A stretch of DNA of 36,340 bases, taken from the IMG/VR virus record IMGVR_UViG_3300046311_000100, positions 1-36,340 of that record; one strand, 5' to 3'. How positions within the stretch are numbered: position 1 is the stretch's first letter; every line of letters begins with the position of its first letter. Both the position numbers and the translations under genes were made by a program. The notes beneath the pieces are model-generated. The model was not told the DNA's origin. It saw nothing but the letters and a program-made list of their open reading frames with translations, and searched no databases. Positions 1 to 36,340 of this stretch are shown piece by piece. Origin of the DNA: a virus.

Positions 1-437
1 CTGCTGGGGAGGCGGCGGCTGGATCAGGCTTGTTGGCTAGTGGAGCTCAGGCGGCCTCAGTTGCCGACCCGCTGGCGGCTTTTTTGACAACCGGGGCGAC
101 TGACGCGTCAACCCTGGGCGGAGCCCTTACTGGCGCAGGCGGCGGGGCGGGGGCCGTTGGTGCCGGGTCTACGGCTGGTCAATTATCTCAATTGCAGCAA
201 GCGCAAAAGTACATGAAGCCAATAGGCCAAGCAATGGACGCGGCGGGCAAGGCCCAAGGGCTTCTGGCAACACCAGAACGGGCCCCCGTGCAGGGCCAGC
301 CGGTTGCCGTAGGCCAAGGTGGTGGCGGCGCTTTAAATTCGCTGTATGAGCAGATTGCTCAGGGCGACATGCAGCGCATGCAGGCCGAGCGCGAAAAGAG
401 AACGCGTCAACAACAAAATATGTACGGAGGTGCTTAA
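1..437 (+). CDS. Ala/Gly-rich membrane-like virion protein, C-terminal part
   Basis: This continues the gene that starts at 36160; the frame is open from base 3 to the TAA at 435-437. The segment starts with more Ala/Gly-rich hydrophobic sequence, then a Gln/Lys-containing region (QLSQLQQAQKYMKPIGQAMD) and a charged C-terminus rich in Arg, Glu and Gln. A TTG at 30 could be mistaken for a start, but the frame is open through the join. The stop overlaps the next ATG (TAATG at 435-439), which suggests translational coupling to the following ejection-type protein. Function is unknown; a minor virion protein is likely from its position. Confidence 0.75.
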   Translation, partial: AGEAAAGSGLLASGAQAASVADPLAAFLTTGATDASTLGGALTGAGGGAGAVGAGSTAGQLSQLQQAQKYMKPIGQAMDAAGKAQGLLATPERAPVQGQPVAVGQGGGGALNSLYEQIAQGDMQRMQAEREKRTRQQQNMYGGA

Positions 438-2047
438 TGGCCGGTGGTCTACTCGACTTTTTAGAAACGCCTGAAGGACAGGGATTGCTGGCCGCTACTT
501 TTGGCGGTTTAGCTGGAGCGCAACGTGGTACGCCTGTAAACAATATTGGGCGTGCTGGTTTGGCTGGCCTGTCCGGCTATGGTGGTGCGCAGGACAGAAT
601 TGCACAATCTAAAATAGATGCTGAAAAGCAAAAGTACGTTCAATCTCAAATGGAGGAAAATGCCTCTCAGGTTGAGCAGCGCAACGCGGCGATGGCCAAG
701 CAAGCCGAAACACAAAAGTTACTAAAAAACATATTTGGCGGCGGCTCAGAGCCCGCAACATCGCCCGGCGCATTTTCAGCTAGCGCTGACGGCATGGGGC
801 CCACTATGCCGCAAACAATGCAGCCAAAAGGGGGTGGCTTGTCTAGCATGACTATTGACCAGGTGGGCGCATTAAAAGCAATGGGCGGCCCTGATTTACT
901 TGACGCTTACAAGTTTGCAAAAGACCCAATGCAGTTACAGCAGGGTAGCACCTACGTAGATCGAGTAACCGGAAAATCAACTTTTGTGCCAAAAGTCTCT
1001 GAAGGTATCGCTCCGAATGCTCAGGGGGTGTACGGCGAATTGCCAAATTATGGCAATGCGCAGGCGGGCATTGAAGCGGCAAAAGCGGGGGCGATTGAAC
1101 GCTCAAAGGCTGGGTTTGACTTGCGTGAAGTTCGCGGCCCTGACGGCGCAATGCGAGCAATTAGTAAGCTGGAAATTCTTAAACAAAATAGCGCCAGCAA
1201 TACTGGTGCGCTGCCAGAAAATGCCACGTCTCCCGGCGCGTTCGCAATGGCAAACCCAGGCGCAAAGTTACTTGCATCGCGCCCCGGCGAGTCCGATGCG
1301 CCACAAATATATGTGCAGGCTTTGGGTGAGGCCAACACTAGGCTCGCGTCTGCAAAGGCCCCGGCTGACGTGGCGCGTGCGCAGGCTGATGTAAGCGCAA
1401 TTACAAGTGAAATGCGTAAGCTGAAAATGCCGACTGGGGTTCAAAATTCTCAAGCGTCTCAGCCGTTTACCACTACCGCATCAGACACTCAAATTCGCTC
1501 AAATGAGGTGGGTAGCAAGCTAAATGATTCGTGGATTAAAAACACTTATGAGCCTTTAATCGCAAGTCTAGGCGCTGTAGGCGATACGTTAGATAGCGTA
1601 CGCATTGCCCGTAGTTCGATTGACAAAATGGGTGGCACGGGCTGGGGGACAGAGACAAAAGCTCAGGCGGCAAATATTTTGGCCGGGCTGGGTGTTTCTC
1701 CAGGCAACTCAAAGATGTTCGCTACCAACACGCAAGCATTTCAAAATGCCGCCATGGGGCGACTGCAAGTTGGGCTGGCGGCTCAAAAAGGCCCTCAAAC
1801 TGAGGGCGATGCGCAGCGTCAAGCGAAAACATTTGCATCACTTTCAAACACCACAGAGGCCAATAATTTCATTCTTGACACCATAGAAGCAAAAGCCGCG
1901 CGCGATAAGTTAAAAGCGGATTTTTACCAGCAAGGCCTGCCAATTGCGCAGAAAAAAGGAGATCTACAGGAACTTGATAGAGAGTGGGCTAAGCGCGCGC
2001 CATCTATTTTTAACATGCCATCTATGAAGCGCTGGGGTGTAAAATGA
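437..2047 (+). CDS. predicted internal virion / DNA ejection protein
   Basis: A 536-residue protein with a short hydrophobic N-terminus (GLLDFLETPEGQGLLAATFG), a Gln/Lys/Glu-rich likely coiled coil around residues 55-95, a low-complexity Gly/Pro/Met middle, and a mostly helical C-terminal third ending in basic and aromatic residues. Size, composition and position between head-tail genes and fibres match the ejection proteins of short-tailed phages, which leave the capsid with the DNA and help it cross the envelope. It starts on TAATG with the upstream gene and overlaps the next gene by 4 bases. No catalytic motif is visible. The assignment rests on context and composition. Confidence 0.7.
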   Translation: MAGGLLDFLETPEGQGLLAATFGGLAGAQRGTPVNNIGRAGLAGLSGYGGAQDRIAQSKIDAEKQKYVQSQMEENASQVEQRNAAMAKQAETQKLLKNIFGGGSEPATSPGAFSASADGMGPTMPQTMQPKGGGLSSMTIDQVGALKAMGGPDLLDAYKFAKDPMQLQQGSTYVDRVTGKSTFVPKVSEGIAPNAQGVYGELPNYGNAQAGIEAAKAGAIERSKAGFDLREVRGPDGAMRAISKLEILKQNSASNTGALPENATSPGAFAMANPGAKLLASRPGESDAPQIYVQALGEANTRLASAKAPADVARAQADVSAITSEMRKLKMPTGVQNSQASQPFTTTASDTQIRSNEVGSKLNDSWIKNTYEPLIASLGAVGDTLDSVRIARSSIDKMGGTGWGTETKAQAANILAGLGVSPGNSKMFATNTQAFQNAAMGRLQVGLAAQKGPQTEGDAQRQAKTFASLSNTTEANNFILDTIEAKAARDKLKADFYQQGLPIAQKKGDLQELDREWAKRAPSIFNMPSMKRWGVK

Positions 2048-3690
2048 GCGATTACGACGCGGTTTTCGCCTCGGTTTCCGGCGTCAAAAAAAAGGAATTA
2101 GACGAATACGACGCAGTTATGCAGTCGATTATGCCGCCAGCCGACGCTGGTGCTCAGCCGATAACCTCTAGGCCGCAACAAAAATCAGCCCCAGAAAAAA
2201 GCCTAAATGACAAGTTTGTACAGGGCGCTGGTAATGTGGGCGCGGGCTTGTTGCGTGGGGCCGGGTCAATCGGCGCGACACTGCTAACGCCAATTGATGC
2301 GGCTGCTCGCGCAATGGGCGTGCAAAATTCATTTGTTGGTCGTGCGGATAGGCGTCAGGCAATGGATGATGCATTTCAAAGCATTGGTGTGCATTCTGAC
2401 GGCATTGGATATGGAGCTGGCAAGCTAGTTGGAGAAGTTGCGGGCACGGCTGGCGTTGGTGGCGGACTTGCAAACGCAATTGGGCGTATACCGGGCGCTG
2501 CTTCAGCTATGCCTTCGATTTTGCAGGGCTTATCGAGCAGCGGTATGAGCGTGGGCAACTTAACTGGTAAGGCGGGGCTCGCGGCTCGAGCAATTGGCGG
2601 CGGTGTGGCTGGCGCGGCGTCGGCTGGGGCTATAAACCCCGAGGACTTTGCGACTGGAGGCTTGCTTGGTGGTGCGCTACCAGTTGTTGCCAAAGGCGCT
2701 GGCATGGCCGGTCAACGCATTGGGGCCGCGTTAAAGTCTGCCCCCGTCAACGCATCAAAGCAGGCAACTGCTACAGCCGCTATTGACGCTGGGTATCTTA
2801 TACCACCAAACATGCTAAATCCTAGCTTTAAGAATGCGGCAATTGAGTCAATTTCTGGCAAGCAAGCCACTCAACAAATTGTTTCAACCAAGAACTCTGA
2901 AGTTACTGACAAGTTAATAAAGGAGGCATTGGGTATATCACCTGACGCGGCGATATCTAAGGCCGGCCTAAATGACTTAAGGAAAACAGCCGGTAAAACT
3001 TATTCTCAAATAGCGTCTTTATCAGATTCTGCGGCGGCTGACCTTGAGGCGCTTAAGCAGGCTCGCAATGATTCTCAGGGCTGGTTTAGGGCTTACAACC
3101 GGTCAGCCAGCCCAAATGACTTGGCTCAAGCAAAGCAACTAAAAGCCGTAGCTGATGGCCTTGAGTCTAATCTTGAGTCTCACGCGCTTAATGCCGGGAT
3201 GCCTGAGTTGCTGCCCCAACTTAAAGCGGCCAGAACAAAAATTGCAAAAACATATACGGTTGAACGCGCACTTAACGACGCGGCTGGTACCGTAGACGCC
3301 AGAGTATTGGGGCGCATGTATGAAAAAGGTGTTTTTGGGAAAGGCCCAGCGGATGGAATCTCAACCGCAGCGAAGTTTGCTAGCGCATTTCCTACAATAG
3401 CCAAGACACCGCAACAAATGGGGAGCCCCGCCGCGCATAATTTAAAGGCCGTTGCATCCGCCTTGATGGGTAGTGGTGGCATGGCCGCGATGGGGCCTTT
3501 TGGGCTTGCCGCCGCCGCTGCCCCATTTATTGCGCCACCAGTTGCGCGTTCAATGATGCTAAGAAAAGGCGTGCAAGAATCACTTGCCAGACCTTCTCGC
3601 GGGTTGCTTGAATTGGGCTTAGACGAAAAATTATTAAGGCCATTAATTTATCGATCTGCTCCAGTTTTAGGGGCGGGCCTTTTTAACTAA
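2044..3690 (+). CDS. large predicted ejection protein with hydrophobic segments
   Basis: A 548-residue protein starting on an ATGA overlap. The N-terminus is charged (SDYDAVFASVSGVKKKELD). Residues about 60-230 are Gly/Ala-rich with several amphipathic or hydrophobic stretches, a helical region follows, and a strongly hydrophobic block lies near residues 470-500 (Gly-Met-Ala-Ala with repeated Ala-Pro). Such membrane-active segments are common in the largest ejection protein of podoviruses. It closes the internal-protein block; a 113-base gap and the fibre genes follow. I see no lytic transglycosylase motif. The role is inferred from composition and gene order. Confidence 0.7.
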   Translation: MSDYDAVFASVSGVKKKELDEYDAVMQSIMPPADAGAQPITSRPQQKSAPEKSLNDKFVQGAGNVGAGLLRGAGSIGATLLTPIDAAARAMGVQNSFVGRADRRQAMDDAFQSIGVHSDGIGYGAGKLVGEVAGTAGVGGGLANAIGRIPGAASAMPSILQGLSSSGMSVGNLTGKAGLAARAIGGGVAGAASAGAINPEDFATGGLLGGALPVVAKGAGMAGQRIGAALKSAPVNASKQATATAAIDAGYLIPPNMLNPSFKNAAIESISGKQATQQIVSTKNSEVTDKLIKEALGISPDAAISKAGLNDLRKTAGKTYSQIASLSDSAAADLEALKQARNDSQGWFRAYNRSASPNDLAQAKQLKAVADGLESNLESHALNAGMPELLPQLKAARTKIAKTYTVERALNDAAGTVDARVLGRMYEKGVFGKGPADGISTAAKFASAFPTIAKTPQQMGSPAAHNLKAVASALMGSGGMAAMGPFGLAAAAAPFIAPPVARSMMLRKGVQESLARPSRGLLELGLDEKLLRPLIYRSAPVLGAGLFN

Positions 3691-3803
3691 CGTTTGTAGC
3701 CCACACAAATTCCGTAAAAAAAGCTGCAATCGCAACAAAAACAAGTTTTATAAATAGCTAGTCCGTAAAATTCATAACCCAATCATATTAAAAAAGGTAA
3801 TAA
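3691..3803 (+). other. intergenic gap between ejection and fibre genes
   Basis: This 113-base AT-rich gap holds no gene I can support. It contains a short direct repeat, TCCGTAAAA, at about 3711 and 3760, and an A/G-rich stretch before the ATG at 3804 (aaaaaaggtaataa) that serves as the ribosome binding site. No hairpin followed by a T-run is evident. Confidence 0.4.
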
Positions 3804-4640
3804 ATGCCAGTACCGTCATTAATCACAGAGCTAACCACTACGGCGGCAACAAATTCGCCTGATGGGGATACAGAATCAGTCATTACCGCCGACAACTATT
3901 TCCGCGCTCATGCGGCGTTCATTGCGCAGTTGCGAGATGGCAAGCAGGCTGCGCTCGGCTTTACACCAGTGCAGCAAAACGGTGGCATCGGTCAGGGCAG
4001 TGTAACTGTAAAGCTGGGCCAGTCTGGAGTTACGGGTGATTCCCGCTTAGATGTTGGTGGGTCAGACCGGGGGCGAGTAGTCACCGAGCTTGGCAACAGC
4101 ATGGCTCCGTGGAGTATTACGGCTGCGGACGCGACAACGGCAACAACTTTAAACACCTTTGTTCGAAATGGTCTTACGCCCGTTGGCAACATTATTGATA
4201 TGCGAGCAACGGGTGGCGCTGGCGTTGACGTTAGGCTACAAACAACTGCAACTAGCAATACCAATTTAACGGGTACTTTTCAAATACTTGCCGCCTCTAC
4301 CAATACATACGACGCCACTGGGTACACTTGTTCTGGAAACATTACGGCCAATTCTGACGAACGTTTAAAAACAAACTGGACTTCGCTAGACGCTGACTTT
4401 TTAGATAATCTTGCTAAAATTAAGCACGGCAATTACACCCGCATTGATAGCGGCATGAGTCAGACCGGCGTGTCAGCGCAGGAATTGCAACGCGTACTGC
4501 CAAATGCAGTAGTAACTGGGGGTGATAAAAATAAAACACTGTCTGTAGCTTACGGCAATGCTGCGTTGGTGGCCTGCATACAACTTGCAAGGCGGGTTGT
4601 CAGTCTAGAGGCGAGGCTGTCGAAGTTGGAGGCGGCATGA
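3804..4640 (+). CDS. tail fibre/spike with C-terminal S74 autoprocessing chaperone
   Basis: A 278-residue protein. The C-terminal ~95 residues carry the peptidase S74 / intramolecular chaperone signature: Ser184 in NSDERLKT with Lys189 as the expected catalytic dyad, then a conserved GVSAQELQRVLP block and a terminal helical segment ending ARLSKLEAA. In this family the domain trimerises the fibre and then cuts itself off at the Ser. The N-terminal 170 residues are Thr/Asn/Gly-rich, as in beta-structured fibre shafts. The stop overlaps the next start. It is short for a receptor-binding fibre, so it may be a secondary fibre beside the larger tailspike. Confidence 0.85.
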   Translation: MPVPSLITELTTTAATNSPDGDTESVITADNYFRAHAAFIAQLRDGKQAALGFTPVQQNGGIGQGSVTVKLGQSGVTGDSRLDVGGSDRGRVVTELGNSMAPWSITAADATTATTLNTFVRNGLTPVGNIIDMRATGGAGVDVRLQTTATSNTNLTGTFQILAASTNTYDATGYTCSGNITANSDERLKTNWTSLDADFLDNLAKIKHGNYTRIDSGMSQTGVSAQELQRVLPNAVVTGGDKNKTLSVAYGNAALVACIQLARRVVSLEARLSKLEAA

Positions 4641-5122
4641 CACTTCCAGCGTCCGGTGCAATTAGTTTTAATAACGTGGCTACTGAGCTTGGTATTGGCC
4701 AGTCTGGCTTTAGCATTAGCTCGCCAATAGCCAGAGACTTGGCTGGAATACCAACTGGCGTTATTAGACTAAGTAATTTTTACGGAAAAACTAGGCGCTC
4801 AATGACCGCTGGTCGAGCGCAAATAATTAATGATGAATATATAGGTTACGAAACCGGAGGAGCTAATATTGGTAGCATTAATAATGTAAATTTTATTGGT
4901 AGAACAATAATAGCCCTGTACAATCACGTAAATCTTGCCTCTATAATTATGGTCTTGTCTGGAACTGGAAGCTCTAATGCGTTTCCTAAATTAGTAATAG
5001 ATGGGAAAACATATCTTACATCAGCTGCAACTTTCTACGCAGATGCCACTTATAGTGCTTGGCAGTGGCCAGCTCAAAGCACATTTGTAAATAGCCAAAA
5101 TTACACAATTGGACTTTTTTAA
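4637..5122 (+). CDS. small phage tail protein
   Basis: A 161-residue protein starting on an ATGA overlap with the S74 fibre. The N-terminus, LPASGAISFNNVATELG, is a recurring opening in phage tail proteins, and a second typical element about 30 residues later ends in LSNFYGKTR. The rest is predicted beta-rich and Asn/Ser/Thr-rich with no catalytic motif. Its placement between two receptor-binding candidates suggests a fibre accessory or tip protein. The family resemblance is from memory of the N-terminal motif; the function is inferred. Confidence 0.65.
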   Translation: MTLPASGAISFNNVATELGIGQSGFSISSPIARDLAGIPTGVIRLSNFYGKTRRSMTAGRAQIINDEYIGYETGGANIGSINNVNFIGRTIIALYNHVNLASIIMVLSGTGSSNAFPKLVIDGKTYLTSAATFYADATYSAWQWPAQSTFVNSQNYTIGLF

Positions 5123-5173
5123 CACATAAGCCAGCTTTAAATTATTAGTTTATATTGAAATGGAATTTGATAA

Positions 5174-6547
5174 ATGAATATGAAATTAGTAAACAGCATT
5201 GCGGCGTTGCGGCTGCTACCTACAACAGATTCCAAGTGCGCGCTTGTAACCGGCTACTACGCGGCGTTGGATGGCGGCGGCGGGCCGTACTGTTATGACG
5301 CTGCTGACACTACCACCCCTGACAACGGTGGGACAGTCATCGTCGCAGCCGGCGGCGCGCGATGGAAGTTGCTTCAGAAAAAAGGGATCGACTGGCGTCA
5401 GTTCGGCGCCAAAGGCGACGGAGTTGCTGATGACACCGTTGCCATTCAGTCAGCACTAAACGCTTCAATCAGCATGGCCGTTTCGGCTGGGACTTACCTC
5501 ATCTCCCAAACACTGTACATCCAACGATCTGATGTCAGCGTCATGGGGGCAGGTAAAGGCGGATTCCATGATCTCGTAGCGCAGGAGGGCGCAAGCACGC
5601 TGACGTGGGTCGGTGCTGTTGGTGGTGTGATGGTAGACATATCGCCAGTGTCGGTGGCCGCTAACCGCGCATTGAGGAATAACGTGTTCTCAAATTTTCG
5701 CTTTAACGCAAACGCCGGATGTGCTATTGGCCTCGTAGTTAAGTCGGCCTCACACGGAGAATTTAATAACTTCTTTGAAGAATTCAATTACGCCGGGATG
5801 TACATGGGCGTTGTTACCACCCTGGGTGAGGCGCGTGACCCTCAATTCAATAAAGTCTGTGTGTCTGGTAGGCAGCTGGTTAAAGCGGGCAGTATTCTCA
5901 CCCTGGACGGGGATGTTGGTGCCAACGCTTCGCTTAACAGTTTTGAGCTCATAGACGGCCAATATTCCACTGGGCCTGGCGTGGAGCTTATCAACGCCGA
6001 CAACAACGTGTTTAACGTGGTGCGGCTGACGCGCGGTGCGGGTAGTGCCAATGGCCTCCGCCTTTACGCGGGCGTGGTTTCGGAGCGCACCGCTCGCGGC
6101 AACTTGTTTCTAGACTTATCACCCGGCCCTGGTGGTGTGTACTCAATGGGGACGGAGGTAGCAGTTGTCCCCGCAAAGAACAACACTATAATTTTTTATG
6201 ACAAGGAAAACGGCTGGCCTGATCCCGTAATCGGTACAGGATCGAACTTGGTTTGGTCTAGTAATAGCCAGCCGCTTGGCTACAGAGAGTTTACAAAGAC
6301 CGCGACAACGACAAGTGTAATTGACTCAAACGGTTGGATCAAGAAGTCAGGCGTTACAGGCACGATTGCGGCCAATTCATCAGGGGTGATTACGTTCCCC
6401 ACCGCTTTCCCGAGCGCTTGCGTAAATTTCCGCGCTACGCCAACGACTACGCCGGGTCCTTACGCGGTCGCGGCGAATACATCTACCATAACCATCTTGA
6501 CCGGGGCGGCTGCAAATGCGTTCCGCTGGGAAGCTGAAGGCTTCTAA
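5174..6547 (+). CDS. tailspike with pectate-lyase-like beta-helix
   Basis: A 457-residue protein. The N-terminal ~65 residues look like a particle-binding domain. At about residues 75-95 is the hallmark FGAKGDGVADDTVAIQSAL that opens the pectate-lyase superfamily right-handed beta-helix of phage tailspikes. Asn/Gly/Val-rich coils follow to about residue 370, then a small beta-rich C-terminal domain. Such proteins bind and often cleave surface polysaccharide. No catalytic Asp/Glu pair can be assigned by eye. It is the last gene before the lysis cassette. Its higher GC and codon use differ from the AT-rich gene just upstream, consistent with module exchange. Confidence 0.85.
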   Translation: MNMKLVNSIAALRLLPTTDSKCALVTGYYAALDGGGGPYCYDAADTTTPDNGGTVIVAAGGARWKLLQKKGIDWRQFGAKGDGVADDTVAIQSALNASISMAVSAGTYLISQTLYIQRSDVSVMGAGKGGFHDLVAQEGASTLTWVGAVGGVMVDISPVSVAANRALRNNVFSNFRFNANAGCAIGLVVKSASHGEFNNFFEEFNYAGMYMGVVTTLGEARDPQFNKVCVSGRQLVKAGSILTLDGDVGANASLNSFELIDGQYSTGPGVELINADNNVFNVVRLTRGAGSANGLRLYAGVVSERTARGNLFLDLSPGPGGVYSMGTEVAVVPAKNNTIIFYDKENGWPDPVIGTGSNLVWSSNSQPLGYREFTKTATTTSVIDSNGWIKKSGVTGTIAANSSGVITFPTAFPSACVNFRATPTTTPGPYAVAANTSTITILTGAAANAFRWEAEGF

Positions 6548-6577
6548 ATGCGCAAACTAGCAGCAGGACAAAGCTAA

Positions 6578-6826
6578 ATGAACGAGCACGAAATTATCCA
6601 GGCTTCAAAAGCTAGCGGGGCAATGACTTACGGCGGCAGCACCGGCGCAATTTATTCCGGGCTTACTGCTAACGAATGGGGTGTACTAACCGGCGTATTT
6701 TGCGCCCTAATTGGGTTGGTTATGAAGTGGTATTTTGGCTATGAAAAACTAAAACTCCAGCGCCAGTTTTACGCCAAAATGCAGCGCCCAGACCAGGAAC
6801 CGGACACCGGTGGGGGCGAACTGTGA
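6578..6826 (+). CDS. holin (HP1-type, single clear transmembrane helix)
   Basis: An 82-residue protein with a polar N-terminus containing TYGGSTGAIYSGLTANEW, one strong membrane helix at about residues 34-52 (VLTGVFCALIGLVMKWYFG) and a charged C-terminal tail. The Gly-rich segment, LTANEW and then one helix match small holins of the HP1 type. A holin opens the cytoplasmic membrane at lysis time. The next gene (endopeptidase) starts inside its last codons on GTGA, so the two are translationally coupled. The Gly-rich stretch might be a second, weaker membrane segment. Confidence 0.75.
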   Translation: MNEHEIIQASKASGAMTYGGSTGAIYSGLTANEWGVLTGVFCALIGLVMKWYFGYEKLKLQRQFYAKMQRPDQEPDTGGGEL

Positions 6827-7275
6827 CAACGGCTCAAAAAACAATAGCAGGGGCCGCAATGGCCGCTGTAGTCACCGCTGGCGCATTGGTGCAAGATTAC
6901 ACGCCCGCCGAATCAAGCGCGCTGGTGCAATACCAGATCAAGTGCAACCAAGCGCACGCGTGGCATGATGGCTATGTTTTTACTAGCACGCGGGGCCGCA
7001 TGTCTTTCACCGACGGTGAAGCGCACCGGCCAGAGATTACTGCAAAAACATACGCGCGCATGGGGTTCGGCATCGCCGCCAGCCTGCACACGCAGCGCCT
7101 GGCCCGAGACAAGATGCTGATCTTGAACGGCGCTTACAGCTCCAATTCAAAAGACTATGAATACGCGGGGCTTGCATGGGAGCAGGGCGCTGGAGCGTTT
7201 GGTGTTGTCCCTGCATGGGGCGGGCGCTTTAACGATGCAAACCACTTCAGCTGTGCATGGGGGGGGCGTAAATGA
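6823..7275 (+). CDS. endolysin, M15-family peptidoglycan endopeptidase with N-terminal signal-anchor
   Basis: A 150-residue protein with a GTG start overlapping the holin stop. The M15-type zinc site is readable: His89 in SLHTQRLARD, Asp96, and His141 in the terminal FNDANHF. A conserved Glu120 lies in AWEQ and GEAHRP sits at 65-70. These enzymes usually cut the L-Ala-D-Glu or cross-bridge peptide bonds of peptidoglycan. Residues 8-23 (IAGAAMAAVVTAGALV) form a weakly hydrophobic, Ala/Gly-rich segment, so export as a signal-arrest-release endolysin is plausible. The stop shares bases with the next ATG. Family assignment is by motif; the SAR mechanism is inference. Confidence 0.85.
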   Translation: MTTAQKTIAGAAMAAVVTAGALVQDYTPAESSALVQYQIKCNQAHAWHDGYVFTSTRGRMSFTDGEAHRPEITAKTYARMGFGIAASLHTQRLARDKMLILNGAYSSNSKDYEYAGLAWEQGAGAFGVVPAWGGRFNDANHFSCAWGGRK

Positions 7276-7391
7276 TGCGCGAGCTACTTCTCAGCCCGCT
7301 GGTGTTTTTTTTACAGGGCGTATGCCTGGTGGTGTTTGTCGGCTGCTGCATTGTCGCAACCGTGCAGTCTTTTACCAAGGAGGACAAATGA
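7272..7391 (+). CDS. 39-residue membrane protein in the lysis cassette (antiholin or second holin candidate)
   Basis: A short gene between endolysin and Rz, overlapping both: its ATG at 7272 covers the endolysin stop and its TGA at 7389-7391 overlaps the Rz ATG. The peptide starts MMRELLLSPLVFFLQG and has one hydrophobic helix of about 25 residues, including VCLVVFVGCCIVATV, then a charged end QSFTKEDK. A G-rich stretch just before the ATG can act as the ribosome binding site. Tight coupling on both sides and a clean membrane helix argue that it is real. An antiholin or second holin is a guess from location. Confidence 0.6.
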   Translation: MMRELLLSPLVFFLQGVCLVVFVGCCIVATVQSFTKEDK

Positions 7392-7843
7392 GTTGGATAA
7401 AGCTTACAATAGCAGCCGCTGTGCTGACGTTGCTTGCGGCTGGAGTTTGGAAAACTCACCACGTAGGAATTGTTAAGGGCCGCGCCGAAATTCAAGTCAA
7501 GTGGGACGCCGAAAAAGAAGCACTTGTAGAGGTCGCACGGCGAATAGAAGACAACAAACGAGAAGCTAATTTAGGAGTAGAGCGTGAATACCAAAAACTT
7601 AAAAAGCGCCTTGCTGATAGCGACCGTATTGCTGACGACCGCCTGCGCGAGTTCCAAGCTGCCGCCAGTGCAAGTGAAGATGCCACCACCGCCATCGGAG
7701 CTGTTGGAAGAGGAGGGCTCGAGCTCGAGTTACTCAGAAATTGTGGAGCGGCTCTTACAAGCATGGGGAAAACGGCTGACCGACTGGAAGCAAAGATCAT
7801 AGGCCTTCAACGCTATGTTGGCAGGGTATGTCTAAATGAATGA
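7388..7843 (+). CDS. Rz-like inner-membrane spanin
   Basis: A 151-residue protein. I place the start at ATG 7388, preceded by AAGGAGG, rather than at an upstream ATG inside the endolysin gene, because a membrane segment begins at once (residues 3-20, WIKLTIAAAVLTLLAAGV). A long charged coiled coil follows (about 30-110) and the C-terminus carries two Cys. This is the i-spanin plan: an inner-membrane anchor with a periplasmic coiled coil that binds the outer-membrane partner to fuse the two membranes at the last step of lysis. The partner is encoded inside this gene at 7584. Assignment is by topology and context. Confidence 0.85.
   Translation: MSWIKLTIAAAVLTLLAAGVWKTHHVGIVKGRAEIQVKWDAEKEALVEVARRIEDNKREANLGVEREYQKLKKRLADSDRIADDRLREFQAAASASEDATTAIGAVGRGGLELELLRNCGAALTSMGKTADRLEAKIIGLQRYVGRVCLNE
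7584..7802 (+). CDS. Rz1-like outer-membrane lipoprotein spanin, nested in Rz
   Basis: A 72-residue protein read in the +1 frame, entirely inside the Rz gene. The start is GTG at 7584 with TAGGAG at 7572-7577. It has a lipoprotein signal peptide, MNTKNLKSALLIATVLLTTA, with Cys21 as the lipidation site in LTTAC. The mature part is Pro-rich (PPVQVKMPPPPSELL), as expected for Rz1 o-spanins that sit in the outer membrane and bind Rz. The nested arrangement is the classical lambda-like embedded form. The mature length of 52 residues is within the usual range. Confidence 0.88.
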   Translation: MNTKNLKSALLIATVLLTTACASSKLPPVQVKMPPPPSELLEEEGSSSSYSEIVERLLQAWGKRLTDWKQRS

Positions 7844-8189
7844 TCTAACGAATGAGCATTGCGCCGAATTTGACCGCTACGTGGTCAAGTGGCAAAAAAT
7901 ACTGAACCTGTCTGACTGGCGTATTGAGCGTTCGGGGCGGAGGTCCAAACGAAGCATGGCCGAAATATCTTTTGACCGAAACGCAAGGCTGGCTTGCTAT
8001 CAAATAGGCGTTAGCTTTGGCGGCGCATCAGTCACACCAGAAAGTCTTGAGGTTACCGCTCTGCACGAGCTACTACACGTACTGCTTCACGACCTTATTT
8101 ACGCGGAGCCTGCTGCGCTTGAAGGCGCGGAGCACCGGGTCATTAATGTGCTTGAAAAATTATTAATAAGGGGCTCGCATGCAGCATAA
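7836..8189 (+). CDS. HELLH zinc-metallopeptidase-like phage protein
   Basis: A 117-residue protein overlapping the end of Rz. Residues 73-86 (VTALHELLHVLLHD) hold a canonical HExxH zinc motif (His77, Glu78, His81), and Glu99 or His100 downstream could be the third ligand. The N-terminal half is polar (WQKILNLSDWRIE opening, then a beta-rich part), as in small phage and SprT-like metallopeptidase-fold proteins. Substrate is unknown. Its stop overlaps the start of the metallophosphoesterase gene by 11 bases, so the pair is co-expressed at the end of the late operon. Enzymatic activity is inferred from the motif only. Confidence 0.65.
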   Translation: MNDLTNEHCAEFDRYVVKWQKILNLSDWRIERSGRRSKRSMAEISFDRNARLACYQIGVSFGGASVTPESLEVTALHELLHVLLHDLIYAEPAALEGAEHRVINVLEKLLIRGSHAA

Positions 8190-9219
8190 ACCAATTGACG
8201 AAAACTTAACGCAGTTTGCTACAGTTCGCCAGCTTGAAATAATGCAGGCCGTAAACGAAGCGGGGTCGTTTAGAGCAGCCGCCGCCAAGCTGGGTATTGC
8301 AGAAAGAAACGTGGCTCACGCAATGGCTCGCTTAAAGGAGAAGGCCGCGTCGGCTAACAAAGTAAATACTCAGGACGCGCAACCACAGCTTGAAAAAATA
8401 GGCAGGCGCATTATGGTAATACCTGATATTCAGGCCCGTCCTGGCGTTGATTTTTCATACTTGCGAAGATACGGCCAATACATGCTGGAAAAGCGCCCGG
8501 ATATTGTGGTGTGCATTGGTGACTTCGCAGACATGCCTAGTTTGTCGAGTTACGACAAAGGAAAAAAGTCATTTGAAGGTAGAAGGTATCGGCGTGACAT
8601 TGAGGCTGCACAGTTTGCAATGCAGGCGTTTTTGGAGCCAATGGAGACATACAATAAAACCGCCAAAGCACCGTACAAGCCACTCATGGTGCTGACTTTG
8701 GGTAACCATGAGGACAGGATAAACAAAGCGGTGAATAATGATTCTATGCTTGATGGCGTGTTGTCGGTTAACGACTTGGCATTTGAAGAATACGGCTGGG
8801 AGGTACACGACTTTTTAAAAGTGGTGATTATTGAAGGCGTTGCCTTTTCTCACTTTTTCGCAACTGGCGTTATGGGTAGGCCCGCATCAAGTGCAGCCGC
8901 TCAATTGAGAGTTGCAAATATGTCTTGCTTTTCTGGCCATCAACAAGGCAAGCAAATAGCCTACAGCAAGCGCGCTGACGGGAAAATAATAACGTCTATT
9001 ATTTGTGGTTCTGCTTATGAGCACGATGAAGATTACCTTGGGCCGCAGGGGAATAGGCACTGGCGCGGAATATTCATGCTTAACGACGTGCAGGATGGCG
9101 CGTTTGATGAAATGGCGGTATCGCTAAGATACATTAACCAAAAATACGGCCATTTAAAATATCAAACGCCTAGCTACTCATTGCCAACAGCGGACGAAAT
9201 AGCCGCCGGAAAATGTTAA
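8179..9219 (+). CDS. HTH-metallophosphoesterase fusion protein
   Basis: A 346-residue protein with two parts. Residues 13-56 form a LysR-like helix-turn-helix (ATVRQLEIMQAVNEAGSFRA, then a second helix with LGIAERNVAHAMARL). From residue 78 there is a calcineurin-like phosphoesterase with Asp83 in PDIQ, Asp115 in GDFAD, Asn176/His177 in GNHED, His225 in SHFFATG and His254 in SGHQQG. In the first motif Gln replaces the usual His, which I have seen in other phage members. The domain normally binds two metals and hydrolyses phosphoesters. The substrate cannot be read, and DNA binding by the HTH is inferred. It is the last gene before the convergent junction. Confidence 0.75.
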   Translation: MQHKPIDENLTQFATVRQLEIMQAVNEAGSFRAAAAKLGIAERNVAHAMARLKEKAASANKVNTQDAQPQLEKIGRRIMVIPDIQARPGVDFSYLRRYGQYMLEKRPDIVVCIGDFADMPSLSSYDKGKKSFEGRRYRRDIEAAQFAMQAFLEPMETYNKTAKAPYKPLMVLTLGNHEDRINKAVNNDSMLDGVLSVNDLAFEEYGWEVHDFLKVVIIEGVAFSHFFATGVMGRPASSAAAQLRVANMSCFSGHQQGKQIAYSKRADGKIITSIICGSAYEHDEDYLGPQGNRHWRGIFMLNDVQDGAFDEMAVSLRYINQKYGHLKYQTPSYSLPTADEIAAGKC

Positions 9220-9446
9220 AAGGCCACCACACCGCCAGAAAAGACAGTATGCACACTTAATGGCCGCCGTCTATCCGTCGTGTTAAGTTGTTTTCCAGCC
9301 CGAAGACCAAACCTTTGCCTTTTGGTATCACACCGTAAATCACGGCTGGTCGTCAACTAGGTGACTCCCTTGTCGTACATCCAGAGAAATGTATCTTTGA
9401 CCATCGTGCAAATTTGCACTGGAGTGGCGGCGTAGCGAGTTGTAAG
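9220..9446. other. convergent intergenic region with a 14-bp palindrome
   Basis: About 230 bases separate the ends of the late (plus) and leftward early (minus) transcripts. I find no supported gene and no classical hairpin with T-run in either direction. A perfect 14-bp palindrome, GTGCAAATTTGCAC, lies at 9406-9419 and could be a protein-binding site. On the minus strand a 15-codon frame and, after a TAG, a longer frame are present but have no ribosome binding site, so I do not call them. Confidence 0.4.
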
Positions 9447-9494
9447 CTATACCTCAAACTCACGCATTTGTTCATTTGTCTCAATTTCAGTCAT
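9447..9494 (-). CDS. 15-residue micro-ORF at the end of the leftward operon
   Basis: Fifteen codons, MTEIETNEQMREFEV, starting on an ATGA overlap with the stop of the gene above it (9491) and preceded by AAGGA at a good distance. The overlap geometry is the same as at almost every junction in this operon, which is the main reason to list it. It may be a tiny gene or the remaining 5' end of a longer gene lost by deletion. No function can be read. Confidence 0.35.
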   Translation of the reverse strand: MTEIETNEQMREFEV

Positions 9495-9835
9495 ATTGCG
9501 TCCTTTGTGTTGGATAGATCTGCACGGGCATTTTTAATGGCGATGTCTATAGCCTGGTCGTATTCTTCTCCTGAGCCGTTTTCATGCCCAGCCCAAGAAG
9601 GGGCATCGAATCCGTCGTTTGCTTTGTCTAGCGCTGCTAGCAGGCCATTTGTAGCGGCCCATACCGCCTCAAGCTCAGAGCGCAGTGATTCGACTGTCGC
9701 GTCGTTTTCTTGCAGGAGCTGGCCTAACTTACCGGTCAAGTCATGCACCGCCGCGCTGCGCTCGGTGGCGGTTTGGCTTTGTGCGTAATCAGCACGCGCC
9801 GCTTCAATCGCTAGCCGTGTTGGTGATTTAGTCAT
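9491..9835 (-). CDS. hypothetical early protein, acidic and helical
   Basis: A 114-residue protein translated from an ATGA overlap with the Gp157-like gene. It is Ala/Asp/Glu-rich and probably all helical: a first helix (TRLAIEAARADYAQSQ), a probable coiled coil (HDLTGKLGQLLQENDATVES), then a Gly/Ser-containing loop (HENGSGEEYDQ) and a last helix. No known domain is recognised. It sits downstream of ERF, SSB and the Gp157-like gene, so it probably belongs to the early recombination/replication set, but that is only context. Confidence 0.65.
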   Translation of the reverse strand: MTKSPTRLAIEAARADYAQSQTATERSAAVHDLTGKLGQLLQENDATVESLRSELEAVWAATNGLLAALDKANDGFDAPSWAGHENGSGEEYDQAIDIAIKNARADLSNTKDAI

Positions 9836-10341
9836 TTGATTACCAGCCGTTGCGATTGGGTAAGCTTGCAGCCTGGTACATCTGTTCCGGCCTGCAATGC
9901 AGCTTTGATCGCTGCTTTGTCAGGCGCCGGCAAGGGCGGCTTAGGTTCTGGCGTGCGGATGTAGCTAGCTGGCAAACTGAGCTGGTCAAACACTTCCACG
10001 GCTACCGGGTTGTTTTGAATGCTGATAGCAAACAGTGGACACTCAATCTTTGTAATGCCAGTGCGCTGCATGTTGTCCAGTAGATATTTGCGAACACCAG
10101 CAGCAACAGCAGCGCGGCGTGCCTTTAGGCTTGTCAAACGGGCTATCTCTGCGTCAATTGCGCCATCATGGGCGGTTGCTCCGCGTGCGACAAATTCAAG
10201 CGCCTGCGCCCTGTCTTTGAATTCGTCAACAATGCCTGACGCTTCAATGGTGTCTTCAATCGTGGCCGTGTCTAGGTCTAGCTCGGAAAGTCGCCCCGCC
10301 AATTCCAAGTATTGATTCGACAAAACAAATAAATTGTTCAT
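9832..10341 (-). CDS. Gp157-like protein (siphovirus Gp157 family)
   Basis: A 169-residue protein with the expected pattern of the phage Gp157 family: a helical N-terminal half, a long helix with IARLTSLKARRAAVAAGVRK, then a short beta part TKIECPLFAISIQNNP and a Pro-rich stretch TPEPKPPLPAPDKAAIKAAL before a terminal GCKLTQSQRLVIK. The family recurs beside SSB and annealing genes in phage recombination modules; its molecular function is not settled. The ATG at 10339-10341 overlaps the native stop of the HNH relic above it. Family assignment is by eye from the Pro-rich C-terminal motif. Confidence 0.75.
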   Translation of the reverse strand: MNNLFVLSNQYLELAGRLSELDLDTATIEDTIEASGIVDEFKDRAQALEFVARGATAHDGAIDAEIARLTSLKARRAAVAAGVRKYLLDNMQRTGITKIECPLFAISIQNNPVAVEVFDQLSLPASYIRTPEPKPPLPAPDKAAIKAALQAGTDVPGCKLTQSQRLVIK

Positions 10342-10608
10342 AGTAAAAATCCTCTTTGCTGCATAAACTCAATGGGGTCTTTAGTCGTTTTTTGATGGTT
10401 GCACTTTTTGCGTAAAAGTTGGATGTTGTCGTCTGTGTTGGAGCCGCCGCGTGTGACGGTAAATTTTTTTCAACTCTTTGTTGTTATTTGCCCAAGCTGC
10501 GGCGTTTGCTTTTGCCCGTTCAGGATTGGCCTTATGCCAAACTTTTGCGTGCGGTGTTTTTGCGCGCGCACGCATAGCCTCTTTTTTCTTTTCGTAGTCG
10601 CGCGACAT
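10338..10608 (-). pseudogene. decayed HNH endonuclease gene with frameshift and lost catalytic core
   Basis: From ATG 10608 the frame gives a basic helical start (SRDYEKKKEAMRARAKTPHA) and stops at 10381 with a Gln/His/Arg-rich tail. In another frame, entered by skipping one base in the A7 run (T7 at 10464-10470 on plus), it reads RGGSNTDDNIQLL then RKKCNHQKTTKDPIEFM and ends at 10338 on an ATGA overlap with the next gene. GGSN-x-DN-I-x-L-x-CxxC/N-x-K is the classic C-terminal end of HNH nucleases. Reading one A fewer would give an 89-residue protein, but the zinc Cys pair and the catalytic Asp-His before GGSN are still missing. I therefore read it as a relic, with a deletion as well as a frameshift. 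A homopolymer sequencing error could explain the shift but not the missing core. Confidence 0.65.
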
Positions 10609-10611
10609 AAT

Positions 10612-11010
10612 CTACCAAGGCACGTCTTCGCCCATATCGTCAAAGCCTGACGCCGGCTTTGATGCCGCTGCTTTTGGCGCGTCTGGTCTTGCTGCTGGCG
10701 CTTCTCCTTGCGGCTTGCCTTGCAGTGCAACCTCGCTCACTCGAACCTCTAGCGACTTGCGTTTACCGCCGCCCTTATCCACCCATTCCCGTTCTGATAC
10801 GGCGCCAATAACGGTCACTTGCTGGCCTTTAATCAAGTACTGCTGAAGCGATGCGGCGCGTTTACCCCATAGCTGACAACCCCACCAGACAGTTGGCTTG
10901 TCGCGGCCCTGGCCATCAGCCACGCTAAAAGATAAAACCTGTTCGCCGGATGGAATGCTGCGCAGCTCGGAATCCTTGCCCAAAGCGCCGCAAATTGTGA
11001 TGTTGTTCAT
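10612..11010 (-). CDS. ssb: single-stranded DNA-binding protein
   Basis: A 132-residue protein with an OB-fold domain at 1-100: start NNITICGALGKDSELR, core VLSFSVADG, and the WGKRAASLQQYLIKGQQVTV block typical of bacterial and phage SSB. A Pro/Ala-rich linker leads to an acidic tail ending GFDDMGEDVPW, which keeps the idea of the SSB C-terminal tip that recruits partner proteins, although with Trp instead of Phe at the end. It coats ssDNA during replication and supplies substrate for the annealing protein encoded just upstream. It starts on an ATGA overlap with the ERF gene. Confidence 0.92.
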   Translation of the reverse strand: MNNITICGALGKDSELRSIPSGEQVLSFSVADGQGRDKPTVWWGCQLWGKRAASLQQYLIKGQQVTVIGAVSEREWVDKGGGKRKSLEVRVSEVALQGKPQGEAPAARPDAPKAAASKPASGFDDMGEDVPW

Positions 11011-11609
11011 TTGGCTTCCTTTTTCTTTTTCAGTTGTTTAATGATTGGTTCGTAAGCTGTTGCTGGCACTTGTGTTAATTCTTTGCAATCTGTGCCTACC
11101 GCCTTGCTAACCCAATTCATCAGGGCTTCAAAATTAGCACCTACTTCATTAGCCATAGCCGTAATATTAGCACATTGCGCAGCGTTTAAAAGCAGTAGCG
11201 GCGGCTGCTCCGCAGCGTTTAAAAGCAGTAGCGGCGGCTGCCCCGCAGCGTTACCATCGTCGTCTTCTGGCGCAATGCCGCAAGCCGTCATCAAGCTGTA
11301 GCGGCGTGCATAAGTAAGCGCAGAGCCGTAACCCTGTGGGTCTTGCTTGCTGGCAGGTACATGAAACTTACCGCAGCGCAGCACTTCACCTGACTCGTGT
11401 AAAAACACCGTTTCAATCGTCACGCCGCCAGGGTCTTCAAATGTCTCCTGATAGAGAATGATTCCAGCGTCTAGGCATGGCTTGTCAACCGCATTAAGGC
11501 ATGAGCCAAGATCGGCATATTTGCTTTTAAAGGCGGGGTTTGTTTTTTCTTTGAGCGCAGGCCCAAATGTTTTTTTTGCGCATAGCAGCGCGGCGGCTAT
11601 TTGTTTCAT
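11007..11609 (-). CDS. erf: ERF-family single-strand annealing recombinase
   Basis: A 200-residue protein with ERF superfamily landmarks: N-terminal KTNPAFKSKYADLGSCLNAV and the core GYGSALTYARRYSLMTACGI at about 94-112, followed by an acidic EDDDGN. ERF proteins anneal complementary ssDNA and circularise or recombine phage DNA. After the core there is an 11-residue duplication (121-131 and 132-142) with PPLLLLN in each copy, encoded by a 33-bp DNA repeat; this lies in the linker, not the catalytic core. The C-terminal 55 residues are helical and Lys-rich. The SSB gene follows with a 4-base overlap. An RBS is not strong before ATG 11609. Confidence 0.88.
   Translation of the reverse strand: MKQIAAALLCAKKTFGPALKEKTNPAFKSKYADLGSCLNAVDKPCLDAGIILYQETFEDPGGVTIETVFLHESGEVLRCGKFHVPASKQDPQGYGSALTYARRYSLMTACGIAPEDDDGNAAGQPPLLLLNAAEQPPLLLLNAAQCANITAMANEVGANFEALMNWVSKAVGTDCKELTQVPATAYEPIIKQLKKKKEAK
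11179..11252 (-). repeat. 33-bp tandem duplication inside the ERF gene
   Basis: Two adjacent 33-bp units (11179-11211 and 11212-11244) differ at one base, followed by the first 8 bases of a third. Being a multiple of three, the repeat keeps the frame and adds 11 residues with the Leu-rich PPLLLLN. The near identity suggests a recent event. Confidence 0.9.
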
Positions 11610-11634
11610 GCTGTTCCTAGTAATTAAAAACCTT

Positions 11635-11748
11635 TTAAAATGGCAAGCCTTTGAAAGCTATGCCATATGCGGTTTGCGCCGCATAACGCCTGCTGTTCTT
11701 TGTTCGATACAGCCTATAGACCTGCCAAAACTCAATTAATTTTTTCAT
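11635..11748 (-). CDS. 37-residue basic/aromatic small phage protein
   Basis: Thirty-seven codons beginning MKKLIEFWQVYRLYRTKN and ending in AYGIAFKGLPF, with GAAAGAAA upstream of the ATG. The helical, Arg/Tyr-rich pattern with a terminal hydrophobic motif is one I recognise from tiny early proteins in other phages of Gram-negative bacteria, where it has no assigned function. It lies between the ERF gene and another small gene. I rate it likely real because of the recurring pattern and the clean start. Confidence 0.6.
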   Translation of the reverse strand: MKKLIEFWQVYRLYRTKNSRRYAAQTAYGIAFKGLPF

Positions 11749-11761
11749 ATTTTTCTTTCAA

Positions 11762-11854
11762 TTAATTTTTAAAGGAATTCTTACTTAATCTCCAGGCATT
11801 GCGCCAGCTGAATCCGTGGTTATATAAATAATAAAAACATTTTAAGCGGCTCAT
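11762..11854 (-). CDS. 30-residue small basic protein
   Basis: Thirty codons, MSRLKCFYYLYNHGFSWRNA followed by WRLSKNSFKN, starting on an ATGA overlap with the gene above. HGFSWRNAWRLS resembles a motif seen in other very small phage early proteins. A longer frame upstream (to 11947) exists, but the ATG at 11854 is preferred because it gives the operon's standard 4-base overlap. Function unknown. Confidence 0.55.
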   Translation of the reverse strand: MSRLKCFYYLYNHGFSWRNAWRLSKNSFKN

Positions 11855-11979
11855 AAAAATCTCCACGCAAAAACAAACATAAAAGCGACAAGCATTAAAG
11901 AAACCCAGGCATCCGACGGAATAAATGGCCCGCTTTGGCAGACACAATATCTACCATTTGTGCATTCTTTACATTTCAT
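11851..11979 (-). CDS. 42-residue Cys-rich protein with C-terminal membrane helix
   Basis: Forty-two codons with an N-terminal Cys cluster (MKCKECTNGRYCVC: CxxC, then CxC), a short linker GPFIPSDAW and one hydrophobic helix VSLMLVAFMFVFAW ending RFL. GGAG lies 7 bases before the ATG, which overlaps the stop of the previous gene (ATGA). The layout suggests a tiny zinc-binding or disulphide-bearing head on a membrane anchor. No family recognised. Overlap on both sides and an intact SD support a real gene. Confidence 0.6.
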   Translation of the reverse strand: MKCKECTNGRYCVCQSGPFIPSDAWVSLMLVAFMFVFAWRFL

Positions 11980-12203
11980 ATTGGGGCTCCAAGGCAAATA
12001 GATAAAATTACAACAATCACACCAAGAGCCAGAGCAATATTTACTGCCTGGTCAGCGTGCTTATTACGCTTAGCAAGCAACGCAGACTGAATCTGCACAG
12101 CATCGCCGTGCACCGGAATTGCAGGCTTTATGTAGCACCGGCCTATTTGCAGGCCCGCTCGCGTGGCAACTAAATCGGTTTGGCGAAAATTTGTGGTTGT
12201 CAT
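11976..12203 (-). CDS. hypothetical protein with C-terminal membrane anchor
   Basis: A 75-residue protein. The N-terminal 55 residues are soluble and polar (RQTDLVATRAGLQIGRCYIK, then VHGDAVQIQSALL), followed by a single membrane helix at about 56-73 (NIALALGVIVVILSICLG) at the extreme C-terminus. Such tail-anchored small proteins are frequent in phage early regions and often act on the host envelope or host processes, but nothing specific can be read here. It is linked by ATGA overlaps to both neighbours. Confidence 0.65.
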   Translation of the reverse strand: MTTTNFRQTDLVATRAGLQIGRCYIKPAIPVHGDAVQIQSALLAKRNKHADQAVNIALALGVIVVILSICLGAPI

Positions 12204-12403
12204 TCTTCACCTTTGGTGGTTTTTTTAATTACTGATCGCGCTTTTTTGTAATCTTTTGGGGCTACTGATTCACTAACCAATGTCTTCAAAATTTCCAGAA
12301 ATTCATCACGCTGCACTTTGTAAAAATGAACATCGCAAAGTTTTTCGGCTGGATCAATCTTTACTGCAAAGCTGCCACAATATTTTTCTTCGCATTGTTT
12401 CAT
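12200..12403 (-). CDS. hypothetical small early protein with N-terminal Cys/His pairs
   Basis: A 67-residue, charged protein. Cys4, Cys9, Cys23 and His26 (MKQCEEKYCGSF; KLCDVHFYK) could form a small zinc site; the rest is a Lys/Glu-rich helix. No family recognised. It starts on an ATGA overlap with the preceding gene and ends on one with the next. Nothing in it points to a specific activity. Confidence 0.6.
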   Translation of the reverse strand: MKQCEEKYCGSFAVKIDPAEKLCDVHFYKVQRDEFLEILKTLVSESVAPKDYKKARSVIKKTTKGEE

Positions 12404-12618
12404 GCTTCTCTCCTATACATTTCACGAGCCGCCCAGTCAGCTTCTTCTTTAGCTGCTTTTTCGTTTTTATAAGCGTCATAAACAACGTCGCGCATTTCTT
12501 CGAAGTTTGTTTGAATGTAGTAATAAAGTGGGTCATCGCAGTAATGCGCATGCCAACCATCTAAAGTTGTCATCATTTCCTGTGGGCTTGGTTTTGGGGC
12601 AATAATGGTGTTACTCAT
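12400..12618 (-). CDS. hypothetical small early protein
   Basis: A 72-residue acidic, helical protein: Pro-rich start SNTIIAPKPSPQEMM, an aromatic block HYCDDPLYYYIQ, then a Lys/Glu/Ala helix KNEKAAKEEADWAAREMYRR. It starts by ATGA overlap right after the last of the four repeat-protein genes, and its first residues (MSNT) equal theirs, which suggests the 5' end may derive from the same duplicated start. No domain recognised. Confidence 0.6.
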   Translation of the reverse strand: MSNTIIAPKPSPQEMMTTLDGWHAHYCDDPLYYYIQTNFEEMRDVVYDAYKNEKAAKEEADWAAREMYRREA

Positions 12619-13295
12619 TGTGAGACCTCTATGGGTTGACCTTTGTCATCAAGTTGATACCATTTATTTGCTTCAATCCCGTTTTCTCCAACTTTTGAAG
12701 CAAATATTGAAACAATCATTCCGATGTTGCGCCTGCCACCGACCAATACAATTGCACCGCCTTCACCGGCCCTAGCGTTGGAGCCCAGGCCAATGGCGAC
12801 AGCAACTGACCCAGTGCCGGCTGTAGAGGCGTTTGCATACATGCCAACGGCGGCTGCATTTGTGTAGTTGCCATAGGTGGTGGCGGTTGCACGCCAGCCA
12901 GCGGTAGCTGCATTTGCGTAGTCACCGGTGGTGGTGGCATTTGACTTATACCCGGCGGTAGCTGCATTTGTATACGTGCCAGCGGTGGTGGCGTCCGCAT
13001 GGTCACCGGCGGCGGCGGCATGTGACGAGCGTCCAACCGTGATAGCGGTTGCACGCCAGCCAGCGGTGGCTGCATTTGCGTAGTCACCGGTAGTGGTGGC
13101 ATTTGCATACGTGCCAGCGGTAGCTGCATTTGCATAGTAGCCGGTGGTGGTGGCATTTGACTTATGCCCGGCGGTAGCTGCATTTGCGTAGTCACCGGTG
13201 GTGGTGGCATTTGACTTATACCCGGCGGTAGCTGCATTTGTATACGTGCCAGCGGTAGCTGCATTTTCACAGTTGTAAGTGGTTGTGTTACTCAT
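12615..13295 (-). CDS. 9-residue-repeat protein, copy 4 of 4 (17 units)
   Basis: A 226-residue protein: an 11-residue lead (MSNTTTYNCEN), 17 consecutive 9-residue units of consensus A-[NAT]-[TA]-[TA]-x-G-x-x-[AS]-N, and a 62-residue tail starting AVAIGLGSNARAGEGGAIV and ending NKWYQLDDKGQPIEVSQ. The units carry strict Gly plus small or Thr residues, a composition typical of beta-solenoids such as trimeric-autotransporter heads. The tail block GSVAxAxG-x-x-S-xAxAGEGGAIVLV looks like a cap. I recall similar repeat-plus-tail phage proteins of unknown function from other hosts. The tail differs from copies 2 and 3 around GGRRNIGMIV and agrees there with copy 1. Function is unknown; a secreted or structural role is not supported by any signal peptide. 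Confidence 0.75.
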   Translation of the reverse strand: MSNTTTYNCENAATAGTYTNAATAGYKSNATTTGDYANAATAGHKSNATTTGYYANAATAGTYANATTTGDYANAATAGWRATAITVGRSSHAAAAGDHADATTAGTYTNAATAGYKSNATTTGDYANAATAGWRATATTYGNYTNAAAVGMYANASTAGTGSVAVAIGLGSNARAGEGGAIVLVGGRRNIGMIVSIFASKVGENGIEANKWYQLDDKGQPIEVSQ

Positions 13296-14077
13296 TCTAA
13301 TACCTTTATAGGTTGACCTTCGTTATTAAGTCGATACCACTTATTGGCTTCAATGCCGTTTTCTCCAACTTTTGAGGCAAATATTGAGAGAGTATTGCCA
13401 TAAACATCGCGGCCAACCAAAACAATTGCACCTCCTTCACCGGCCTTTGCTCGGGAGCCCAGACCAAGTGCGGCGGCAACTGAGCAAGTTCCAGAAGTAG
13501 AGGCATTTGCATACGTGCCAGCGGTAACTGCATTTGTGTAGTTGCCATAAGTGATAGCATTTGCATACATGCCAGCGGTAACTGCATTTGTGTAGTTGCC
13601 ATAAGTGATAGCATTTGCATACGTGCCAGCGGTGGCTGCATTTGCATGGTCACCGGCAGTGGTGGCATTTGCACAATTTCCAGCGGCGGCGGCATGTGAC
13701 CAGCGTCCAACCGTGATAGCAGTTGCACGCCAGCCAGCGGTAGTTGCATTTTCATTGTCACCGGTAGTGGTGGCATTTGCATACGTGCCAGCGGTAGTTG
13801 CATTTTCATTGTCACCGGTAGTGGTGGCATTTGCATACGCGCCAGCGGTAGCTGCATTTGCGTAGTTGCCATAGGTGGTGGCATTTGCATACGTGCCAGC
13901 GGTGGCTGCATTTGCATGGTCACCGGCAGTGGTGGCATTTGCACAATTTCCAGTAGTAGTAGCATTTGAATAATCACCAGCGGTAGTGGCATTTTCATTG
14001 TCACCGGTAGTGGTGGCGTTTGCATACGTGCCAGCGATGACGTCATTCTCACAGTTGTAAGTGGTTGTGTTACTCAT
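13292..14077 (-). CDS. 9-residue-repeat protein, copy 3 of 4 (21 units)
   Basis: A 261-residue protein and the longest copy: the same 11-residue lead as copy 4, 21 nine-residue units, and a 61-residue tail (AAALGLGSRAKAGEGGAIVL, ending NKWYRLNNEGQPIKVLE). Units such as AATAGTYAN, ATTTGDNEN and AITYGNYTN recur inside it, some as adjacent pairs, so unit pairs have duplicated locally (for example ATTAGTYAN-ATTTGDNEN and AITYGNYTN-AVTAG). Overlaps both neighbours by ATGA. No signal peptide, membrane helix or catalytic motif is seen. The Thr/Asn/Gly-rich solenoid-like sequence suggests an extended beta-structure; the function is unknown. Confidence 0.75.
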   Translation of the reverse strand: MSNTTTYNCENDVIAGTYANATTTGDNENATTAGDYSNATTTGNCANATTAGDHANAATAGTYANATTYGNYANAATAGAYANATTTGDNENATTAGTYANATTTGDNENATTAGWRATAITVGRWSHAAAAGNCANATTAGDHANAATAGTYANAITYGNYTNAVTAGMYANAITYGNYTNAVTAGTYANASTSGTCSVAAALGLGSRAKAGEGGAIVLVGRDVYGNTLSIFASKVGENGIEANKWYRLNNEGQPIKVLE

Positions 14078-14643
14078 TCTGAGACCTCTATAGGTTGACC
14101 TTCGTTATTAAGTCGATACCACTTATTGGCTTCAATGCCGTTTTCTCCAACTTTTGAGGAAAAGATTGAAAGAATATTGCCACCCACATCGCGGCCAACC
14201 AAAACAATTGCACCGCCTTCGCCCGCCCTAGCTTTGGAGACCGGGCCAAGTGCGGCGGCAACTGACCCAACGCCAGTCGTTGCGGCATTTGCACTCCAGC
14301 CAGTGGCGAGGGCATTTGCATACGCGCCAGCGGTGGCGGCTTTTGCATACGTGCCAGCGGCGAAGGCATTTGACCCGCTCCCAACCGTGGTGGCTTTTGG
14401 CCTATCCCCAGCGGCGGCGGCGTTTGCATCGTCGCCAGTCGTTGCGGCATTAGCATACGTGCCAGCGGCGAAGGCATTTGACCCGCTCCCAACCGTGGTG
14501 GCATTTGCACTCCAGCCAGCGGCGAAGGCATTTGACTCGCGCCCAACCGTGATGGTATTTGCACGCCGGCCTGTGGTTGCGGAATTTTCACCGCGCCCAA
14601 CCGTGGTGGTATTTGCGTGCGTGCCAGTCGTGGTGTTACTCAT
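14074..14643 (-). CDS. 9-residue-repeat protein, copy 2 of 4 (13 units)
   Basis: A 189-residue protein: an 11-residue lead (MSNTTTGTHAN), 13 nine-residue units and a 61-residue tail with GPVSKARAGEGGAIVLVGRD. The units are more divergent in type than in the other copies, with GSGSN-AFAAG and TTTVGRGEN forms that are closer to the GxxSxAxG repeats of autotransporter heads. The unit ATTVGSGSN followed by AFAAGTYA occurs twice. The junction with copy 3 is nearly identical in DNA to the junction between copies 3 and 4, evidence of tandem gene duplication. Function unknown. Confidence 0.75.
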   Translation of the reverse strand: MSNTTTGTHANTTTVGRGENSATTGRRANTITVGRESNAFAAGWSANATTVGSGSNAFAAGTYANAATTGDDANAAAAGDRPKATTVGSGSNAFAAGTYAKAATAGAYANALATGWSANAATTGVGSVAAALGPVSKARAGEGGAIVLVGRDVGGNILSIFSSKVGENGIEANKWYRLNNEGQPIEVSE

Positions 14644-15161
14644 TCTAATACCTCTATAGGTTTACATTCGTCATTAAGCCGATACCATTTATCAGCCTCA
14701 ATCCCGTTTTCTCCAACTTTTGAGGCAAATATTGAAACAATTATTCCGGCGTTGCGCCTGCGACCGACCAATACAATTGCGCCACTTTTACCCGCTTTTG
14801 CTTTAGAGCCCCAACCCAGCGCCGCAGCAACTGATTCAATTCCAGCGGTGGAGGCATCTGAACAATTTCCAGTAGTAGTAGCGTTTGAATAATCACCGGC
14901 AGTGGTGGCATTTGCACAATTTCCAGCGGTGGCGGCGTCCGCATAGTCACCGCTGGTTGTGGCATTTGCCTGATGCCCGGCGGTGGTGGCATTTGCCTGA
15001 TACCCGGCGGTGGTGGCATTTGCCTTATACCCAGCGGTAGCTGCATTTGCGTAGTTGCCATAGGTGGTTGCGTTTGACTTGGAGCGAGAGCTGGCGATAC
15101 TTACAGAGTCGGCAGTGCTTACGACAGTTTCTTTGTCGCGGGAAATGATGGCGTCACTCAT
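14640..15161 (-). CDS. 9-residue-repeat protein, copy 1 of 4 (9 units, distinct N-terminus)
   Basis: A 173-residue protein. Unlike the other copies it starts with a 30-residue unrelated charged/Ser-rich segment (MSDAIISRDKETVVSTADSV), then 9 units (for example ATTAGYQAN, ATTAGHQAN) and a 62-residue tail with GWGSKAKAGKSGAIVLVGRR ending in DECKPIEVLE. It is the first repeat gene in the operon and may represent the parental form, the later copies having lost or replaced the N-terminus. It follows the 52-residue gene with only 2 bases between the stop and its ATG. Function unknown. Confidence 0.75.
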   Translation of the reverse strand: MSDAIISRDKETVVSTADSVSIASSRSKSNATTYGNYANAATAGYKANATTAGYQANATTAGHQANATTSGDYADAATAGNCANATTAGDYSNATTTGNCSDASTAGIESVAAALGWGSKAKAGKSGAIVLVGRRRNAGIIVSIFASKVGENGIEADKWYRLNDECKPIEVLE

Positions 15162-15163
15162 GA

Positions 15164-15322
15164 TTAAGCGCCCACAGATTTATACGACTGCTTAGCAATA
15201 TTTGTCCACTGCTGGGCGCGCAATTGGCGCTTTTGTTGCAAGTCTTTAGTCAGCTTGGCTTGGGCTTGCTTTATAGCTTTCTGGGCTGCTGCGTTCAAAA
15301 AGTAGGCCGGTACTGTCTTCAT
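15164..15322 (-). CDS. 52-residue basic helical protein, first gene of the leftward operon
   Basis: Fifty-two codons starting MKTVPAYFLNAAAQKAIKQA, followed by a Lys/Gln-rich helix (KLTKDLQQKRQLRAQQWTN) and a short tail. The start has a strong ribosome binding site, AAAGGAG, 6 bases before ATG. It is the first gene after the leftward promoter. Basic, helical and single-domain, it might bind nucleic acid, but no family is recognised. An early regulatory or host-take-over function would fit its position; this is inference. Confidence 0.7.
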   Translation of the reverse strand: MKTVPAYFLNAAAQKAIKQAQAKLTKDLQQKRQLRAQQWTNIAKQSYKSVGA

Positions 15323-15453
15323 GATTAGCTCCTTTGGGTTAAAAAACTTTCGCTACAAAACGTCGGCGCTAGCACCTAAGACTGCTGGTCGCTCTGGTCG
15401 CCTTAGCCGGGTTGTTTGCGCTACCCGGAGTTTTTATTGTTTTGTTTGCGATG
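15323..15453 (-). promoter_or_regulatory. structured 5' leader of the leftward operon
   Basis: About 130 bases between the predicted start of transcription and the first ATG. On the minus strand it contains a 6-bp stem CCGGGT/ACCCGG, a direct repeat of GCGACCAG, a longer CTAAG/CTTAG pairing enclosing that repeat, and the palindrome GCTAGC. No T-run follows, so it is not an obvious terminator. A structured leader at this position could host an antitermination or translational control element; this is inference. Confidence 0.4.
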
Positions 15454-15458
15454 TGTTT

Positions 15459-15487
15459 AGTATATCGCCATTTTTGGCGTTTGTCAA
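15459..15487 (-). promoter_or_regulatory. strong sigma-70 leftward early promoter
   Basis: On the minus strand TTGACA (15482-15487) and TATACT (15459-15464) are separated by exactly 17 bases, an almost consensus sigma-70 promoter. It faces the 52-residue gene and the repeat cassette. The spacer holds the dyad described as the left operator, and a second dyad GTTTGTC/GACAAAC (15479-15485 and 15501-15507) covers the -35. Confidence 0.85.
15466..15479. promoter_or_regulatory. operator-like dyad in the leftward promoter spacer
   Basis: A 14-bp dyad, CGCCA-tttt-TGGCG on plus (CGCCAAAAATGGCG on minus), lies exactly between the -35 and -10. A near-identical dyad is found at 15940-15953, over the rightward regulator's -10 and start codon. 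Shared sequence and placement inside two divergent promoters argue for one common repressor or Cro-type protein. Binding is inferred. Confidence 0.65.
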
Positions 15488-15673
15488 GATATTTGTTTGG
15501 GACAAACCCTAATAGGTCAACAGGAGGTAGTGTCTCAGTTTGAAGTGCGCCCCTAAAAACACATTGATTTTGCTATGCTTGAGGGTATAAAGCGTAAAGA
15601 CATCAATCAAACTGCTTTTTCCATTGTGCAGCAAGCGACTGGAGAGGTCGAGTTGCCAGTCGCCGACCCAAAG

Positions 15674-15701
15674 AAAAAAGCCGCCCAAGAGTCCGGGCGG
15701 C
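15674..15701 (-). terminator. rho-independent terminator (minus strand)
   Basis: On the minus strand GCCGCCC, an 8-base loop, GGGCGGC and then TTTTTT form a GC-rich 7-bp stem followed by a T-run. It would stop leftward transcripts arriving from the P63C relic before they enter the leftward early promoter. The hairpin cuts into the coding match of the relic. Confidence 0.85.
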
Positions 15702-15900
15702 GTTAGCTCTAATGATGGCTTGACATGTCTCTATCAGCACTGATGCGTCATATCCATTAGCCTTAAATCCACCCGAAAGTTCATCATTTTGGCCGGAGCT
15801 AACCCCATGAAATATAAGGGGATTTTCAATTTTTGCCCTTAGTTCTGGCCCGACATATCCAGACATTTTGGGGCTCAAAATAAATCTAGGAAGTCGGCTT
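15699..15900 (-). pseudogene. relic of a P63C-domain phage gene
   Basis: A minus-strand frame open from 16046 to 15603 contains about 67 residues that resemble the P63C domain of phage proteins: SRLPRFILSPKMSGYVGPEL, then IENPLIF, and NGYDASVLIETCQAIIRANA. The family pattern is L-P-x-F-L, a downstream PIxF, and G-[YF]-x-A-x-x-L-x-x-[IV]-C-x-x-x-[LI]-x-A. Upstream residues look unrelated and overlap the promoter and coding region of the divergent HTH gene; downstream the match is cut by a terminator. I read it as a truncated remnant in the immunity-like region. P63C proteins are often linked to regulatory genes of temperate phages; the exact role is not settled. Confidence 0.5.
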
Positions 15901-15919
15901 CCGCCGAACAGGAAAAAGC

Positions 15920-15948
15920 TTGACAGTACCACAATCCTGCGCCAAAAT
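15920..15948 (+). promoter_or_regulatory. rightward promoter of the HTH gene, predicted leaderless transcript
   Basis: TTGACA at 15920-15925 and CAAAAT at 15943-15948 are separated by 17 bases. The expected transcription start falls on or next to the A of ATG 15955, and no good ribosome binding site precedes that ATG. The mRNA would therefore be leaderless, as for lambda cI from pRM. The -10 lies inside an operator-like dyad. Confidence 0.6.
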
Positions 15949-15955
15949 AGGCGCA
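15938..15955. promoter_or_regulatory. operator-like dyad over the HTH gene's -10 and start codon
   Basis: TGCGCC-aaaata-GGCGCA is a perfect 6-bp-arm dyad. Its inner 14 bp, CGCCAAAATAGGCG, differ from the left operator read on the minus strand (CGCCAAAAATGGCG) only in the order of two central bases. Binding here would block transcription of the HTH gene, giving autoregulation. Binding is inferred. Confidence 0.65.
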
Positions 15956-16140
15956 TGAACAACATTAACACCACAAAAATTTCACGTCTAATTGCTGAAA
16001 CTCCACTGGCAGAAATAGCCGCCGAATCTGGAATATCACTGCGCACGCTTCAACGTTTACGGCGCGACGGCTTGCGGGTTGGCTACGCAAATATGATGAA
16101 ACTGGCGGAGTGGTCTAGGGGTAGGCGATTAAAGCCTTAA
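15955..16140 (+). CDS. small helix-turn-helix regulator (Cro-like)
   Basis: A 61-residue protein. Residues 18-38 (LAEIAAESGISLRTLQRLRR) form a clear helix-turn-helix: EIAAESGIS as the first helix and turn, LRTLQRLRR as the recognition helix. An Arg/Lys-rich end RGRRLKP follows. ATG 15955 is chosen over an upstream ATG at 15868 because the upstream part overlaps the promoter and the P63C relic and looks non-coding. It is the natural candidate to bind the two CGCC-N6-GGCG dyads, one over its own promoter and one in the divergent promoter. Size and position fit a Cro-type regulator or a CII-like protein. No C-terminal cleavage domain is present, so it is not a CI-type repressor. Confidence 0.75.
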   Translation: MNNINTTKISRLIAETPLAEIAAESGISLRTLQRLRRDGLRVGYANMMKLAEWSRGRRLKP

Positions 16141-16193
16141 TTAGCCGTAAAAATTAAAAAATTTCAACTACAAACAAACCAAAAAGTAAAACA

Positions 16194-16388
16194 ATGAGCA
16201 TGAATAAAAAACATCACGCATTAAATGCAGCCGCCTACAGGGCTTATGCGGCCGCAAAACCAGCTAACGCAACAACTAGCCGAGTCATCGTAAATAGCAG
16301 CTCTACGGCGCCATACAAGCCATCCGACTGGGTGGTACGTGCTGGCGCTAACGATCATTTAGCTATTGCGTCAAAGGGTTTTGTGTGA
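16194..16388 (+). CDS. hypothetical small early protein
   Basis: A 64-residue protein, Ala/Asn-rich, starting MSMNKKHHALNAAAYRAYAA and ending HLAIASKGFV. A second ATG lies two codons in. The upstream sequence is A-rich without a good SD. Its stop overlaps the GTG start of the next gene (GTGTGA). No domain is recognised; it is supported by the operon geometry. Confidence 0.55.
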   Translation: MSMNKKHHALNAAAYRAYAAAKPANATTSRVIVNSSSTAPYKPSDWVVRAGANDHLAIASKGFV

Positions 16389-16603
16389 CCGACGGAGAAT
16401 CAAACCCAGTAACTTTGTACATTAAACGTGCGGGTGAACAAATGCAAGCTGCACTGGCTGATTACGAAGCCACTGGCTGTCTTTATGCGCGCAGCCAGGC
16501 TGACAAGTTCAGAATGGAAATTGAATGTGCTATTGCAGTTAGTAGTTTTTTGCAATTTCGCCGTATGGAAGTTGAGCGGGGTTTTGAAGGTTTTGCAGAA
16601 TGA
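16385..16603 (+). CDS. hypothetical small early protein
   Basis: A 72-residue helical protein with a GTG start overlapping the preceding stop; AAAGGG lies just upstream. The sequence (YIKRAGEQMQAALADYEATG, then FRMEIECAIAVSSFLQFRRM) suggests two amphipathic helices. It ends by ATGA overlap with the DUF1376 gene. No family recognised; a replication accessory role is possible from position only. Confidence 0.6.
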   Translation: MTDGESNPVTLYIKRAGEQMQAALADYEATGCLYARSQADKFRMEIECAIAVSSFLQFRRMEVERGFEGFAE

Positions 16604-17385
16604 ATTTCTACCCGCATCACATTGGCGACTTTAACAACGCAACGCGTCACTTAACACGTGTTGAACAGAGCGTGTACAGAGGAGCAATAGAACTGTATTA
16701 CGACACCGAATCTGTTTTAACACTTGATGTTACGAGGCTAGAAAAGCGTCTTTTGTGCGTCACGGTTGAGGAAAAAGAGGCTCTAAAAACTGTTTTGGAA
16801 GAGTTTTTCACTCTTACAAACGATGGATACGAGCACGAGAGATGTTCAAAAGAGATAGCAAAGTATCAAGCAAATACAGGGGCAAAAGCCCGGGCTGGCA
16901 TTGCAAGCGCAGCAAAGCGCAAACAGAATTCAACACGTGTTGAGCGCCCGTTCAACACGTGTGCAACTAACCAAGAACCAATAACCAATAACCAAGAACC
17001 AATAACCAAAAGAAAAGGAGCTAAAGCTCCCTTGTCGGCAGACGAGCTGCCAACGTGGATGCAATCGCTGGTAGACCTTTACCACGAAACATTGCCCGAA
17101 CTACCAGCGGTTCGAGTGATGGATGTTGCTCGAAGGCAGGCTTTGATTGATTTTCGAGACTGGGTTATGGCGTCAAAAAGACCCGACGGGAAACCGCGCG
17201 CTACCTGCGCTGATGAGTTTCTGATATGGACGCGTGATTACATGAGCCGCGCTCGAAACAACGATTTCATCATGGGTCGTGGGCCAAAGTCGCAGGATCA
17301 CAAAAACTGGCGCTGCTCGATTGAGTTTTTATTGTCGAGCAAGGGTGTGAAAAAAGTAGTTGAAGAAACATTGGAAACAGCATGA
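16600..17385 (+). CDS. DUF1376 replication-initiator-like protein
   Basis: A 261-residue protein. The N-terminal 100 residues match the DUF1376 (YdaU-like) pattern: MNFYPHHIGDFNNATRHLTR, then VYRGAIELYYDTE and the FFTLTNDGYEHERC strand pair, ending in a Lys/Ala helix. This domain is found in phage replication proteins placed before a helicase or helicase loader. The low-complexity linker (residues about 105-145) contains a duplicated NQEPITN encoded by exact 21-bp repeats and is a candidate origin, as in the O gene of lambda. The C-terminal domain (TWMQSLVDLYHETLPELPAV onward, with W-RD-Y) is likely DNA binding. Followed by DnaB with a 4-base overlap. Confidence 0.8.
   Translation: MNFYPHHIGDFNNATRHLTRVEQSVYRGAIELYYDTESVLTLDVTRLEKRLLCVTVEEKEALKTVLEEFFTLTNDGYEHERCSKEIAKYQANTGAKARAGIASAAKRKQNSTRVERPFNTCATNQEPITNNQEPITKRKGAKAPLSADELPTWMQSLVDLYHETLPELPAVRVMDVARRQALIDFRDWVMASKRPDGKPRATCADEFLIWTRDYMSRARNNDFIMGRGPKSQDHKNWRCSIEFLLSSKGVKKVVEETLETA
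16930..17030 (+). other. candidate replication origin with iterons inside the DUF1376 gene
   Basis: Within 100 bases there are a perfect 14-bp palindrome TCAACACGTGTTGA (16930-16943), a half-matching copy TCAACACGTGTGCA (16952-16965), an exact 21-bp tandem repeat beginning TAACCAAGAACC at 16968-16988 and 16989-17009, and a GGAGC-taaa-GCTCC hairpin at 17017-17030. A third copy of AACACGTGTT lies at 16653-16662 near the start of the gene. Iterons, an AT-rich tract and dyads in the linker of an initiator-like gene are the hallmarks of lambdoid origins. Origin activity is inferred. Confidence 0.55.
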
Positions 17386-18773
17386 ATGCAATGACCGAAT
17401 TGAAATACCTGCGCGTGCCGCCGCACAGCCTAGAAGGAGAATGCGCGGTACTTGGCGCATTGCTGCTCAACAGCCGCGCGTGGGATATTTGCGGCGATGT
17501 TTTGGTCGCAGATGATTTTTACCGCGCCGAAAACAAAATAATTTTTAAAGCCATCTCGGCGATGGCTCTAGCCAATAAATCGGTGGACGTAATCACCGTT
17601 TATGAGCGCCTGGAAGCGTTGGGTGAGATTGAGGCTTGTGGTGGCCTAGCGTACATCAATTCGCTGGCGCAGTACGTGCCAAGCGCCACAAATTTGCGTA
17701 GGTACAGTGAGATCGTCAGTGAACGCGCGTTAAGCAGAAAACTCGTTGCAGCTGGTGATGAAATTGCAACGCTAGGCTTTGACCAGGTCGAGACAATCGC
17801 CGACCGATTGGACAGGGCTACGGCTAGTTTGACCGCGCTGGTTGGCAGTGGCACTTCAAACGATTGGGTTGAAGTTAATTCCATGGTGGTTAATTTTCTC
17901 GACCAGGTTGAGCAAAAAGCCAGCGGCCAAATTCGGGACAAAGTAATACCCACCGGGCTGCGGGATTTGGACGAAATACTTGAAGGCGGATTTCGCCCCG
18001 GACAGCTTGTCATCATCGCTGCTAGGCCATCAATCGGGAAGTCTGCACTGGCCTTAAACTGCACAGTGCATTCATGCCTACAAGGAGTCAAGGAGGGTTT
18101 TTTCTCGCTAGAAATGCCCAAAGAAGAGTTGACGCAGCGCATCGTTTCCGGCCTGTCTCATGTTCACTTGTCAAAAATCCGCAAGGCCACCAACTTGCAG
18201 GATCACGACTGGCCGCGAATGATTGAAGCCATCGAGCAGATGCGCAATTTGCCGCTTTTCATCGCAGAGCAGGCCAGCCCTAACATAAACCAGATTCGCA
18301 GCAAGGCGCGTTTGTTGCTCCGCAAGCATGGCCTGGACAAGCTGACGATTGACTACATCGGCCTGACCAGTGGTACCAACTCCAAAGAGCCGCGACACCA
18401 GCAGTTAGGCGAAGTCACTAGGGGTTTGAAGGGTTTGGCCAAAGAGTTGAATATCCCAATTGTCGCGCTGGCACAGTTGAGTCGAGGCCTAGAGCAGCGC
18501 ACCAACGGCAGGCCGATGCTTTCTGATTTGAAAGACAGCGGAGACATCGAGCAGGACGCTGATGTGGTGATTTTTATTGACCGCCCGTACCACAACGACA
18601 ACACCCTGGGCGATTCATGGTCGCAATACGCGGAGTTGATTGTTGCTAAGCACCGCAACGGAAGAACTGGAAGTGTCAATGCTAGGTATGTTGGTTGCAA
18701 TGTGCAGTTTTTAGACTGGGACGGCGCGAAGCCAGAGAAATTTAACAGCAAAAGGGCCGGGGGCAATCTATGA
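17382..18773 (+). CDS. dnaB: replicative DNA helicase, DnaB family
   Basis: A 463-residue protein close to full DnaB length. The N-terminal domain (residues 10-110) has the DnaB opening PPHSLEGECAVLGALLLN. The C-terminal RecA-like domain begins TGLRDLDEILEGGFRPGQLV, with Walker A at 214-221 (ARPSIGKS, where Ser replaces the usual second Gly), then FSLEMPKEEL and a Walker B-like TIDYIGL. The SRGLEQR, DLKDSGDIEQDADVV and KHRNGRTG motifs of DnaB helicases follow. It unwinds DNA at the fork and is likely loaded by the DUF1376 protein encoded immediately upstream. The start overlaps the preceding stop by 4 bases. Confidence 0.95.
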   Translation: MNAMTELKYLRVPPHSLEGECAVLGALLLNSRAWDICGDVLVADDFYRAENKIIFKAISAMALANKSVDVITVYERLEALGEIEACGGLAYINSLAQYVPSATNLRRYSEIVSERALSRKLVAAGDEIATLGFDQVETIADRLDRATASLTALVGSGTSNDWVEVNSMVVNFLDQVEQKASGQIRDKVIPTGLRDLDEILEGGFRPGQLVIIAARPSIGKSALALNCTVHSCLQGVKEGFFSLEMPKEELTQRIVSGLSHVHLSKIRKATNLQDHDWPRMIEAIEQMRNLPLFIAEQASPNINQIRSKARLLLRKHGLDKLTIDYIGLTSGTNSKEPRHQQLGEVTRGLKGLAKELNIPIVALAQLSRGLEQRTNGRPMLSDLKDSGDIEQDADVVIFIDRPYHNDNTLGDSWSQYAELIVAKHRNGRTGSVNARYVGCNVQFLDWDGAKPEKFNSKRAGGNL

Positions 18774-18973
18774 ACCAAAAAAAAGCGCTTGAAAAAGGAT
18801 ATACGCACCACGGTGTCTACCGCTCGATTCCAGTTTGGTTGCGGTTTAATTTTGGCTTTGAGATTGCTGCCAAGTGGGCGCCACTAGAGCCACTATTGAA
18901 GATTCTTGTCAAAAAAAATATTCGCAGACCCGGCTCACATAACATCAGCATTGGGGGCGCAATTGCTAAATGA
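18770..18973 (+). CDS. hypothetical small basic protein
   Basis: A 67-residue basic protein starting on an ATGA overlap with dnaB: MNQKKALEKGYTHHGVYRSI, then WLRFNFGFEIAAKWAP and KILVKKNIRRPGS. Aromatic and Lys-rich, with no domain I recognise. A longer frame that overlaps its end (from 18906) is a shadow. It lies between helicase and a zinc-ribbon protein in an uninterrupted chain of overlapping genes. Confidence 0.6.
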   Translation: MNQKKALEKGYTHHGVYRSIPVWLRFNFGFEIAAKWAPLEPLLKILVKKNIRRPGSHNISIGGAIAK

Positions 18974-19236
18974 TATGCACAGATTGCCAAGCCGCTACTC
19001 AAACGCAATGGCTGTGGAAACAGTACAACAAGTTGCAATGCAAATATTGCGCCGCGCGATTCATTCAAAACCTGCCGCGCGTGGCGGTGAAATTGGACAA
19101 GCAGGAAGTGAAGACTGCAAGGCTGAATGTGCTTGGAGCGGCGATAGAGCACGGGCATTCGGAGCAGGAAATTCGAGCGTTGGCAGCATTAAAAGCTATG
19201 GCCGTGCAGCCAGTTCAAAAGAAGGGTAAAAAATGA
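18970..19236 (+). CDS. small zinc-ribbon protein
   Basis: An 88-residue protein with two CxxC pairs, Cys3/Cys6 (MICTDCQ) and Cys24/Cys27 (LQCKYCA), forming a zinc ribbon at the N-terminus. A helical, basic C-terminal half follows (KLDKQEVKTARLNVLGAAIE, ending PVQKKGKK). Likely nucleic acid binding. It starts on an ATGA overlap and ends overlapping the next ATG. No named family. Confidence 0.65.
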   Translation: MICTDCQAATQTQWLWKQYNKLQCKYCAARFIQNLPRVAVKLDKQEVKTARLNVLGAAIEHGHSEQEIRALAALKAMAVQPVQKKGKK

Positions 19237-19505
19237 AATTCACTTTGTACACGCTTCTACCAGAACAAAAGCTAATCGGCTCAGGCACTCTCTGTGTTGG
19301 CGAAAAAGAAAAAGACGCCCAGTTTTTTGAAGGTGATGCAGGACATAGCGACCGCGTTTTAGCCGAGTTGGAGAGAGTGCAGATTGCTTGGGCGGCAAAA
19401 GCCGGAATTAAGTTAACCGGAATGCAGCCCGCGCGCCTTGATAAAAAACTAGGCAAGCAGTACGCATATCAAGAATGGTTTTTAAGTTACTTGGCTGAAG
19501 GTTAA
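19233..19505 (+). CDS. hypothetical early protein
   Basis: A 90-residue protein of mixed alpha/beta character: MKFTLYTLLPEQKLIGSGTL at the start, a helix DRVLAELERVQIAWAAKAGI, and an end KQYAYQEWFLSYLAEG. No motif or family recognised. It is located just before RusA, separated from it by 3 bases, and overlaps the zinc-ribbon gene. A DNA-metabolism role is possible only from context. Confidence 0.6.
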   Translation: MKFTLYTLLPEQKLIGSGTLCVGEKEKDAQFFEGDAGHSDRVLAELERVQIAWAAKAGIKLTGMQPARLDKKLGKQYAYQEWFLSYLAEG

Positions 19506-19508
19506 AAA

Positions 19509-19895
19509 ATGAACGGTATTGAAATAAGTAAAGACACCATTGAACTTGTACTGCCCTGGCCTCCTAAGGATTTATCACCCAACGCACGGTCTCATTGGCG
19601 CAAAAAAGCACCAATTACCAAAGCCTATAAAGAGTCTTGCTGGGCGATTGCTAAAGAGTCCGGCATCACCGCCCCAGAAACAGATGGCCGCTTGCATTTG
19701 TGGATTGACTTTTACCCGCCTGACCGCCGCCATAGGGACGACGACAACATGATTGCAGCTTTTAAAGCTGGGCGTGACGGCGTGGCGCTGGCTTTGGGGG
19801 TTGACGACAAGCGTTTTATTTGTCACCCATATGTTAAAGACCAAATAGGCGGATACGTAAAAGTAAGAATTACGGCGGGGCCGCAACAACTATGA
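19509..19895 (+). CDS. rusA: RusA-like Holliday junction resolvase
   Basis: A 128-residue protein with the RusA signature: an N-terminal LPWPPKDLSPNARSHWRKK, the core strand IDFYPPDRRHRDDDNMIAAF with several Asp, and GRDGVALALGVDDKRF. Asp residues in DDDN and the later GVDD give the metal site. RusA dimers cut four-way junctions symmetrically, resolving recombination intermediates or concatemer branches before packaging. It is followed by the Ref-like HNH gene with a 4-base overlap. Length is standard for the family. Confidence 0.9.
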   Translation: MNGIEISKDTIELVLPWPPKDLSPNARSHWRKKAPITKAYKESCWAIAKESGITAPETDGRLHLWIDFYPPDRRHRDDDNMIAAFKAGRDGVALALGVDDKRFICHPYVKDQIGGYVKVRITAGPQQL

Positions 19896-20152
19896 AGCAG
19901 GCCGAAAAAGCATACCTTGACCGGGTCGCGCAACTTCCATGCGTTTTATGTGGCGCATTCGGCGTGCACATACATCACGCCCGCGAAGGGCAGGGCATGG
20001 CCCAGCGTGCACAACATTGGTTAGCTATTGCCCTTTGCCCAGACTGCCACACGGGAAGCGCCGGGATTCATGGAAACCGCAACCGCTTGAAGCTGCAAAA
20101 GGTTAACGAGGTTGACCTTTTGGCAAGAACCATTGAGGCGTTAAACACATGA
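19892..20152 (+). CDS. Ref-like HNH/zinc-finger recombination protein
   Basis: An 86-residue protein with Cys17/Cys20 (LPCVLCG), paired His in HIHHAREG, then LCPDCHTGSAGIHG with a second CxxC and further His. This matches the core of Ref-type (recombination enhancement, RecA-dependent) nucleases and related short phage zinc proteins. P1 Ref is larger, so this may be only the nuclease core. It overlaps rusA and the next small gene by 4 bases each. Nuclease activity is inferred from motifs. Confidence 0.7.
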   Translation: MKQAEKAYLDRVAQLPCVLCGAFGVHIHHAREGQGMAQRAQHWLAIALCPDCHTGSAGIHGNRNRLKLQKVNEVDLLARTIEALNT

Positions 20153-20274
20153 AACATAACGCCCACGTATTAAAGTGGTACAGGTGGCAAATTTGGCTGG
20201 CTGGTGAGGATGGCCGATTGATGGCGCAGACATTTTTGATTGACTGGCATAACCGAGAGTTGGAGCAGACTTGA
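20149..20274 (+). CDS. 41-residue small protein between Ref-like and NinB genes
   Basis: Forty-one codons: MKHNAHVLKWYRWQIWLAGE followed by DGRLMAQTFLIDWHNRELEQT. The ATG overlaps the preceding stop (ATGA) and the TGA overlaps the TTG start of the next gene. It is rich in Trp and His, with an amphipathic start. No family is recognised. The double overlap is the main evidence. Confidence 0.55.
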   Translation: MKHNAHVLKWYRWQIWLAGEDGRLMAQTFLIDWHNRELEQT

Positions 20275-20654
20275 CTATCAAAGTTTTTAACCTGGTACAT
20301 GCTCAGGCTCGTTCTGGGGCATTGCAGGCCGTTAAGGAGGCTTTAGAGGGGCATCAGGTAACGGTTGGCCCGCCTAAGAGAACGAAGGCGCAAAACAGGC
20401 GCTATTGGGGGCGCGGAGTATTGGCACAAATAGCGGATCAAGTGTCAGTTTTTGGTAAGAAGTACAGCGCAGAATCGTGGCATGAAATGTTTAAGCGTAG
20501 ATTTTTGGGCGTATTGGAGCTGCCAAGCGGTGATATTGTTGGTAAAAGTAGCGCAAACCTAAACAAGTCAGATTTTTCAGAGTTCAGTCAAAAGGTAGAG
20601 GCTTATGCCGCTACTGAGTTGGGTGTGATTTTTGTAGATTTGTACGAAGGCTGA
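20271..20654 (+). CDS. ninB: NinB-like recombination protein (lambda Orf family)
   Basis: A 127-residue protein with a TTG start; TTGGAG lies 5 bases upstream and the TTGA overlap with the previous stop supports it. NinB features are KRTKAQNRRYWGRGVLAQIA, a KYSAESWHEMFKRRFLG block, GKSSANLNKSDFSEF and the C-terminal VEAYAATELGVIF. Lambda NinB/Orf is a recombination mediator that binds ssDNA and SSB and helps load recombinase. It fits the ERF and SSB encoded in the opposite operon. Family assignment is strong by motif. Confidence 0.88.
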   Translation: MTIKVFNLVHAQARSGALQAVKEALEGHQVTVGPPKRTKAQNRRYWGRGVLAQIADQVSVFGKKYSAESWHEMFKRRFLGVLELPSGDIVGKSSANLNKSDFSEFSQKVEAYAATELGVIFVDLYEG

Positions 20655-20709
20655 AATTATCCCTATCAATGTATTCGACCTATGACGGCAAGAATATGTT
20701 TTTTAAAAT

Positions 20710-20723
20710 TGGCAGCATTGCCA
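20710..20723. promoter_or_regulatory. short dyad upstream of the second HTH gene
   Basis: TGGCA-gcat-TGCCA lies 23 bases before ATG 20746, downstream of an AT-rich TTTTTTAAAATT stretch. It may be an operator or a small hairpin in the 5' region of the HTH gene. Weak evidence. Confidence 0.3.
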
Positions 20724-20745
20724 CAAAACAGCGAGCAAAAAGACA

Positions 20746-20946
20746 ATGAAAACGGGAAAACAAACTAAACCACAGTCCAACTTAACGCCATTGAACGAAA
20801 ATCGCCTAAAAGTTCTGATAAATCAAAAATTATCAGTGCGAGAGATTGCTGAGCGTTTCGGCGTAACGATTCACGTGATACGCCACAGAATGATTCGATT
20901 TAAAGCTGAAAAACAGGAAGAATTACTTGCAGCAGTTGCAAAGTGA
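20746..20946 (+). CDS. small helix-turn-helix protein (late regulator candidate)
   Basis: A 66-residue basic protein. Residues 29-50 (LSVREIAERFGVTIHVIRHR) make a good helix-turn-helix of the type found in resolvases and phage regulators. Lys-rich segments lie at both ends (MKTGKQTKPQ; FKAEKQEE). It is the last gene of the rightward early operon and is followed by a large terminator-like hairpin, the position of late-gene activators in many temperate phages. That role is inferred; it is small, so it may act as a dimer or with host factors. Confidence 0.65.
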   Translation: MKTGKQTKPQSNLTPLNENRLKVLINQKLSVREIAERFGVTIHVIRHRMIRFKAEKQEELLAAVAK

Positions 20947-20967
20947 TGATAGAATATTAACCATCAG

Positions 20968-21064
20968 GCGCGGCAAAGAATGACAATTTAGACCCTTCTG
21001 GTTCTGAATCTCACCGGGTAACCGGGCGTTGCCGCGCAGAGATTTAGAACCAGAAGGGTTTTTT
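20968..21064 (+). terminator. very long terminator hairpin with potential pseudoknot
   Basis: Arms 20992-21012 (begins ACCCTTCTGG) and 21039-21059 (ends CCAGAAGGGT) pair over 21 bases, 20 Watson-Crick and one G-U, around a 26-base loop, followed by a run of six T (21059-21064). This is a strong intrinsic terminator. The loop contains TTGCCGCGC (21029-21037), which is exactly complementary to GCGCGGCAA at 20968-20976 upstream of the stem, so a pseudoknot or a competing fold is possible. It follows the HTH gene and separates the early operon from the structured region downstream. A regulated terminator or small RNA 3' end are both possible. Confidence 0.8.
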
Positions 21065-21448
21065 CGTCTCAGATTAGGCTGACGGTCTATCGGGTTTTGG
21101 GGTGGCATGGGAGTAGCGGTTGGAAGTCAAAAGATGTAGACCCGCAGCACCACCCCTACAACGTTCTTACGTCGGCTGAAAACGCGCAAAGAAGTATTCA
21201 CAAGCGCAGCGAGGTCTCTGGTTATGTTGTCCGCGATTCAGTTTTCGGGTAGCGACATAATCGGACTGGGTCGAGTGACACGCTTCAGTAGAGCGGAAAG
21301 CCAGTCTAAGCAGCTTCATACTGATAGAAAGCTGCCCGGCAACAACTCAGTTGGCTCCGGAGGTAAGAAGGCTAAGTCCAATCTTGACCGATTGGCTTGG
21401 CATTCTCCTGCACCCCTCAAGCCTAGTTTCACCAGAAGTAAGGCACCT
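21065..21448 (+). other. non-coding stretch with several potential RNA stems
   Basis: No gene is supported here; a frame from 21224 runs in phase into the DUF5710 gene, but its sequence looks unnatural and the DUF5710 domain begins at ATG 21449. Potential pairings: GGTCTA (21084-21089) with TAGACC (21137-21142) crossed by GGGGTGG (21099-21105) with CCACCCC (21150-21156), a pseudoknot topology; a 9-bp stem 21222-21230 with 21252-21260 (two G-U); and GCAGCTT (21310-21316) with AAGCTGC (21329-21335). Together with the terminator before it and two further structured stretches, it may be a non-coding RNA or a long regulatory leader. No known RNA class is recognised. Confidence 0.45.
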
Positions 21449-21793
21449 ATGCGCATCAATTTAAGAGTTCCATATGCTAGCAAAGACCAGGCAAAGGCGC
21501 TTAATGCCAGGTGGGATTACGAGCTACGCACTTGGTACATAGAAGATATAGAAGATTTGACACCCTTCATTAAATGGATTGACCGCAGCGCTGGTCCATG
21601 CGGTCAGCCAAAAGAGATTAGGCCGCCTAGCATTAAAGACAAAGCAAGGTGGGAGAAAAATCAGGCTATAGTCAAAACGACCATTGCTACAGAGTGCCGA
21701 TTATTTTGGTGTAACTGCAATTCTTTAGCTTGGGAGCACTGTGAGCACACCGAAAAAACAGAAGCAGGCGCCTGTGCAGAAATGCTGGCTTAA
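21449..21793 (+). CDS. DUF5710-domain protein
   Basis: A 114-residue protein. Residues 2-43 (MRINLRVPYASKDQAKALNA, then RWDYELRTWYIED) match DUF5710, a small domain seen in phage and plasmid proteins and often fused to DNA-processing domains. The C-terminal half has a Cys/His cluster (ECRLFWCNCNS, EHCEHTEKT) that may bind zinc. I choose ATG 21449 because the domain starts there and GTAAGG precedes it. It is an isolated gene between two non-coding stretches. Function unknown. Confidence 0.7.
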   Translation: MRINLRVPYASKDQAKALNARWDYELRTWYIEDIEDLTPFIKWIDRSAGPCGQPKEIRPPSIKDKARWEKNQAIVKTTIATECRLFWCNCNSLAWEHCEHTEKTEAGACAEMLA

Positions 21794-22180
21794 TATTGAG
21801 ATGCCGCGCAGTCCCGGCTTTGGGCGTAATTACTGAAAGAAAATCATGGACCGATAGCGCTTTATTGACAAACCCGGCGCTTGAGAGTTCTACAGCGACT
21901 CACAAAACAGGCAATCTATACTGACGGTAGTCTGGCCCACTTGACGGGTGCCTGATAGTTTGAATGTAGCGTTAAGCGAGTAGCAGTCCTTCTGGATGGC
22001 TAAGAGATTCCAAAGACACCAAGTGCGGTGGTGTCAGGAAGACTCGGGGTTGTCCTATGGGCAAATTAAAACTCTGGAAAAGATTGTTTTGGCGAAGCGT
22101 ATTTGTAAGTGTCGTGTAAGACAAGCCGCATACAATACACACATGCCAGCAATTTTGCAGGCTCTTACAAAGGAAATATT
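21794..22180 (+). other. non-coding stretch with a hairpin and a 20-codon micro-ORF
   Basis: About 390 bases without a convincing gene. A 7-bp hairpin GACACCA/TGGTGTC lies at 22015-22021 and 22029-22035. A micro-ORF at 22057-22119 would encode MGKLKLWKRLFWRSVFVSVV, a cationic amphipathic peptide preceded by GGGGT; it could be chance. A frame at 21996-22184 has no natural look. Near the end, TACAAT (22133-22138) might be a -10 for the outer-membrane protein gene but lacks a good -35. Promoter and RNA roles remain open. Confidence 0.35.
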
Positions 22181-22672
22181 ATGAACTTCTTTAACAAAGT
22201 GTTGACCGCAACATACATAGTCGCCATTTTGGCAATGACTGCTGTATTGGCAACAGATGCAAAGGCGGACACGCAGTACAGCACAATTATCCACTTAGCC
22301 AGCAAGCATGGCTCAACCGCCGACAATTACAAGTTTAACGAAGTAAACCCCGGATTCGCAATCCGAGCAGAGTTTGACCGTGACCTGTCAATTCAAGGCG
22401 GAGTTTACAAAAACAGTTACAAAAAAACAACAGCATATGCGGCGCTGCAATACACCCCTGTTAAATTGGGCAATGTCCGATTCGGTGGCTTTGCGGGTAT
22501 GGGTACAGGATATACTGCGCACAGTGTTGCTAATGTTGGGCCTCTATCAGCCCTGGCGGGCGCAATGGCGGTTGCCAATTTTGGCAAAATGTCTTTGACG
22601 TTTCGCGGGGCGCCAAAATTGGGCAGCGGTACCGCTTCAGTGGTTGCAATAGAAGTGGGTTATAAATTTTAA
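22181..22672 (+). CDS. secreted outer-membrane beta-barrel-like protein
   Basis: A 163-residue protein with a signal peptide (MNFFNKVLTATYIVAILAMT, cleavage probably after AKA at residues 27-29) and a mature part of alternating beta strands ending in an aromatic residue, IEVGYKF, as for outer-membrane barrels. Blocks such as SIQGGVYKNSYKKTTAYAAL and VRFGGFAGMGTGY resemble proteins I recall from other phages of Gram-negative bacteria. AAAGGA lies 7 bases before ATG 22181; upstream starts are rejected because they precede the signal peptide. It stands alone between non-coding stretches, like a moron. A role in altering the host surface or in superinfection exclusion is inferred. Confidence 0.75.
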   Translation: MNFFNKVLTATYIVAILAMTAVLATDAKADTQYSTIIHLASKHGSTADNYKFNEVNPGFAIRAEFDRDLSIQGGVYKNSYKKTTAYAALQYTPVKLGNVRFGGFAGMGTGYTAHSVANVGPLSALAGAMAVANFGKMSLTFRGAPKLGSGTASVVAIEVGYKF

Positions 22673-23029
22673 TATCACTACAAAACAAGCTACAATTTAA
22701 AAAAACAACCCTCATAAGCGGCAAACACACTGTCGTGCGCCGGGGGCAATCGGCGCAACTCCTTAAGCGAATACATAAACGTTAGTGTGAGGTATGTGAA
22801 CAGCAGCAAGCCAGTCGAAAGATAGTCTGATGGCCTGCACTTATTTGGTAAAAGATAAATTGGCAAACGATTGCAAAAAAACTAATATTCGTGTAAAATT
22901 AAGAAGCTGGCAAACTAACAGTTTTAGCCTTAAAGCAGACAAAGCCCCGTGCACATAAAATACGGTGGCATAAAAATACTGCGCGAAGGTGATATGTAAT
23001 TTGCCAGCAACCCAAACATTAGGATAATC
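22673..23029 (+). other. structured leader upstream of the packaging genes
   Basis: About 360 bases with no gene. At 22726-22797 a pseudoknot-capable set is visible: CACACT (22726-22731) with AGTGTG (22784-22789), ACATA (22773-22777) with TATGT (22793-22797), and an inner perfect hairpin GCGCCG/CGGCGC (22737-22742 and 22751-22756). Further on come GATAGTCTGA and a partly paired GCAAGCCA/TGGCCTGC. A promoter candidate lies at 22871-22899. The crossing helices and the AAGATAGTCTGA string recall a group I intron core, but I cannot build a full intron. Confidence 0.4.
22871..22899 (+). promoter_or_regulatory. candidate promoter for the packaging/virion operon
   Basis: TTGCAA (22871-22876), a 17-base spacer and TAAAAT (22894-22899), the last preceded by GTG. 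It faces the 70-residue gene and terminases with about 120 bases of leader. The match is moderate; late phage promoters may also need an activator. Confidence 0.4.
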
Positions 23030-23242
23030 ATGGCAGATTTAAAACAATTAATGGCAATGATGGGCATTAGCTCGGCAAACCCGTCAATGGGTGGGGGTAT
23101 GGTTGGGCAAGCAGCTCAAAAACTAGGCGGACGCGGGTACCAGTTATATTTGCAGGAGGCCCAAGCATTGGGTCAGCCAGCAATTACACCTGAAGAGTTT
23201 GCAAAAATGCAACAGCGGCCAAAAGGCTTATTGGCCTTATGA
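23030..23242 (+). CDS. hypothetical small protein before the terminase genes
   Basis: A 70-residue protein, Met/Gly/Gln-rich: ADLKQLMAMMGISSANPSMG, a Gly-rich stretch and then a helix YQLYLQEAQALGQPAITPEE. TTAGGA precedes the ATG. No recognised family, although short proteins of this kind are common immediately upstream of phage terminases. It overlaps the next gene by ATGA. Confidence 0.6.
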   Translation: MADLKQLMAMMGISSANPSMGGGMVGQAAQKLGGRGYQLYLQEAQALGQPAITPEEFAKMQQRPKGLLAL

Positions 23243-23427
23243 ACTCTCCGGCGCGGTGCGAATGCAAAAACATGAAAGAGTTTTACAAGTGCGCGTATGG
23301 CTGTAAGCCAGGAGACTCGGTACAATATTGTAGAAAGAAGTCTGTTGCGACGGCTATTTGTAAGCCGCCAACAGGTGTTGTTGGGTCGCCACTTGCAAGT
23401 CCGCTATTCAGGCAGTCCATTACGTAA
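23239..23427 (+). CDS. hypothetical Cys-rich small protein
   Basis: A 62-residue protein with six Cys (RCECKNMKEFYKCAYGCKPG; QYCRKK; AICKPP), which could form zinc sites. Starts on an ATGA overlap with the preceding gene. No known family. The overlap and Cys spacing support it, but the C-terminal third looks low-complexity. Confidence 0.5.
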   Translation: MNSPARCECKNMKEFYKCAYGCKPGDSVQYCRKKSVATAICKPPTGVVGSPLASPLFRQSIT

Positions 23428-23475
23428 TAAATTGGAATAGTGGTATTAAAACTACAATGGTTTTAGGTGGTTTAG

Positions 23476-23781
23476 ATGGCTAAAGCAAAAGGTAGCGCTA
23501 AAGTAGGCGGCAGGGTTGCCGGAACGCCCAATAAGAGCACCGTCGAGTTTCGAGAGACGGTTACTATGCTGCTAAGTGATAACGCCGCAAACGTGGCTGT
23601 ATGGCTTGCGAAGGTTGCGAACGGTCATGGCGATGTAAGGGCAGACCCAGCGAGGGCGTTGGACTTGATGGCTAAACTGGCCGAGTACGCAGCGCCAAAG
23701 TTGAATCGAACTGAGGTGTCTGGCATTGCGGGCGGAGCGCCGATTGACCATAGCTTAAAAGTGACATTTATCTCTAAATGA
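23476..23781 (+). CDS. terminase small subunit-like protein
   Basis: A 101-residue basic protein: GRVAGTPNKSTVEFRETVTM near the start, a GR/GTPNKST motif frequent in phage small terminases and related DNA-binding proteins, then a helical repeat (NVAVWLAKVANGHGDVRADP, LDLMAKLAEYAAPKL). It is located directly before the large subunit with a 4-base overlap. Small terminases recognise the packaging site and regulate the large subunit. Assignment rests on motif and position. The family is diverse and I would not exclude another DNA-binding protein. Confidence 0.65.
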   Translation: MAKAKGSAKVGGRVAGTPNKSTVEFRETVTMLLSDNAANVAVWLAKVANGHGDVRADPARALDLMAKLAEYAAPKLNRTEVSGIAGGAPIDHSLKVTFISK

Positions 23782-25025
23782 ATATAGAGCTGCCATCAAA
23801 GCTAAGCCCATTATTTTCTCCGCGCCGCATTAAAGTTGCTCACGGAGGGCGCGCGTCCTCTAAGTCCTGGGGGTTTGCCAGGGCCCTGCTCATATTGGGC
23901 GCTCAAAAGCCACTTCGAATACTTTGCGCCCGAGAGGTTCAAAAGTCTATCAAGGATTCAGTTCACCGATTGTTATGTGACCAGATTCAGGCGCTTGGCA
24001 TTGGTCACTTGTATGAAGTGCTAGAAACAGAGATACGAGGAAAGAATGGCACGTTGTTTCTATTTGCCGGGCTGTCTACGCACACTATCGAGTCAATCAA
24101 GTCGTTTGAAGGTGTAGATATTTGTTGGGTAGAAGAGGCTCAGAACGTAGTAAAGCGTAGCTGGCAAATTCTTACGCCTACGATTCGTAAGGCGGGCTCT
24201 GAGATATGGGTTACTATGAATCCAGACATGGAGACCGACGAAAGTTATCGGCGGTTTGTAGCTAATGCCGACCCCGATTCGTTCGTTGTCCAAATGAACT
24301 GGCAGGATAATCCTTGGTTTGGAACCGAGTCAGAGGGTGAGCGCCAGGACACATTGCGCCGCGACCCAGAAAACTACGCAAATATATGGGAGGGCCAGCC
24401 CAAGCGTACCGCTGAAGGCGCTATCTATAGGGGTGAGGTTGAGAGAATGTACGCCGAAAACCGAGTTCGCCCTGTACCATATGATCCGTTGCTTAAAGTT
24501 CACACAGTCTGGGATCTTGGCTGGAATGATGCAATGACAATTGGTTTATGGCAGCGTCAAGGCGGAGAGGTTAGATGCATTGGTTATATAGAGGATAGCC
24601 ATCGAACTCTAGATAGTTATATAGCAGAGCTTGAAAAGAGCCCATATCGCTGGGGTACTGATTACATCCCGCACGATGGCCGCGCACGTAACACTCAGAC
24701 CGGGAAAAGCACAGAGGAGGCATTACGCGCAATGAGGCGCAACCCCTACGTGCTAGACCAATTAGGAGCGGAGGAGGGTATACGAGCGGCCCGGATGATG
24801 TTCCCGCGCGTTTACATGGATATTGATAAGACAGAGCGCTTGCAGGAGTGTTTAAAGCGTTATCAGCGTTCTATCAACACTACAACACGCGAACCAGGCG
24901 CGCCATTACATGACGAATTTAGTCACGGAGCCGATATGTTCCGTTATGCCGCTATGGCTGTAGAAAAAATGACTAATGATGAATGGGGTGATAAAATAAG
25001 CTATCCAACATTGGGCTATAGATAA
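23778..25025 (+). CDS. terL: terminase large subunit (PBSX/Terminase_3 type)
   Basis: A 415-residue protein. The ATPase has Walker A at 23-30 (GGRASSKS), Walker B at about 113-121 (VDICWVEEA) and a coupling MNPDME motif. The nuclease half starts near TVWDLGWNDAMT, with a second acidic motif in DYIPHDGRARN and a C-terminal HGADMFRYA. The type matches PBSX XtmB / Terminase_3 with its C-terminal RNase H-like nuclease. It pumps and cuts DNA at the portal; this class is generally linked with headful packaging. Starts on an ATGA overlap and ends on TAATG with the portal gene. Confidence 0.95.
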   Translation: MNIELPSKLSPLFSPRRIKVAHGGRASSKSWGFARALLILGAQKPLRILCAREVQKSIKDSVHRLLCDQIQALGIGHLYEVLETEIRGKNGTLFLFAGLSTHTIESIKSFEGVDICWVEEAQNVVKRSWQILTPTIRKAGSEIWVTMNPDMETDESYRRFVANADPDSFVVQMNWQDNPWFGTESEGERQDTLRRDPENYANIWEGQPKRTAEGAIYRGEVERMYAENRVRPVPYDPLLKVHTVWDLGWNDAMTIGLWQRQGGEVRCIGYIEDSHRTLDSYIAELEKSPYRWGTDYIPHDGRARNTQTGKSTEEALRAMRRNPYVLDQLGAEEGIRAARMMFPRVYMDIDKTERLQECLKRYQRSINTTTREPGAPLHDEFSHGADMFRYAAMAVEKMTNDEWGDKISYPTLGYR

Positions 25026-27376
25026 TGAAATATAACAAGTCAGAGTTATCGGCAATTCTTGAAAAAGAATTAAAGCAAGCTCTTGGTGCGCCGGGCACAG
25101 AAATAAGCCGCATTAGGTTGCGAAACTTACAGTATTACAAGGCGGAGGCCACTGGTGAATTGGCCGGGCCAGACATCCCAGATAGGTCATCAATTGTAGC
25201 TAGCGATGTTGCCGACACCATCGAATGGATGATGCCAAGCTTATTAAAGCCGTTTGCGACATCCCAGGACGCTATGGAGCTGGAGGCGCGGCGACCTGAG
25301 AAGGCATCAATGGCAAAAATGGCCAGTGAGTATTTGCGCCTTATCTTTTGGAAACGTAATCGCGGCTTCTCTTTGCTCTACAACTGGTTCAAGGACGCTT
25401 TGATTCAAAAGGTTGGGTTTACAAAAGTTGTATGGGAGGAGGTTGAGGAGGATGTTGAGGAGTCATACAGTGGCCTCCTTGCAACGCAGATTCAGGACAT
25501 GATGCAAAGCAATGAAATAAGCATCATTGAGCAGGAGGCTTATTTAGAGACCATTCAAGGCCAGCCAATACAGCTATACAACATCAAGGTCAAACGTGTA
25601 GATCGTCGTGGGCAATGTAAAGTAATGCCATGCCCACCTGAAGAGATGCGCGTACATCCGCGCTCGCGCTACGGAGAGCCATTGAGCTTTATTGCGCACG
25701 TTTTTTATAAAACAAAGCAGGATTTAGAGGCTGATGGCTACGATACAAAAAATATATCCAGCGAAGACGGTTGGGGTATGGAGCAGATTGAGCGCGCGAG
25801 CACGCAAACGCCGTGGTTCTTTGATGGCTCCGACGGAGAAATGCAACGATATCAGTGCAGTGAGTGCTACATTAAGCTAGACCAGGATGGCGACGGCATA
25901 GCAGAGTGGCGGCGCGTCTTCCTTATTGGTGGCACTGTAATGGAGGATGAAAAAGTTGACGATCATCCATTCGTCTATTTCTGCCCAATTCCAATGCCAC
26001 ACGTGTTTTTTGGCATGTGTCCAGCGGATCAGGCGCTAGACCCGCAACGCCTAAGAACTAGCCTGCTTCGCGCCGTCAGTGACAACGTTTACTTAACCGT
26101 AAACAAGCGTACAGAGGTCGTTGAAGGCCAGGTAAACATGGATGACCTGCTTAATTCGCGGCCCGGCGGAGTGGTTCGGGTTAAGCAGCTAGGCCAAATG
26201 CAGCCGTTTAATCAGGGCTCGCTTGATTCGTCCGCGTGGCAAATGGTTGAGTGGGCCGAAAAGTGGAACGAGCAGCGTACGGGCTTTACTTCTTATTCAA
26301 AAGGATTGACATCCGATTCGTTGAACCCGACGGCTACCGGCGTGGTTACGATAACAGACAAGGGCGACCAGCGCACCGAGCTCATGGCTCGCGTTGCCGC
26401 TGAAACCGCCGTGCGCGTACTTTTCGAAAAAATGCTTAAGTGCATATGCCGCTATCAGCAAAAGGCCGACCAGGTAGAGCTGTTTGGTCAATGGATTGAG
26501 ATTGACCCGCGCGAGTGGGTAGACGCTTTTAACGTCAACATCAATATTGGCCTGGGTACGGGCAATAAAGACCGCGCCGCTCAAGTTATGCAAAGCGTGA
26601 TGCAAATTCAGCAACCAATGATTGTCGGTGGTGTATTGCCTCCGCAAGCAGCTATTATGGCGGCTCGAAAATACGCTGAAAGTGCTGGCGTAACAGCGCC
26701 TGAGACATACTTCCCAGATGCCGTGCCACCACAGCCTAGACCCGACCCTGAGCAGGCTAAAATGCAGGCGCAAATGCAAATTGAGCAGGGTAAAGCGCAG
26801 GTAACAATGCAGGTAGAGCAAATGAAGGCTGACCTGGCCATGAAATTACAGGCCCACGAGCAGGAAATGCAAGCCCAGCAGAATCAGCACCAAAATATGC
26901 TGGACGAAAACCGCGCGCAACAGCAAAGTATTATGCAGGCTCAAATTGAAGAACAAAAGAATCAAAAAGAGTTCCAAAAAGCCGAAATGGAAATGATGTT
27001 GGCGAAATGGAAGGCTCAGCTAGAAAGTGACACAAAGATTGTGGTTGCAAAAATATCTGCAAATAAATCTGTTGAAAATGAGTATTCGACTGATGTTTCA
27101 ATGGGGCAAGAAATTTCTGAAGAAGAAATGATTGAGCCCCAAGTTGAGCAGGTTAATTCTCAGGAGGGAAATTTACAGGCAATAAGCGACACGGTTAACG
27201 CTAATGTTGCCGAGCTAATAAACAACCAACAAATTGCACAGCAGCAAATGCTATCTACAATGTTATCTGCTTTGATAAGCAATCAAAAAATCGCTCAACA
27301 AGAAATTTTATCCGCCATAAATAGACCAAAAACATTGGTGCGCGGCCCAGATGGAAAAGTAATAGGAAGTAAATAA
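25025..27376 (+). CDS. portal protein (large, podovirus type)
   Basis: A 783-residue protein. The N-terminal 110 residues (GPDIPDRSSIVASDVADTIE, then WMMPSLLKPF) and later PCPPEEMRVHPRSR are typical of the large portal family of P22-like and related podoviruses. The stem/clip core is at about 300-540 (CPADQALDPQRLRTSLLRAV; GFTSYSKGLTSDSLNPTATG). The C-terminal 200 residues are Gln/Met-rich coiled coil, longer than needed for the ring and reminiscent of a portal barrel. Twelve copies form the DNA channel at the capsid vertex. It is preceded by terL and followed by a TAATG overlap with the next gene. Confidence 0.9.
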   Translation: MKYNKSELSAILEKELKQALGAPGTEISRIRLRNLQYYKAEATGELAGPDIPDRSSIVASDVADTIEWMMPSLLKPFATSQDAMELEARRPEKASMAKMASEYLRLIFWKRNRGFSLLYNWFKDALIQKVGFTKVVWEEVEEDVEESYSGLLATQIQDMMQSNEISIIEQEAYLETIQGQPIQLYNIKVKRVDRRGQCKVMPCPPEEMRVHPRSRYGEPLSFIAHVFYKTKQDLEADGYDTKNISSEDGWGMEQIERASTQTPWFFDGSDGEMQRYQCSECYIKLDQDGDGIAEWRRVFLIGGTVMEDEKVDDHPFVYFCPIPMPHVFFGMCPADQALDPQRLRTSLLRAVSDNVYLTVNKRTEVVEGQVNMDDLLNSRPGGVVRVKQLGQMQPFNQGSLDSSAWQMVEWAEKWNEQRTGFTSYSKGLTSDSLNPTATGVVTITDKGDQRTELMARVAAETAVRVLFEKMLKCICRYQQKADQVELFGQWIEIDPREWVDAFNVNINIGLGTGNKDRAAQVMQSVMQIQQPMIVGGVLPPQAAIMAARKYAESAGVTAPETYFPDAVPPQPRPDPEQAKMQAQMQIEQGKAQVTMQVEQMKADLAMKLQAHEQEMQAQQNQHQNMLDENRAQQQSIMQAQIEEQKNQKEFQKAEMEMMLAKWKAQLESDTKIVVAKISANKSVENEYSTDVSMGQEISEEEMIEPQVEQVNSQEGNLQAISDTVNANVAELINNQQIAQQQMLSTMLSALISNQKIAQQEILSAINRPKTLVRGPDGKVIGSK

Positions 27377-28605
27377 TGGCAGACAATTTTATTGCAAACC
27401 CAGGCGCTGGTGGCTCGACTTTTGCGTCGGACGATATCGGCGGAGTTCAATACCCTCGATCCAAAATCAGCTTTGGAGTAGATGGTGTGGCGGTTGATGT
27501 CAGCGCATCAGACCCGCTTCCAACGTCCTTAAGCGCGGCGCAAATTGCCGCATTGGCGCCACTAGCTACCCAGCCGGTGTCCGGGCCGTTGACTGACGCC
27601 CAGCTTAGAGCCACCCCAGTTGCGACATCAAGTCAGGCAACATACGCGGAGGACACTACGCACGTGACTGGGGCGCTCGGCAATTTAATGCTTGCCATTC
27701 GCTCTGACGCTGATGTTGCCACGGCGAACGACGGCGATTACACTATTTTGAAGTTAGACGAAGCCGGTCGGTTAAAGGTGTCTGCGCAACCCGCAAGTTA
27801 CGCGGATATAACGGGCGACATAACAGCCATACAAGCAACCATTAACACGCCAGTAGCTGGCGGCACGGTTTCGGGCGACGTTTCTCGCGCATCTAATGTA
27901 ATCATGTTTTGCAACGGTACGTTTTCGGCGGTTAACTGTGCCTTTGAGGGCTCCGCCGAATCCACTGGAGATGCTAATTGGTTTGGTATCCAGGCCGTTC
28001 GTACAAATGCAAACGCTATTGAGACCGCGACGGGCTTGTTGTCAGCATCGCCAGCATACGCCTGGGAGTTGTCGGTTAATGCTTTAAAGCGCGTTCGAGT
28101 GCGGGCCACCGCCCTTACATCAGGCGCACAATCGTGGCGTTTTGTTTTAGGTACATACGCAACCGAGCCAATTCCGGCTGCTCAAGTGTCTGCAACGCAG
28201 CCTGTCAGCTTAGCCGCTGGCAGTAGCAGGGTGGGCTTTGTTGGTGGCGCTGGTATTTGGTATGACGACAGCTCAGTTGTTTTGGCGGCTAACGCAACAT
28301 TTACAGGAACATCTAGAGACTTAACAGCAGCAGTTACCGCTACGGCATTTGCCGGCACAACGTACGCAAAAGAGGTCCGCGTAAGCGCTGAATCTGACCA
28401 GGCTGGTACTTTATGGGTAGAGTTTTCCAGGGACAACGTCAACTGGCGAAGGGCCAAATCCGTTGCAACTGCGGCCGTAGTTGGTGGCGGTCAATTTGCT
28501 GAAATTATATTCCGTCCGAGCTGGCGATATATGCGCGCCGGATTTACCAACGGTGCTGTTTTACAAACCAGATTCACCATCAATTCACTGCTGGTTGCGG
28601 TTTAA
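27376..28605 (+). CDS. virion protein, possibly tail or head decoration
   Basis: A 409-residue, Ala/Thr/Ser-rich and beta-strand-rich protein. The opening has VQYPRSKISFGVDGVAVDVS followed by LPTS, an N-terminal signature I recall from phage virion proteins placed between portal and scaffold or in tails. The rest (SVNALKRVRVRATALTSGAQ; LWVEFSRDNVNWRRA) is reminiscent of carbohydrate-binding or jelly-roll-like folds. It starts TAATG right after the portal. No catalytic site. Virion component likely; exact place unknown. Confidence 0.6.
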   Translation: MADNFIANPGAGGSTFASDDIGGVQYPRSKISFGVDGVAVDVSASDPLPTSLSAAQIAALAPLATQPVSGPLTDAQLRATPVATSSQATYAEDTTHVTGALGNLMLAIRSDADVATANDGDYTILKLDEAGRLKVSAQPASYADITGDITAIQATINTPVAGGTVSGDVSRASNVIMFCNGTFSAVNCAFEGSAESTGDANWFGIQAVRTNANAIETATGLLSASPAYAWELSVNALKRVRVRATALTSGAQSWRFVLGTYATEPIPAAQVSATQPVSLAAGSSRVGFVGGAGIWYDDSSVVLAANATFTGTSRDLTAAVTATAFAGTTYAKEVRVSAESDQAGTLWVEFSRDNVNWRRAKSVATAAVVGGGQFAEIIFRPSWRYMRAGFTNGAVLQTRFTINSLLVAV

Positions 28606-28634
28606 TTGCGCTAGAATTTGGCATCAAGTAATCT

Positions 28635-28943
28635 ATGTGGATACACCTTTTAGCTCTGCGCTTAATTGATGGCGCGTCAGCTATTGGCAGCGTAGAGCCG
28701 CCAGTTGCTGAGGGTGGGGGTGGCGGCGGTAGGATTGAGCGCAGATATGAGCGCAGAAAACCGCGCAAGCACGAGCGCAAATATGAGTATGAGGACGCGC
28801 CGCCAGAGCAATTTAATAAAGCTATGAGGGCAGCGATACAAGAAGTAAAGCTGATTAAGCCAAAAACAAACTCAAATATAAAGCAGGTAATATATAATGG
28901 GGACGAAGAAGATGAAAAGATTGCAATACTGCTATTATTGTAA
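28635..28943 (+). CDS. hypothetical protein, basic and charged
   Basis: A 102-residue protein with a hydrophobic start (WIHLLALRLIDGASAIG), a Gly-rich linker, then a highly charged Arg/Lys/Glu part (RIERRYERRKPRKHERKYEY) and an acidic end. No ribosome binding site is clear, so the exact start is uncertain. The coding look is fair and no competing frame is better. No family recognised. Confidence 0.5.
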   Translation: MWIHLLALRLIDGASAIGSVEPPVAEGGGGGGRIERRYERRKPRKHERKYEYEDAPPEQFNKAMRAAIQEVKLIKPKTNSNIKQVIYNGDEEDEKIAILLLL

Positions 28944-28958
28944 AATAGGGCTTGCAAA

Positions 28959-29228
28959 ATGACAGACCAGGAATATATAATCCAGGCACAGCAGGCCAAA
29001 GAGCTGCAAGAAAATCCGTTTTTAACCAAGGCAATTGAATCATGGACGAAAGAGATAACTCAAGTCTGGTCAGCGAGCCAGTTAAAGGACGCGGAAGGCC
29101 GAGAAAAGTTGTATCTGATGCTGACGGCGGCGAAACAGTTTCAGACTTACATACAGTCAGCGGTGGACAGTGGGACGCTATTAACGGCGTCGAGCCAGGG
29201 GCTGTATTCGACTCGTGGCCCCGTGTAG
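28959..29228 (+). CDS. small conserved phage protein between portal and capsid genes
   Basis: An 89-residue helical protein: TDQEYIIQAQQAKELQENPF, LTKAIESWTKEI, and LKDAEGREKLYLMLTAAKQF. This pattern (E-Y-I-I-QAQ-AKEL-NPFL and EGREKL) recurs in short proteins lying between portal and capsid genes of many podoviruses, with no assigned function. The downstream frame beginning at or before 29240 overlaps or abuts it. The coding frame is supported by family resemblance. Confidence 0.75.
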   Translation: MTDQEYIIQAQQAKELQENPFLTKAIESWTKEITQVWSASQLKDAEGREKLYLMLTAAKQFQTYIQSAVDSGTLLTASSQGLYSTRGPV

Positions 29229-29239
29229 TGGAGTTGGCA

Positions 29240-29392
29240 ATGAGATTGTCTGAGAATGGAGAATTGGTAACTCAGCTGCACACAAAAGGAAATTCAACAA
29301 AGTGGGCATTTTGGAGCGTTGGGGCAAATAGTTACTCAAATAGCGATGGTGATTATGTTGTTACGAGCGACGGTGTAAAGCACGGTATTTAA
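29240..29392 (+). CDS. hypothetical protein, possibly a longer gene overlapping its neighbour (frame open from 29042)
   Basis: I take ATG 29240 because GGAG lies 6 bases upstream (29230-29233), giving 50 residues: MRLSENGELVTQLHTKGNST to the end SDGVKHGI. The same frame is open back to ATG 29042, where it would encode 116 residues including KGRGRPRKV, an AT-hook-like motif, and overlap the preceding gene by 187 bases in a different frame. The upstream part lacks an SD. Which start is real cannot be decided here. Function unknown. Confidence 0.5.
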   Translation: MRLSENGELVTQLHTKGNSTKWAFWSVGANSYSNSDGDYVVTSDGVKHGI

Positions 29393-29442
29393 AATTTGGC
29401 GTTTACCCGCTATGTCGGCCTCCGCAGTGATGCGTGCCTTAG

Positions 29443-29465
29443 CTACTCTGGTAACTAGAGGGTAG
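29443..29465 (+). other. hairpin in the leader of the scaffold gene
   Basis: CTACTCT (29443-29449) pairs with AGGGTAG (29459-29465), 7 bp with one G-U, 20 bases before ATG 29486. No T-run follows, so it is more likely a translational or processing element than a terminator. The gap 29393-29485 holds no gene. Confidence 0.4.
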
Positions 29466-29485
29466 TTTAGACAGAAAGATAATAA

Positions 29486-30586
29486 ATGAAACAAGCCAAA
29501 TTCGGCACTTCATACGTTTTAATGTCGCCCGAAGGCGATTCGTCTGGTGGCGGCGGTGATTCATCTACATCCTTTGATAGTGTGGGTGATGCCGTTGCAG
29601 AATTAGATAGGCGCGAACAAGCCCGCGAAGCAGAGCGCGCTACCGCGAAAGAAGCAAAAGAATCCGCAGTATTAGAGGCTGATGATGAGCAGCCAGATAC
29701 AGACTCTGAGCCGCCAGATAATGAAGATTATCAGGACAGCGAAGAATCTGATGAGGTAGCAACCGATGAGCCGGTAGATGCGCCCGCTGAAAAGAAGGCC
29801 AAAGCCTCACTCACTGAAATTGAGCAAGATGGCAAAAAGTATTCTGTACCAGCGGAGCTAAAAGAGTCATTTTTACGGCAAAGCGACTACACCAGAAAAA
29901 CCCAAGAGCTATCAAGCGAACGTGCGCAGGTTCACGCTGTATATCAGCAAACCACGCAGTTAGCCCAAAGCATCATGCAGCAACAGAACCAGCTAGCGCA
30001 ATATGCGCAGGCGATGTTGGGTCAGCCTCCGGGTAATGACATGATTCAAACCGACCCGCAGGGGTATCTGGCCCAGCGTGCAGCGTATGAACAACGCATG
30101 CAGCAATTCCAGGCGCTCATGGGTCAAGGTCAGGAATTAAGCCAGCATCAGGAGCAGTTAGCCGCGCAGCAACAAGCAATGCAAGCGCAAGAATTTGCAA
30201 AGTATCGCGCTGCCGAGGAGACCGCCCTGGCCGAGCACATCCCTGAGATGCGTGACCCTGCAAAGAAGCGCGAGATTGCTACTAGAGCCGTCGCCGTCGC
30301 ACAAAAGTATGGCTTTTCGCCTGCTGAAGTTGTCGGCGTGACAGACCACCGGTATGTCCGGGTGCTCAAAGACATGGCAGACATGGCAGCAAAACTAGCA
30401 CGTTACGAAACGGCTGACAAGGACGTTCATAAACGCCTAGCCAACGTTGCGCCGCGAGTTCAGCGCCCTGGAACTGCAACCACAGATGGCGGTAAGCAAG
30501 ATCAATCTAATGCCGCCAAAAACCAATTTATGAAGTCCGGTCGTACCATGAAAGACGTGGCGCGCTGGGCAAGAAACTCAACATAG
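29486..30586 (+). CDS. scaffold-like capsid assembly protein
   Basis: A 366-residue highly acidic and Gln-rich protein located just before the major capsid gene. The N-terminal ~100 residues are rich in Asp, Glu and Ser (disordered). A small conserved block KASLTEIEQDGKKYSVPAEL, then SFLRQSDYTRKTQEL, is found in many phage scaffold-like proteins. A long coiled coil with Gln repeats follows (about 150-250) and the end is basic (FMKSGRTMKDVARWARNST), the usual capsid-binding C-terminus. It assembles with the capsid protein and leaves during maturation. No protease motif seen. Confidence 0.8.
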   Translation: MKQAKFGTSYVLMSPEGDSSGGGGDSSTSFDSVGDAVAELDRREQAREAERATAKEAKESAVLEADDEQPDTDSEPPDNEDYQDSEESDEVATDEPVDAPAEKKAKASLTEIEQDGKKYSVPAELKESFLRQSDYTRKTQELSSERAQVHAVYQQTTQLAQSIMQQQNQLAQYAQAMLGQPPGNDMIQTDPQGYLAQRAAYEQRMQQFQALMGQGQELSQHQEQLAAQQQAMQAQEFAKYRAAEETALAEHIPEMRDPAKKREIATRAVAVAQKYGFSPAEVVGVTDHRYVRVLKDMADMAAKLARYETADKDVHKRLANVAPRVQRPGTATTDGGKQDQSNAAKNQFMKSGRTMKDVARWARNST

Positions 30587-30596
30587 AAAGATAATC

Positions 30597-31523
30597 ATGC
30601 CAGCAAATTCATTCCTATCGACGGTCGCCATTGGTAACCGCGAAGATCTCGTGGACGTTATTTACAACACCGCTCCAACTGACACTCCGCTTATTTCTGC
30701 AATTGACAAGGTTAAAGCATCAGCCGTGACCCATGAGTGGCAGCGTGACGTTTTGGCAACACCAGCCAACAACAGCGTTGCCGAAGGCGCGGACGCTGCT
30801 TATACGGCTATAGTGCCTACGCAGCGCCTGGCTAACCAGTGCCAAATTTCGCGTAAATCGTTTTCAATCTCTGACACCCAGGAAAAGGTTGAAAAAGCAG
30901 GCAGAAAGTCTGATATTCGTTATCAGACCGTGAAGCAGGCCAAAGAGCTGCGCAAAGACATGGAGCTGGCTTGCATTGAAAACCCAGTCTTCGTGGCTGG
31001 TGCAACTCGTCAAACTCGCGGCCTACGTGGCTGGTGCCAGACCAATAACAGCCTTGGTGTAGGTGGTGTAGCGCCTGTAATTTCCAGCAACACCGCCCCA
31101 ACTGATGGAACTTTGCGCGCGTTCACGGAGGCATTTTTGCGCACAATCGTTTTGGGCTCGTACTCTAACGGCGGCAACCCTTCGATGCTTATGGTGGCAC
31201 CCGCCCAAAAGCAAAACATCAGTTCTAGCTTTACTGGCAACGGTACGAAGTTTATCAAAGCTGAAGCGAAAGAGTTGTTCTCTGCTTACGACGTGTATCA
31301 GTCAGACTTTGGCGACTTCAAAATTGTGCCTAACCGCGTAATGCAGCGTACCCGCGAGGCGTATTTGGTTGACCCTGATATGGTCGCACTAGCAGTTTTG
31401 CGCGACATGCAGGATACCGAGCTTGCACGCGTTGGCTCGTCGCGCAACTTTATGATCGAAACCGAGTATGCGCTTGAAGTCCGCGAGGAGCGGGCCTTGG
31501 CTGTAGCGCGAGACCTGTCTTAA
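30597..31523 (+). CDS. major capsid protein (DUF5309 / SU10-type, HK97 fold)
   Basis: A 308-residue protein. Its sequence pattern fits the DUF5309 (SU10 major capsid) family: GNREDLVDVIYNTAPTDTPL near the start, HEWQRDVLATPANNSVAEGA, the VSRTQ-like QISRKSFSISDTQEKV, LGSYSNGGNPSMLMVAPAQK and a C-terminal LAVARDLS. These proteins adopt the HK97 fold and build the icosahedral shell. The gene is followed by a strong terminator, and AAAGATAAT precedes the ATG. Length is close to the family norm, with no N-terminal delta domain in the same chain, so scaffolding is supplied by the protein encoded upstream. Confidence 0.9.
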   Translation: MPANSFLSTVAIGNREDLVDVIYNTAPTDTPLISAIDKVKASAVTHEWQRDVLATPANNSVAEGADAAYTAIVPTQRLANQCQISRKSFSISDTQEKVEKAGRKSDIRYQTVKQAKELRKDMELACIENPVFVAGATRQTRGLRGWCQTNNSLGVGGVAPVISSNTAPTDGTLRAFTEAFLRTIVLGSYSNGGNPSMLMVAPAQKQNISSSFTGNGTKFIKAEAKELFSAYDVYQSDFGDFKIVPNRVMQRTREAYLVDPDMVALAVLRDMQDTELARVGSSRNFMIETEYALEVREERALAVARDLS

Positions 31524-31532
31524 ACTAATGTA

Positions 31533-31562
31533 GTCCCCGGACGAAAGTTCGGGGGCTTTTTT
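31533..31562 (+). terminator. rho-independent terminator after the capsid gene
   Basis: GTCCCCGGAC-gaaa-GTTCGGGGGC (31533-31542 and 31547-31556) forms a 10-bp stem with a GAAA tetraloop, followed by six T (31557-31562). The next ATG starts at 31563, directly after the T-run, and the only SD-like sequence for it, GGGGG at 31551-31555, lies in the 3' arm. Partial termination is likely, giving high capsid mRNA and lower tail-gene expression. Confidence 0.9.
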
Positions 31563-31847
31563 ATGAGCATCACAGAAAAAGTATTTTTTAATGACGATGG
31601 TTACGTTGTACAGCGCGAGCAGCGCGTTGCGGGAATTGTTGACTATTGCAAAGCCCGACACAATGAAGGTCGTCACGGCTTCAAAGATTTTAAGTTAATG
31701 GGAAAATTACCCGAGGAGATGGTTAATCATTATTGCGCGGTTAATAAAGTCAGCTTTAGGGAGTTTCTAAAAAACCCTGAACATGTTAAGCGGATGATTA
31801 ACGACCCGGCTTTAGCAGATTTTAGAATAGCACCAGGAAGGATGTAA
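31563..31847 (+). CDS. conserved small phage protein downstream of the capsid gene
   Basis: A 94-residue protein, charged and aromatic: FFNDDGYVVQREQRVAGIVD, then HGFKDFKLMGKLPEEMV and FREFLKNPEHVKRMIN, ending in PALADFRIAPGRM. I have seen this kind of protein after capsid genes in podoviruses but cannot name a function. Its translation start abuts the capsid terminator T-run, so expression depends on read-through. Confidence 0.7.
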   Translation: MSITEKVFFNDDGYVVQREQRVAGIVDYCKARHNEGRHGFKDFKLMGKLPEEMVNHYCAVNKVSFREFLKNPEHVKRMINDPALADFRIAPGRM

Positions 31848-31851
31848 TATT

Positions 31852-32157
31852 ATGAGAAAAAATCCAGCGCTTTCGATATTGGCTGAAGGCCTAACAGTAA
31901 CCACCGGGGCCGCATCTGCGAGATCCCCCATCCCCGCAGATAGCGCAGGCGTTAAAGCAAGATATGTATTGGTAGCTGCCAACACAGAATGCAGAGTTCG
32001 TATTGGACTTGCGGATGTGGTGGCTACAGATAATTCTTGCATGGTGTTTCCTGGTTTAAGTCAATTGCTGCTTGCAGTAGGCGGCGCTACTCATATTGCA
32101 TATATTCAAGGCTCCGCCGCTGGAAAAGTTAACATTCAGCCAATTGAAGACCAGTAA
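31852..32157 (+). CDS. hypothetical head-tail region protein
   Basis: A 101-residue, Ala/Val-rich probably beta-structured protein (GLTVTTGAASARSPIPADSA; RYVLVAANTECRVRIGLADV; GATHIAYIQGSAAGKVNIQP). It starts 4 bases after the previous gene and its stop overlaps the next ATG (TAATG). Position between capsid and adaptor suggests a head-completion or decoration protein. No family recognised. Confidence 0.6.
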   Translation: MRKNPALSILAEGLTVTTGAASARSPIPADSAGVKARYVLVAANTECRVRIGLADVVATDNSCMVFPGLSQLLLAVGGATHIAYIQGSAAGKVNIQPIEDQ

Positions 32158-32783
32158 TGAACTACGGGCAAATAAAAGAGGCGGTTACGCTGTACTCTAA
32201 TCGTACAGATATAACTCCGGCAATTTATACTATATTTTTGGGTCAGGCAGAGCAAAGAATATATAACGGCTCTACATTACCCGGCGCAAAAACTTCTGGT
32301 TTAAAAATAGCGCCAATGGTAACAATTGTTAATCCGGCCACAACTACATTACCGGAAAACCTAAGGGAAATAAAGCGCATTTCTGCAATTGTTGGGGCAT
32401 ATAAAAAGCCACTTGACTTTGTGCCTTACGAGTCAATTGGCACATTAGAAAACACGGCTGGCATTCCAAATTACTATTCAATAAGTGGCTCGCAGATTAT
32501 TTATTCCCCAACATTCAGCAACAATGTAGAGCTTGTTTATTATGCTAAGTTTGTAACTCCAACAATAGATACAGATACCAATTGGATAACAGATAATGCG
32601 CCAGCCGTTTATATTGCAGCAATGCTGCTAGAGGTTGCTATATACACCCGCGATGATGCTATGTTTCAACAGCAGGCCGCTTTGTTTGTAGATGCAATTA
32701 ACAGCTTGCAGAGTGATGATGATAATACTGTGCACTCTGGTTCTAATTTGCGCATACGCTCTGATAATAGGCGGGTTCTATGA
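32157..32783 (+). CDS. head-to-tail adaptor protein
   Basis: A 208-residue protein opening MNYGQIKEAVTLYSNRTDIT followed by IYTIFLGQAEQRIYNGSTLP. This arrangement (short helix, D-[IL]-T or similar, then a helix with QAE-RI) is the characteristic start of adaptor/tail tubular A-like proteins in short-tailed phages. Middle strands (IIYSPTFSNNVELVYYAKFV) and a C-terminal helical bundle (AVYIAAMLLEVAIYTRDDAM) follow. It forms the ring under the portal that links to the nozzle. It starts on TAATG and ends on an ATGA overlap. Confidence 0.8.
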   Translation: MNYGQIKEAVTLYSNRTDITPAIYTIFLGQAEQRIYNGSTLPGAKTSGLKIAPMVTIVNPATTTLPENLREIKRISAIVGAYKKPLDFVPYESIGTLENTAGIPNYYSISGSQIIYSPTFSNNVELVYYAKFVTPTIDTDTNWITDNAPAVYIAAMLLEVAIYTRDDAMFQQQAALFVDAINSLQSDDDNTVHSGSNLRIRSDNRRVL

Positions 32784-34222
32784 TCCCATTAATGGGATTT
32801 TCGCCAGACATTGAAGCGCCGACGCCCGGTGTTATAACGGATTGCGACCAGTTTATACCCTACACCAGCGGCATGGAGGCGGCTCCAAGCCAAGTAACGC
32901 CAGCTAGCGTGCCGGCGCTTGCGTCGGTTTGTAATGGCGCTGTAGTAGCCGTTAAGCTGGATAGTACACGCCGCGTAATTGCTGGCACGGCGGTTAAGCT
33001 GTATGAATTGGCGGCAGGAGCCTGGGTTGACGTGTCCAGAGTTGGGGGCTACACGGGTGGTGGCGATGCGCGTTTTAGTTTTGCGCAATTCGGCGACGCG
33101 ACGTTGGCATCTAACAAAGCTCAGGTAATACAGCGCAGCTTATCTGGCGCGTTTTCAGACATCGCTACAGCCCCGCGCGCTGAAGTAATTTTTACAGTCG
33201 GCAACTTTGTAATGGCGCTAAACACTGACTTCGCGCCACACGCCTGGGCCTGCTCTGCCTTGTTTGACGATACTAGCTGGACTCCTGCTATAGCAACGCA
33301 GGCTAATCGGGGTTTGCTAGTGGCTACACCAGGCCCACTCACAGCCGGTTTGCGCCTGGGCGATTACGCGGTTGCGTACAAGTACCGCTCTATGTATATT
33401 GGCCAGTATGTAGGCACGCCAGTCGTTTGGGATTGGACGCTTGTTGCTGGCGGAGAAGCTGGCTGCGTAGGCAAAGAGGCGCTGTGCGATATCGACGGCA
33501 AGCATTTTTTTGTTGGCCCGGATAATATGTGGATATTTGATGGCACGCGCCCAATACCCATTGGTACCGACGAAATCCGCCAGTGGTTTTATGACAATGC
33601 TAATCCACTTACATTGTTTAAAACAAAATGCGTGTTTGATAGGCAAAAAAATCGCGTTTGGGTTTTCTTTTGCTCCAACGGCTCAAGTGAGTGTGATTCT
33701 GCAATTGTTTACCACGTCAAGAATAACAAGTGGGGGCGAGCAAACAGAAATGTTCAAGCCGTAGTTAATTACATTAGCCCTGGTGTCACATATAATACGT
33801 TGAATCAACATGCATCAACATATAATACGCTTCCAAACGTATCATATAATTCTCAGTTTTGGCTATCAGGCGGTTCGGTATTGTCAATATTTAACGCATC
33901 AAACCAGCTCCAAAGTATTACTGGCACGCCCGGAGCTAGTTCGTTTACAACTGGCGACGGCGGGGATGATGATACCGTAACATTACTTACCCAAGTGAAA
34001 CTAAGATATGCCGCAGGCAAAAAACCAACTACTGCAACTGGCACAGCATTTCGCAAAATGAACTCAGGAGATTCTTATATTTCTGGGTTATCAAACGCTA
34101 TTAACGATGGTAAGTTTGACTTAATTCAATCGGCTCGCTGGCATAGGGCTAAATTTGATTTTACTGGCGCTTGTCAAGTAACTGGCATTAAACCCAAGTT
34201 AATGCCACAAGGTAATAGATGA
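32780..34222 (+). CDS. tail nozzle / stabilisation protein
   Basis: A 480-residue, beta-rich protein: MIPLMGFSPDIEAPTPGVIT at the start, then repeated strand motifs including SFAQFGDATLASNKAQVIQR and GDYAVAYKYRSMYIGQYVGT, and FDGTRPIPIGTDEIRQWFYD. The order F-A-x-F-G-[DN]-x-x-[LIV]-A and V-F-x-S-D/N-P is typical of P22 gp10-like and SU10-like nozzle proteins, which form a beta-propeller ring that closes the tail. It is adjacent to the adaptor (4-base overlap), as expected. Assignment is by pattern and gene order. Confidence 0.75.
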   Translation: MIPLMGFSPDIEAPTPGVITDCDQFIPYTSGMEAAPSQVTPASVPALASVCNGAVVAVKLDSTRRVIAGTAVKLYELAAGAWVDVSRVGGYTGGGDARFSFAQFGDATLASNKAQVIQRSLSGAFSDIATAPRAEVIFTVGNFVMALNTDFAPHAWACSALFDDTSWTPAIATQANRGLLVATPGPLTAGLRLGDYAVAYKYRSMYIGQYVGTPVVWDWTLVAGGEAGCVGKEALCDIDGKHFFVGPDNMWIFDGTRPIPIGTDEIRQWFYDNANPLTLFKTKCVFDRQKNRVWVFFCSNGSSECDSAIVYHVKNNKWGRANRNVQAVVNYISPGVTYNTLNQHASTYNTLPNVSYNSQFWLSGGSVLSIFNASNQLQSITGTPGASSFTTGDGGDDDTVTLLTQVKLRYAAGKKPTTATGTAFRKMNSGDSYISGLSNAINDGKFDLIQSARWHRAKFDFTGACQVTGIKPKLMPQGNR

Positions 34223-34515
34223 GCAAATTAAATATACAGCCACGAGTTGCGGTGCAAGACCCAAGTTTGCAGCGTGAATTAATTGAGCATGCGCGTCAAA
34301 TTAATAATCTTTCTGAGGGCCGAGGCGCTGCCAGATATAATGCAGCCGCATCAGCCCCGACAACCGGGCTGTATTCGCAAAATGACACGGTGCAAAACAG
34401 CAATATGATAGAACTTGGCTCGCCAGGTTCTAAGTATGTAATTAAAGAGTTTATTTGCATTGCGGGTGGGACGCCTGGAACTTGGGTGCAAGCTAGGGTA
34501 CTTACTGGAGGCTAA
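34219..34515 (+). CDS. small tail-associated protein
   Basis: A 98-residue protein: NIQPRVAVQDPSLQRELIEH, a helix with ARQINNLSEGRGAA, then TGLYSQNDTVQNSNMIELGS, ending TWVQARVLTGG. The end resembles fibre or baseplate attachment pieces with a terminal beta-strand repeat. Starts on an ATGA overlap with the nozzle gene. Likely a minor tail protein; function unknown. Confidence 0.65.
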   Translation: MSKLNIQPRVAVQDPSLQRELIEHARQINNLSEGRGAARYNAAASAPTTGLYSQNDTVQNSNMIELGSPGSKYVIKEFICIAGGTPGTWVQARVLTGG

Positions 34516-34520
34516 GTCTA

Positions 34521-34934
34521 ATGCAGCTTCAAACAGTACCCGTTAACTTTATTGATCGCGCTTGGCGTGAAGGCGCATCGTGCTTGTCTAAAGCGTGCGA
34601 TACATCAGGCGGGGAAATAACTGGCGACCAACTTAAACTTATTTTAAGCAGGGGTGAGCGCACGTTGCTTAGAATGGTAGATAATGGTGCTGTAGTTGGG
34701 TGGGGTGCGATTAGAGTTGACCAATTGCCAAATATGCGTGTTTTGTTTGTTACTGATTTAGTTGCGCCTAATGGGCATTTTGAAAAGTTTTTTGATGTTA
34801 TTAAAAGCATTGCGGCGGACGGTGGCTGCTCTGCATTAAGGTGCGCCGCTGGGCCAGCCCAGGCTAAGTTATATGCGGCAAAATGTGGTTTTAAGCCAGT
34901 GTATCAAATATTGGAGGTATCTATCGATGATTAA
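34521..34934 (+). CDS. GNAT-like acetyltransferase-fold phage protein
   Basis: A 137-residue protein. Strand-helix order fits a GNAT fold: GEITGDQLKLILSRGERTLL, LLRMVDNGAVVGWGAIRVDQ, the FVTDLVAPNGHFEKFFDVIK segment corresponding to the acetyl-CoA loop region, SALRCAAGPAQAKLYAAKCG, and GFKPVYQILEVSI. The usual pyrophosphate loop Q/R-x-x-G-x-G/A is not obvious, so catalysis is doubtful. Proteins of this type recur within podovirus tail clusters. It may act as a structural or modifying protein. Its last codons overlap a micro-ORF at 34927. Confidence 0.65.
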   Translation: MQLQTVPVNFIDRAWREGASCLSKACDTSGGEITGDQLKLILSRGERTLLRMVDNGAVVGWGAIRVDQLPNMRVLFVTDLVAPNGHFEKFFDVIKSIAADGGCSALRCAAGPAQAKLYAAKCGFKPVYQILEVSIDD

Positions 34935-34992
34935 TTATTTCATTGCAACTCAATTGGCCAATAAAGTGCTTTTTGTTTTGGGGGTTAAATAA
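34927..34992 (+). CDS. 21-residue hydrophobic micro-ORF
   Basis: Twenty-one codons, MINYFIATQLANKVLFVLGV ending in Lys, starting inside the end of the GNAT-like gene and ending TAATG with the next gene. Spacing GGAGG (34913-34917) to ATG is about 9 bases, a good ribosome binding site. It may be a tiny membrane peptide or a coupling device that carries ribosomes to the next gene. Confidence 0.4.
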   Translation: MINYFIATQLANKVLFVLGVK

Positions 34993-35819
34993 TGTCTGGC
35001 GGTGGCGGTGGCGGCGGCCCGCAAACATCTACTACAGTGCAGTCTATGCCTAACGAGCTTAGGCCGCTTGCATCAGCATATACAGATAAAGCAATCGGGC
35101 TGGCTAATCAAGGTTATACACCTTACGGCGGGCAGCGCAATGCAGACCTGAACACGACCCAGCAACTCGGTATTGGCATGGTTCAGGATAGGGCGTTAAA
35201 CGGCGATTCGACGGTTAATGCTGGCAGTCAATTTTTGCAAAACCAACTTAATAAGGGCCCTACTGGCGCGACTCAAAATCCATACGCTGGCCCTAATCCG
35301 TATCTAGATTTAATGGTTAAAAAATCGCAAGATTCGGTTGTTAACCAATTTAACACAATGGTAAAGCCTCAAACAGAAACCGCGATGTCAAACAGCGGCT
35401 CATTTGGCAACGCTGGCTTAGACGAGGTGTTGCAGGGCCAGCAAAAGGCGGCTGCCGGGCAAATGGCAGATATATCGAATAGCATGTACGGGCAGGCATA
35501 TAACACGTCCCAGCAACTTGGTGAATCTTTTGCTGGGCGAAACGACCAAGCCATGCAGAACTTTGCATCAAACGGCATGAATGCAGCCAATTTGGGCTTG
35601 CAGTATGGTAATCAGGCCTACAACGATGCGAGCCAATTGGCGCGGGCTGGGCAGATTCAGCAAAACCAAGATCAAAACAATTTGGACTTTAATTATCAGC
35701 AGTTCCAGGATGCTGGTAATCTGCCTTACAAACAACTTGGTGCCATGTCTGGTGTTTTTGGCTCAAACCTGGGCGGCTCGAGCAGCACGACACAGCAGGC
35801 TGCGAAGGGTGGTAAATAA
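34992..35819 (+). CDS. Gln/Asn-rich predicted ejection or tail-tip protein
   Basis: A 275-residue protein with a Gly-rich start, then conserved-looking blocks (NPYLDLMVKKSQDSVVNQFN; MVKPQTETAMSNSGSFGNAG; LARAGQIQQNQDQNNLDF). The motif NPYLD...V-N-FN-MV-P, followed by S-G-FG and long Gln/Asn helices, is one I recognise in internal virion or ejection proteins of podoviruses. Starts TAATG after a micro-ORF and ends TAATG before the next gene. No catalytic motif. Role inferred from pattern and position. Confidence 0.7.
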   Translation: MSGGGGGGGPQTSTTVQSMPNELRPLASAYTDKAIGLANQGYTPYGGQRNADLNTTQQLGIGMVQDRALNGDSTVNAGSQFLQNQLNKGPTGATQNPYAGPNPYLDLMVKKSQDSVVNQFNTMVKPQTETAMSNSGSFGNAGLDEVLQGQQKAAAGQMADISNSMYGQAYNTSQQLGESFAGRNDQAMQNFASNGMNAANLGLQYGNQAYNDASQLARAGQIQQNQDQNNLDFNYQQFQDAGNLPYKQLGAMSGVFGSNLGGSSSTTQQAAKGGK

Positions 35820-36160
35820 TGTCAAATAAAGGCGGAATTACAGGGGTCTCGCCGTCCGGGGCTGGTGAGCGAACTGTTGCCGGGGATAGCAGCATGAACG
35901 GCCTTCGCATGCTGCAAGCATATCGTGGTGGCGCTAATGCGGGCCAGCTAGGCGCAATGAACCAGCCTGCGCAGCGCCAGCAACAATTTTTACCGCCAGC
36001 GCTAGCCCCTTATATGGCCCCGGCCCCAGCCCCGACTCCTTATGAGGCAATGCTACAGCAACGGGCGGCTCAGTCGGCGTCACCGATAAAGACTTTTAAC
36101 CTAAACGACCCGTCCACGTATGGTAATCGCTTTAACCCACAAGATACTGGCGGCATGTAA
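35819..36160 (+). CDS. Pro/Ala/Gln-rich hypothetical virion protein
   Basis: A 113-residue low-complexity protein: SNKGGITGVSPSGAGERTVA, a helix with GLRMLQAYRGGANAGQLGAM, then a Pro/Ala stretch (LAPYMAPAPAPTPYEAMLQQ) and an Asn/Pro-rich end. Probably disordered. Its start and stop each overlap a neighbour (TAATG). It belongs to the ejection-protein block by position; no family recognised. Confidence 0.6.
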   Translation: MSNKGGITGVSPSGAGERTVAGDSSMNGLRMLQAYRGGANAGQLGAMNQPAQRQQQFLPPALAPYMAPAPAPTPYEAMLQQRAAQSASPIKTFNLNDPSTYGNRFNPQDTGGM

Positions 36161-36340
36161 TGGCTTTTTTTGAAGACTTACTTAATGACCCGGCAACACT
36201 TGCTTTGCTAGGCGGGGCTGCTATCGCTGCAACTGGCGGCTTGGCGGCCCCGGCTGTAGCGGGCGCGGGTACGGCGGCGGCTGGTGCTGGGGCGGGACTA
36301 CTAGCTGGGGAGGGTGTGGCGGCGGGGCTTGCTGCTGGGG
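36160..36340 (+). CDS. Ala/Gly-rich membrane-like virion protein, N-terminal part (gene crosses the window edge)
   Basis: The first 60 codons of a gene that runs off the right edge. The 181 bases here plus bases 1-437 make 618 bases, so joining the ends keeps one frame and gives a 205-residue protein. It opens MAFFEDLLNDPATLALLGG and then becomes a long Ala/Gly-rich hydrophobic stretch with one or two possible membrane segments. The start overlaps the previous stop (TAATG), as at several junctions in this module. It lies among predicted ejection proteins, and an internal virion or membrane-penetrating role is an inference from that context. I recognise no family. Confidence 0.75.
   Translation, partial: MAFFEDLLNDPATLALLGGAAIAATGGLAAPAVAGAGTAAAGAGAGLLAGEGVAAGLAAG

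What the first reader, a model, noticed from the sequence alone, without database searches (positions are those of the whole stretch)
12615..15161. Four tandem paralogous genes built from 9-residue repeats with a conserved tail
Seen directly: four consecutive minus-strand genes, three of them linked by ATGA overlaps, each consist of 27-bp units and end in the same ~61-residue tail (AGEGGAIVLV ... SKVGENGIEA ... KWY-L). No signal peptide, membrane helix or enzyme motif is visible. The unit (A-N-A-T-T-x-G-x-x) resembles beta-solenoid heads of trimeric autotransporters, but the genes lie in an early operon beside recombination genes rather than with virion genes. Repeat-plus-tail proteins like this exist in other phages as hypotheticals, to my memory; a run of four with different unit numbers would be unusual. 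Possible roles: an oligomeric solenoid that binds a host surface, nucleic acid or defence component, or a decoy antigen-like array.
Basis: partly seen in the sequence, partly recalled or inferred. Interest (0 to 1): 0.85.

Follow-up and report, generated by a model that had tools for sequence, protein, structure and literature searches.

The report
Four tandem phage early repeat-solenoid proteins
This virus of bacteria carries four side-by-side versions of a rod-shaped repeat protein that many phages make early in infection, usually as one copy fused to an enzyme-like head; here the head is missing and the rod has been multiplied and diversified, and what the rod binds is still unknown.

Summary
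Four consecutive minus-strand genes (12615-15161), joined by three ATGA overlaps, encode 9-residue repeats plus a shared tail of about 63 residues. They form one clade (in-place duplication), and tail dN/dS is 0.17-0.34, so all are maintained. They are the first sizeable genes of an early operon with a near-consensus promoter, followed by Erf, SSB and a Mu-Gam-like gene.

The family is not new. The same repeats and tail occur in hundreds of phage contigs (phrog_4433 and related, function unknown) and in E. coli YdhT. They usually follow an N-terminal head: DUF7666, which a fold comparison here and a published annotation place near ADP-ribosyltransferases, or a YdhT-type head. The window copies have neither head; among their nearest tails are YdhT-headed proteins.

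AlphaFold2 gives a confident beta-solenoid (pLDDT 91). Solenoid type is interchangeable: DUF7666 is fused to pentapeptide repeats in Rheinheimera phages, and a sister phage has a pentapeptide-repeat protein in the same slot.

Best reading: early, cytoplasmic, accessory solenoid binders of a host component, with surface diversified between copies. The target is not shown. Novelty: a new variant (headless, four-fold, diversified) of a known kind.

The parts
15459..15487 (-). sigma-70-like promoter TTGACA-17-TATACT (11 of 12) reading into the operon
   Evidence: a consensus match only, but the best in the region and correctly placed
15164..15322 (-). 52-aa basic ORF (pI 10.6), first gene of the operon; in the position where ES18-like phages have N
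   Evidence: (no PHROG hit); N analogy is positional only
14640..15161 (-). copy A, 173 aa: about 28 degenerate residues, 9 units, tail
   Evidence: AlphaFold2 model
14074..14643 (-). copy B, 189 aa, about 14 units plus tail
13292..14077 (-). copy C, 261 aa, about 22 units plus tail
12615..13295 (-). copy D, 226 aa, about 18 units plus tail
14640..14834 (-). conserved C-terminal tail (cap) of copy A
14074..14265 (-). conserved tail of copy B
13292..13483 (-). conserved tail of copy C
12615..12809 (-). conserved tail of copy D
12400..12618 (-). 72-aa ORF E; shares the ATGAGTAACAC start and the upstream sequence of copies B-D but not their body
11007..11609 (-). Erf-like ssDNA annealing protein, same operon
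   Evidence: phrog_2324 E 4e-37
10612..11010 (-). single-stranded DNA-binding protein, same operon
   Evidence: 79% over 98 aa to the sister-phage ORF in the same position next to Erf; named from sequence
9832..10341 (-). Mu Gam-like DNA-end protection protein, same strand and cluster
   Evidence: phrog_253 E 1e-35

Best explanation
The four genes encode small cytoplasmic beta-solenoids: one strand per 9-residue unit, probably two units per coil, closed at the C-terminal end by a conserved cap. They are made early from the leftward operon together with Erf, SSB and a Gam-like protein. Shown: the anatomy, purifying selection on the tails, in-place duplication, early-operon context, absence of the usual heads. 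Inferred: they work as stand-alone binding rods that engage a host protein or nucleic-acid machine early in infection, as pentapeptide-repeat proteins do with topoisomerases, and so protect phage DNA metabolism or blunt a host response. The four copies differ mainly at positions 1, 4, 6, 8 and 9 of the unit because they present different binding faces (inferred). The ancestral protein carried a head, possibly of the YdhT type, and the head was lost here (inferred).
For: Fold: pLDDT 90.9, pTM 0.86. Structural matches are beta-helices: Vag8 Z 10.3, SufB-SufC-SufD chain Z 8.6, CAP C-terminal domain Z 7.6, Qnr/AlbG/MfpA Z 4.0-4.7. Early slot: promoter and Erf/Gam in the cluster; 32 of 59 family loci have Erf/SSB/Exo/Gam downstream on the same strand and 43 of 59 have CI upstream; in Salmonella S107/S135 and Edwardsiella GF-2 phages the gene follows N directly. 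Slot equivalence: sister phage G002 has Erf, three small ORFs, then a 442-aa pentapeptide-repeat protein. Module swap: DUF7666 plus Pentapeptide_2 in Rheinheimera phage. Selection: tail dN/dS 0.17-0.34; unit columns 2, 3, 5, 7 have pN/pS 0-0.25 against 0.8-2.2 at columns 1, 4, 6, 8, 9. One clade, 96/98. Accessory: 0 of 29 terminase-related records carry it (no positive control in that set). No head in the window.
Against: No target, expression or phenotype is known for any member. Column-wise pN/pS among repeats is confounded by recombination and gives no test of positive selection. Middling VIA Z-scores show only a common arrangement. Weak tail-fibre profile hits exist for some relatives (GF-2 gp55, CP1 gp32). 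The published authors of fEg-Aba01 proposed instead a toxin-antitoxin role for their headed copy (PMC7354433). In the nearest relatives the slot holds unrelated proteins, so a shared slot does not prove a shared function.
Confidence: 0.45

Rival explanations
1. Counter-defence repertoire: each copy is an inhibitor or decoy of a different host defence or restriction component, and amplification plus divergence is the outcome of an arms race.
For: Position in the N-to-recombination interval, where lambdoid phages keep anti-host genes such as ral, kil and gam (established knowledge); patchy distribution; most variable unit columns have relaxed pN/pS; in the canonical family repeat number varies from 7 to 33 among related phages.
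Against: PADLOC gives no hit, although it lists defence rather than anti-defence proteins; no linked anti-defence gene identified; no functional test.
Confidence: 0.22
2. Scaffold or regulator remnant: the solenoid is only the stalk or multimerisation part of a headed (ADP-ribosyltransferase-like or YdhT-like) effector; headless copies act as modulators or buffers of a headed protein supplied by the host or a co-infecting prophage.
For: The same tail occurs under at least three heads; DUF7666 has an ADP-ribosyltransferase-like fold and was annotated so by others through similarity to rifampin ADP-ribosyltransferase; near relatives of the window copies carry YdhT-type heads.
Against: No head anywhere in the window; four maintained copies exceed what a remnant needs.
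Confidence: 0.13
3. Virion or cell-surface adhesin (tail-fibre-like, or trimeric autotransporter head-like).
For: The unit superficially resembles adhesin repeats; relatives give weak tail-fibre profile hits; best structural Z is to an autotransporter passenger, Vag8.
Against: Location in the early operon on the strand opposite to the virion genes; no tail profile matches the window proteins; the recognisable tail fibre genes lie at 3804-6547; period 9/18, not the 14-16 of YadA heads; no signal peptide seen in the sequence.
Confidence: 0.07
4. Selfish or neutral repeat expansion without function, kept open because 27 is a multiple of 3.
For: Other frames also stay open in the arrays; repeat slippage is evident in relatives.
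Against: Tails show dN/dS 0.17-0.34 between copies; positions 2, 3, 5, 7 of the units have pN/pS 0-0.25; each copy keeps its start and ATGA coupling.
Confidence: 0.05

Closest known systems
phrog_4433 / phrog_27197 (phage proteins of unknown function; Pfam DUF7666 head, 9-residue repeats, conserved tail; e.g. Pseudomonas phage 5399, Salmonella S107, ES18 gp53)
   Same: 9-residue repeats; tail ending SKVGENGI...WY.L (E down to 3e-24 to phrog_4433); place between the CI/N region and the recombination genes
   Different: window copies lack DUF7666; units far more heterogeneous (lag-1 identity 3.4-4.6 of 9 against a mean of 6.6); four tandem copies; 18-residue alternation absent in 87 canonical arrays
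E. coli YdhT (b1669, ydhYVWXUT operon) and Edwardsiella phage GF-2 gp55
   Same: repeats and tail are homologous (NCBIfam YdhT E 9e-12; BLASTP); near neighbours of the window tails in the tree carry this head (L325, L319)
   Different: window copies lack the W..C.G.RWFL..FP.GG head; scores are far below the NCBIfam cut-off (31-45 against 300)
Xanthomonas phage CP1 gp32 (and Xp10 43L by structure)
   Same: short members with heterogeneous units; CP1 gp32 is headless, ATGA-coupled to the next gene and shares its start sequence with it
   Different: single copy; partner gene is a YdcK-type hexapeptide solenoid; lies beside the RNA polymerase gene
Pentapeptide-repeat proteins (Qnr, MfpA, AlbG; phage PRP P0011 in sister phage G002)
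   Same: small beta-solenoids; same operon slot in a close relative; the same DUF7666 head can carry either repeat
   Different: 5-residue repeat and four-sided helix; no sequence homology; VIA Z only 4.0-4.7
Three tandem DUF7666-repeat genes in IMGVR_UViG_3300003892_000001 (L050)
   Same: tandem paralogues of this family in one phage
   Different: all three keep DUF7666; the genes neighbour a DNA-polymerase-like gene rather than Erf

Membership tests
DUF7666 (PF24703) proteins | DUF7666 domain at the N-terminus | tested here: not met
   no Pfam hit in any of the four copies; own N-terminal HMM finds nothing in six frames of the window
phrog_4433 / phrog_27197 repeat-tail family | 9-residue repeats followed by the conserved tail | tested here: met
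   E 3e-17 to 3e-24 (phrog_4433) and 2e-12 to 3e-19 (phrog_27197); alignment of tails
phrog_4433 / phrog_27197 repeat-tail family | early leftward operon, CI/N side, before recombination genes | tested here: met
   for the window; for relatives
YdhT (NF007410) | repeats and tail homologous to YdhT | tested here: met
   E 1.5e-7 to 9e-12, BLASTP 2e-8
YdhT (NF007410) | YdhT-type N-terminal head and curated score of 300 bits | tested here: not met
   31-45 bits; head HMM gives no hit in the window
Pentapeptide-repeat proteins (PF00805) | A(D/N)LXX five-residue periodicity | tested here: not met
   period is 9; no Pfam hit
Trimeric autotransporter adhesin (YadA-like head) | 14-16-residue left-handed beta-roll repeats, signal peptide, C-terminal membrane anchor | tested here: not met
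   period 9/18; proteins end in the soluble tail, with no long hydrophobic segment in the sequences; signal peptide judged by eye only
Trimeric autotransporter adhesin (YadA-like head) | trimeric assembly | not testable with these tools
   only monomers could be predicted
RTX calcium beta-roll | GGxGxDxUx nonapeptides | tested here: not met
   unit is [AS]NA[TA]TxGxx, no G-G or D at the calcium positions
Phage tail fibre / virion protein | place among virion genes or match to tail profiles | tested here: not met
   presence in virions itself not tested

The most novel reading that the evidence does not exclude
The phage keeps a diversified set of four headless solenoids as a modular binding repertoire: a common cap and core with copy-specific residues at the coil edges, so that each copy neutralises a different host factor (a defence component or DNA-transaction enzyme), with repeat recombination and gene duplication as the diversity engine.
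Probability: 0.2. Interest if true: 0.75.

Novelty: new variant of a known kind. Interest (0 to 1): 0.45.

Why it matters
The family is common in temperate phages of Proteobacteria, sits where phages keep anti-host genes, and has a chromosomal relative in E. coli K-12 (YdhT, in the ydhYVWXUT operon), yet no member with a tested function was found. The window is a natural experiment that separates the solenoid from its heads and shows that the solenoid alone is kept and multiplied. Together with the swap between nonapeptide and pentapeptide solenoids under one DUF7666 head, this makes a testable claim: the solenoid is the host-binding part and the head is an optional ADP-ribosyltransferase-like effector.

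Tried and rejected
Megablast of the window against phages: no match. PDB sequence search: nothing for P0004. The profile of the repeats hits Spt5 (8qsz, E 1e-8), judged a chance match to another nonapeptide, low-complexity repeat. NCBIfam hits to Scl2/SclB and BcsB and the Pfam Collagen hits of relatives are compositional. E. coli YdhQ, the adhesin-related neighbour of YdhT, is not a relative. Possible homology of ORF E (12400-12618) to the YdhT head was tested and not found. Foldseek against PDB gave no match at E under 0.001 for either model. No YadA head was listed in the PDB searches; absence there is not evidence. The 18-residue alternation could come from duplication of 54-bp blocks rather than from a two-sided coil; canonical arrays do not show it, so it is supportive only. 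Literature: nothing for DUF7666, ES18 gp53, Xp10 43L; YdhT is only mentioned in passing. The Gabija preprint PMC12407980 shows that early recombination-side genes of phage D3 alter defence sensitivity; no DUF7666-type protein is named in the passages read.
Full report
1. OBSERVATION. The window holds four consecutive minus-strand ORFs, A 14640-15161, B 14074-14643, C 13292-14077 and D 12615-13295. Every junction, and the junction of D with the next gene, is an ATGA overlap. Cutting the proteins backwards in nines from the tail gives 61 units with a G at position 7. Positions 2, 3 and 5 are nearly fixed (N, A, T); positions 8 and 9 are the most variable. Codon comparison of units gives pN/pS 0-0.25 at positions 2, 3, 5, 7 and about 0.8-2.2 at 1, 4, 6, 8, 9. 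Tails differ with dN/dS 0.17-0.34. All four genes are therefore maintained as proteins; these are not frames left open by a 27-bp repeat. Neighbouring units alternate: unit i resembles unit i+2 more than unit i+1 (permutation p = 2e-4). This is expected if two units make one coil, but block duplication of 54 bp would also give it; 87 arrays from relatives do not alternate (4 with p under 0.05).

2. CONTEXT. An 11-of-12 sigma-70-like promoter at 15487-15459 reads into the operon. It is followed by a 52-aa basic ORF, then A to D, three small ORFs without PHROG hits, Erf, SSB and, further on, a Mu Gam-like protein. Replication genes (O-like, DnaB) diverge on the plus strand; tail fibre genes (3804-6547), portal and major head genes lie elsewhere on the plus strand. 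'Early' is inferred from this layout; no expression data exist.

3. RELATIVES. Pfam and PADLOC have no hit. PHROGs place the proteins in phrog_4433 and phrog_27197, unknown function, and NCBIfam finds partial similarity to E. coli YdhT. Tail-based scans find 269 confirmed loci in IMG/VR and 32 in GTDB genomes, almost all Pseudomonadota. The canonical protein has three parts: head, 9-residue repeats, tail. Heads found are DUF7666, a YdhT-type head W..C.G.RWFL..FP.GG (L038, L319, L325, GF-2 gp55, YdhT) and a CGGGLH type (L335, L339). Headless members besides the window are L302 and Xanthomonas phage CP1 gp32. Neither of the two heads for which a profile was made is present anywhere in the window. 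In a tail tree the four copies form one clade (96/98), with B-C and A-D pairs; the nearest rows include YdhT-headed L325 and betaproteobacterial L117 (L098 and YdhT-headed L319 lie one fork further out) (few columns, deep forks unresolved).

4. CONSERVED POSITION AND ACCESSORY STATUS. Of 59 family loci with full flanks, 43 have a CI repressor upstream and 32 have Erf, SSB, Exo or Gam downstream on the same strand; 13 also carry an N homologue. In Salmonella S107 and S135 and Edwardsiella GF-2 the gene follows N directly. None of 29 records related to the window by terminase carries the family; that search had no positive control in the set. In the sister phage G002 the same operon reads SSB, Erf, three small ORFs, then a 442-aa pentapeptide-repeat protein; in G004 a protein with an Ala-rich repeat lies in the corresponding region.

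5. FOLD. AlphaFold2 with 30 sequences predicts copy A with pLDDT 90.9 and pTM 0.86: one strand per unit and a strand-rich cap. No PDB match reaches E 0.001 in Foldseek. VIA-align gives beta-helices: Vag8 Z 10.3 (rmsd 3.9, 152 aligned), SufB-SufC-SufD chain Z 8.6 (2.6, 136), CAP C-terminal domain Z 7.6, Qnr, AlbG and MfpA Z 4.0-4.7. Viral models find Xp10 43L (TM 0.74), CP1 gp32 and DUF7666 proteins. Two units per coil is inferred from strand spacing and these matches; handedness was not determined. A headed relative (L106, pLDDT 80) shows residues 1-100 resembling ADP-ribosyltransferase folds: BC2332 Z 7.7 (itself of unknown function), Arr Z 6.2, PARP13/14/15/16, Tpt1, TreTu at Z 4-5. The annotators of Acinetobacter phage fEg-Aba01 reached the same reading, similarity to rifampin ADP-ribosyltransferase, and proposed a toxin-antitoxin pair (PMC7354433). 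Catalytic competence was not tested.

6. MODULE SWAPPING. Rheinheimera phage Barba5S gp43 fuses DUF7666 (E 5e-21) to Pentapeptide_2 repeats (E 9e-40). CP1 gp32 (headless nonapeptide) is ATGA-coupled to gp31, a YdcK-type solenoid (PF18836), and both start MKYExLQxxTQV. In the window, copies B-D and the unrelated downstream ORF E share ATGAGTAACAC and the preceding GAGGT element, which suggests that copies and neighbour exchanged starts by recombination at the junction. These facts say that solenoid chemistry and head are interchangeable while the slot is kept.

7. MECHANISM. Shown: structure class (by prediction), early-operon layout, purifying selection, duplication in place, absence of heads. 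Inferred: the products are cytoplasmic binding rods aimed at a host component, with diversified faces. Rivals and refuting results are listed in their sections. Copies diverge at the loosely constrained columns, which favours diversification over dosage, but recombination confounds any claim of positive selection.

8. KNOWN OR NEW. The family is already catalogued without function. New here are the headless four-fold array with diversified units, the link of window copies to the YdhT-headed branch, and evidence that nonapeptide and pentapeptide solenoids replace each other. A run of three headed copies exists in L050, so tandem arrays are rare rather than unique. The only other record of this very array is a 100% identical contig (L001), so population variation could not be studied.

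Noticed in passing
L106 5527-6189; PF24703 family: DUF7666, a Pfam domain of unknown function, resembles ADP-ribosyltransferase folds (Arr, PARP, Tpt1, BC2332) in an AlphaFold2 model; its Y-K-G-F and GFHxCE..D.F.YY motifs look like ART landmarks.
   Followed up: partly
L128 10748-11560 (E. coli K-12 ydhT, b1669): YdhT, in the ydhYVWXUT operon, is 34% identical over its length to a phage PL-operon protein (Edwardsiella GF-2 gp55), so it looks like a domesticated phage early protein.
   Followed up: partly
L211 4215-5543 (-): 442-aa pentapeptide-repeat protein with its own N- and C-terminal regions in the early operon of the sister phage, in the slot of the window's four genes.
   Followed up: partly
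L342 2471-3448: Rheinheimera Barba phages carry DUF7666 fused to NTGxx pentapeptide repeats; over 100 Rheinheimera phage records were hit.
   Followed up: partly
window 9832-10341 (-): Mu Gam-like DNA-end protection protein near Erf and SSB; such proteins are reported to sensitise phages to Gabija (PMC12407980).
   Followed up: no
window 16968-17009 (+): Six copies of TAACCAA (two exact 21-bp repeats) inside the O-like replication gene; could be origin iterons, as in lambda O.
   Followed up: no
window 11178-11252: 33-bp tandem repeat (97%) inside the C-terminal half of erf, encoding repeated PPLLLLNAAEQ.
   Followed up: no
window 15164-15322 (-): 52-aa very basic ORF (pI 10.6) as first gene of the operon, where other phages have antiterminator N.
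   Followed up: partly
many viral contigs, e.g. L022, L024, L032, L039: About 40 of 100 contigs with this gene end inside the repeat array, so short-read assemblies often break here and the family is probably under-reported.
   Followed up: no
L212 5144-5815 (-): The corresponding early region of another relative (G004) holds a protein with an Ala/Gly/Asp-rich, probably helical repeat, again a repeat protein.
   Followed up: no
window 3804-4637 (+): Tail fibre protein whose C-terminal part looks like an S74-type self-cleaving chaperone (SDERLKTNW...), read from sequence.
   Followed up: no
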